A stretch of DNA of 35,126 nucleotides from a virus: IMG/VR virus record IMGVR_UViG_3300047546_000060, positions 1 to 35,126 of that record. The stretch is one strand, 5' to 3'. The translations under genes were made by a program, and so were the position numbers. Positions 1-35,126 of the stretch are shown in pieces. Positions within the stretch are counted from its first letter, which is position 1. Every line of letters starts with the position of its first letter. A model generated the notes under the pieces. The model had not been told where the DNA came from. It saw nothing but the letters and a program-made list of their open reading frames with translations, and ran no database searches.

Positions 1-329
1 GCTGACATCTACTATTCTCAAGAATATATACACCATGCTTGTGGTATGTGAACCTTTTGATAAATGGGATATGCCGTTACCAGAAACCATCAAATTTATC
101 GTGGATCACGATCCAGATACGATGGGAACGTACCTCCACGATGACGGAGCGGACAAATATGAACACGTCATTACGATATCCGCTGCTCGTTGTGGCTTCC
201 TCGAAACAGCGATCCGGACGATGGCCCACGAAATGATCCACGCTAGTCGGTGGAACACGTCAACCGCTGCATGGCAAAAGCATGATAAGACTTTCAAGCA
301 CCGGGCATTGCTCGTATCTCAATCTTTGG
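1..329. repeat. Left copy of 329-bp terminal near-duplicate
   Basis: Bases 1-329 match 34798-35126 without gaps, with 10 substitutions at positions 22, 46, 91, 103, 118, 121, 181, 184, 200 and 202. The match runs exactly to both window ends, as expected for a circular molecule whose assembly overlaps itself. The mismatches show that the ends come from two variants rather than one molecule. True terminal repeats of a phage should be identical because they are regenerated from one concatemer. Confidence 0.95.
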
Positions 330-352
330 GCTTTGATCCCCTAGAGCTTTAA
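2..352 (+). CDS. SprT-like zinc metallopeptidase, 5' end cut by window edge
   Basis: Small putative metallopeptidase. Numbered from the ATG at 35, it has HEMIH at residues 65-69, the HExxH zinc-binding and catalytic motif. A histidine at 83 in HDKTF could be the third ligand, as in SprT-type domains. The frame is open to the window edge. In the right-end copy it starts at an ATG (34790) overlapping the stop of the metallophosphoesterase, giving 119 aa in full, so the ATG at 35 is probably internal. SprT-like proteins bind or cleave DNA-associated proteins; here the substrate is unknown. On the circular map this gene follows the phosphoesterase in a two-gene rightward unit. Confidence 0.75.
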   Translation: MTSTILKNIYTMLVVCEPFDKWDMPLPETIKFIVDHDPDTMGTYLHDDGADKYEHVITISAARCGFLETAIRTMAHEMIHASRWNTSTAAWQKHDKTFKHRALLVSQSLGFDPLEL

Positions 353-439
353 CCTATGGGTTATTAAAGATAACTTTAATATAACTTTTAAGGTAACAAA
401 AATGTTTCCTTAAATGTACATATGGTAACCATTATGTAC
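350..439. promoter_or_regulatory. AT-rich convergent intergenic region with three inverted repeats
   Basis: This stretch separates the rightward peptidase gene from the leftward microprotein operon. It holds a near-palindrome TAACCTATGGGTTA (350-363), a hairpin with ATTAAAG/CTTTAAT arms and a 4-nt loop (363-380), and a long inverted repeat (416-439) with arms GTACATA/TATGTAC enclosing TGGTAACCA. No clean U-tract follows these hairpins. They may be weak bidirectional terminators, protein-binding sites or part of an origin; the sequence alone does not decide. Confidence 0.4.
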
Positions 440-445
440 CAAAAG

Positions 446-500
446 GCTACTTAATGGCTAATATATAAACCCATAAGCTACTTAGTGGCTAATATATAAA
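446..500. repeat. Two 24-bp direct repeats, period 31 bp
   Basis: Positions 446-469 and 477-500 are identical at 23 of 24 bases. On the minus strand the 477-500 copy encodes the last residues and stop of the microprotein at 478-624. The 446-469 copy therefore looks like a tandem duplication of that gene's 3' end into non-coding DNA. Confidence 0.85.
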
Positions 501-624
501 GCCCTACATTACTAAACGCATAGCCGCTATACACCACCGCCATCGGCATATTTCCCTTTATTCCTTGCTCTACAGCGATGTAACCATAAATCAGACCTGT
601 AACGATAATCAGCCAGGCACTCAT
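478..624 (-). CDS. Small membrane microprotein (48 aa)
   Basis: Encodes 48 aa beginning MSAWLIIVTGLIYGY and ending LYILATK. Residues 3-18 form a hydrophobic segment and residues 28-45 a second, weaker one, so it is probably an inner-membrane peptide. Its ATG overlaps the stop of the upstream 22-codon gene (ATGA), indicating translational coupling. Last gene of the leftward operon; its 3' end is duplicated just downstream. I cannot assign a function. Small phage membrane proteins of this type can act in superinfection exclusion or lysis control, but nothing here shows that. Confidence 0.6.
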   Translation of the reverse strand: MSAWLIIVTGLIYGYIAVEQGIKGNMPMAVVYSGYAFSNVGLYILATK

Positions 625-689
625 TTATTGGCTTTTCTCAGCGCAATATGCTTTTGTAGGATGTGCCAGAACTCAGACTTAATCGGCAT
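621..689 (-). CDS. 22-aa microprotein
   Basis: Very short frame beginning MPIKSEFWHILQKH, basic and possibly helical. It begins one base after the stop of the 79-aa zinc protein and its TGA overlaps the ATG of the next gene. This precise tiling is the main support. Alternatively it is only a leader peptide that carries ribosomes to the downstream start. No function is suggested. Confidence 0.4.
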   Translation of the reverse strand: MPIKSEFWHILQKHIALRKANK

Positions 690-690
690 C

Positions 691-930
691 TTAGTCTCCA
701 GCCCAGCGGACACCAGAGCGCCCAAGTCTAGAGTTGATGGCAAACTCCATGTCGTTGGCTAAATTACACAGCTTATCGCTATCATCTTCTTCGGTTGAGA
801 TAAAGCCAGCAAATGGAACTGGCTCAGTATTGGCACAATGGTGGATCTCATCAATGGGCAACCGCTCGCCGCAATGCTCACAACTATTACGCATCGCTTC
901 TTCTCTATCTTCAGTCGTAAACGTAGTCAT
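691..930 (-). CDS. Small zinc-finger-like protein (79 aa)
   Basis: 79 aa with CEHC at residues 17-20 followed by HHC at 30-32, a spacing that could hold one zinc ion; the rest is acidic. I chose the ATG at 930, placed behind a GGAG ribosome-binding site; a GTG at 933 is an in-frame alternative. The leader (934-974) contains a palindrome shared with the serine recombinase leader and an upstream arm able to pair with the ribosome-binding site, so translation or transcription is probably controlled there. Function unknown. Confidence 0.65.
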   Translation of the reverse strand: MTTFTTEDREEAMRNSCEHCGERLPIDEIHHCANTEPVPFAGFISTEEDDSDKLCNLANDMEFAINSRLGRSGVRWAGD

Positions 931-933
931 CAC

Positions 934-974
934 AATCTCCTCAGTTAAATAGCGATATCGCTATATTGGAGATT
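934..974 (-). promoter_or_regulatory. Nested inverted repeat / operator covering the ribosome-binding site
   Basis: The perfect 16-bp palindrome ATAGCGATATCGCTAT lies at 949-964. It is flanked by a second inverted repeat, AATCTCC (934-940) with GGAGATT (968-974). In the leftward mRNA the upstream AATCTCC arm is complementary to GGAGATT, the ribosome-binding site of the gene starting at 930. A folded leader could therefore hide that site. As DNA, the inner palindrome may be a repressor operator; its 14-bp core recurs at 5671-5684. Confidence 0.65.
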
Positions 975-1010
975 CTTTCTGAAAAAAATAGAAAAGTAAA
1001 GGGGTTGTTG

Positions 1011-1433
1011 TTATTTTATTTCTACGTCTTCAATATCGGGTGGCTTAATATTGATGCCGATCACCGATGGCTTATCTGAATCATCTGGGCTATCGAGCAA
1101 TCCAGAGGCCTTGGCTAGTAGGCGCAGCACTCCAACCTTGTCGTACAGCTCTAACTCTAGATTACCATCCTTATTAACCTTAATACTACGGATGGCTTGC
1201 AATGCGTGTTCAGGAATATCCTTACTAGCCTTAACCTTAATCTGACCAGCCTCATCCCACTCCATAATGTCTGTGATTTTCGTATTGGCCATACAGAGTA
1301 GGCTATATGCTACCGCCTCCTTGTTCTCCATAATGGTAGCGGAGCGCTCTAACCTCTTCTGTATAGACCGAATCCCACCCCAGTTCTGCATGGAGGGGAT
1401 CTGCGCACTTAAATTTGACTTAACTCTTGGCAT
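1011..1433 (-). CDS. Terminase small subunit-like protein
   Basis: 140 aa. The pattern of residues 50-113, with TDIMEWDEAGQIKVK, then a region ending LELYDKVGVLRLLAKASGLL, resembles the central and C-terminal part of phage terminase small subunits, in which a 'yDK...aL..La...GL' segment follows a WD-G-x-V/I-xx-K strand. The usual N-terminal DNA-binding helix-turn-helix is short or absent, so the assignment is moderate. Such proteins select phage DNA for packaging and hand it to the large subunit, encoded far away at 32218-33777 but only about 2.5 kb off on the circular map. The ATG shares one base with the stop of the SSB-like gene (TGATG). Confidence 0.5.
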   Translation of the reverse strand: MPRVKSNLSAQIPSMQNWGGIRSIQKRLERSATIMENKEAVAYSLLCMANTKITDIMEWDEAGQIKVKASKDIPEHALQAIRSIKVNKDGNLELELYDKVGVLRLLAKASGLLDSPDDSDKPSVIGINIKPPDIEDVEIK

Positions 1434-1684
1434 CAGAATGGAATATCACTATCAGACTTTGGCATCTCATCGTTGCCGCGTGGAGTAAACCCCGCTTGCT
1501 TGGGCTTACCAATCTTCCCGGCTAAGTACTTCTTGCCTGTCTTTGTTTGTTTCTCATACGCATTGAACCAATACTCGATGCCATCAGCCAGCTTGATGGA
1601 TCCTGTCCAATCCGCATCGGTTTCTCCACGCTTTCTGTCGTTAACAAATAGCGTAAAGCTGCCCTCTTTCATTTCATATTTCAT
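1433..1684 (-). CDS. Small SSB-like protein with DSDIPF C-terminal tip
   Basis: 83 aa. The body (residues 1-62) is basic and aromatic, with alternating strands such as SFTLFVNDRK and YWFNAYEKQTKTGKKYLAGK. It is followed by a flexible linker and an acidic tail ending SDSDIPF. That tail closely resembles the DDDIPF tip by which bacterial single-stranded-DNA-binding proteins recruit partner enzymes. I infer a minimal ssDNA-binding protein serving replication or recombination; the fold is not proven. Ribosome-binding site AGAGGAG lies upstream, and the stop overlaps the next gene's start. Confidence 0.5.
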   Translation of the reverse strand: MKYEMKEGSFTLFVNDRKRGETDADWTGSIKLADGIEYWFNAYEKQTKTGKKYLAGKIGKPKQAGFTPRGNDEMPKSDSDIPF

Positions 1685-1698
1685 TTTCTTCTCCTCTT

Positions 1699-1869
1699 TT
1701 ATGGTTTAAATTTACTATCTTCTATTGCTTGGACAACATTCGCAGAATCGGATAACCGCTCTGACTCCACTATCATCGCATGAATAACTGCTTGTAGGGA
1801 GAAACCCTGTCTTAGTAAGCCAAGACTACAACTGTGCAGCTCTCGTTTCAACTTCTCTTGCTCTTCCAT
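1699..1869 (-). CDS. Hypothetical protein (56 aa)
   Basis: 56 aa starting MEEQEKLKRELHSC, mostly predicted helix, soluble, with no recognised motif. The ATG is preceded by AAGGAG at good spacing. It is the first gene after the GC-rich non-coding stretch 1870-2052 and is followed 14 nt later by the SSB-like gene, so it probably begins a translational block whose expression depends on that leader. Confidence 0.6.
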   Translation of the reverse strand: MEEQEKLKRELHSCSLGLLRQGFSLQAVIHAMIVESERLSDSANVVQAIEDSKFKP

Positions 1870-2052
1870 TTACTCGCTCCTTAAAAAAGTGGGGAAAAAT
1901 TGTGAGTAACACCCCGCCCACAGTGGCAAGGGTGGGGGGAGGGATATGCCACTCGCTGGCAGACCGCCTCTGGCCAAGCGCAGAGGGCATCGTGCTTTCT
2001 GTACAGACACCCACCTCTGCCTGTGCCGTATGCATACCACCGATTGGGTACG
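1870..2052 (-). other. GC-rich structured leader or candidate RNA, no convincing gene
   Basis: About 180 bp between two genes of the leftward operon. GC is roughly 62% over 1921-2040, well above surrounding genes. Visible structure includes AGTGGCA (1922-1928) with TGCCACT (1947-1953), CCTCTG (1967-1972) with CAGAGG (1981-1986), and palindromes TCTGTACAGA (1998-2007) and GTATGCATAC (2028-2037). All three leftward frames are open through most of it, none with a good ribosome-binding site, so the openness looks like a base-composition effect. It may be a structured RNA, a leader element, or a packaging recognition site near the terminase-like gene. Confidence 0.45.
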
Positions 2053-2772
2053 TTACAAGCCACGTCCGTACTCGATGATAGAGTCTGGCCGCTCTGGTCT
2101 GGCTCTCAGCCACAGCTCCAGGTCATGCGCGAACTGCTCATTGGATAAACCTATCGATTCTGCAACCTCGATAGCCTTCAGGTCTAGTTCATTTATTGTT
2201 TTCTTGTCTTTATATATTTTTCCATATAAGAGACTAACTATCTCCAACTTGCTGTTATAAGCCAATATCTCTTCATCATTGGGTTTCTTTACCATCTTGG
2301 CATCCACATATTCCCCAAGTGTTTTCACAGCCTTAGCGCTCGTTTTAGACCCCTTCTTAGCCATCTCTCTCTCCTCTTTCAAAATCATGTATGGACTTCT
2401 TCCATCCTCAGTATTCAATGCCAAAGCATCTTCAAGTGAGATATCTTCGTTATAAACAATCCTCATGGTTGACGTGTGGCTCATCCTCGCGCCCTTCGTT
2501 AGCCGATCAACATAACCCTTGGTTCTTAACTTGGTCATCTGGGCTGTAATCGTTCTGCGACTGACTCCCAAATCCTTAGACAATCTCTCTTGGCCAACCC
2601 ATGTAATCCCACTCCGGTTCGCATAAGCACACACCATACACAGAACTCTGAGCGCCCCAAGACTCAGGCTCTTATCCATCACAGCTCGCAATGGCACAAT
2701 CGCTATCTGCCGCCTGTCTTGTGGCTTTGGTTTTAGCTTTATCTTAGGTTTCTTTGGGATATCAAAATTCAT
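2053..2772 (-). CDS. Winged-helix protein, probable replication initiator or regulator
   Basis: 239 aa. The N-terminus is a basic, proline-rich tail (KPKIKLKPKPQDRR). Residues about 35-105 form a winged helix: a helix containing GALRVLCMVCAYA, then WVGQERLSKDLGVSRRTITAQM as the turn and recognition helix, then a wing with a basic segment. The C-terminal half is helical and ends in a tryptophan- and arginine-rich segment. The architecture is like phage O-type replication initiators and related HTH_36-type proteins. With no polymerase or helicase gene present, a role in bringing host replication proteins to the phage origin is plausible. A transcription regulator is the alternative. Confidence 0.6.
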   Translation of the reverse strand: MNFDIPKKPKIKLKPKPQDRRQIAIVPLRAVMDKSLSLGALRVLCMVCAYANRSGITWVGQERLSKDLGVSRRTITAQMTKLRTKGYVDRLTKGARMSHTSTMRIVYNEDISLEDALALNTEDGRSPYMILKEEREMAKKGSKTSAKAVKTLGEYVDAKMVKKPNDEEILAYNSKLEIVSLLYGKIYKDKKTINELDLKAIEVAESIGLSNEQFAHDLELWLRARPERPDSIIEYGRGL

Positions 2773-2784
2773 TTGAATAAAACC

Positions 2785-2988
2785 TCACCCGCTTATATAA
2801 GCGAGATATCTCTTTCGAGAGTGTTTATCGTTTATCGCCATGCTTAGGCTATTCGCCATCACAATGCTAGGCCCGATCTCTTCGATGGTCATCCCTTGTG
2901 ATTCAGCTGCGTTTATCTTGGTCTGGCAACACTCCATTCCAAAGGGCTGGGTTATGGCCCCGAATTGTCTTTTTAGCAGATTAGCCAT
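2785..2988 (-). CDS. Hypothetical protein (67 aa)
   Basis: 67 aa starting MANLLKRQFG; soluble, with two adjacent cysteines at 20-21 and a helical centre. No family recognised. Its start overlaps the end of the zinc-ribbon gene 2981-3160 by 8 bp, and its stop lies 12 nt before the winged-helix gene. The end of the frame reads through two palindromes, GCTTATATAAGC and GAGATATCTC (2791-2812), just ahead of the next start, which might be regulatory. Confidence 0.55.
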   Translation of the reverse strand: MANLLKRQFGAITQPFGMECCQTKINAAESQGMTIEEIGPSIVMANSLSMAINDKHSRKRYLAYISG

Positions 2989-3160
2989 GAGTTTGTAAAG
3001 GATTATCTTTTAATTCAAATTCTCCGAGTTCTACTGTCCACCAGCTGCACTTGCATTCCTTGCAGACTCTACGTCTTTTGATCCAGTTTTTAGTCTCATG
3101 CGCCCTAGTCTCAGCTACCTTAATTTCATGACTATCACAGCCATCATTTACACAAATCAT
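2981..3160 (-). CDS. Zinc-ribbon microprotein (59 aa)
   Basis: 59 aa with cysteines at 3 and 8 (CVNDGC) and CKECKC at 33-38, separated by a basic stretch (WIKRRR). This looks like a small zinc ribbon that could bind nucleic acid or a protein partner. Its ATG overlaps the stop of the PP-loop gene (ATGA), so the two are translationally coupled. It is one of several cysteine-paired small proteins in this operon. Confidence 0.6.
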   Translation of the reverse strand: MICVNDGCDSHEIKVAETRAHETKNWIKRRRVCKECKCSWWTVELGEFELKDNPLQTHG

Positions 3161-3879
3161 TTGTTTAACTCTTGCTCCGCTATTTGACAGAAAATACTAC
3201 ATTCAATGTTTGGCTCTTGTGGGTAATTGCCATCAGTTGGCTTTAACTCATCGAGATATCTATCCTTAAATATAGTTTGCTTTTTAAATCTTTCGAGCTT
3301 TGCCATGCGGTCAAAATGCTCTGGGAAGTCAACCTTTATCTTGTTCCAGTAGCCCATGCCACCTTTAACGCAACCGATGCAGTTGTTATTGTGATACCCA
3401 AGTTTGTACATGGCTGGCAACTCGATACCAGCATTCTTTAACATTGCCAAACAATCCTCTTTGCCTAAGCCTTTATCAATTAATGGAGTCCAAATATTGA
3501 CATCAGCATTGGCATCTATGAACCGATCCAATCGAGCTTGCTCCTCTGCTGTATAACCAAATACTTGGCGGTCTGTAGGTTTCTCAAATCGCTCTCTAAT
3601 CTGTTTTTTTAATGCCCTGGTGCATGGTGCACCCTTGGGGGTTCGTATGTAATTCTTTTCAAACACCCGATAGATTGACCTATCGTAAAAATCATTGCCG
3701 AGAACCTCAATCTTCTGGCCAAACCATTGCTCACATTCAGCTAAGAACCTTTTGTTATCAGGATGCTCTTCTTTAACCTCCGTATAGGCTATGACCAATT
3801 CACTCTCTCTCTCTGCAAGCGCTATCTTGGTAGCCACAGCACTCGCAGCTCCACAGCTAAACCAACAGACTGTTCTCAT
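3157..3879 (-). CDS. PAPS reductase-like PP-loop (adenine nucleotide alpha-hydrolase) protein
   Basis: 240 aa. The N-terminal CWFSCGAASAVATKIAL (residues 5-21) is a variant PP-loop, the ATP/PAPS-binding motif of phosphoadenosine phosphosulfate reductases. It is followed by AYTEVKEEHPDN (31-42), a conserved CTRALKK (86-92), and a cysteine-rich part with NNCIGCVKGGMGYW (165-178) and two late cysteines (227, 231). Family members activate substrates with ATP; relatives reduce PAPS, thiolate tRNA or take part in DNA sulfur modification. The conserved cysteines suggest thiol chemistry or a metal/Fe-S site. Here it lies downstream of a cytosine methyltransferase and between zinc-ribbon genes, so a nucleic-acid modification role is possible but unproven. 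Start overlaps the upstream gene (ATGA). Confidence 0.75.
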   Translation of the reverse strand: MRTVCWFSCGAASAVATKIALAERESELVIAYTEVKEEHPDNKRFLAECEQWFGQKIEVLGNDFYDRSIYRVFEKNYIRTPKGAPCTRALKKQIRERFEKPTDRQVFGYTAEEQARLDRFIDANADVNIWTPLIDKGLGKEDCLAMLKNAGIELPAMYKLGYHNNNCIGCVKGGMGYWNKIKVDFPEHFDRMAKLERFKKQTIFKDRYLDELKPTDGNYPQEPNIECSIFCQIAEQELNK

Positions 3880-4184
3880 TGCTCTTGCTTTCTCTTCCAG
3901 ATATCTAACATGGCTGCGTACAACTTAGCGTAGCCAGCTTGGCCACGCACAGTTGCCACCTCCTGTAAGTACAGTTGCCGAGTTCTTTTGGTTCTAAACT
4001 TTCGAAAGACCCATTTGGCCTCACAGTACACGCGATATTCGTCTGAATAGGATCCAACCGCTCGGCCATTCGGCAGATGAACCAACCTTGCTCCTGGGTG
4101 AAGTTGACCACAAGCGAAACAGATGGGTCGTAATACATTTACTTGCTCTCCCTCTCTGTCTTTCTGCGATAACAATCCTTGCAC
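3876..4184 (-). CDS. Hypothetical cysteine-pair protein, start uncertain
   Basis: The frame ends KRKQEQ and its stop overlaps the PP-loop gene start. It contains CFACG followed by a region with LVHLPNGRAVGSYSDEY, then a basic helical tail, an appearance typical of small conserved phage proteins. No ATG is in frame near the preceding stop (4139). Possible starts are GTG at 4184, TTG at 4175, a more distal TTG at 4256, or an internal TTG near LVHLPN behind a good GGAG site. I give the GTG; the 5' third is therefore uncertain and overlaps the zinc-ribbon gene. Function unknown; one CxxC pair could join a metal site. Confidence 0.55.
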   Translation of the reverse strand: MQGLLSQKDREGEQVNVLRPICFACGQLHPGARLVHLPNGRAVGSYSDEYRVYCEAKWVFRKFRTKRTRQLYLQEVATVRGQAGYAKLYAAMLDIWKRKQEQ

Positions 4185-4336
4185 ATCCACCGCCTGACTC
4201 TTCCCTTTGCGCTTGTCTTCCAATATCCACCTTCTGTATGTACGCTGTATTGACAATTACTGCACCAACGCTTGCCAGTAATACTGGACTCAGCCTGGAC
4301 AGCCTTTGTGTATACGTCTTTATCGTGTGTGCCCAT
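4139..4336 (-). CDS. Zinc-ribbon protein (65 aa)
   Basis: 65 aa with CSNC at 25-28 and CKDC at 52-55, a four-cysteine zinc ribbon, flanked by basic residues (KGRVRRW, RRKTERESK). Small zinc ribbons of this type commonly bind DNA or RNA. The start lies inside the last codons of the methyltransferase gene (17-bp overlap), indicating co-translation with it. A partner or specificity role for the methyltransferase or the PP-loop protein is conceivable; nothing proves it. Confidence 0.65.
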   Translation of the reverse strand: MGTHDKDVYTKAVQAESSITGKRWCSNCQYSVHTEGGYWKTSAKGRVRRWMCKDCYRRKTERESK

Positions 4337-5042
4337 ATTCCAATCTATTCTTTAACAACTCAAATGCAACTGCTGCCACTTGTGGAACTTGTCCATTGCC
4401 AAGGGCTTTAAGTCTGTCCACTCTTGCGGCCACCCCATCAACCATTCGTACAGGTTCGGGTTGATTGAAGATGGTATGTAAGTTCCGTTTTTGATAGCAT
4501 TTTTGTAAGCCCCAGAGCCTCCAGCGTTCCCCCCCCCCGTTGGAGTTGTCGGAGTTGGCCACAATCCAGATCCGACTGCGCTTGTGATGCGCTCCAACTT
4601 CGGCTGCTGATACGACACCCCATTCTGCATTGAACCCCATTTGGGCCAAATCTCCAAGGACTGTGCCGAGTCCTCTTCTAGTGAGCATTGGGGAGTTTTC
4701 CACAAAGACGTATTTGGGTCGTACTTCGCCAATAATTCTGGCCATTTCTTTCCACAGGCCACTTCTTGATCCGTTGATGCCGTCACCCTTTCCATTGGAG
4801 GCAATGTCCTGGCATGGAAACCCTCCAGATATAACGTCAACAACTCCCTCCCATGGTCTTCCATCAAAGGTTTGAACGTCATCCCAAATCGGGAAAGGCG
4901 GAAGTATTCCATCATTTTGTCTGGCGAGCAATACGCTTGCTGCATATGGCTCCCACTCGACTGCACAGACTGTTCGCCATCCGAGCAATTTGCCCCCAAG
5001 TATTCCTCCACCAGCGCCTGAGAATAAAGCCAACTCATTCAT
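4320..5042 (-). CDS. C5-cytosine DNA methyltransferase
   Basis: 240 aa. Motif I (LFSGAGGGILG, 6-16) binds S-adenosylmethionine. GGFPCQDIA (73-81) carries the catalytic cysteine 77, ENS (115-117) is motif VI, HHKRSRIWIVA (152-162) is motif VIII, and LKALGNGQVP (211-220) is motif X. It would methylate cytosine in phage DNA, most likely to evade host restriction. The segment between motifs VIII and X is very short, leaving almost no target-recognition domain, and it contains a 10-G tract at residues 169-172. One G fewer would switch translation into a second open frame that also carries a plausible motif-IX-like end (see the separate entry). ATG overlaps the rusA stop. Confidence 0.85.
   Translation of the reverse strand: MNELALFSGAGGGILGGKLLGWRTVCAVEWEPYAASVLLARQNDGILPPFPIWDDVQTFDGRPWEGVVDVISGGFPCQDIASNGKGDGINGSRSGLWKEMARIIGEVRPKYVFVENSPMLTRRGLGTVLGDLAQMGFNAEWGVVSAAEVGAHHKRSRIWIVANSDNSNGGGERWRLWGLQKCYQKRNLHTIFNQPEPVRMVDGVAARVDRLKALGNGQVPQVAAVAFELLKNRLEYGHTR
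4352..5038 (-). other. Second long open frame overlapping the methyltransferase
   Basis: A 228-codon frame, shifted by one base, covers nearly the whole methyltransferase. Its C-terminal part does not look random: it includes SLWKTPQCSLEEDSAQSLE, then GLWPTPTTPTGGG, then NPNLYEWLMGWPQEWTDLKP. The last resembles motif IX of C5 methyltransferases (TPRE..RLMGFP), and I recall similar segments as authentic phage protein ends. It is most likely reached by frameshift at the G tract. Less likely it is an independent gene from the ATG at 5038, or only a conserved shadow frame. Confidence 0.35.
4529..4538 (-). repeat. Homopolymer of 10 G on the coding strand
   Basis: Ten consecutive C on the plus strand lie inside the methyltransferase coding sequence. 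Loss of one base joins motifs I-VIII to the alternative C-terminal frame. Tracts of this length are prone to slippage in replication and to errors in sequencing, so either phase variation or a base-calling error could be involved. Confidence 0.9.
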
Positions 5043-5392
5043 TTAATCTCTTCAATCATTACTTTGATAGAGCCACCCGGCACAATCTGTGAGCCACGAT
5101 AGATCGACAACTCATCGATTTGTGAGTCATCATCAAACAGGCCAGCATCTTGCAAGCTGTCTAACACACTCTTGATGCGGTTATCGATATCGAATACTCG
5201 CCTATCTCTTGGCCACACCACCATACTCACAGAGAGTCTCTTCGTACCCATTTTGGGAAAGTCACCACCAGAAATGTACTCGGCCACAGCTTGCTTGTAC
5301 TCTCGGCCAGCCTTACTCATGTAGGTGGCATGAGCGCCCCTACGATAGTAAGTATTGACCGATGGTGGGAACGGCAGCTCTAGGACAATCAC
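5039..5392 (-). CDS. rusA: RusA-type Holliday junction resolvase
   Basis: 117 aa, normal length for RusA. It opens with LPFPPSVNTYYR, the RusA N-terminal signature. Aspartates 68 and 70, lysine 74 and aspartate 89 reproduce exactly the spacing of the catalytic D70, D72, K76 and D91 of the E. coli enzyme. It cuts four-way DNA junctions, resolving recombination intermediates and probably preparing replicating DNA for packaging. GTG start overlapping the stop of the upstream regulator gene (GTGA). It complements the YqaJ exonuclease and ERF annealing protein encoded on the opposite strand at 7241-8952. Confidence 0.9.
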   Translation of the reverse strand: MIVLELPFPPSVNTYYRRGAHATYMSKAGREYKQAVAEYISGGDFPKMGTKRLSVSMVVWPRDRRVFDIDNRIKSVLDSLQDAGLFDDDSQIDELSIYRGSQIVPGGSIKVMIEEIK

Positions 5393-5562
5393 GCAAGCAT
5401 CTTGTTGAGACGTTGCGATAGATCCCCTTGCTTACTCAAAGCAGAGCGCAGCTCGTCATTAATGATGACAGCAATAGGCTTATTGCGCTGCTGGGCGGTC
5501 TGTTCTAACAATGTTCTAACGTCTGGGCGCAAGCGCACCAGGAATGGCTTTAATTCAGTCAT
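5389..5562 (-). CDS. Ribbon-helix-helix (CopG/Arc-like) regulator
   Basis: 57 aa. Residues 4-10 (LKPFLVR) form a short strand, followed by helix LRPDVRTLLEQTAQQR, a turn at NKPIA and a second helix VIINDELRSALSKQ. This is the ribbon-helix-helix plan of dimeric operator-binding proteins. First gene of the leftward early operon, with AAGG six bases before the ATG. It sits next to the bidirectional control region 5563-5711, which contains several short palindromes, so autoregulation and control of the divergent serine recombinase operon are likely. This inference rests on position and fold only. Confidence 0.75.
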   Translation of the reverse strand: MTELKPFLVRLRPDVRTLLEQTAQQRNKPIAVIINDELRSALSKQGDLSQRLNKMLA

Positions 5563-5573
5563 TGTTGGCCTTA

Positions 5574-5629
5574 TTTAGTTGAGATATCTGATTGTAGACT
5601 AAATATAGCGTAATAAGATTAGGGTAAAC
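5574..5629 (-). promoter_or_regulatory. Leftward early promoter with palindromic elements
   Basis: A sigma70-like promoter reads leftward: GTTTAC at 5629-5624 and TATATT at 5607-5602, spacer 16 bp. Between the expected start site and the regulator gene lie an inverted repeat TTTAGT/ACTAAA (5574-5579 with 5598-5603) and the palindrome AGATATCT (5582-5589). These are plausible operator sites for the ribbon-helix-helix protein encoded immediately downstream. Confidence 0.5.
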
Positions 5630-5640
5630 ACCTACTATTA

Positions 5641-5684
5641 AAACTAGATATAGTTTGGTATATTCATTCCTAGCGATATCGCTA
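5641..5684 (+). promoter_or_regulatory. Rightward early promoter and operator palindrome
   Basis: An extended -10 element TGGTATATT lies at 5656-5664, which would place the start of transcription near 5671. The palindrome TAGCGATATCGCTA occupies 5671-5684, exactly over that start site, and matches the palindrome at 950-963. Another inverted repeat, AAACTA/TAGTTT with GATA between, lies at 5641-5656. A protein bound here could block the promoter. No good -35 box is seen. Confidence 0.5.
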
Positions 5685-5711
5685 TTAACCACCGAGACAC
5701 AGGAGTTAACT

Positions 5712-6362
5712 ATGTTTGTAACCTACTACAGAGTATCAACACAGCGCCAAGGCCAATCAGGTCTTGGTTTAGAGGCCCAGCGTTCTGCCGTACAGGCATA
5801 CCTTGCTGGCAAAGAAATCATTGCAGAGTTTACTGAGGTTGAGTCTGGCCGTAAGACAGACCGCCCACAGCTCGCAGCTGCACTTGCATTGGCTAAGAAA
5901 CAGAAAGCCACACTCGTTATCGCTAAGTTGGATCGTCTTGCTCGTAACGTGCATTTTATCTCTGGCTTGCTTGAGTCTAACGTGCAGTTCGTGGCCGCAG
6001 ATATGCCAGAGGCAGACCGCACATTCCTACAGATGGCTGCTGTGTTTGCGGAGTGGGAGGCCAAGAAGATATCGGAACGTACCAAATCAGCTTTAGCAGC
6101 TGCCAAAGCTCGCGGTACTGTGTTGGGTTCGCCAACTCCACAGATCGGTTCACAGGCTGGCTTAAAGGCAATTAGCGACCGTTGTGAAGCATATTGCAAA
6201 AAAGTCGCGCCTTCCTTGCAAGATATTGTCAGTAAAGTCGGAACCAATTTACGCGCAATTGCAGCTGAGTTGGAGGTTCGTGGCATCAAGACCGCTAAAG
6301 GCATGGATGTGTGGCATCCCGCCCAGGTAGGAAAACTATTGAGGAGAGTTCAGTATGCTTGA
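5712..6362 (+). CDS. Small serine recombinase (resolvase/invertase family)
   Basis: 216 aa. YYRVSTQRQ (5-13) supplies the nucleophile serine 9 and a conserved arginine; KLDRLARN (72-79) and the helix containing FAEWEAKKISERTK (112-125) complete the resolvase catalytic domain and long E helix. The C-terminal LRAIAAELEVRGIKTAKG is a helix-turn-helix for DNA binding. The ATG at 5712 has AGGAG at good spacing; an upstream in-frame start would run through the operator. It could integrate the phage, invert a DNA segment, or resolve genome dimers. No flanking att core or fibre-inversion repeats were recognised. It heads the rightward early operon. Confidence 0.85.
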   Translation: MFVTYYRVSTQRQGQSGLGLEAQRSAVQAYLAGKEIIAEFTEVESGRKTDRPQLAAALALAKKQKATLVIAKLDRLARNVHFISGLLESNVQFVAADMPEADRTFLQMAAVFAEWEAKKISERTKSALAAAKARGTVLGSPTPQIGSQAGLKAISDRCEAYCKKVAPSLQDIVSKVGTNLRAIAAELEVRGIKTAKGMDVWHPAQVGKLLRRVQYA

Positions 6363-6534
6363 TTTAATCAATACCATTCTGGCCTTGATATACATCGTAG
6401 GCACATTAATCATCGTTGCCGGGTTGGTCTTGGGTGTCTGTGTAGTTGTGCAAAACACCCAGTTCTATACCCGGTGGCAACGTAAGCGCAGACAGCGCCT
6501 GGCTGAAAAATTTATGGAGAGTCTAAAAAAATGA
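6355..6534 (+). CDS. Single-span membrane microprotein (59 aa)
   Basis: 59 aa. Residues 6-33 are strongly hydrophobic (one transmembrane helix), followed by a basic C-terminal tail with RWQRKRRQRLAEK, so the C-terminus is probably cytoplasmic. Starts 8 bp inside the recombinase gene behind GAGGAG and ends in an ATGA overlap with the next gene. Unknown function. Confidence 0.65.
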   Translation: MLDLINTILALIYIVGTLIIVAGLVLGVCVVVQNTQFYTRWQRKRRQRLAEKFMESLKK

Positions 6535-6656
6535 AAGCATGGAACCAACACAATCAATCTTCCAAGGACTTGTATAAGCCTGAGGACACCGTATTTGACC
6601 GCGTTATCGCCACAGTCTCGGTCATTGCATTTGTCTTAATCGTGGCACTTTCATAA
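6531..6656 (+). CDS. Single-span membrane microprotein (41 aa)
   Basis: 41 aa: a polar N-terminal half (MKAWNQHNQSSKDLYK) and a C-terminal transmembrane helix (residues 24-41, VIATVSVIAFVLIVALS). ATGA overlap with the preceding membrane protein suggests the two are made together and may interact. Unknown function. Confidence 0.6.
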   Translation: MKAWNQHNQSSKDLYKPEDTVFDRVIATVSVIAFVLIVALS

Positions 6657-6664
6657 GGAGAACT

Positions 6665-6838
6665 ATGTCTAACATCAACGATATCAATAAGCACTATGTG
6701 CCATCGCAGAAGACAGATGTGATGGCCACATTCATTAAGCATGGATTCCAGCCCCCATCGGAGTGCAGCAAGCATCAAAAAAAATGGGAGGTATATCGCA
6801 ACCTACTTTCGAGGAATGAAAAACGTGAGCAAAAATGA
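6665..6838 (+). CDS. Hypothetical protein (57 aa)
   Basis: 57 aa, soluble, rich in lysine and histidine, starting MSNINDINKHYVPSQ. AAGGAG lies immediately upstream of the ATG. The end overlaps the start of the next gene by 23 bp. No recognised motif. Confidence 0.6.
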   Translation: MSNINDINKHYVPSQKTDVMATFIKHGFQPPSECSKHQKKWEVYRNLLSRNEKREQK

Positions 6839-7073
6839 TACGCAACTTCAAACAATACTTGGCCATCTCAAGCAAAAGAAAGCTCGTGGTATTACTTCTT
6901 GGGATGCTATTAGCACCTATGGCATTACTCGCCTGGCACACTACATACACCTACTTAGAGCAAGCGGTTATCGAATTGCTGACGAGTTCGAGCATGACAA
7001 AGACAATCGATCCCACAAGTGGAAACGCTACTGGCTTACTGGTTCACCAAAAGCTGTAGCGAAAACAAAATGA
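6816..7073 (+). CDS. Helix-turn-helix protein (85 aa)
   Basis: 85 aa. The segment containing TQLQTILGHLKQKKARGITSW (a slightly longer helix-rich block, residues 9-29), then AISTYGITRLAHYIHLLRA, then YRIADEF and a terminal RYWL, matches the small phage winged-helix family I know as HTH_39. This suggests DNA binding. Start at 6816 chosen because the upstream part of the same frame overlaps another gene and looks non-coding; GTG at 6825 is an alternative. It may regulate the rightward operon. Confidence 0.7.
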   Translation: MKNVSKNDTQLQTILGHLKQKKARGITSWDAISTYGITRLAHYIHLLRASGYRIADEFEHDKDNRSHKWKRYWLTGSPKAVAKTK

Positions 7074-7240
7074 TTGACTATTCGGAGTACCTATTAATCA
7101 TCAACAGTCTGATGAGACAGATTCATTCGGCCACTATGGTAGGCAACTACCAAGAGGCCGCCATCAGATGCCAAGCGGTGGCTAGGTATGCACAATCTTT
7201 AGCAGCAATACTTGAAACAAAAATAGAAGAGGAGATTTAA
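7070..7240 (+). CDS. Hypothetical helical protein (56 aa)
   Basis: 56 aa, almost entirely helical (QEAAIRCQAVARYAQSLA), starting MIDYSEYLLI. The ATGA overlap with the preceding stop decides the start. Its stop directly abuts the exonuclease ATG, and its last codons form that gene's GAGGAG ribosome-binding site. No function assigned. Confidence 0.6.
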   Translation: MIDYSEYLLIINSLMRQIHSATMVGNYQEAAIRCQAVARYAQSLAAILETKIEEEI

Positions 7241-8197
7241 ATGGTAGGTAAGGTCACTCCCAACGATATGCTCTCCGCAAGCCGCCTCCCAGCGGTTTGT
7301 GGCATGAGCCAATATCGGTCACCCAATGATGAGCTGCTGGCAAGTATTGCGGCCATCAATGGTGAGGAATTAGAAAACATAACAAACGAGTCAATGGATT
7401 GGGGCAATCGCTTAGAGCCAACGATTCTGACTGAGGCGGCGCATCGGCTCGGCTGCCACCAGCTAGAGATTAACCATGAGAAACCCTACTTTCACGAGAA
7501 GTGGCCAATCTCATGCAGTCTTGATGGCACAGCCACAGGATCAATGGAAGAGGTCTTTACCGATCCTGAGCGTGGCATCTATGTGGTAGGTCAGTCTTCT
7601 ATAAGACTTGAGGGTACAGGCATCCTAGAGGCCAAGCTAACCAAGATGGAACCGGAGGATGTCTTGCCTTTGTATCGCGGCCCCATTCAGCTGCAAGCGC
7701 AGATGGCAATCATGAAAGCGACTTGGGGTGCTATCGCTGTACTGTATCAAGGCACAGAGCTGCGGATCTTCTTGTTTGCACCACACCAAGAAACACTAGA
7801 CCTCATTGAGACAACGTGCAAAGAGTTCCAGGACAAACTGGATCGCTATAAAAACACTGGTTACATTGACCACTATCCACCCATCAATCCAAAAGATGCG
7901 ACAAGGACGTGGCCAACAAGCTCAGATAGTGAGCTAGTTAAGCTGGATGATTATGGTGTGGAGCTGACCAAATTAATTCTAGAAAACAAGCAAAAAATAT
8001 CTAGGCTTGAAGAGGAAACGGCTAAAGCACAGACTGAGATTATGGGCATGATGCGAAACAGCACATACGCATTGGCTGGTGACTTTCAAATCACATGGCC
8101 GCAGCGTAACTACAAAGCCCAACCATCCAAGATTGTGCCAGCCAAAGAGGCTTACACAATTCGTCAATCAACATTAAACATTAAGGCACTCAAATGA
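7241..8197 (+). CDS. YqaJ-type viral recombinase exonuclease
   Basis: 318 aa. Motifs of the lambda-exonuclease/YqaJ nuclease fold appear in order: SRLPAVCGMSQYRSP near the N-terminus, GNRLEP with glutamate 59, SLDGT with aspartate 95, ILEAKLT with glutamate 130 and lysine 132 (the ExK pair), and QLQAQMAI with the conserved glutamine. It should degrade one strand of double-stranded DNA 5' to 3' using magnesium. The resulting single strand would be loaded by the ERF protein encoded next, with which it shares an ATGA overlap. The C-terminal third (residues 240-300) has a helical, partly coiled segment. Confidence 0.85.
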   Translation: MVGKVTPNDMLSASRLPAVCGMSQYRSPNDELLASIAAINGEELENITNESMDWGNRLEPTILTEAAHRLGCHQLEINHEKPYFHEKWPISCSLDGTATGSMEEVFTDPERGIYVVGQSSIRLEGTGILEAKLTKMEPEDVLPLYRGPIQLQAQMAIMKATWGAIAVLYQGTELRIFLFAPHQETLDLIETTCKEFQDKLDRYKNTGYIDHYPPINPKDATRTWPTSSDSELVKLDDYGVELTKLILENKQKISRLEEETAKAQTEIMGMMRNSTYALAGDFQITWPQRNYKAQPSKIVPAKEAYTIRQSTLNIKALK

Positions 8198-8952
8198 AAC
8201 TAATAGCAACCGCAATGGTCAAAGCTCAGAAAGAGTTTGGCCCAGCTCTGAAGACATCCACTAACCCGCACTTTCGCAGTCGTTACGCTGACCTCTCCGC
8301 TTGCGTGGAGGCAGTCATTGATGCGCTAAACAATAACGGCATCGCTCTGATACAGAAATGTAGCGAGTCTGATACCGGAGTCAATGTAGAAACATTGCTA
8401 CTCCATGAGTCTGGCGAGTCTCTGTCTTGTGGAGTTCTGCACGTTCCAGCCAGCAAGCAAGACCCACAAGGGTATGGATCAGCGCTTACCTATGCTCGCA
8501 GATATAGCCTGATGGCTGCCTGTGGGATAGCGCCAGAGGATGACGATGGCAATGCTGCCTCTAGAACCCCTAAAAACCCCCTAGATTCGCTTCCAAAGCT
8601 GGCTGGAGTACCTATCCCTACACCCACACCGAAAGTCGATTTAATGGCGATTAAAGAGGACATCCCTAATAGTGGTAAAAATACAACACTTCCAACTCCG
8701 GGTACGGTACGGCTCCAGATCCCCGGCAAGGATCCCATCGAGTGTAAAAACATTGAGGAGTTTATTAGCCAATACAACACAGTTGCGGACAAAGTAGCTG
8801 GCTCCAAGTTGGCGCTGGCTGACAAACAAAAGAAACTGCTTGAGTTCAACACGCTCAATAAACAGACTATTGAGTTACTTAACCCTATGCAAATGGTCAT
8901 AATGACCAGCGCAAAGCAGAATCGTAAGAAAGTATTAGATGGTGTTGCTTAG
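8194..8952 (+). CDS. erf: ERF-family single-strand annealing protein
   Basis: 252 aa. NPHFRSRYADLSAC (24-37), QGYGSALTYARRYSL (92-106) and GIAPEDDDGN (111-120) are hallmark ERF segments. A proline-rich linker (about 125-150) leads to a variable C-terminal domain. ERF proteins anneal complementary strands and promote circularisation or recombination of phage DNA; the upstream exonuclease supplies the substrate. Last gene of the rightward operon; its end overlaps the convergent endolysin gene by 18 bp, leaving no room for a terminator between them. Confidence 0.85.
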   Translation: MKLIATAMVKAQKEFGPALKTSTNPHFRSRYADLSACVEAVIDALNNNGIALIQKCSESDTGVNVETLLLHESGESLSCGVLHVPASKQDPQGYGSALTYARRYSLMAACGIAPEDDDGNAASRTPKNPLDSLPKLAGVPIPTPTPKVDLMAIKEDIPNSGKNTTLPTPGTVRLQIPGKDPIECKNIEEFISQYNTVADKVAGSKLALADKQKKLLEFNTLNKQTIELLNPMQMVIMTSAKQNRKKVLDGVA

Positions 8953-9417
8953 GTAGAGCGCTCGCTCGTCATTGCGCCTTGACACCAACCCTTTGAGAAC
9001 CTTGCCGCCAGCCTTTGTCCAATCGAGAAAGGCCTCGGCGGCTCCCTCAAAGTCTCCACGATTGTGTTTCATTCTGAGGCTAGAGCGTTGGAGATTGCCT
9101 AACCCAACATTAAACGCAAAGCTGACGAGTGCGCCAAACCTCCCAGGAGTAAGGCCATCAGGACATAATCTGCGTACCCCGCTTTCAAATCTCTGTAAAT
9201 CTTCTTCAAGCAACTTGTTAACTTCATCCATGCTGAGTGTTCTGTTCCACCCCTCTGGGATTGGTAGGTTCTTGCGGTCTTCAAGTTTCACCTTTATGTG
9301 ATTAGGATCAATTACTCTGCCGACACCAATTGTCCACAATAATGCTGGACAGCGATAAGGTTGCGTTTTGCAACCCTCGTGGTGAATAATCATTTTAATA
9401 ACTTTTGGGTCAATCAT
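8935..9417 (-). CDS. Endolysin, GH24 lysozyme
   Basis: 160 aa. HHEGCKTQPYRCPALLWTIG contains the E-8aa-(D/C)-5aa-T catalytic pattern: glutamate 14, cysteine 23 and threonine 29. LTPGRFGALVSFAFNVG (108-124) is the second conserved block of the family. It cleaves the glycan strands of peptidoglycan at the end of infection. No N-terminal signal or anchor helix is present, so it should stay in the cytoplasm until the holin opens the membrane. The holin gene immediately upstream overlaps it by 4 bp. Confidence 0.9.
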   Translation of the reverse strand: MIDPKVIKMIIHHEGCKTQPYRCPALLWTIGVGRVIDPNHIKVKLEDRKNLPIPEGWNRTLSMDEVNKLLEEDLQRFESGVRRLCPDGLTPGRFGALVSFAFNVGLGNLQRSSLRMKHNRGDFEGAAEAFLDWTKAGGKVLKGLVSRRNDERALYLSNTI

Positions 9418-9896
9418 TTTTTAAATGCTTGTGTACCGAACCAGAAAGCGACTACAGAACTCCAAATGATTTGTGTTTCGTTATCCCATAGGACATCAAG
9501 AGCAATGGTGAAATCAACTCCTGTCTTCCAAGCGTAGACGAAACCAAAGATTTCTACGAAAGCAAAGAGGACAAACATTCCATAAGTAATTGCTGGGCGC
9601 ACCATTGCGCGAGCATTGATGACCCATGTAGATGCACCCTGACCGATGGCTATGTCATGGGCATAGAGCGACTCACGCTCTTTCTCTGCGGACTGTATTG
9701 CAATCTGATCTGTGCGGATCTCTTCTACTCTGGCTTGTGCAGCATAGCCACGCTCTAGCATCTGTAGCTCACGCTCAGTCTGCATACGAGCTAGTTCTAA
9801 CTCATGTGATTTGTCTGATTTATCTTGGAAAAAATCTAGCAGCTTTGGTAAGCCACCGGCTAAGAATGAGACGAGAGTTGTTAACAAAGTAAACAT
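9414..9896 (-). CDS. Holin of the three-transmembrane gene-transfer-agent type
   Basis: 160 aa. An N-terminal hydrophobic segment (residues 3-22), a long charged central helix (25-80) rich in Glu and Arg, then two strong transmembrane helices (102-122 and 140-157). This matches the phage holins related to those of gene transfer agents. It would oligomerise and permeabilise the inner membrane, releasing the endolysin encoded next. The start shares an A with the upstream stop (TAATG). Confidence 0.75.
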   Translation of the reverse strand: MFTLLTTLVSFLAGGLPKLLDFFQDKSDKSHELELARMQTERELQMLERGYAAQARVEEIRTDQIAIQSAEKERESLYAHDIAIGQGASTWVINARAMVRPAITYGMFVLFAFVEIFGFVYAWKTGVDFTIALDVLWDNETQIIWSSVVAFWFGTQAFKK

Positions 9897-10342
9897 TATT
9901 TATTTCCCCATACTAAAAAATAAGCTATCCATGCAGCGACTGCGAAACACCAGAACTGCGCCCACTTGGCTTTGGCTAGATCAGAATCAAAGGCTTTCTT
10001 CAGCTCCCTCTCTTGTTTCTCTAGCTTTGCTTTCAGAGCCTCAACCTCAGCCCACCGCTTGCCATACTTCTTTAAGAACTCTTCTCGCAGTCTTGCCTCT
10101 TCTCTGCGTACTTGCTCTTCATGTTCCCAGACAATTAGCACACGCTTTAAGAACAACTCCTTGCGTACCTCGTTCTCGCGTAGTTCTCTGCGCCTGTCAA
10201 GGTTGCGTTGCTGGGCTACATCAGATGCCTCTTTCTGTGTATCTGCAATGCTCTTGGACAGCTCTTTGCTGACCTCACGACTAGCGTTTAGAGAACTGCT
10301 GATGCCCTTTGCGCCATCAAGAAAACCGAACTGATCTGCCAC
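9896..10342 (-). CDS. Coiled-coil protein with C-terminal membrane anchor
   Basis: 148 aa. Residues 18-118 form a long, highly charged coiled coil (for example REEARLREEFLKKYGKRW), and residues 127-145 are a tryptophan- and alanine-rich transmembrane helix near the C-terminus. Tail-anchored topology, no signal peptide or lipobox. Placed in the lysis cassette, it might support the holin or bridge the envelope as spanins do, but it lacks the usual N-terminal anchor of an i-spanin. GTG start. Confidence 0.65.
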   Translation of the reverse strand: MADQFGFLDGAKGISSSLNASREVSKELSKSIADTQKEASDVAQQRNLDRRRELRENEVRKELFLKRVLIVWEHEEQVRREEARLREEFLKKYGKRWAEVEALKAKLEKQERELKKAFDSDLAKAKWAQFWCFAVAAWIAYFLVWGNK

Positions 10343-10343
10343 A

Positions 10344-10538
10344 TTAGTTGCCGATCTTGATATGGCCCATCCCAGCTAGGAATGTAACTAAACCTACAGC
10401 TCCGACTCCAATAATCCAAAAGAACTTGGTGACCACAGACTTACCGATATTGGTATAGACCTTCTCGATGACACGCTCGGTCACCTTTTCAACAATCTCT
10501 TCAATCTCTTTTTCGGTAAGCTGTGTCATGGTAATCAC
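10344..10538 (-). CDS. Small membrane protein, possible second holin/antiholin
   Basis: 64 aa from the GTG at 10538, or 61 aa from the ATG at 10529. Acidic amphipathic N-terminal helix (EKEIEEIVEKVTERVIEKV), then one transmembrane helix (about 39-57). One-helix proteins with charged N-termini beside a holin can be antiholins; no direct evidence here. The GTGA overlap with the upstream gene favours the GTG. Confidence 0.6.
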   Translation of the reverse strand: MITMTQLTEKEIEEIVEKVTERVIEKVYTNIGKSVVTKFFWIIGVGAVGLVTFLAGMGHIKIGN

Positions 10539-10684
10539 GCTTTCTTTCGTACGGTTTTGCGTACTACTTTCTTGGCAGCTTTGCGAGCTGGCTTAACAGC
10601 AACTGGTTTCTCAATGGGAAACTCAATGGTTGCCCTGGGAACAAAGCCAAAGCGGTCTAGGATCCATGTAAAGATAAAGTTCAT
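10535..10684 (-). CDS. Basic microprotein (49 aa) with alanine/lysine-rich tail
   Basis: 49 aa. Begins MNFIFTWILDRFGFVP, hydrophobic and possibly membrane-binding, then a tail containing KPARKAAKKVVRKTVRKKA like the C-terminus of histone H1 or other polycation tails. Starts with an ATGA overlap on the preceding mini-frame and ends with a GTGA overlap on the next gene. It could bind nucleic acid or acidic membrane lipids. Function unknown. Confidence 0.6.
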   Translation of the reverse strand: MNFIFTWILDRFGFVPRATIEFPIEKPVAVKPARKAAKKVVRKTVRKKA

Positions 10685-10752
10685 GCCAAGCCTCCAACAA
10701 ACTGAGTAGCCTGTTCTTGTGTCATCACATTACCATCTTTACTTATTCGCAT
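10681..10752 (-). pseudogene. Residual 3' end of a fibre-associated gene, downstream of HNH
   Basis: A 23-codon frame ends DGNVMTQEQATQFVGGLA. The protein at 11236-11433 ends EGQVMNQEEANQFISTLP; 9 of 18 residues are identical. The intervening gene is an HNH endonuclease. The short frame is therefore best read as a surviving C-terminal fragment of a paralogue or of the original gene end. It still overlaps the next ATG, so it may also be translated. Confidence 0.55.
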
Positions 10753-11236
10753 AATAATCTCCATGCTTGGCAAACTTGCCATGATATTTTTCTCTAGCCA
10801 TTACAGCTACCAATTCAGCTAATTCTAAATCTTCATAAGAACCAATGAAATGTCTTTGTTTGTTTACAGTAACTCGCACAATGTATTTTTGCAGTGCATT
10901 GTCAAACTTAACATTTTTAACGCCTGTTTTGCTGTCTTGCCTTGATTTAGCGTTCCAGCAATTTTCAGCGTGTGTTGCGGCTCTTAAATTCTCAATGCGG
11001 TTATTTGACCTATCCCCATCAATATGGTCAACCATGTATGGCAAATAGCCATAGTGCATTAGAAAAATAAGTCGGTGCAACAAGTAAGACTTTTTATCAA
11101 TAGTTACATGGGTAACTTTATCTTTAGTTTGATAACCTACCTTCTTGCCAGCTTTGGCTGTACCACGAGAATGGCGGTAATACAAATCACCATCTTGGTA
11201 TTCGTAAATAGAATGTAGGAAGTCTTGAGTAAGCAT
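10739..11236 (-). CDS. HNH homing-type endonuclease
   Basis: 165 aa. The HNH_3 core is plain: LLHRLIFLMHYGYLP, then VDHIDGDRSNNRIENLR, then a conserved asparagine in HAENCWN. The region after SKTGVKNVKF to the end resembles the AP2-like DNA-binding fold often fused to these enzymes. It would nick or cut a specific phage sequence and spread by repair. It sits within the fibre cluster between two versions of the same gene 3' end. It begins at the stop of the 65-aa gene (TAATG-type overlap). Confidence 0.9.
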   Translation of the reverse strand: MLTQDFLHSIYEYQDGDLYYRHSRGTAKAGKKVGYQTKDKVTHVTIDKKSYLLHRLIFLMHYGYLPYMVDHIDGDRSNNRIENLRAATHAENCWNAKSRQDSKTGVKNVKFDNALQKYIVRVTVNKQRHFIGSYEDLELAELVAVMAREKYHGKFAKHGDYYANK

Positions 11237-11433
11237 TATGGTAAGGTCGAAATAAACTGGTTGGCTTCTTCTTGGTTCATAACCTGACCCTCTGCGGATT
11301 GCAGTTCTGCACCAGCTAAGACTTCTTTTTTGAAGGTTTGGTAGTCTGTGTTGGCTGGGTCAAATGGAATAAAAGCATTGTCTGATAGTCTAATAACAAA
11401 TTGTTGTAATGATGAATTAAATAATTTATACAT
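11236..11433 (-). CDS. Small tail-fibre-associated protein (65 aa)
   Basis: 65 aa from the ATG at 11433, behind GGAG. MYKLFNSSLQQFVIRLSDN and FIPFDPANTDYQTFKKEV resemble the short proteins commonly found after phage fibre genes, where some act as assembly chaperones. An upstream in-frame extension overlaps the fibre gene and lacks support. Its C-terminal 18 residues recur beyond the HNH gene. Confidence 0.6.
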   Translation of the reverse strand: MYKLFNSSLQQFVIRLSDNAFIPFDPANTDYQTFKKEVLAGAELQSAEGQVMNQEEANQFISTLP

Positions 11434-11434
11434 T

Positions 11435-12565
11435 TTATAACTCCGATGAAACACCAATCCAAGCGGCATTGCTTGTATCGCCAAACAATATGGTTGCATT
11501 TCCAGCAGTCAATCCACTTGCCACACCAAAACTAACTCTAATTGCTTTGTTTCCAAGAATGTTAGCAGTTGGAACAGCATTGCAAGCAATACTTGAATCA
11601 CTAGAATTAACTACTCTAAATGCAGATGCAGTTGATGAAAAAGTTAAAGATGGAGAACTTCTTAATTCTTGCACCAATCCAATAACAGCCATTCCACCAG
11701 TAGAGCTTGTAGCCATTGCACCACCAAGCATTACATTTGTTGCTGGAGTAGAAATAGAACCAAATAATTGGAAATACCTCTGACACAAAGCCAATTCAGT
11801 TCCATAAGGTCTGTAATCAAAGCTAGTAGCTGTGTTTCCCACCTCTAATTGCACCCCAGTAAGATAAAAGGTCGCTCCGTTTGTAGAAACTAAGTTTGTT
11901 GTTCCTGATGCACCATAAACAGTTCCACCATTCCAAGCGTTTACTGAACCTTGAAAATTTGTTCCAAGTCCTATGTAGAAATTAACTCTTATTCCAGCAT
12001 TGTTTGTTTTTAACCATGTTCCTGTGGTATCGCCAGCAATGGTTACTGTTTTATATTCAAAAGTATTTGCAGAAGAAATTGTGTAAGTAAATGGATATAC
12101 TCTTGTATCGTTTTGATTTACTAAAACAGCACTATATGTTCCTGTTACAGAACTGCGAACCCAAAATGACAAGGTTACAGTTTTAGCATTAGCAGTGCCA
12201 AAATTTAAATCGTCAATGTTATAACCTTCTATTGGCTGGCATATTGCAAAATAATCTGCCGCACCAACAGTATATGCTGACAAAGAAGTGGCTAACAAAG
12301 AATTTGTAAAACCAGCGGGTGCTGTAGATGATTGTTGAACAGAAAACTTAGAGCCAGTTGAAATTTCTGTTTTCCATCTATCAAGATTGTAATTTCCTGA
12401 AGTTGTTGGAGTAACACTAGCACCAGCATTACGCTGGTCAATCACCATCCCGCCATTGATGATGCGGTTCTTCATATTAACGGATGGAGTTACCGCATTA
12501 GCAGTAATACTCCCGTTGTACATGGGAGTTGTTATTCCGTTTGAGCCGTCTAAGGTTATAGGCAT
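11435..12565 (-). CDS. Tail fibre / receptor-binding protein
   Basis: 376 aa, rich in Thr, Ser, Asn and Gly with few charges. MKNRIINGGMVIDQRNAGA, then YNLDRW, and later TGVQLEVGNTATSFDYRPYG and CQRYF, is a recurring pattern in phage fibre or carbohydrate-binding proteins. Residues about 55-245 look like a beta-sandwich; the C-terminal 130 residues may form the receptor-binding tip. The start ATG shares bases with the preceding stop. It probably attaches to the end of the T7-type fibre at 14225-15883 or forms a side fibre. Confidence 0.75.
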   Translation of the reverse strand: MPITLDGSNGITTPMYNGSITANAVTPSVNMKNRIINGGMVIDQRNAGASVTPTTSGNYNLDRWKTEISTGSKFSVQQSSTAPAGFTNSLLATSLSAYTVGAADYFAICQPIEGYNIDDLNFGTANAKTVTLSFWVRSSVTGTYSAVLVNQNDTRVYPFTYTISSANTFEYKTVTIAGDTTGTWLKTNNAGIRVNFYIGLGTNFQGSVNAWNGGTVYGASGTTNLVSTNGATFYLTGVQLEVGNTATSFDYRPYGTELALCQRYFQLFGSISTPATNVMLGGAMATSSTGGMAVIGLVQELRSSPSLTFSSTASAFRVVNSSDSSIACNAVPTANILGNKAIRVSFGVASGLTAGNATILFGDTSNAAWIGVSSEL

Positions 12566-12741
12566 TATTTAGTTCCTTTCAAAGCATCAATTTGCTCTTG
12601 CAATTTAGCAATCTGTTCTTCTTTAGTTGGTTGCTTGTCCAGCCATTTTGAGTACTGTGCTTGGGCTTGTGCAATTTCTTGCTCGGTTAGTTGAACAGTC
12701 TTTTGCTCGCCAGTAATCACATCAATTTCTATTCTGTTCAT
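12565..12741 (-). CDS. Small coiled-coil protein, possible tail assembly chaperone (58 aa)
   Basis: 58 aa: an N-terminal strand region MNRIEIDVITGEQKTVQLT, then helices with the heptad-like EEQIAKLQEQIDALKG at the C-terminus. Its stop overlaps the start of the receptor-binding gene. Small coiled-coil genes between fibre genes often encode chaperones, so this is the suggestion, without direct proof. Confidence 0.6.
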   Translation of the reverse strand: MNRIEIDVITGEQKTVQLTEQEIAQAQAQYSKWLDKQPTKEEQIAKLQEQIDALKGTK

Positions 12742-12744
12742 GAT

Positions 12745-13359
12745 TTATTCGTAAAGAATGTTGATTGAACCAGCATCAAATGTTGGCGTTCCAGTAGTTG
12801 TTGTAATTCTTACTCTATCTAAAGTACCACTTAAAGTAACAGAGCCGCCACCCATTTTTGTAAAATCTGCAGTTCCATCGCCTGATACGCTTGATGAAAC
12901 CCAAGTGTTGTTGCCAAAATGACAAATTGTTGTTATTCCAACAGAAGTATCAGCAACAGCACCACCAGCACCATTTAACAAACCTGATGTGCTTTGCAAA
13001 CCGCCTTGACCAGCTCCGCAGTAAGCACCGCTACTTACATATCCAGTAGTAACTATTCCACTTGATGTTCCTAGTTGATACATTAAGGGAACAGTTCCAG
13101 TAGTGCTAACTCGATGTAATAAAATAGTTATTCGTTTAGCCCAACTTGGAATTCCAGTAAAATCAATACTTGTTCCGCTAGTAGTTGCTACAGAAGTTCC
13201 AGTAACAATAGCACTATTTATTCCGTTTACAACAGCCGTTCCAGTTCCTGATGGCACAGTAACTAAGTTACCAGTTCCCGATGCTAACTGTAATACACCG
13301 CTATTGTCAGCAGATTGAGTTAATCCACTTGTAGTTGTGGCTGTAATAATGGATGCCAT
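12745..13359 (-). CDS. Fibre-type structural protein (204 aa)
   Basis: 204 aa, Thr/Ser/Gly-rich, beginning MASIITATTTSGLTQSADNS, a start typical of short phage fibre or spike subunits. A glycine-rich centre (GAYCGAGQGGLQSTSGLLNG) and a C-terminal beta-rich half ending ITTTTGTPTFDAGSINILYE. Probably part of the adhesion apparatus; no enzymatic motif. The start overlaps the stop of the preceding gene. Confidence 0.6.
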   Translation of the reverse strand: MASIITATTTSGLTQSADNSGVLQLASGTGNLVTVPSGTGTAVVNGINSAIVTGTSVATTSGTSIDFTGIPSWAKRITILLHRVSTTGTVPLMYQLGTSSGIVTTGYVSSGAYCGAGQGGLQSTSGLLNGAGGAVADTSVGITTICHFGNNTWVSSSVSGDGTADFTKMGGGSVTLSGTLDRVRITTTTGTPTFDAGSINILYE

Positions 13360-13646
13360 TATGCTACCCCTTTAGGAAAGCGTTGCTTGACCGCCAAACA
13401 GTCAGCAATGTATTTATCAATCTGTGCTTGGTCACCCTTTACTATCGCATCGAGGTAGTCTGTGACTGGCGGATATTCTGCGGCTCTTTTAGCAATATAA
13501 GCATGAGCATCTACATAAGCCTGTACTGCGGCTTTATCGTATGCGACTTCGTTGCCGTCTGCATCGTAAGCTACATCGCCAGCCGTACATACTACATTAG
13601 GGTAGAGTTTTTGAATAACTGGTACAAAATCAACATAATTTATCAT
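13359..13646 (-). CDS. Tail-fibre assembly chaperone-like protein
   Basis: 95 aa, acidic and helical. Features AYDADGNEVAYDKAAVQAYV and EYPPVTDYLDAIVKGDQAQI followed by VKQRFPKGVA. The 'YP...YLDA.VK......I..Y...C..VK..FPK' pattern is common among small proteins accompanying phage fibres (XkdW-like). Placed between two fibre genes, a folding or assembly helper is likely. Confidence 0.6.
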   Translation of the reverse strand: MINYVDFVPVIQKLYPNVVCTAGDVAYDADGNEVAYDKAAVQAYVDAHAYIAKRAAEYPPVTDYLDAIVKGDQAQIDKYIADCLAVKQRFPKGVA

Positions 13647-14215
13647 GCCGCAATCTCCATAACTGTAATTCCACCTGTCGTAGGCTGTCCTGATTGACCA
13701 GCATTAAGATAAGCATTACCGCTACCGCCTATCATTTTGTAATAAACCTGATAAGTTATAGCTGAAGCTGTGGCTGGACTATCTGTAATACTCATTGCTA
13801 CTGGAAAATACCCACTTGGTTGAATCTGCGCCATTCCGTTTGTTGCATTACCAAGATTGGTAGAGTTTCTATAAATTGTATAAGCACCAAAACTATCGGT
13901 ATTCTTGTATCCAGTTGTACTTACAGAAATAAAAAATTTACTTGTTGAAGATGTTGGAGTAATAGTTACCGACAATGTATTTGAATTTGCTGTAAATGAA
14001 GTAGATGTAGTTGCTCTTTCTGTTGAATCTGTTGAGCTAAGAACTTGCAAAATAGAACCAGTTGGTAATGCGGCTTTAGGAATAGACTGACCGCTAGAGC
14101 CTGTGGTTAGGATTGTTCCCGATACGGCTGGTAAGGTCAATACAGTAGTACCAGCAACGGCTGGCTCTTGTAATGTAACTGAACCGCTAGTTGAGCCTTG
14201 TAAGACAATAGACAT
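13643..14215 (-). CDS. Fibre-type structural protein (190 aa)
   Basis: 190 aa. MSIVLQGSTSGSVTLQEPA and VAGTTVLTLPAVSGTILTTG form an N-terminal module seen in many phage fibres, presumably for attachment. The C-terminal part (about 60-190) is beta-rich with conserved-looking KFFISVSTTGYKN and GAYTIYRNSTNLGN and may be a binding head. Overlaps the chaperone-like gene by 4 bp. Confidence 0.65.
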   Translation of the reverse strand: MSIVLQGSTSGSVTLQEPAVAGTTVLTLPAVSGTILTTGSSGQSIPKAALPTGSILQVLSSTDSTERATTSTSFTANSNTLSVTITPTSSTSKFFISVSTTGYKNTDSFGAYTIYRNSTNLGNATNGMAQIQPSGYFPVAMSITDSPATASAITYQVYYKMIGGSGNAYLNAGQSGQPTTGGITVMEIAA

Positions 14216-14224
14216 ATTGATTCC

Positions 14225-15883
14225 TTATAGTACAACCCAGCGCTGACCGCTAGGTATGGTTACAGTTACACCACCTGAGATGGAAATTGGCCCAACACTT
14301 AATCCATTCTTGCTGGTAGTCAATGTATAGTTTGAGCTAATCGTTAATGAGTTCTCAAAGATAACTCCACCAGCTTGAGCGCCACCGACTCCACCCCAGG
14401 CGCCATTGACATAACCCTCGAATGAGTTGACAGAAGTGTTATATCTAAAGTACCCATTGGCTGGTGAGCCATCTCTTTCACCAGTTGTGCCAGATGGAAT
14501 AATTGCTGATCCAGTAGTTGCTGTGTAGCCAACTGCCAATAAGTTTGTTCTTGCACCACTAGCGGTTGATGAACCAGTACCGCCATCGGCTACGGCTAGA
14601 TCGGTAATGCCAGAGATTGATCCACCAGTTATTGACACATTGCTTGATGCTTGAGTAGCAATAGTTCCAAGACCAAGGTTGGTACGAGCTGTCGTTGTAT
14701 TGGTTAAATCAGAAAGGTTGTTTGCTTTAGCAAGATAGTCTGTGCCGGATACATAGGCTGCTACCCAAGCAGACCCTGTGTATACCTTCATGGTTCCTGA
14801 TACTGAATTGAAGTACAGAGATCCAGCGACTAGAGCGTTGCCGTCATTGTCTAATGTTGGATCGCTAGTCTTGCTACCAAGATATCTGTCATCAAAGTTA
14901 TCGTATGCTGCTAGTGTTGCATCACGAGCTGCCTCGGCTGCGGTCTGTGCGTTACCAGCTGCGGTAGCGGAGTTGGCTGCGTTGGTTGCGTTAGTCGATG
15001 CATTCTGAATAGCAACAATGTTTGTAGCGTTTGTGTTAACTGCTGCAATGTTTGTGGCTACTGTAGACACGTTAGCATTGTTAGTTGCAACAGTAGATAC
15101 AGCTGCGTTGATTCCAGCGACTGTAGTTACATTAGCTGATATTCCAGCGACTGTAGTCACATTTCCAGAAACACCAGCAACTGTCGTGATATTTGCATTA
15201 TTGCCAGCAACTGTATTGATGTTGCTTGAGTTACCAGCAACCGATGTGACGTTAGCACTAATCCCGGCTACTGTGGTTACGTTACTCGATATCCCAGCAA
15301 CTGTATTAATGTTTGCGTTATTGCCAGCAACTGTGTTAACGCTTGCTATATTTGTAGCGACAGTATTAATATTGGCTGACTGAGCCGCTACTGTGGTTAC
15401 AGCGCCAATGCTTGGGCCAGCCTCTGGGTTACCAGTTGTTGAATTAAAGGCTAGGACTGTACCAGCACGAGTTGCCTTAGCTGGCAAGGTCATGTTGATG
15501 TCTGTAGGATCTACTACTGGAGCCTTGAGGCCACGCTCTGCGGTCTCGGCTACTTGCTGTGCGTAGATGGTCTGTGAGTCTAGGTCAGTATTAAGGGTGC
15601 TGGCGAACAAGTCACCGCCTGTCGTATAGTCGCTAGTGCGCTGAATTGCTCTTGCGCCAACAATCGTAATATTGCCTGTGCCAGCAGTTACTAGGGTAAT
15701 TGATCCTGTGCCGTTAGCATTAATGGTTACGCTATAATCTGTGGTCAGAGTCAGCAATGTACTGCCCCGATATACAGCGATATCGGTATTAGCAAGAATT
15801 TCAAACGTAAACGAGTATGGCCCTACACCGGTATTGGCATAGACCACTCTTCGTGCTACGTTAGATATCGCATAATCAGCCAT
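14225..15883 (-). CDS. T7-type tail fibre protein
   Basis: 552 aa. Residues 1-120 (ending RAIQRTSDYTTGGDLFASTL and QVAETAERGLK) are the T7 gp17-type N-terminal domain that fixes the fibre to the tail. Residues 161-290 hold 13 decapeptide repeats. An alanine-rich helical stretch (296-326) follows, then a domain with SGTMKVYTGSAWVAAY, LAVADGGTGSSTASGARTNL and a C-terminal end IPSGQRWVVL. It is the main receptor-contacting or scaffold fibre. First gene of the adhesion cluster, just downstream of the internal virion genes. Confidence 0.85.
   Translation of the reverse strand: MADYAISNVARRVVYANTGVGPYSFTFEILANTDIAVYRGSTLLTLTTDYSVTINANGTGSITLVTAGTGNITIVGARAIQRTSDYTTGGDLFASTLNTDLDSQTIYAQQVAETAERGLKAPVVDPTDINMTLPAKATRAGTVLAFNSTTGNPEAGPSIGAVTTVAAQSANINTVATNIASVNTVAGNNANINTVAGISSNVTTVAGISANVTSVAGNSSNINTVAGNNANITTVAGVSGNVTTVAGISANVTTVAGINAAVSTVATNNANVSTVATNIAAVNTNATNIVAIQNASTNATNAANSATAAGNAQTAAEAARDATLAAYDNFDDRYLGSKTSDPTLDNDGNALVAGSLYFNSVSGTMKVYTGSAWVAAYVSGTDYLAKANNLSDLTNTTTARTNLGLGTIATQASSNVSITGGSISGITDLAVADGGTGSSTASGARTNLLAVGYTATTGSAIIPSGTTGERDGSPANGYFRYNTSVNSFEGYVNGAWGGVGGAQAGGVIFENSLTISSNYTLTTSKNGLSVGPISISGGVTVTIPSGQRWVVL
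15014..15403 (-). repeat. 13 tandem decapeptide (30-bp) repeats in the tail fibre
   Basis: Residues 161-290 align in blocks of exactly ten with consensus N-[IV]-[NT]-T-V-A-[GT]-[NI]-x-A/S. Later copies drift to TVATN. At DNA level the units are clearly related but not identical. Copy-number change would lengthen or shorten the fibre shaft without breaking the frame. Confidence 0.9.
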
Positions 15884-15920
15884 AATATTTCCCTAATCTA
15901 GTTGATTTTTTCATAAAAGT

Positions 15921-18806
15921 CTATCGCTTGTATTTCCCATAATCACGCTTTGCTTGCTCTACATCTCTGAGCGCCTCGGCAAGATCGGGGTCTTCTGCAA
16001 TTAATATCTTCTTAGCCATGCTATATCTATCCGATATCTCTTTGCTAATAATCGACTGAGCTTTACCTAAGTCAACTGATGCCAAATCTTGCAAGTTCTG
16101 GCCAAGACTCTCAACTGCTTTTGCTAATGAACCATCTTGTGTTGCTATCTCGATCCAACGGTTGTACTGACTAGCGGATAACTTAATTCCTTCAATACTT
16201 TGGTTTGGTATATACATTGGAATGTTGTACTCAACCAATACGGCATGAGCTGGACTGAACTTACCATCCGATAACTTTAGAGGATTGAACATCTCATAAA
16301 GGTTACCTTTTCCAACCTTTTGCACATCACCAGTAATTGGGTCAAATTGACGTGGCAAACTGTCGGATGTCAAAGGATTGCGAGACTTGTAGTAATTGAC
16401 AGCCTCATAGAACCCGCGTACTGCTGGCTCAACTAGGTCTTGCTTAAAGCCCATCTCGCCCGGCATTGTGTTGGATCTGGTTGGATCAACAATACGCTCA
16501 ATCGCTGCCACAAAAGAACTGTGTGTTCCTAGTGGTGATCCACCGATAGCAAACTCGGATACTTGTTTGGATGCTTTCTTGATTAAGTCATAGAAAATGG
16601 ATGGGGCATCTTTAGAGCCAGAAGTAAATACTTTGCTGATATCGCTAAAGCCCTGGAGCATTGGCTGCTCTGAGAGATATTGGTATATACCAATGGTAGC
16701 ACCCATAGCCATCTTTTCTAGGTCTGTGCCTCCATGAGTCATCTGTGCATACTCACCAGCCGTAGCACCAATTCCGAGCAATGTGGCAATTGGCTCTAAA
16801 CCAGCATAAGAAATGTATACCTTGTCTGGGCCATACTTAACTGACGTAATCTTTTCGAATTTGGCAAGCAAATCAGGATCTACATCGGCCTTATTAAATA
16901 CCGCTGAGTATTGTTGCCAGCCTGTACCCTCTAATGCTTTCTTATCTTCCATCCGCATTGGGCCATAGCCTGTCAGCTTGCCTTCAAACGTGCCAGCGCT
17001 GACTGAGTAAATCATTGCGCCGCCAAGGGTAACGCGAGCCATTGCTTGGTCTCTGCGAATACCGCCAGCATTAAAGTCACCCCAGAATCGTGGGCTTGCA
17101 AAATTTAAGCCAGGAGTTCTAGCCATTGCCTCTAAAGCAATATTAGTAGGAGTCTTAACGAATGGTACAAATATCTTAATTAATGGATTCTGAGCTGCTG
17201 ACTGCAATCCCTGTAATGACTGCTCTAGCTCGCGAGTAAACGTAACTGTACGCGATACAGCCTTAGCAGCCTCATCAATATCTGGAGTTGGATTAGCAAG
17301 CAAACTAGCTGTCAACTCGGACGCCTGTTTAGCAGACTCATCTGGGGTCAGACCAGACTGTATTAATTTCTTATACATTCTGTCACCCTCGCGGACTGCA
17401 AGAGCATTTAGCTCCATACGATAGCCAACTGCTTTGTAGAACTCGTCCTCTGCCATAAGCGCTCTGCCCGGCAATGTAACGAACTTTCCCCAATAACGTA
17501 ACGCGTTACTAAATGCTTTGCCTGTCTCGGAATCACCAAAATCAATATCAAATGCATCGCGCCCGACTCGTCCAGTTTCAATCTTAGTGAATGGATCAGT
17601 TGAAGTATTCTTGATGAATGCAGTAGCAGCTATTTCGCCACCCTCTCTAATGCCTTGTAAAAACCCAGCAGCTTGAGCATATATCTCGTTTGTTGAGATA
17701 GCCTCTTCGCCACCCTTGAATAATAGATTTCTGCCTTTGCCAATAAAGGATGCAACAGCTCGTTCTGGCATCTGTAATGCACCAAAGAATAAGTTACCAA
17801 CTATGTTCTTAGCGTGGGTTATTGGACTAGATAAAAGACCATTAATCCAAGTAGAGAACCACACATCTTTAAGAGTTCCTGATATTGCTTTATCTGCAAG
17901 ATTTGCCATTGCGGCTTTGCTTGATAGTGCTGTGTACTTATTGGCTAGGTCAAATGCAGACTCAATACCGCCAGCCTCTGTCATTAAACCAGCAAGCATC
18001 TCACCTCTTTTTGCTGATGATTGTCTAGCCTGGGAGAAAATACCAAGGGATCTAGCAATATCTACTTGTCTACCTTTAACTGCTTTAGCAACAACACCCT
18101 CATAGGTAATGGCTTGTAAAAACTCTGAAGACAGCTCGTCTGTTAGTGTGCCGTTAGCCTTAGCCTCTTTAACCTTTAATCCCAATTCATAGGTTCTATT
18201 GCTGGCATCCGACTGAACCAATAGCATCTTGTATGCTTTGCCATAGTCAGCCTCTGTGGCCACATTTGGATCTAGCAGTCTGGCAACAAATGCCTCATCG
18301 TATCCTTCAGCAGATGCCTTAGCAGCAAAGTCGGTATAACTAATTCTCTCAAACTTATCTGCTCCAACTGACTTAGCAACAGCCTCAATATGCTGTTTAA
18401 ATGTATCTGGTCCATCAATCAAATCTAGGTTAAACACAGTCTCCGGCACACCAGCTGCAACCTCTGCTGACGTGGGTGAGGGTTTACCCGTAGTCGGCAT
18501 GGTTGGAGTGGCTTTTTCAATAGCCTCTGCCTGTGCTGGCTTGGCCTCTTTAATAACTGTATAAGGGCCTATTTTCCCTGTCTCTGTACCTTTGGGTAGG
18601 ATGGGTCTTTCTGTGCGCTTTGGCGCTCTTTTAACAGCCTCTCTAATCATTCCTGTAAAGCCAGCTACTAAGGTTGGCTCAAACTCAGGATTCTGATCTG
18701 TTAGCGCGGTAGGATCTAATGGCTCGGATTCTGGTGGCAGCGCAGCAACATCTTGCTCTACTGTAGAGAGTTCATCTAACCGCTCGTTTAATGGCTTTAT
18801 AGACAT
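15921..18806 (-). CDS. Large internal virion / DNA-ejection protein
   Basis: 961 aa, the longest gene. The N-terminal 130 residues are Pro/Glu-rich and probably disordered. Residues 150-310 are helical. Residues 316-350 contain WINGLLSSPITHAKNIVGNL, an amphipathic to hydrophobic segment, and 570-650 contain further hydrophobic patches. The C-terminus is helical and charged, ending KRDYGKYKR. Size, position after the tail tubes and before the fibre, and composition match the large ejection proteins (T7 gp16 position). No lytic transglycosylase motif was recognised at the N-terminus, so assignment rests on context. Confidence 0.65.
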   Translation of the reverse strand: MSIKPLNERLDELSTVEQDVAALPPESEPLDPTALTDQNPEFEPTLVAGFTGMIREAVKRAPKRTERPILPKGTETGKIGPYTVIKEAKPAQAEAIEKATPTMPTTGKPSPTSAEVAAGVPETVFNLDLIDGPDTFKQHIEAVAKSVGADKFERISYTDFAAKASAEGYDEAFVARLLDPNVATEADYGKAYKMLLVQSDASNRTYELGLKVKEAKANGTLTDELSSEFLQAITYEGVVAKAVKGRQVDIARSLGIFSQARQSSAKRGEMLAGLMTEAGGIESAFDLANKYTALSSKAAMANLADKAISGTLKDVWFSTWINGLLSSPITHAKNIVGNLFFGALQMPERAVASFIGKGRNLLFKGGEEAISTNEIYAQAAGFLQGIREGGEIAATAFIKNTSTDPFTKIETGRVGRDAFDIDFGDSETGKAFSNALRYWGKFVTLPGRALMAEDEFYKAVGYRMELNALAVREGDRMYKKLIQSGLTPDESAKQASELTASLLANPTPDIDEAAKAVSRTVTFTRELEQSLQGLQSAAQNPLIKIFVPFVKTPTNIALEAMARTPGLNFASPRFWGDFNAGGIRRDQAMARVTLGGAMIYSVSAGTFEGKLTGYGPMRMEDKKALEGTGWQQYSAVFNKADVDPDLLAKFEKITSVKYGPDKVYISYAGLEPIATLLGIGATAGEYAQMTHGGTDLEKMAMGATIGIYQYLSEQPMLQGFSDISKVFTSGSKDAPSIFYDLIKKASKQVSEFAIGGSPLGTHSSFVAAIERIVDPTRSNTMPGEMGFKQDLVEPAVRGFYEAVNYYKSRNPLTSDSLPRQFDPITGDVQKVGKGNLYEMFNPLKLSDGKFSPAHAVLVEYNIPMYIPNQSIEGIKLSASQYNRWIEIATQDGSLAKAVESLGQNLQDLASVDLGKAQSIISKEISDRYSMAKKILIAEDPDLAEALRDVEQAKRDYGKYKR

Positions 18807-18985
18807 TATCCAAGCCCCTTGTTCATCGCTGCTAAGTCGGCAACATTGATGGGCTTACCTTGCGAGGCTCTATCCTCACCGGCATCCCACCAATCCATAA
18901 ATGTTAGACCATCTTGCATAAACTCAGCAGCTCGTGGGAATTGCTGTAGAAAGTCTTCTTCTTTTAGTTGAACATTGCTAATCAT
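18806..18985 (-). CDS. Small acidic protein between internal virion genes (59 aa)
   Basis: 59 aa: MISNVQLKEEDFLQQFPRAA, then FMDWWDAGED and NVADLAAMNKGLG. Its start overlaps the upstream 692-aa gene (ATGA) and its stop overlaps the 961-aa gene start (TAATG), so it is clearly part of the translational chain. It could be a chaperone or minor component of the ejectosome. No family recognised. Confidence 0.65.
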   Translation of the reverse strand: MISNVQLKEEDFLQQFPRAAEFMQDGLTFMDWWDAGEDRASQGKPINVADLAAMNKGLG

Positions 18986-21060
18986 TTCGCTGCCCTTTCT
19001 GTAATCTGCTCACCAGTTTCCATAGTAGACGGAGCTTCTTGGCCTCCTGTTTTGAGCATGATAACCTCTTTCTTTTGGCGCGGGATAGTCACTTGTGTGC
19101 CGAGCTTAGGATCGTACTGCACAAAGAATCCATTGGAATCCTGTGCCGCCATAGACTCTTTGCGGGTCATGGCCTTATTCTTTAGGCCGACAATTACCCC
19201 ATCCGAACCTGGTGGCTGCGCATCCATTGGTCTAAAGTCATAGGCATCGCCATCAATGACTCGATAGGTTTTGCCTGTGGCCTCATCAAGTACAGACTCT
19301 GGCAGACCTTTCTTGCTGCTAAATGCCATTGCCACGTTTTGACCATCGTCAAGCCATTGGCGCATCTGTGTCCAATTAGAGTGTGGATTATCAACATCTA
19401 CAGTCAAGCCATTCTGGCCAGCCTTTTGTGACAATCCTGTCGAGCTGTATGTGTAATGATGATTAGGCGCAACTGGTCTGTACTTCATCTTTGTGTAGTC
19501 ATAGAAAAGTACGTCTGGATTTGCCTCAATAATCGACTTGTGTACTTTAGGATCAATATCTGAAAGTACGTTTAGACGAATAGCCAAAGCATTGCCATTC
19601 TTTTCTGCTGCTTTCTTCAATGAGAAGATTTCTTCATTGAGCTTAATTGCAAAAGCCTCTGGCTCTCTGAACATAGCCTGTGTCATTCTAAAGCTACGCA
19701 GACGTGTGCCTTTCATAGCATCTAGGTCTGCGCCACCGCCATAAGCAAAGTAACCGCCAGAAGTCTTACCAAGACATTCTTGAGCGCAGCTTGCAGAGTT
19801 GGGGCAAGTGCTGAACTTGTTAGCCTTAAATGCTGGAGATATAGCTAAACCAGCACTCTCAATGTTACGGCCGTCTGGCAACTCAATTGGTGTACCACCT
19901 TCAATGCCTGTCTCTGTTTTTAGCAACTTACCATTGGTTGTAAGCAAGCGCTTGGTTTTGCCATCTTTACCAACTCCAAGGATTGGCGCTAAACGTTGAT
20001 TGGCAAGAAGTGCAGCGTTCTTGGTATCTTCTGCATCAAGAGTCTTAATCCAATTAATTGCATCATCAAAGGCTTTTGCAAAGCGCTGTGTTGATGGCTC
20101 AAATGGGAATGGCTGGGCAACTAAATCCTTAAATGCCTGGTCAGAATATATCTGTCCTTTTGGTACATTTTCAGAAACATATTGCTTTAATTCTTTTTGC
20201 TGCTTACCAGTTAGCTTTGTTCCTGTCTGTTGCTCAACCGCTTGGATCATTTTGGTTGGAGACATATTTGCTGCAATGCCATCTGCAACAATCTTCTGAA
20301 CTATTGGCAAACGTTGCTGGTCAATATCTGACAAAGCAATTGGCTTGGCTGCAACTGGTGCAGCTGCTGGAGCTTCTCCAATTATCTTCATGCTCAAGCC
20401 AACTGGCATACCCTTAGTGGCTTTGATTGCTTTTACAGCTAACTTGGCTGCATCAACAACACCAGGCAATGGCAAGAACTCACCACCAGCCTGACCATAC
20501 TGTGCGCTTGCTTGGCGCTCTTCCTGATTGGAAGCTGTAGGAGGAACTACAGGAGCCAATGCTGGAACATTAACATTAAGACTTGGCAATGTAAATCCTT
20601 GTGTGCTTACTTGCTCAGTTGTTGGCAACATTGTTGGTTGAGACATTCCCTCTAAAAACGCATCTACCATTGATTTATTATTTGGGTTTGTAAAAACATT
20701 TTTTAATCCAGTAAAAATGCTTTCTACATCACCGCCAATGCCAATCGTCTGTGATACAGCTCCCCGCCCAGCTCCAGCCAACATATCTGCTAAAGCCATT
20801 AATGGGCGATCCAAGTTACCAGCTTGTGCTGATTGTTTAAGAGTTAAGCCACCTCGGCCAACTCGTACACCTGATGGTTTTTGAACCATACCAGCGCCTT
20901 CTGGCATAACGTCAGTCACTACTTGTGGCTCTGTAAATCCACTAACAGTAACTGTACCAACTCGATCACGAGATTGGTTCGATGCTAACAATGTAGCTGG
21001 CTGTTCGGTTGGCAAGACAAAGTCTTTAGCCAAGTCATCCATGAATCGTTGGTCAATCAT
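18982..21060 (-). CDS. Virion protein with C-terminal Gp88-type cysteine-cluster domain
   Basis: 692 aa. Residues 1-230 resemble a structural protein: glycine-rich, proline-rich, with GGLTLKQSAQAGNLDRP and helical segments. A helical linker (245-340) leads to residues about 345-625, which carry the pattern I associate with the phage 'gene product 88' family: FSTCPNSASCAQECLG (416-431), AIRLNVLSDID (493-503), YDYTKMK (520-526) and HHYTYSSTG (534-542). The only cysteines of the protein are 419, 425 and 429 (CX5CX3C), suggesting a metal or Fe-S site. Position suggests an internal virion protein, so the domain may be injected with the DNA. Its activity is unknown. Confidence 0.65.
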   Translation of the reverse strand: MIDQRFMDDLAKDFVLPTEQPATLLASNQSRDRVGTVTVSGFTEPQVVTDVMPEGAGMVQKPSGVRVGRGGLTLKQSAQAGNLDRPLMALADMLAGAGRGAVSQTIGIGGDVESIFTGLKNVFTNPNNKSMVDAFLEGMSQPTMLPTTEQVSTQGFTLPSLNVNVPALAPVVPPTASNQEERQASAQYGQAGGEFLPLPGVVDAAKLAVKAIKATKGMPVGLSMKIIGEAPAAAPVAAKPIALSDIDQQRLPIVQKIVADGIAANMSPTKMIQAVEQQTGTKLTGKQQKELKQYVSENVPKGQIYSDQAFKDLVAQPFPFEPSTQRFAKAFDDAINWIKTLDAEDTKNAALLANQRLAPILGVGKDGKTKRLLTTNGKLLKTETGIEGGTPIELPDGRNIESAGLAISPAFKANKFSTCPNSASCAQECLGKTSGGYFAYGGGADLDAMKGTRLRSFRMTQAMFREPEAFAIKLNEEIFSLKKAAEKNGNALAIRLNVLSDIDPKVHKSIIEANPDVLFYDYTKMKYRPVAPNHHYTYSSTGLSQKAGQNGLTVDVDNPHSNWTQMRQWLDDGQNVAMAFSSKKGLPESVLDEATGKTYRVIDGDAYDFRPMDAQPPGSDGVIVGLKNKAMTRKESMAAQDSNGFFVQYDPKLGTQVTIPRQKKEVIMLKTGGQEAPSTMETGEQITERAAK

Positions 21061-22676
21061 TTTTGAATAGCCCTTACTTGTCTCATAATCTTTTTACGCA
21101 CATCTTCATTCTTAACATTAGCACGTCTTAAATCTTCATCAGTCCAATTCTCTTTGTACTCAAGGCCATTCTCTTTGGAGATTTTTTCAAGCTCTTTTCT
21201 TGCTGTTTCTTTTGCATTAACAGAATCGGAAATCTCTTTTTCTTTAACAAGAGTCTGAGCTGCTTCCATAGCATTGAATGGCAAGCCAGCATTTAGAGCG
21301 TCTTGTTTCTTTTGCGCTAATGTTGCCTTAGCTCTAGATGCTTTTGCTTTGGAATCCTCTAAGCCTGGCGATAGCGGATCATTAATACCAAGAGTGTTGT
21401 CAATAAACTGTCTAGCAGCGCCCATGTCTTTCTCATTGCCGCGAGCAATTTTCTTGAGAGTATTTGCTTGTTTCCAAGATATCTGACCGTTTTTAGCAAG
21501 GTTGTCTATGTCATTCTCGCCTAGCTTACCTCTGTCAGCCTGTGACTCAAATATGCCGTAGTTCTGTGGATTAGCACCAGCCAAATCGCCATTAAGCCAA
21601 GCCTTGCGTTTTTCATCTGGCAAGGTAATACCTAATGCTTTGGATTGTCTATAAGCCTCTGAACCGCTAATCTTGCCAGAATACAAGTTGTCTTCAATAG
21701 CATTTAATTCATCAACGTTTCTTGATGCGTTTAACTTACTAGCTCGATCCCACATGGTAGCCTCTTCGCCAGCTCTTTCAATATATGCTTTCTTGAGTTT
21801 ATTCCTATCAATTGTTTTCATTACTTCTGACAACTTACCAAAGTCACCAGACTCGATGAGCTTAATTGCTTGTGATGGTGTATCAGCAAATGTAGGACTT
21901 AGTGTGTAATCAACAACAGCGTTCAATACTCTTTTATTAAATTCTTCTCTTGTTGATTTAACAAACTCAGGATTGCCTGTTTCCATAGCAATGTTAAATA
22001 CTCTAATACGCTCAAGTTGAATTCGATCTGCTAGTATTTTTGGATCATTTTCTGCTTTTAACGTATCAGCAATAATTGTTGCTGACGATGCTATTGCATT
22101 ATCAGCCAAAGCAATTTTTTCTTGAACAACAATCTTTGCAAAATTTTCAGTTGCTTTGACATACACAGCATTACCAGCGGTAGCCATTGAGCTTCTAAAC
22201 TTTAGGCCTTCTTCAGCATCTACAGCGCTAATTGCTCTAGCATATCCAGCCGTCAATGATTTAATCGTGGTCTGCACCTCATTTAAACCAAGCGCACCAG
22301 TATCTAAAGATGCGCTTAATCTAGATAATTCTTGACGGCCAAGAACCTCTAATTCATTACGCAACTGACCAGCTTGTACTTTTCTAGCGGCATCACCAAA
22401 TGCTGTGCCAGGCTGTGCAAACAACTCAGATGGGCTTTTGCCTTCTTTCATAGCCGTCATTACTTGCTCTACGCTTGGCATATTCTCAGCACCATACTGC
22501 ATACCTTCTCGCCTTGCTTTTTCTTCTGCTTCTTTAAAAGCAAAATTAGATAAGCGATCTAGCGCAGAGTTAATACCCTGAGTCATAGAAATTTGCTCTT
22601 TAATATTAGCAAAGTCTAGACGTGGAATGTCTGCTGGCAAATAGCCAGTTGATTGGTAACGTGGAAGTTCAGCCAT
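21057..22676 (-). CDS. Internal virion protein (T7 gp15 position)
   Basis: 539 aa, mostly alpha-helical and coiled-coil, rich in Ala, Lys and Glu, starting MAELPRYQSTGYLPADIPRL. It lies between the gp14-like protein and the 692-aa protein, the place of the middle ejection-core protein in T7-like phages. Such proteins form part of the tube that carries DNA across the periplasm. No enzymatic motif seen. ATGA overlap with the next gene. Confidence 0.7.
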   Translation of the reverse strand: MAELPRYQSTGYLPADIPRLDFANIKEQISMTQGINSALDRLSNFAFKEAEEKARREGMQYGAENMPSVEQVMTAMKEGKSPSELFAQPGTAFGDAARKVQAGQLRNELEVLGRQELSRLSASLDTGALGLNEVQTTIKSLTAGYARAISAVDAEEGLKFRSSMATAGNAVYVKATENFAKIVVQEKIALADNAIASSATIIADTLKAENDPKILADRIQLERIRVFNIAMETGNPEFVKSTREEFNKRVLNAVVDYTLSPTFADTPSQAIKLIESGDFGKLSEVMKTIDRNKLKKAYIERAGEEATMWDRASKLNASRNVDELNAIEDNLYSGKISGSEAYRQSKALGITLPDEKRKAWLNGDLAGANPQNYGIFESQADRGKLGENDIDNLAKNGQISWKQANTLKKIARGNEKDMGAARQFIDNTLGINDPLSPGLEDSKAKASRAKATLAQKKQDALNAGLPFNAMEAAQTLVKEKEISDSVNAKETARKELEKISKENGLEYKENWTDEDLRRANVKNEDVRKKIMRQVRAIQK

Positions 22677-22682
22677 GATTGT

Positions 22683-23189
22683 TTAATCTCTCCAAGTTAA
22701 GCTGCCTTCACTACCGCCAGCACCACCAAAACCACCACCGCCACTTGGTGCGCCGCCAAGTTTGCTTCCCATAAATGCGGCTTGACCTAACTTGCCAGCA
22801 GCCTCAAAATAGCCAGCCTGTTCAGCAATTTGTCCAGCGCTTTCATACAGAGTTGCTTGTATAAGGCCACTACGTTTTGTCATATCTGCATTTTGCAAAG
22901 CAAACGCAAACTCTTTGCCACCCTTAGTATTGTTGATGGACTGTATCAACCCGGCAGATCCTTCAAAGCCTTGTGTGCCACCAGCAAAACCACGAGCCAC
23001 TACTGCTGCATTGGCTTGGTTAGTACGTCTAAGGATCTCGTTAGCTTGTAGCTCATACTGCACAGCTCTGCGGTCAGATTCAACCTCTGCCTGTTTAGCT
23101 TGCATCTGATACATTTTGTTGCGGTCTTGTCCAGCCTTTATGGATCCGGCTGCGCTAACTGCTAATAATGCTATGGCTGCTACTTCCAT
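22683..23189 (-). CDS. Internal virion protein (T7 gp14-like)
   Basis: 168 aa. N-terminal hydrophobic helix (MEVAAIALLAVSAAGSIKAG), a helical central part (30-70), then a segment with RGFAGGTQGFEGSAGLIQS, and a glycine-rich C-terminus (GAPSGGGGFGGAGGSEG). This plan fits T7 gp14-type ejection proteins, which insert in the host outer membrane. It follows the tail nozzle gene directly. Confidence 0.7.
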   Translation of the reverse strand: MEVAAIALLAVSAAGSIKAGQDRNKMYQMQAKQAEVESDRRAVQYELQANEILRRTNQANAAVVARGFAGGTQGFEGSAGLIQSINNTKGGKEFAFALQNADMTKRSGLIQATLYESAGQIAEQAGYFEAAGKLGQAAFMGSKLGGAPSGGGGFGGAGGSEGSLTWRD

Positions 23190-23190
23190 A

Positions 23191-25185
23191 TTATGTTCCT
23201 TGGTGTGTTGCTACTTTGTACTCTAAACCGAGCAAGGTCATTTTTAATGGCACGTCTTGCTCAATAGTAATCTTGCCTTCTGTCGTATAACCCAATATGC
23301 CATGCAATGTTTTTGTGCCTGTATATTCGTCAACTGCCTCATCAAGAATATCGCCAAACGCTCTGAATGGTACTTGGATTGTATTAATCTTTAGGTGTTG
23401 GGTGTTGGCAACCAATGCGTTAACCTCAACAATTCTCTTCTTAAATCCAATGCGTGTACCTGTCTGTAGCTTTAGGTCAACTGGCATGGTTACAGCTCGT
23501 ACTGTAATTGGTAAACCAACCTCGTATTTTGTTGCTGAAGAGCGTGGGAATGTGACTGTGCCACCGCCCGGTACTGTTTGATTAGCTTGTACAGATCCGT
23601 CAAGAATGACGTTAACTGTCTCTGTAGCTACATGGCTCATTGAAACGGATGCAGCAGCTCCACCAGTTTTAGATGAGTCTGTTAATAAATCATTGTCAAA
23701 AGCCTCAACGTAATATTGAAATGTGCCGTTTACATTGCGTTTTACAACTGTATAGATGGTTGAGATATCTACACCAACATCAACAAACGAACCATCAACT
23801 GTTACGAACTCTGATGGGGCAATAACATTCTGGGCGCGCAATAACGAGAATACGGCCATTGTGCCGTCATCGCCATTGGTAATTAGCAATAGGTCGTTTT
23901 CATCAGTAGCCACAGACCTACGCAAAGCAATACGAGTTGGGTTACGCAAGAGATGGCCAGCAAGTAACGATATCTTTTGCGTGACGTATGTAAGTTGCGT
24001 ATCAGTATAAGCAAACTCATTTAATGACTTCCCTTGTCTTTGTACAAATAAAGTTCCAGACTCCAACTGCTGAATGCGGATACCTTCTTTAATACCATTA
24101 CGGCTCGCTGTTTTAACAAAAAAATTCGTTGGAGTAATTGGGTCAAGACCATTTTGCGGAACATAGAACTCACCGCCTGTGGTAAACACTTGCAAGTCTC
24201 GGCCAGAGATAATGTCAACAATAGCGTTAAACGTATTCGTATCTAGCGTTGCCTCTACCGCATCATCATCCAAACCTTCTGTTGGGTCAAAGTCAAAAAA
24301 CAATCCAACTTTAGAACCCCATACTGTAGATGGGCGCGACTTCGATCCACCAAAATATAGACGGCCTTCATGGAACGTTACCGAGCGTGGCCAGCCTTTG
24401 CCAGCAGACCAAACAGCCTCATAGCCTGACTCGTATTCCCATGAGCCATTAGCAATCGCTGATGTGTTAAAAAATGGGAACTCAGTAATTGCATCAACTG
24501 ACGTGCCAGATGTGTATTTAACAATCTTGGCTCTGCCTTGTGGTGTTGCATTGACGTATTGGCCAACGCTGCCAGAAGTAAACACGCTAGACGATGCGGT
24601 TAGTGTAACCTTACCAGATACAGCAGATGGAGTTAGCGTACCGGCTGGATTAGAAAAAGAAGCGGTGAAAGCATACTTCGGAATAGAATCAAAGGTAATA
24701 GCAGAAGCAGTCCAGGTAGCATCAGTACCTCCTCTTACAATTTTTACTGGGTTGATATCTGGATGAACCACAATCAATGTATCAGCTGACTGAGTCCAAA
24801 CGATATTTGCTAGACGTGCGCCAGTTAAGCCAACCCCTGACGTGTCAAGATATGGGTTGCCAGAGCCATTGATGTTAGTAACAAGAGCCTTGTTTTTGAA
24901 CACATACATCCGATTATGAGTAAAGCAAAGCATATAAGAATCCGATGTGCTGAACTCAAACTCAACTAATCGTGTGCCGTTACCAGCGGACTCTGTGCTA
25001 CTGTTTGGTAGCGATGCAATGTACTTTGTGCCGGGTCTACGTCTAATGCCACCTTGTGGCTGGCAGACTACATTGGTAGCCTCTTCTAATGCATTTTGAT
25101 AGGCAGTCAAATCAACCCTTGCGCGGAGCAATGGGTCTAATTCTCCAGTAGAAAAGTTTGTCTGAATGGAGACAAAGCGAGCCAT
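23191..25185 (-). CDS. Tail tubular protein B (nozzle)
   Basis: 664 aa. The N-terminus (SIQTNFSTGELDPLLRARVD and GGIRRRPGTKYIA) is the highly recognisable start of T7 gp12-type tail nozzle proteins. Later FHEGRLYFGGSKSRPSTVW and RNPTRIALRRSVATDENDLL are also characteristic. It forms the six-bladed distal tube of the short tail, below tail tubular protein A, and contacts fibres and internal proteins. Start overlaps the upstream stop by one base. Confidence 0.9.
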   Translation of the reverse strand: MARFVSIQTNFSTGELDPLLRARVDLTAYQNALEEATNVVCQPQGGIRRRPGTKYIASLPNSSTESAGNGTRLVEFEFSTSDSYMLCFTHNRMYVFKNKALVTNINGSGNPYLDTSGVGLTGARLANIVWTQSADTLIVVHPDINPVKIVRGGTDATWTASAITFDSIPKYAFTASFSNPAGTLTPSAVSGKVTLTASSSVFTSGSVGQYVNATPQGRAKIVKYTSGTSVDAITEFPFFNTSAIANGSWEYESGYEAVWSAGKGWPRSVTFHEGRLYFGGSKSRPSTVWGSKVGLFFDFDPTEGLDDDAVEATLDTNTFNAIVDIISGRDLQVFTTGGEFYVPQNGLDPITPTNFFVKTASRNGIKEGIRIQQLESGTLFVQRQGKSLNEFAYTDTQLTYVTQKISLLAGHLLRNPTRIALRRSVATDENDLLLITNGDDGTMAVFSLLRAQNVIAPSEFVTVDGSFVDVGVDISTIYTVVKRNVNGTFQYYVEAFDNDLLTDSSKTGGAAASVSMSHVATETVNVILDGSVQANQTVPGGGTVTFPRSSATKYEVGLPITVRAVTMPVDLKLQTGTRIGFKKRIVEVNALVANTQHLKINTIQVPFRAFGDILDEAVDEYTGTKTLHGILGYTTEGKITIEQDVPLKMTLLGLEYKVATHQGT

Positions 25186-25799
25186 TAATACCTCACAGCA
25201 ATAAGTGAGAAGTCATTAATTGCGTTGGTTGGTTGGCCTTGGCCGTCAATATTCATAGCCTGTCTTAAATATCCACCCCTACCATTCTCAGCTGGTGACC
25301 CAATAGCGACAGACTGCCAATATTGGCTTTTCTCTGTCTGATCTGTAATGGGCAAAGCAAGATGCCAAGTCATCATATATTTGAGCAGCTGCACAAAATA
25401 ACTAGGCATATCGTATTCGGGTACTGCATATTGATAGTCAATATAAACTTGCTCATAGTCAGTCAATAATTTGCTGCCCATGATTCTGTATTCTTTGCGT
25501 GGCGGTATGCCAACAGCATTTGTGTCATATACGGCTCTAGGAGCGCCTAAACGGTCTCCAGGCAATTGATATTCATATCGGTACTCATTGGTAGGAGTTG
25601 TTACCAATCGAGCAATAGAGGTCTTTTTAAAGCTAAATGACCAAGGGTAAAGCATGAGGGCTTGATTGCGAATATCCGCATATAAGCGGTCTGCAATAGA
25701 TGCCTCATCGGTTCCTTCGTTAAATGAGGAGATAGGCTTTGCGCCTAACATTACGCAAGCATCAGAACAAATTGATAATGCGGTATCGCCAGCTGCCAT
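25185..25799 (-). CDS. Tail tubular protein A (gatekeeper/adaptor)
   Basis: 204 aa. LSICSDACVMLGAKPISSF and DRLYADIRNQALMLYPWSFS, followed later by YRYEYQLPGDRLGAPRAVY, match T7 gp11-type proteins. Twelve copies connect the portal to the nozzle. GGAG precedes the ATG. A strong hairpin (25820-25852) lies between this gene and the one upstream. Confidence 0.9.
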   Translation of the reverse strand: MAAGDTALSICSDACVMLGAKPISSFNEGTDEASIADRLYADIRNQALMLYPWSFSFKKTSIARLVTTPTNEYRYEYQLPGDRLGAPRAVYDTNAVGIPPRKEYRIMGSKLLTDYEQVYIDYQYAVPEYDMPSYFVQLLKYMMTWHLALPITDQTEKSQYWQSVAIGSPAENGRGGYLRQAMNIDGQGQPTNAINDFSLIAVRY

Positions 25800-25819
25800 T
25801 TAAATCTCCAATGTAAGAA

Positions 25820-25852
25820 TGGGCTATCGCCAGTTTTGCCAGCAATAGCCCA
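25820..25852 (-). terminator. Hairpin after the capsid unit, probable leaky terminator
   Basis: Arms TGGGCTAT (25820-25827) and ATAGCCCA (25845-25852) pair perfectly, with extra inner G-C pairs. In the leftward transcript only a mixed U/C/A stretch follows (TTCTTACATT), so it may attenuate rather than stop transcription, or protect the upstream capsid mRNA from 3' decay. Confidence 0.55.
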
Positions 25853-25870
25853 CCTTGATACTAAATACTG

Positions 25871-26146
25871 TTAGTCAGTATTGGTTGCACTTACAGTTGT
25901 GCCATCAGCAATATCAACTACACCAGCAGCACTATTAGCACGAACATAAGTCAGTACTAAAGATGGGGTTGTGGTGTCGTAAACAAAAATGATGTCACCA
26001 ATTTTAACCATTGACGAGATTGCATTGAAATACCCAGAGGTATTTACAGTTGCTTGCGTGTCAGCGGTTTTATACAAATACATCGATGGAGCATTACCAG
26101 CCTTCGATGCACATACGGTTACTAAACCATCAGCAGAATATGCCAT
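25871..26146 (-). CDS. Capsid-partner protein, possible decoration protein
   Basis: 91 aa, small and beta-rich, with MAYSADGLVTVCASKAGNAP, a central IGDIIFVYD and a C-terminal VVDIADGTTVSATNTD. Lies 17 bp after the major capsid gene, behind AAGGAG, within the same terminator-bounded unit. The pattern and position suit a capsid decoration or head-stabilising protein made in amounts similar to the capsid. I cannot confirm the family. Confidence 0.6.
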   Translation of the reverse strand: MAYSADGLVTVCASKAGNAPSMYLYKTADTQATVNTSGYFNAISSMVKIGDIIFVYDTTTPSLVLTYVRANSAAGVVDIADGTTVSATNTD

Positions 26147-26163
26147 TTCAGTCTCTCCTTAAA

Positions 26164-27006
26164 TTATGCTTCGCGAGCGGTGATTTGGACAATACCTTCA
26201 GCATCGATGGTAATTGCACCAGCGGAGAAAATGCTGTTCACGAGGAACGAGGTCTTCTCAGGGATGTAATTAATTTCGGTGCGTGGGGCAATACCTTCTG
26301 CATAGCCTAGTGCATCTTTGTGGAATGCAAAGCAAGTACGGTCATTGGAGCCGTCAATTGCTAAACCACCTTCAGAACGGTCACCGAGGATGTGGAAAGT
26401 AAAGCCTAAGAACGTATTGATTTCGCCAGCAACAAGTGCTTTAACAGTATTGAAGTCAGAGCTGGTTACTGCTGTCTCAGACAACAAGGATGCCAAACCA
26501 TTTGCGTGGAGGATAATGTGACGGCCCTCTGGAGGAACGTTGTTTTTATCCAACAACTTCTTGGCTTCGCGTAACTTTGCTACGTTCATGTTGGTGTTAG
26601 CACCACCAACGCTATTAGCAACAGTCAATGAAGTGCTAGAAGTAGACAATGCATCAAGGATCAGCTGGTCTTGACGGCGGCCGATAGCATTGGACAAAAC
26701 TTGTACCAACTCTTGGCGCTCATCAAAATTGACTTTAGCTTGAGAAAAGATATCGCTGTATTCAGCAGCGTTCCAGTCTTGCAATGTGCAAGTTACGTTG
26801 CTAAATGCTACGTTTAATGGGGTTACGTCAGATTGTGCAATGCGGGGAGTTGCAACACCCTTGCCAACCTTTGGGAACTTAACAGTAGAACCTTCAACTC
26901 CTTTACGCTGACGAACAGCACCTACCAGCATAGCCTTGCCCTGGAAAGCCTGTTTTACCTCAGCATCAAATAGAGTTACAAAGGCATTAGATAATGAAAT
27001 GCTCAT
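26164..27006 (-). CDS. Major capsid protein (HK97 fold, T7-like)
   Basis: 280 aa. The N-terminus has FVTLFDAEVKQAF and GKGVATPRI, then QDWNAAEYSDIFSQAKVNFD, and the centre has AIGRRQDQLILDAL and LREAKKLLDKNNVPPEGRH, typical of podovirus capsid proteins. RSEGGLAIDG and AFHKDALGYA near the end are equally typical. It forms the head around the scaffold encoded upstream. Preceded by AGGAG. Transcription probably begins at its own promoter, because a strong terminator lies upstream. Confidence 0.9.
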   Translation of the reverse strand: MSISLSNAFVTLFDAEVKQAFQGKAMLVGAVRQRKGVEGSTVKFPKVGKGVATPRIAQSDVTPLNVAFSNVTCTLQDWNAAEYSDIFSQAKVNFDERQELVQVLSNAIGRRQDQLILDALSTSSTSLTVANSVGGANTNMNVAKLREAKKLLDKNNVPPEGRHIILHANGLASLLSETAVTSSDFNTVKALVAGEINTFLGFTFHILGDRSEGGLAIDGSNDRTCFAFHKDALGYAEGIAPRTEINYIPEKTSFLVNSIFSAGAITIDAEGIVQITAREA

Positions 27007-27149
27007 GTATTTCTCCTAAAAAGGTAAAAAAATAAAATAGGTTTTTGCTTTGGTGTGCCTGTTGCCAGGGCCTATGCTTGCTAATTACGTTAGCCAATCG
27101 TCAGATTCATCTGCATCAAGGGCCAATAAATTGGTATGCCTTAAATGAG

Positions 27150-27178
27150 TTTCTAGCAGAAGTGTAGAAAAAATACAA
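27150..27178 (-). promoter_or_regulatory. Candidate capsid-gene promoter
   Basis: Leftward boxes TTGTAT (27178-27173) and TAGAAA (27155-27150) with a 17-bp spacer lie between the upstream terminator and the capsid gene, giving a leader of about 140 nt. The boxes are moderate matches to sigma70. The remaining 27007-27149 holds no gene; it contains only the ribosome-binding site and A/T-rich leader. Confidence 0.4.
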
Positions 27179-27218
27179 CATCTAGTTGCATATTTTTAAT
27201 TTTTACTAAATGTTGATG

Positions 27219-27247
27219 AAAAAACCCCCGGCAAACTGCACCGGGGG
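27219..27247 (-). terminator. Rho-independent terminator after scaffold gene
   Basis: CCCCCGG (27225-27231) pairs with CCGGGGG (27241-27247) around a 9-nt loop. In the leftward transcript the stem is followed directly by six U residues (27224-27219). This is a strong intrinsic terminator that separates the packaging/portal/scaffold genes from the capsid gene. Confidence 0.85.
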
Positions 27248-27278
27248 GAGGGTCACTCTCGTGAGGAGATTCCTTATT

Positions 27279-28055
27279 TTAGCCGAAATTCTGAGCAAAC
27301 ATTCGCTCAACTTTGGCTCTGTAGGCTGGATCTGTCTTGTACTTAGGATCGCCAACCATCTGGTACAACTCATCTTTCGATGGCGCACCTTCAATGGGTA
27401 CTGACTCGGTTGGGATACGAGAGCCTTCATAAGTCTCACGCAATTTCATCAAAGCCTTTAAGCCCTTGGCTGTACCGCCCATGTACTTAAACTCTTCAAA
27501 GTCATCTTTACCCCAAACCCCTTTGTTTACAAGGCCTCTAGCCCAATCAGTCATTCCTTTAATAATGACATCTGCGTTAGGGCCAAGAGCTGCCTTTTCT
27601 TCGGCAATTGACCGGGTAACAGTTTCTACCTTCTCTGCACTCATGCCAACAACCTTGCCAACCAAACTATCTAAGGCGAGTTGCGATATCCCATTTTCCT
27701 TAGCCCAATCCATAACATGGCTGCGAATTGGATCGTTTTCTGGAATTGCACCAAATGCGGATGTGTCGTACTTACCATCTGCCGGGGCTTTGTGTTTGCC
27801 TTGCGATATCTGCTTACGCAAGTCCATCCACGATTTTGCTATGCCCTCAAGATCGGGCGCAGCATCGTCTTTTTTCCAAAAATTCTCAGGCCACCAATCA
27901 GGCCTTTCTAGCGGAGAGTCATCTTCTTGCTCTGCTAGATGAGATATCTGTGATGCTTGTGGGTTTTGCTGCTCTGTACCTTGGCTGTCCTCAGTTGTTA
28001 CTGAGTCCAGTAGGCCACCTTCTTCTGTGGGCTGGACTGCTTCGGTAGTTTCCAT
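27279..28055 (-). CDS. Capsid assembly scaffolding protein
   Basis: 258 aa, acidic, helical and without cysteine. The N-terminal 60 residues are Gln/Glu/Ser-rich and disordered; then RPDWWPENFWKKDDAAPDLE and WMDLRKQISQGKHKAPADGK, a conserved opening of podovirus scaffolds. The charged C-terminus (AYRAKVERMFAQNFG) probably binds the capsid protein. Located between the portal-side genes and the capsid gene, as in T7 (gp9). Confidence 0.85.
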   Translation of the reverse strand: METTEAVQPTEEGGLLDSVTTEDSQGTEQQNPQASQISHLAEQEDDSPLERPDWWPENFWKKDDAAPDLEGIAKSWMDLRKQISQGKHKAPADGKYDTSAFGAIPENDPIRSHVMDWAKENGISQLALDSLVGKVVGMSAEKVETVTRSIAEEKAALGPNADVIIKGMTDWARGLVNKGVWGKDDFEEFKYMGGTAKGLKALMKLRETYEGSRIPTESVPIEGAPSKDELYQMVGDPKYKTDPAYRAKVERMFAQNFG

Positions 28056-28057
28056 TT

Positions 28058-28324
28058 TTACATTTTCCTCGCTTTATGAATCCTTGCTTCAAGATCCCGA
28101 ATCACGCTGTTTTGTCCTTCTCGGTAAAAAGCATAACTAGGATCAGCACCAGGCAAGGCAACTGGTTGCTCTAACAAAGTGGTTCTTAGCCACTTCATTA
28201 GTTTTTCGCCATCCTCTGAGCTGAGAACTCGGAGGCATAATTTGTTTAAGTCTTCTACTGATTGGTCAACATCACGAATATCTGTAACGATGCTTTCTAA
28301 GCCAGCCCATCCATCAATATTCAT
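28058..28324 (-). CDS. Bbp19-like small structural protein
   Basis: 88 aa. CLRVLSSEDGEKLMKWLRTT, then LPGADPSYAFYREGQNSVIR and a helical end, matches the Bbp19 family, named from Bordetella phage BPP-1. These proteins occur between portal and scaffold genes in podoviruses. Exact role unknown; presumably head assembly. Confidence 0.7.
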   Translation of the reverse strand: MNIDGWAGLESIVTDIRDVDQSVEDLNKLCLRVLSSEDGEKLMKWLRTTLLEQPVALPGADPSYAFYREGQNSVIRDLEARIHKARKM

Positions 28325-28327
28325 TCA

Positions 28328-29926
28328 TTAACCCCCAGCCATCTTCATCATTTCGGGTACAGCCTCTGGGTTTTGCTCGGCAACTTGTGCTGCCTGTTGA
28401 GCAATCTGCTGTAGGTTATATTGTCGCTCTGCTGCATCATTGCGCAACTTAGATGGGATGCCTAATTTTTCAGCAATGTAATCTGTAATCTCGCCCAACT
28501 TAGGTGTTGCCTGACCCTCTGGGCCAAAGCCTTGAGCCATCTGTACGAACTGCATGACGTTAGTTACGTCTTCCATGTTCTGAGCCATAGCCAATGGAGC
28601 AACTGGTGCTACTTTAACTTCTAGGCCGTTGACACGCAATGGCATATCAATAATGCCGCGGTCATCCATTACTTGCAGAATTTTTGCTACTAGAGGAATC
28701 ATGGTCTCATTAATCAATCGGCCAAATGCAGATCCAAGGTTCTGACTCAATTCCTTCATACGTTCTACAACTTCTGTTGCGGAGCGAGCGGACATATTAT
28801 CCGGAGGCAAGCTCTCATCCAACAACATACGCTTGATGTTCTGTACTAAGTCATTAATGATTAATTGAGATACGTTGAAATCCCCAGAGCGTGGTAGAGG
28901 TTTTAATGATTCGCCTTGTGGGCCACCATTACGAGCTACTGGGATAATTGCTCCGGGGATAATTTTTACAGTTGCTGGATTAAGGACTCCATCATCAGCA
29001 GCTGTATACACACCAGATATGGCTAAAGATGCATTTTTCAATACCAACTCTTTAACCTTGTTTAATGTCTTGATGTCAGGCAATGCGGTAATCAATGGGC
29101 CTCTGCCATATATTTCACCAGCCACCTTCATATAACGGCTTACCACCCAAGGGCTAGTCTTTAATCTGCGATAGACCAACTCTTGCTTAGACTCTTTGTG
29201 GATAACGTGATAGCAATAGTCACCGCGTTTTGGATCAAATACTGTGGCCTCAATCAACTCAAAGTCTTCTGTTGGCTTGTTTTCTATCTTAGTCTGTAGA
29301 TCTGCTGGAATATTTGCATCTTTCCATTGCTGGATGATTGCCTCACCTTTTATGCGCATACGTCTGTATACATTGTCTACCTGGCCATTAGCGCCCTCTT
29401 CAAAAGCAACTAAGAACTGTGGCACAGGAATGAAGTTGATTGGAGATGTGTCATCGCCTGGCTGAACCATCATTACCGCAGTACCGACTGCAAGGTCAAG
29501 CAAGAACTCGCCCATTGCAATATCAAAATTAGACTGCTTGAGAGTTGCAAACATTTTGTCTGCATAGATATCAAGAGCTGCTGAGGCTTCTGCCTTGCGG
29601 TCTTCTGGAATATCTGGGCCAGTCTCTAATCTGCACCATTTGCGTTGTGGCGGGAAAATACCCGATTGCAAACGATTAGCAAAGCGCTGAGTTGAATTAA
29701 TAGCGGTTGCATCAAACACGCGGTTCATCTTTTTAGCGCCACCAACCTTACCATCATAATAGCCGTCATAGAGATTACGCTGTGGCAAAGCAAACTCGTA
29801 TGCCTCATCGTATAGGTCTCTAAAATCCTCTTTCTTACGCAGCGCAATATCGTGGCGCTTGAGGATGTCTTCGGGTTTTAATCTCATCATTTCAGCCATA
29901 TCAATCCTTTTTGTGTCTATTTGCAA
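28328..29926 (-). CDS. Portal (head-to-tail connector) protein
   Basis: 532 aa, the usual length for T7 gp8-type portals. Characteristic segments are DLYDEAYEFALPQRN near residue 38, FDATAINSTQRFANRLQSGI (70-90), FVQM/AQ-rich and Gln-rich C-terminal helices, and RSATEVVERMKELSQNLG in the barrel region. Twelve copies form the channel for DNA entry and exit. Its start lies inside the preceding gene (26-bp overlap). Confidence 0.9.
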   Translation of the reverse strand: MQIDTKRIDMAEMMRLKPEDILKRHDIALRKKEDFRDLYDEAYEFALPQRNLYDGYYDGKVGGAKKMNRVFDATAINSTQRFANRLQSGIFPPQRKWCRLETGPDIPEDRKAEASAALDIYADKMFATLKQSNFDIAMGEFLLDLAVGTAVMMVQPGDDTSPINFIPVPQFLVAFEEGANGQVDNVYRRMRIKGEAIIQQWKDANIPADLQTKIENKPTEDFELIEATVFDPKRGDYCYHVIHKESKQELVYRRLKTSPWVVSRYMKVAGEIYGRGPLITALPDIKTLNKVKELVLKNASLAISGVYTAADDGVLNPATVKIIPGAIIPVARNGGPQGESLKPLPRSGDFNVSQLIINDLVQNIKRMLLDESLPPDNMSARSATEVVERMKELSQNLGSAFGRLINETMIPLVAKILQVMDDRGIIDMPLRVNGLEVKVAPVAPLAMAQNMEDVTNVMQFVQMAQGFGPEGQATPKLGEITDYIAEKLGIPSKLRNDAAERQYNLQQIAQQAAQVAEQNPEAVPEMMKMAGG

Positions 29927-30173
29927 AGTTACGAGCTGCCTCTTTGCTGCCGAATCCCCACGCTTGCAATGCTTTCTTTAAGCGAGTTGGTCTGCCTTTC
30001 TCATCCACTAAAGGCCCAGCCATCCCACCAAAGCGAGCAGCAAAAGATACCCTTCTTGGGTTGGTTCCACCCTTAACTGGAGCCTGTAGGTTGCCACCTT
30101 CTTTGCGCTCAAAGTATTTGCGCCCAGCCTCATTAAGGCCACCCTTTGGGTTTTGATATTTTTTTAATGTCAT
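29901..30173 (-). CDS. Small basic phage protein (DUF6321-like)
   Basis: 90 aa from the ATG at 30173. LKKYQNPKGGLNEAGRKYFE and LQAPVKGGTNPRRVSFAARF, then a basic C-terminus with SKEAARNFANRHKKD, resemble a small conserved phage family I know as DUF6321. I chose the ATG because it overlaps the upstream stop (ATGA); a GTG three codons earlier is possible. Basic character and position beside the portal suggest a DNA- or head-associated role. Function unknown. Confidence 0.65.
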   Translation of the reverse strand: MTLKKYQNPKGGLNEAGRKYFERKEGGNLQAPVKGGTNPRRVSFAARFGGMAGPLVDEKGRPTRLKKALQAWGFGSKEAARNFANRHKKD

Positions 30174-30754
30174 TCGTACCACTCAATCATTACATGAGCC
30201 ATATGTGCCTGACCACTTCTGTTTGTTAGTCGAAACAAATATGTTGTTAATGGAGAAAGAACATATTGAAATGAAAATGCAGCAGATCCTGTTGCTTGAC
30301 CACCAGAACCGCCAGAAAGAAATTCGCCAGTTAAAGGTGTTCCAGTAGCAGTTACTGTTGGATTAATTAATATTGCGCTTGCGCTTGTGTTTGCAGATGG
30401 TCTATATCGATTAATTGCTGTAAACGATGTGCCGCCAGTTACAGTTGCGTTTTCATAAATAATAAACTCCGCATCACCGCCACACTTAACGTCAAATACT
30501 AGGTGCGGAGTCTTGCCTGTAGCCCAAGCAACAGCAATACTGATTGATGCATCATTGGCTAATTTATTTGCGCTATCGTTTAAAAAATATGCGTAAAATG
30601 CTCTGCCCTCATGCAAGCGAACATGATTAACATCAGCCATAACAAGCGGCTTCTCTGATCCAGCAACAAGCTGGTTACCATCCTTATCAATATACGTTGG
30701 TGTAACAAATATTGATTTGGTGTTATCAGACTCCCGCTGGACAGTAATAGCCAT
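30170..30754 (-). CDS. Probable structural protein, beta-rich (194 aa)
   Basis: 194 aa, few charges, beta-rich: MAITVQRESDNTKSIFVTPT, then RLHEGRAFYAYFLNDSANKL, a glycine-rich turn (FLSGGSGGQATGSAAFSFQY) and a C-terminal end MAHVMIEWYE. It may be a head fibre, decoration or collar component. No family recognised. ATGA overlap downstream, and a one-base overlap upstream. Confidence 0.6.
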   Translation of the reverse strand: MAITVQRESDNTKSIFVTPTYIDKDGNQLVAGSEKPLVMADVNHVRLHEGRAFYAYFLNDSANKLANDASISIAVAWATGKTPHLVFDVKCGGDAEFIIYENATVTGGTSFTAINRYRPSANTSASAILINPTVTATGTPLTGEFLSGGSGGQATGSAAFSFQYVLSPLTTYLFRLTNRSGQAHMAHVMIEWYE

Positions 30755-30942
30755 TAATCTTCTTCGCTATCAAGTTCAGATGCTTTATACAAATCTTCAT
30801 CGTTTGGCTTAGAGCGGCCAGCCTTTTGAGCAAGCATCTTAGCCACTTTCTTTTGAAATGGTGTCAACTCCATAGGCTTCTTCTCTTCTTCGCCCATGCC
30901 TTTGTGGTCTTCGCCAAACTCAAACGATAGTTCTACTTTCAT
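30754..30942 (-). CDS. Small charged protein, paralogue 1 of a duplicated pair
   Basis: 62 aa. Acidic N-terminus (FEFGEDHKGMGEEEKKPM), then LTPFQKKVAKMLAQKAGRSK and PNDEDLYKASELDSEED. The middle block matches LSPMQKAAAKAMAKKAGRPY in the neighbouring 50-aa protein, so the two genes derive from one ancestor. Probably a soluble helical adaptor. Function unknown. Confidence 0.6.
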   Translation of the reverse strand: MKVELSFEFGEDHKGMGEEEKKPMELTPFQKKVAKMLAQKAGRSKPNDEDLYKASELDSEED

Positions 30943-31091
30943 TTTTTAGCCGCTCTCATGTTGTCAACTAAATTTGGATATGGTCTGCCAGCTTTCTTTG
31001 CCATTGCTTTAGCAGCAGCCTTCTGCATGGGAGACAACTTCTCTGGCTTGCCTAAACCTTTTGGTCTTTCTTTTTCCCAGACTTCTTTCAT
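30939..31091 (-). CDS. Small basic protein, paralogue 2 of the pair (50 aa)
   Basis: 50 aa, MKEVWEKERPKGLGKPEKLS followed by the shared block PMQKAAAKAMAKKAGRPYPN and a basic end. ATGA overlaps on both sides. Lysine/alanine-rich helix could bind nucleic acid. Function unknown. Confidence 0.6.
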   Translation of the reverse strand: MKEVWEKERPKGLGKPEKLSPMQKAAAKAMAKKAGRPYPNLVDNMRAAKK

Positions 31092-31246
31092 TTTTTCTTA
31101 GCCATTCCAGCCTCGCTCATTGCAATTGCAACGGCTTGCTTTTGAGATTTAACAACTGGGCCACCTTTACCAGAATGTAGACCGCCAGCCTTGTATTCAC
31201 GCATGACTTTGGCTACTTTCTTTTGCATCTTTGCTTTGTTATCCAA
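31088..31246 (-). CDS. DUF6496-like small basic protein
   Basis: 52 aa from a TTG at 31246 behind a strong GGAGG site, or 46 aa from the ATG at 31228. The block EYKAGGLHSGKGGPVVKSQK followed by QAVAIAMSEAGM is the pattern of the widespread small family I know as DUF6496. Basic and helical, function unknown. Overlaps both neighbours. Confidence 0.7.
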   Translation of the reverse strand: MDNKAKMQKKVAKVMREYKAGGLHSGKGGPVVKSQKQAVAIAMSEAGMAKKK

Positions 31247-31478
31247 GATTATTTCCTCCACCCAAAGTCTCTTGCATACCCATCTCTGGGTTTAGACGTG
31301 CATCCGATAGGAGTTGACGGCCTCTGCGTTTTGCGCCGCGCATTTTTGCGCCAGCCTCTTCCTGTGCTTGTGTTGCTTGTGTCTTTGCTGCTTCTGCTTT
31401 TTTCTCAGCTGCTGCTGCATCTGCCATTGGTTGCGATGCAACTGCTTTGGCACTACCGCCTCCAAATACTCCACCCAT
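31239..31478 (-). CDS. Small coiled-coil protein, tandem paralogue A
   Basis: 79 aa: MGGVFGGGSA, an Ala/Glu/Lys-rich helix, then RGRQLLSDARLNPEMGMQET. The N-terminal MGG[VL]FGG and the C-terminal 'LLSD.RL.PE.G.Q' are shared with the upstream 81-aa gene, showing a tandem duplication with diverged helices. Glycine N-terminus suggests a structural peptide. Position beside the gp13-like gene suggests head or ejection proteins. Confidence 0.65.
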   Translation of the reverse strand: MGGVFGGGSAKAVASQPMADAAAAEKKAEAAKTQATQAQEEAGAKMRGAKRRGRQLLSDARLNPEMGMQETLGGGNNLG

Positions 31479-31480
31479 GA

Positions 31481-31726
31481 TTAGCTCACTTTCATTTCAT
31501 TAGAGCCAAGCGTTTGAATGCCTGTCTCTGGGGTTAAACGTGTATCGGATAGCAACATACGGCTACCACCGCGTAATCGTGCTTTAGCGCGAGCTGCATT
31601 TTGCTCTGCGAGCTGTCGCTTTTCCTCTTCGGCTTGCGCTCTAATTTTTTCGTTTTCTGCTTTAGTCTCAGCAGCTGCACGTTCTGCGCCGCTGGTGTCT
31701 GGAGATCCACCAAATAATCCACCCAT
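31481..31726 (-). CDS. Small coiled-coil protein, tandem paralogue B
   Basis: 81 aa: MGGLFGGSPDTSGAERAAAE, a charged helix (residues 15-50), then RGGSRMLLSDTRLTPETGIQ. Paralogous to the gene at 31239-31478. Two bases separate them and the ribosome-binding site is inside the upstream gene. Function unknown. Confidence 0.65.
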   Translation of the reverse strand: MGGLFGGSPDTSGAERAAAETKAENEKIRAQAEEEKRQLAEQNAARAKARLRGGSRMLLSDTRLTPETGIQTLGSNEMKVS

Positions 31727-32221
31727 TTAAAACCTCGTCATTAGTAAGTAATCCACCTTGTCAGGGCCGTACATTCTTAGAACTGCTTCGGTTTCAAACT
31801 TTAATGCTTTCGCATAACGTATTGCCCGAATATCGTCAGTTCTAACAGTTATTTGCAATCTATGCAAGTTGAGATATCTGTTTGCGATATCTACAAAAGA
31901 TCTGCCACACCTAAGCATGGATGCTGGGTACTCTCTAGCTTGATTATCAAATATGCTCCACATCTCGCCAACTCCACCCCAAAACAGGACAACCCCAAAG
32001 ATGGCTATCGGTTTATTGCGATAGAACGCAGTAACCGCTGTGCCGAGCATGGACTGACTATGTATCATGGATCTAAGGTCATATCCCCTAGCCACAGCCA
32101 ACAACTCAGGCTGAGTTGTATCGAGCTGGTCAAAATGGTCAATCACGAATGGTAGATAAAACACCCCTCTCTTGGGATGCATCTGCTCATTCATTACCTC
32201 ATAAGGTATGGTAACTTTCAT
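31727..32221 (-). CDS. GNAT-like protein related to T7 gp13
   Basis: 164 aa. KPIAIFGVVLFWGGVGEMWS and LQITVRTDDIRAIRYAKALK followed by FETEAVLRMYGPDKVDYLLM have the layout of a GNAT acetyltransferase fold. In T7 relatives the protein at this position (gp13/DUF2833) is an assembly or internal protein of that fold. Whether it still acetylates is unclear. It lies directly after the terminase gene with an ATGA overlap. Confidence 0.7.
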   Translation of the reverse strand: MKVTIPYEVMNEQMHPKRGVFYLPFVIDHFDQLDTTQPELLAVARGYDLRSMIHSQSMLGTAVTAFYRNKPIAIFGVVLFWGGVGEMWSIFDNQAREYPASMLRCGRSFVDIANRYLNLHRLQITVRTDDIRAIRYAKALKFETEAVLRMYGPDKVDYLLMTRF

Positions 32222-33777
32222 CGGGCAAAGATATCAAAGTCGCTATTGGCCACCGTTTGGGCTACAAAAGTCTTTGATGACACATCGCCTGGGCGGGTCA
32301 TGCGCTTGTATTCACCGCCACCGAGCAAGAGATATCCAAAGGCATCGCCAACGTGGGAGTGTTCATTTTTATTTGGGCTATCCCTAAACCGCTCCTGACC
32401 AGAGCCGACTGATACCCGCTTGAAATGGTAGCCACCCGCCAAAGACTTGCGTAGTAGCTTGCATTTGCTGTCAACCATTAGCCCTGGCTTACCGTTGATA
32501 AGACGTTGCATGGGCGCGGCAGCTGATTCTCTGCGAACCTTGAAGTCGTTTGATGGGGTTGGCTGTGCCTTGAGGCCAAGAGTCCTTAAAAAGTCAAAGG
32601 CCGTTACCTCATAGATCGCATCTCTAGCCATACCAGCTGGATCACCCCACACCAATACTTGCATTCCTGGGTACTTTGCGTTGATTTCGGCTACGAGTTG
32701 ATGGCCAAAGCGCTCTAATCCCATGTCAAAGGTCACAATCTCATCAATAATCTGCCATCTACCATTAGGCAACCTCTGTCCAATAACCGCAGCTGGTGTC
32801 AAACCAAAGTCTAGACCGATCTGAATCGGCACAGAGTTGTCTAAAATTGTCTCTCCACTCATGAGGTTATCGTCATATTCTGGCCAAACCGACTTACCCT
32901 CTTGGACATAGGTATATTTGCCTTCGGCATAGCATCGGATCCAGTCAATGTTCTTACCCAAGAGCATTTGTTGGTAGTAACCCGGAGGCAGATTGGCTAC
33001 GTTTTCAGCCTTCTTGTTTAACTGCCACCACTTACCAGCTGAGAATATGCAATCGTTAGCCTCTGGGTTTTCGGGCAGATCGTCTTTGCTAACTTCAATG
33101 ACACCGCCCGGCTGCTTAAAAAACTTCCAAGCATATGGGCCTGTCATCTTTTCTTTCTCGGCCATCCTAAACCACCAATGGTCATCGTCCATTGGGTTGG
33201 TGTCCATCCAAATGCCATGCCAACTCGCACCACCATCTCGCTTGGTAGGGTATCTACCTACTCGGTGTGTAAGGCCATCAATTACAGCCTTGGGCAACTC
33301 TCGCGCCTCATTGACCCATGCACCAGTCAACTCTAAGGACAATAGCTTTCTAACGTCTTTTGGTTGGTCAAGCGCTAAGAAGATTACCTCGCAATCAAGA
33401 CCCGCAGCTCCATCCCTTGCCGGTAGTCGGATGTGGTGGGTAATGGGTGGGGTATAGAGCATTGGCCCAAAGGTATTCTCTGGGAAAAGGTCTTGCCAGG
33501 TCTTAATTGTGGTTGTCTTGAGTTCGGGGTAGCTATTGCGTACAATGACAAAACGGGTATATCGGACACCATCGATAGGGGAGGGCTTTTGCTGAATGGC
33601 TCTGATAAATATCTCAGCAGCGCAAGCATAGGACTTGCCGGATCCTACTGGCCCCATCATCCCACGCACGAATGCATTGCTTGTTAGAAACTTATAAACC
33701 TCTGGTGATTTGGAAAAATCTAAACTAATACCGGTTGATGGTATTTGTTTGCTTGACATCTCTTTTGTTTTAGCCAT
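32218..33777 (-). CDS. terL: Terminase large subunit
   Basis: 519 aa. GPVGSGKS (42-49) is the Walker A motif, and hydrophobic strands around VIFLALD (131-137) and GAWVNEARE (152-160) supply Walker B and the catalytic acid. SWHGIWMDTNPMDDDHWW and IGLDFGLTPAAVIGQRLPNG introduce the C-terminal RNase H-like nuclease, with another acidic residue in VLVWGDPAGMARD. It pumps DNA through the portal and cuts the concatemer. First gene of the leftward morphogenesis block; no clear ribosome-binding site precedes the ATG at 33777. Confidence 0.92.
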   Translation of the reverse strand: MAKTKEMSSKQIPSTGISLDFSKSPEVYKFLTSNAFVRGMMGPVGSGKSYACAAEIFIRAIQQKPSPIDGVRYTRFVIVRNSYPELKTTTIKTWQDLFPENTFGPMLYTPPITHHIRLPARDGAAGLDCEVIFLALDQPKDVRKLLSLELTGAWVNEARELPKAVIDGLTHRVGRYPTKRDGGASWHGIWMDTNPMDDDHWWFRMAEKEKMTGPYAWKFFKQPGGVIEVSKDDLPENPEANDCIFSAGKWWQLNKKAENVANLPPGYYQQMLLGKNIDWIRCYAEGKYTYVQEGKSVWPEYDDNLMSGETILDNSVPIQIGLDFGLTPAAVIGQRLPNGRWQIIDEIVTFDMGLERFGHQLVAEINAKYPGMQVLVWGDPAGMARDAIYEVTAFDFLRTLGLKAQPTPSNDFKVRRESAAAPMQRLINGKPGLMVDSKCKLLRKSLAGGYHFKRVSVGSGQERFRDSPNKNEHSHVGDAFGYLLLGGGEYKRMTRPGDVSSKTFVAQTVANSDFDIFAR

Positions 33778-33833
33778 TGATTTTTAACACTTTTCAGTTA
33801 ATATAAGCTAACTTTATCATTATAAGGTATGTC
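33778..33833. promoter_or_regulatory. Divergent promoter region, terminase / phosphoesterase
   Basis: 56 bp between divergent genes. Leftward, a perfect TATAAT lies at 33824-33819, leaving a leader of about 35 nt before terL; the -35 position is poor. Rightward, TTGATT (33777-33782) with A/T-rich hexamers near 33801 is a weak candidate. An inverted GTTA/TAAC element lies at 33797-33812. Control of late transcription probably acts here. Confidence 0.5.
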
Positions 33834-34793
33834 ATGGTACGAAAAGCGTGTAGTGACGAAGAATTTATTTCTCTTTGGAAACAATATCAGTCCCCAGAAA
33901 AACTTAGCCAGGTTATCGGGATTAGCACTCGCAATGTTTTAAAAAGGCGCAGAAAGATAGAACAAGAATACGATATTGTTTTAGATGCTCTGTCACCAAC
34001 TGGCCAACCTAAGATTTACATTCCTGATGAGCAGATGCAAGCCAATGTTACGATTGACAATGGTGTTATCTTGGTTGGCTCTGATTGCCACTACAACCCA
34101 GAGTATGTGACCACAGCTCACCGCGGCTTTGTCCAATTTGTAAAGTATCTGAAACCAAAGATTGTAATTCTCAATGGAGATATTGCGGATTTCGCTAGTA
34201 TCTCAGCGCATCACCGCATTGGCTGGCAGAATGGCCCCACAGTCAAAGAAGAGTTAGATGAGATCCAAGACAGGCTCGGAGACATTGAAAAGGTGAGACC
34301 AGCTGGCTGTAAGTTAATGATTACGATTGGTAACCATGACCTACGATTCTCAGGCAAACTATCTAATGTCCTCCCACAGTACGAGGGCATCAAGGGTTTT
34401 GATATTGCAGACCACACCCCACATTGGAAGTGGTACTGGTCAATCATGGTCAACCAGACTTGCATGATTAAACACCGCTGGCATAACGGAGTTCATGCGG
34501 TCTACAACAATACGATGAAGTCAGGCACGAGCTTTGTGTCTGGCCACCTACATTCCCTCAAGGTAACCCCTTGGACAGACTACACCGGCACACGATATGG
34601 GGTAGATACTGGAACGATGGCCTGTATTAAGGACAGCCAATTTGCGTATACAGAAAACAACCCAGTCAACTGGAGAGCTGGATACGCAGTATTGACCTAT
34701 ATTAACGGCAAACTCATGCCCCCGGAGCTGGCAGAGGTCATTAACGAGGATGAGGGTCTCATTTATTTTCGCGGCCAATTAATGAAAGTATGA
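33834..34793 (+). CDS. Calcineurin-like metallophosphoesterase with N-terminal helix-turn-helix
   Basis: 319 aa. Residues 5-45 contain SPEKLSQVIGISTRNVLKRR, a helix-turn-helix. The catalytic domain shows GSDCHYN (82-88), NGDIAD (114-119), GNHD (166-169), a histidine in KHRWHNGVH, and SGHLH (236-240), the metal-binding motifs in the correct order. It could cleave phosphodiesters in DNA, RNA or a nucleotide signal. The DNA-binding head suggests a DNA substrate. Divergent from terL, coupled to the SprT-like gene by ATGA overlap. Confidence 0.85.
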   Translation: MVRKACSDEEFISLWKQYQSPEKLSQVIGISTRNVLKRRRKIEQEYDIVLDALSPTGQPKIYIPDEQMQANVTIDNGVILVGSDCHYNPEYVTTAHRGFVQFVKYLKPKIVILNGDIADFASISAHHRIGWQNGPTVKEELDEIQDRLGDIEKVRPAGCKLMITIGNHDLRFSGKLSNVLPQYEGIKGFDIADHTPHWKWYWSIMVNQTCMIKHRWHNGVHAVYNNTMKSGTSFVSGHLHSLKVTPWTDYTGTRYGVDTGTMACIKDSQFAYTENNPVNWRAGYAVLTYINGKLMPPELAEVINEDEGLIYFRGQLMKV

Positions 34794-35126
34794 TCCAGCT
34801 GACATCTACTATTCTCAAAAATATATACACCATGCTTGTGGTGTGTGAACCTTTTGATAAATGGGATATGCCGTTACCAGAAACCATTAAATTTATCGTA
34901 GATCACGATCCAGAGACCATGGGAACGTACCTCCACGATGACGGAGCGGACAAATATGAACACGTCATTACGATATCTGCCGCTCGTTGTGGCTTCTTGG
35001 AAACAGCGATCCGGACGATGGCCCACGAAATGATCCACGCTAGTCGGTGGAACACGTCAACCGCTGCATGGCAAAAGCATGATAAGACTTTCAAGCACCG
35101 GGCATTGCTCGTATCTCAATCTTTGG
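34790..35126 (+). CDS. SprT-like zinc metallopeptidase, 3' end cut by window edge
   Basis: Second copy of the gene at the left end, here with its true start. The ATG at 34790 overlaps the phosphoesterase stop and adds MIQLTSTILKNIYT before the internal methionine. The frame runs without stop to the window edge. The ten differences from the left copy alter only one residue (Asp to Glu), so both versions encode the same functional protein with HEMIH intact. Confidence 0.75.
   Translation, partial: MIQLTSTILKNIYTMLVVCEPFDKWDMPLPETIKFIVDHDPETMGTYLHDDGADKYEHVITISAARCGFLETAIRTMAHEMIHASRWNTSTAAWQKHDKTFKHRALLVSQSL
34798..35126. repeat. Right copy of 329-bp terminal near-duplicate
   Basis: Corresponds base for base to positions 1-329 with ten substitutions and no gap. 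On the circular map one of the two copies should be removed, giving about 34,797 bp. Confidence 0.95.

Follow-up and report, generated by a model that had tools for sequence, protein, structure and literature searches.

A probable split C5-cytosine methyltransferase of phages with its recognition subunit overprinted on the catalytic subunit

Two overlapping reading frames at the methyltransferase locus

We analysed a 35,126-nucleotide stretch of viral DNA (IMG/VR record IMGVR_UViG_3300047546_000060, positions 1 to 35,126; hereafter the window). On its minus strand lies a methyltransferase gene that is open in two frames, called A and B below. The features of the locus are as follows.

5039..5392, minus strand: RusA-like resolvase gene, upstream; its stop and the A start overlap, and translation may be coupled
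4320..5042, minus strand: frame A ORF, predicted C5-cytosine methyltransferase catalytic subunit, 240 aa (ORF list, Pfam, PHROG and M.HhaI match)
4352..5038, minus strand: frame B ORF, 228 aa, +1 frame, proposed target-recognition / motif IX subunit
5034..5042, minus strand: twin start ATGAATGAG, with the ATG of A at 5042 and the ATG of B at 5038
5004..5033, minus strand: motif I region of A, LALFSGAGGG; tracts of 8-14 G lie here in some relatives
4809..4826, minus strand: catalytic motif IV of A, GGFPCQ; P76 and C77 invariant
4554..4580, minus strand: motif VIII region of A, RSRIWIVAN (ORF, alignment and M.HhaI match)
4463..4561, minus strand: TRD-like segment of B, WPTPTTPTGGGNAGG...YIPSSI, the counterpart of the LPTP-rich TRD in single-frame methyltransferases of actinophages
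4529..4538, minus strand: G10 tract (C10 on the plus strand), Gly-Gly-Gly in both frames
4409..4462, minus strand: putative motif IX of B, NPNLYEWLMGWPQEWTDL (motif reading and HMM comparison)
4359..4418, minus strand: motif X region of A, RLKALGNGQVPQVAAVAFEL; the C-terminal tail of B overlaps it

Frame A matched the Pfam family DNA_methylase (PF00145, 1.5e-30), the match being confined to motifs I-VIII, and PHROG 363 (9.1e-62); its similarity to M.HhaI was restricted to residues 4-163. By its catalytic motifs I-VIII, including PCQ, it reads as a C5-cytosine DNA methyltransferase. Motif VIII is followed by a linker of about 45 residues and then by motif X, LGNGQVP, in the tail, and both the TRD and motif IX are missing from this frame. 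An earlier note on this DNA had placed the ORF at 4320-5042 on the minus strand and the tract at 4529-4538, and had described the main frame as motifs I-VIII and X with almost no target-recognition region; all of this was borne out. The usual one-chain form, in which TRD and IX stand together with I-VIII and X, is not the form of the window, where IX is read in B.

Frame B starts at its own ATG, 4 nt inside A, and spans almost all of A; the twin start shares bases with TGA, the stop of the RusA-like gene upstream. The end of B reads WPTPTTPT...NPNLYEWLMGWPQEWTDL, a tail that is TRD-like and motif-IX-like, and the motif-IX-like segment that the earlier note had assigned to the overlapping frame was found there. 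The same note took the second frame for an alternative C-terminus reached by slippage, and here we disagree: B is an entire ORF overlapping A, begins at a conserved ATG of its own and is open across nearly the whole gene, not in the tail alone, which that note had missed. A short alternative tail was ruled out, as 228 codons are open and conserved as protein. Most window-type genes retain the ATG of B, while A may begin with ATG, GTG or TTG.

In profile searches, B matched PHROG 1008 (2.5e-19 over residues 65-175) and gave no match in Pfam, in NCBIfam or, as a profile, in PDB. PHROG 1008, labelled DNA methyltransferase, appears to gather frame-B products, that is, the recognition half and not the catalytic proteins. 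The N-terminal half of B resembled no known domain in the Pfam and NCBIfam searches, and the N-terminal ~60-150 residues are missing from B in other clades. AlphaFold models of B alone (pLDDT 48) and of a natural fused form of the kind described below (pLDDT 53) were of low confidence, and neither a TRD fold nor an A-B interface gained structural support.

Two further sets of genes were observed nearby. A PAPS reductase-like gene (3157-3879; PHROG 424, 5.9e-48) lies close downstream of the methyltransferase, and a recombination pair, RecE/YqaJ-like exonuclease and Erf-like annealing protein, is encoded on the opposite strand at 7241-8952.

Conservation of and selection on both frames

A tblastn search with B found relatives over its full length among phages infecting Acinetobacter, Pseudomonas, Salmonella, Klebsiella and Vibrio; in phages of Microcystis, Stenotrophomonas and others the relatives were partial. 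Their annotation was inconsistent, some records giving frame A and others giving B, often as 'hypothetical'. Because databases annotate the frame that the caller picked, what is probably half an enzyme stands as 'hypothetical' in many phage records, or B is called the methyltransferase. Long overlaps of genes on the same strand are usually excluded by annotation.

In order to avoid a bias toward open B, 80 viral loci were gathered by frame A alone. All 80 were free of internal B stops; the only stops in B lay directly at the A start codon or within the final codons, and frame C contained 7-27 stops per gene. As a null, synonymous codons were shuffled within each gene, so that protein A and codon usage were preserved. 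Central B was open in 80/80 loci, compared with 1.7/80 expected under shuffling, and in the window gene it was open in 0 of 300 shuffles. Frame C matched the null (9.15 observed, 9.51 expected). Among bacterial genome loci selected by A and with GC < 0.55, B was open in 13/14, compared with 0.6 expected. The openness of B is far beyond chance, and frame B is real and conserved. In Klebsiella phage BUCT711 (L005) and Pseudomonas phage PS-1 (L008), the stretch after PCQ of motif IV is strongly different in both frames, and both are still open, which would fit the exchange of a dual-frame segment.

Selection was then considered at the level of codons. At four-fold sites of A in 51 diverse window-type genes, third-base identity was 0.58, compared with 0.26 expected. 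The excess identity was 0.168 in frame B versus 0.136 in frame C, and since frame C was also raised, raw conservation of B alone is weak evidence and was not used as proof. Considering that shared ancestry could inflate third-base identity and that frame C was raised, a control was sought inside one gene. It was provided by the Diva-type viral relatives, in which B stops are present along the first ~70 codons of A and absent from the remainder. Compared at matched protein identity (50-60%), the excess third-base identity at four-fold sites (kappa) was -0.01 in codons 0-60, where there is no B, and 0.31 in codons 60-110 and 0.50 in codons 110-165, where B is present. Synonymous constraint on A in the Diva-type clade appears where B begins. 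Conversely, if B alone were selected, 8.65 stops in A per gene would be expected, and none was seen. Both frames are under constraint across relatives. The earlier note had named a single tract length with only one frame under selection as the outcome that would speak against its reading; what we found was constraint on A and on B.

These data also bear on whether frame B could be a passive by-product of the amino acid sequence and codon choice in A. The conserved motifs of B coincide with conserved motifs of A, the null identity accounts for 0.29 of the 0.46 similarity of B, and frame C has a similar excess identity, all of which would fit such a by-product. However, synonymous shuffling destroys B in almost every gene and constraint switches on within the gene at the B start; moreover, the tail of B runs beyond the overlap in mycobacteriophage Catdawg and, in other actinophages, shares the frame of the catalytic half. 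The shuffling and the within-gene control rule this reading out, and we give it a probability close to nil.

The start of B differs by clade: actinophages have it near model position 133, the Diva type near 73 and the window type at codon 2. Since the clades differ stepwise in the extent of A that is overlapped, the growth of an overprinted gene is traceable. The overlap is conserved across phages of many bacterial phyla, covering the whole of a well-studied enzyme and coupling its two halves.

Motifs IX and X and the case for a split enzyme

The frames in which motifs IX and X are read were compared among the clades. Motif IX fell in frame B and motif X in frame A in 67/81 loci of the window type, in 63/80 of the Diva type and in 58/79 of the genome set, and two Enterobacteriaceae loci (L482, L483) had the same layout. 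The actinophage (Dorothy-type) loci mostly carried I-VIII, IX and X in one frame (54/80, e.g. L383, L366, L315), and 10/80 were split with both IX and X in B. An HMM built from window-type B tails matched the VIII-to-X segment of the single-frame actinophage methyltransferases (E to 2e-12), so the tail of B is a homologue of the part of ordinary methyltransferases that comprises TRD and IX. In Catdawg, gp6 comprises motifs I-VIII and gp5, in frame B, reads LPTP...VNPAFAEWMMGWPDGW...IIGNGVCPQQA, that is, TRD, IX and X, mostly beyond the overlap; in Dorothy, gp71 and gp72 overlap by 23 nt only. Actinophage TRDs consist of a variable number of LPTP-containing repeats (L313:277-1605, L316, L366, L381), with about eight or more in gp80 of Arthrobacter phage KBurrousTX. 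This variation in number suggests modular growth of the recognition domain.

Among known systems, M.EcoHK31I is made of two polypeptides, the larger with I-VIII, X and a predicted TRD and the smaller with IX (PMC3404938). Its division of motifs, I-VIII and X in one chain and IX in the other, is that of the window and of 67/81 relatives, and by this published motif description, not by sequence, the enzyme (specificity YGGCCR) appears to be the nearest one described. The smaller polypeptide of M.EcoHK31I is moreover read from a different frame inside the gene for the larger one, and in the window, too, the second chain is read in an overlapping frame of the first. The differences are that the predicted TRD of M.EcoHK31I is in its large chain, whereas the TRD-like segment of the window is in frame B, and that in the window the catalytic gene is overlapped by B over its entire length, with a homopolymer at the joint. 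M.AquI (CYCGRG) has two subunits, a catalytic one with I-VIII and a recognition half, the small subunit, with IX and X (PMC3404938). The window shares with it the split between catalytic motifs and recognition half; however, X of the window is in frame A, and M.AquI resembles instead the split actinophage form (Catdawg gp6/gp5).

Relatives in phages show the same parts in other arrangements. In Paenibacillus phage Diva (gp49/gp50), the annotated 'g49 internal gene' is the frame-B ORF, and its product matched PHROG 1008 (1.1e-73); unlike in the window, B begins well inside A, A is only partly overlapped and there is no tract. The actinophage methyltransferases (Catdawg gp6/gp5, Dorothy gp71/gp72, L315, L366, L383) have the same catalytic head and the same LPTP-rich TRD with IX, but X stays with IX and the halves overlap little or not at all. 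A literature search for such an overlap in phages found no description among open papers.

Based on these comparisons, we consider it likely that the locus encodes a split C5-cytosine methyltransferase in which the recognition subunit, B, is overprinted on the catalytic subunit, A. Most likely, one mRNA would yield A and B from the adjacent ATGs, in fixed linkage, and their translation may be coupled to that of the RusA-like gene upstream, the stop of which overlaps the A start. Frame A would supply the catalytic subunit (I-VIII and X) and frame B the TRD-like segment and IX. We infer that both proteins are made and form a complex, in which A and B would act as the catalytic and recognition subunits of one enzyme methylating phage DNA. 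On this interpretation, the finding is larger than the earlier note had claimed, namely a complete overprinted recognition subunit; the observation behind that note was confirmed and its interpretation partly supported. That A has all the catalytic motifs and that the N-terminal half of B is unlike known domains would also suit A being a minimal active methyltransferase by itself, with B serving a separate function, e.g. as a restriction inhibitor. We regard this as unlikely, considering that A is without TRD and IX and that IX of B is homologous to IX of complete enzymes.

The homopolymer at the inter-domain joint

The G10 tract lies between the motif VIII region and the TRD-like segment. It is the sole G/C run of at least 7 in the 35-kb window, for which a first-order model expects 0.012 runs of at least 10. 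Among 167 distinct window-type genes, 49 G/C runs of at least 8 were found in 137 kb of gene, compared with 3 in 581 kb of flanks, which makes such runs about 70 times denser within these genes than beside them. The Dorothy-type, Diva-type and genome sets, selected by A, held 0, 1 and 1 run in about 59-72 kb each; the enrichment is limited to the clade with full overlap. The runs are 8-15 long and were seen repeatedly at four sites in the gene (nt ~24, ~46, ~249 and ~500). A run of at least 8 is carried by 47/167 genes. The other 120/167 keep both frames without one, so dual coding is independent of the tract.

At the VIII/TRD junction, the tracts are of G in some lineages and of C in others, and all three phases occur. 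IX is in B in the window and others; in A, giving a fused I-VIII-TRD-IX chain, in L015, L050, L052, L053, L278 and L305; and in C in L054-L056, L059 and L304. The earlier note had proposed that the loss of one G would link the head of A to the overlapping frame, and L015, about 90% identical in DNA to the window locus, has G9 and exactly that fused ORF. Two loci from different metagenomes, L047 and L054, share one sequence over 6,702 bp apart from C12/C13 in the tract; L055, which comes from a third metagenome, agrees with L054 across the gene. Given this variation in length and the three phases, the joint appears hypermutable, and which products result depends on its phase. The tract lengths come from assemblies only, where homopolymer length is error-prone. 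At two contig edges (L040:90-133, L043:1-31), spurious G resembles poly-G sequencing artefacts, and tract lengths there are untrustworthy.

The natural fused ORFs (L015, L278, L305) invite the proposal that programmed ribosomal frameshifting fuses the head of A to the tail of B as the main product in all relatives, which would yield a linear I-VIII-TRD-IX chain. Nevertheless, most relatives have no homopolymer, B has its own conserved ATG, and the fused product in window-type genes would lack motif X; we therefore think frameshifting improbable as the general route.

A split enzyme with an overprinted recognition subunit may further use the tract as a switch between split and fused forms. The tract would be a hypermutable joint whose phase picks the ending of the A head: its own motif X in the split form (A with X, B with TRD-IX), or TRD-IX in the fused form. 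As a contingency tract, slipping in replication, transcription or translation, it might toggle split, fused and off states and so alter modification. The earlier note had proposed that a changed modification pattern may let the phage evade restriction. Phase-variable bacterial DNA methyltransferases, e.g. modM of Moraxella catarrhalis, change by the length of a repeat tract; there expression goes on or off, whereas in the window a change of phase would exchange two recognisable tails. Length variation that shifts the frame, as in such contingency loci, was observed here, in assemblies only. Besides this variation, with L047 and L054 as its clearest pair, the density of runs within the genes, its restriction to the fully overlapped clade, and the use of G or C by lineage in all three phases at one junction speak for a switch; so does the actinophage CCC/CCCC difference at the same junction, which divides single-ORF from two-ORF forms. 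Against it stand the error-prone assemblies with their edge artefacts, the 120/167 genes without a tract, and the ease with which a G or C run codes a Gly or Pro linker in two frames. Of the earlier note's reading, two points are supported, that length varies among close relatives and that phase sets the tail after the catalytic head; dual coding does not need the tract. We find the proposed switch plausible as an addition to the split enzyme, at somewhat less than even likelihood, and are slightly more doubtful of the fuller version, in which a hypermutable homopolymer toggles two-chain, fused and off states and several lineages repeatedly gained G or C tracts at the same joint between the domains. 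Owing to this homopolymer, a switch between split and fused forms is open to a direct test.

In the actinophage case, the nearly identical methyltransferases L312, L315 and L379 differ by one C (CCC/CCCC) at the VIII/TRD junction, giving a single ORF versus two overlapping ORFs as in Dorothy gp71/gp72.
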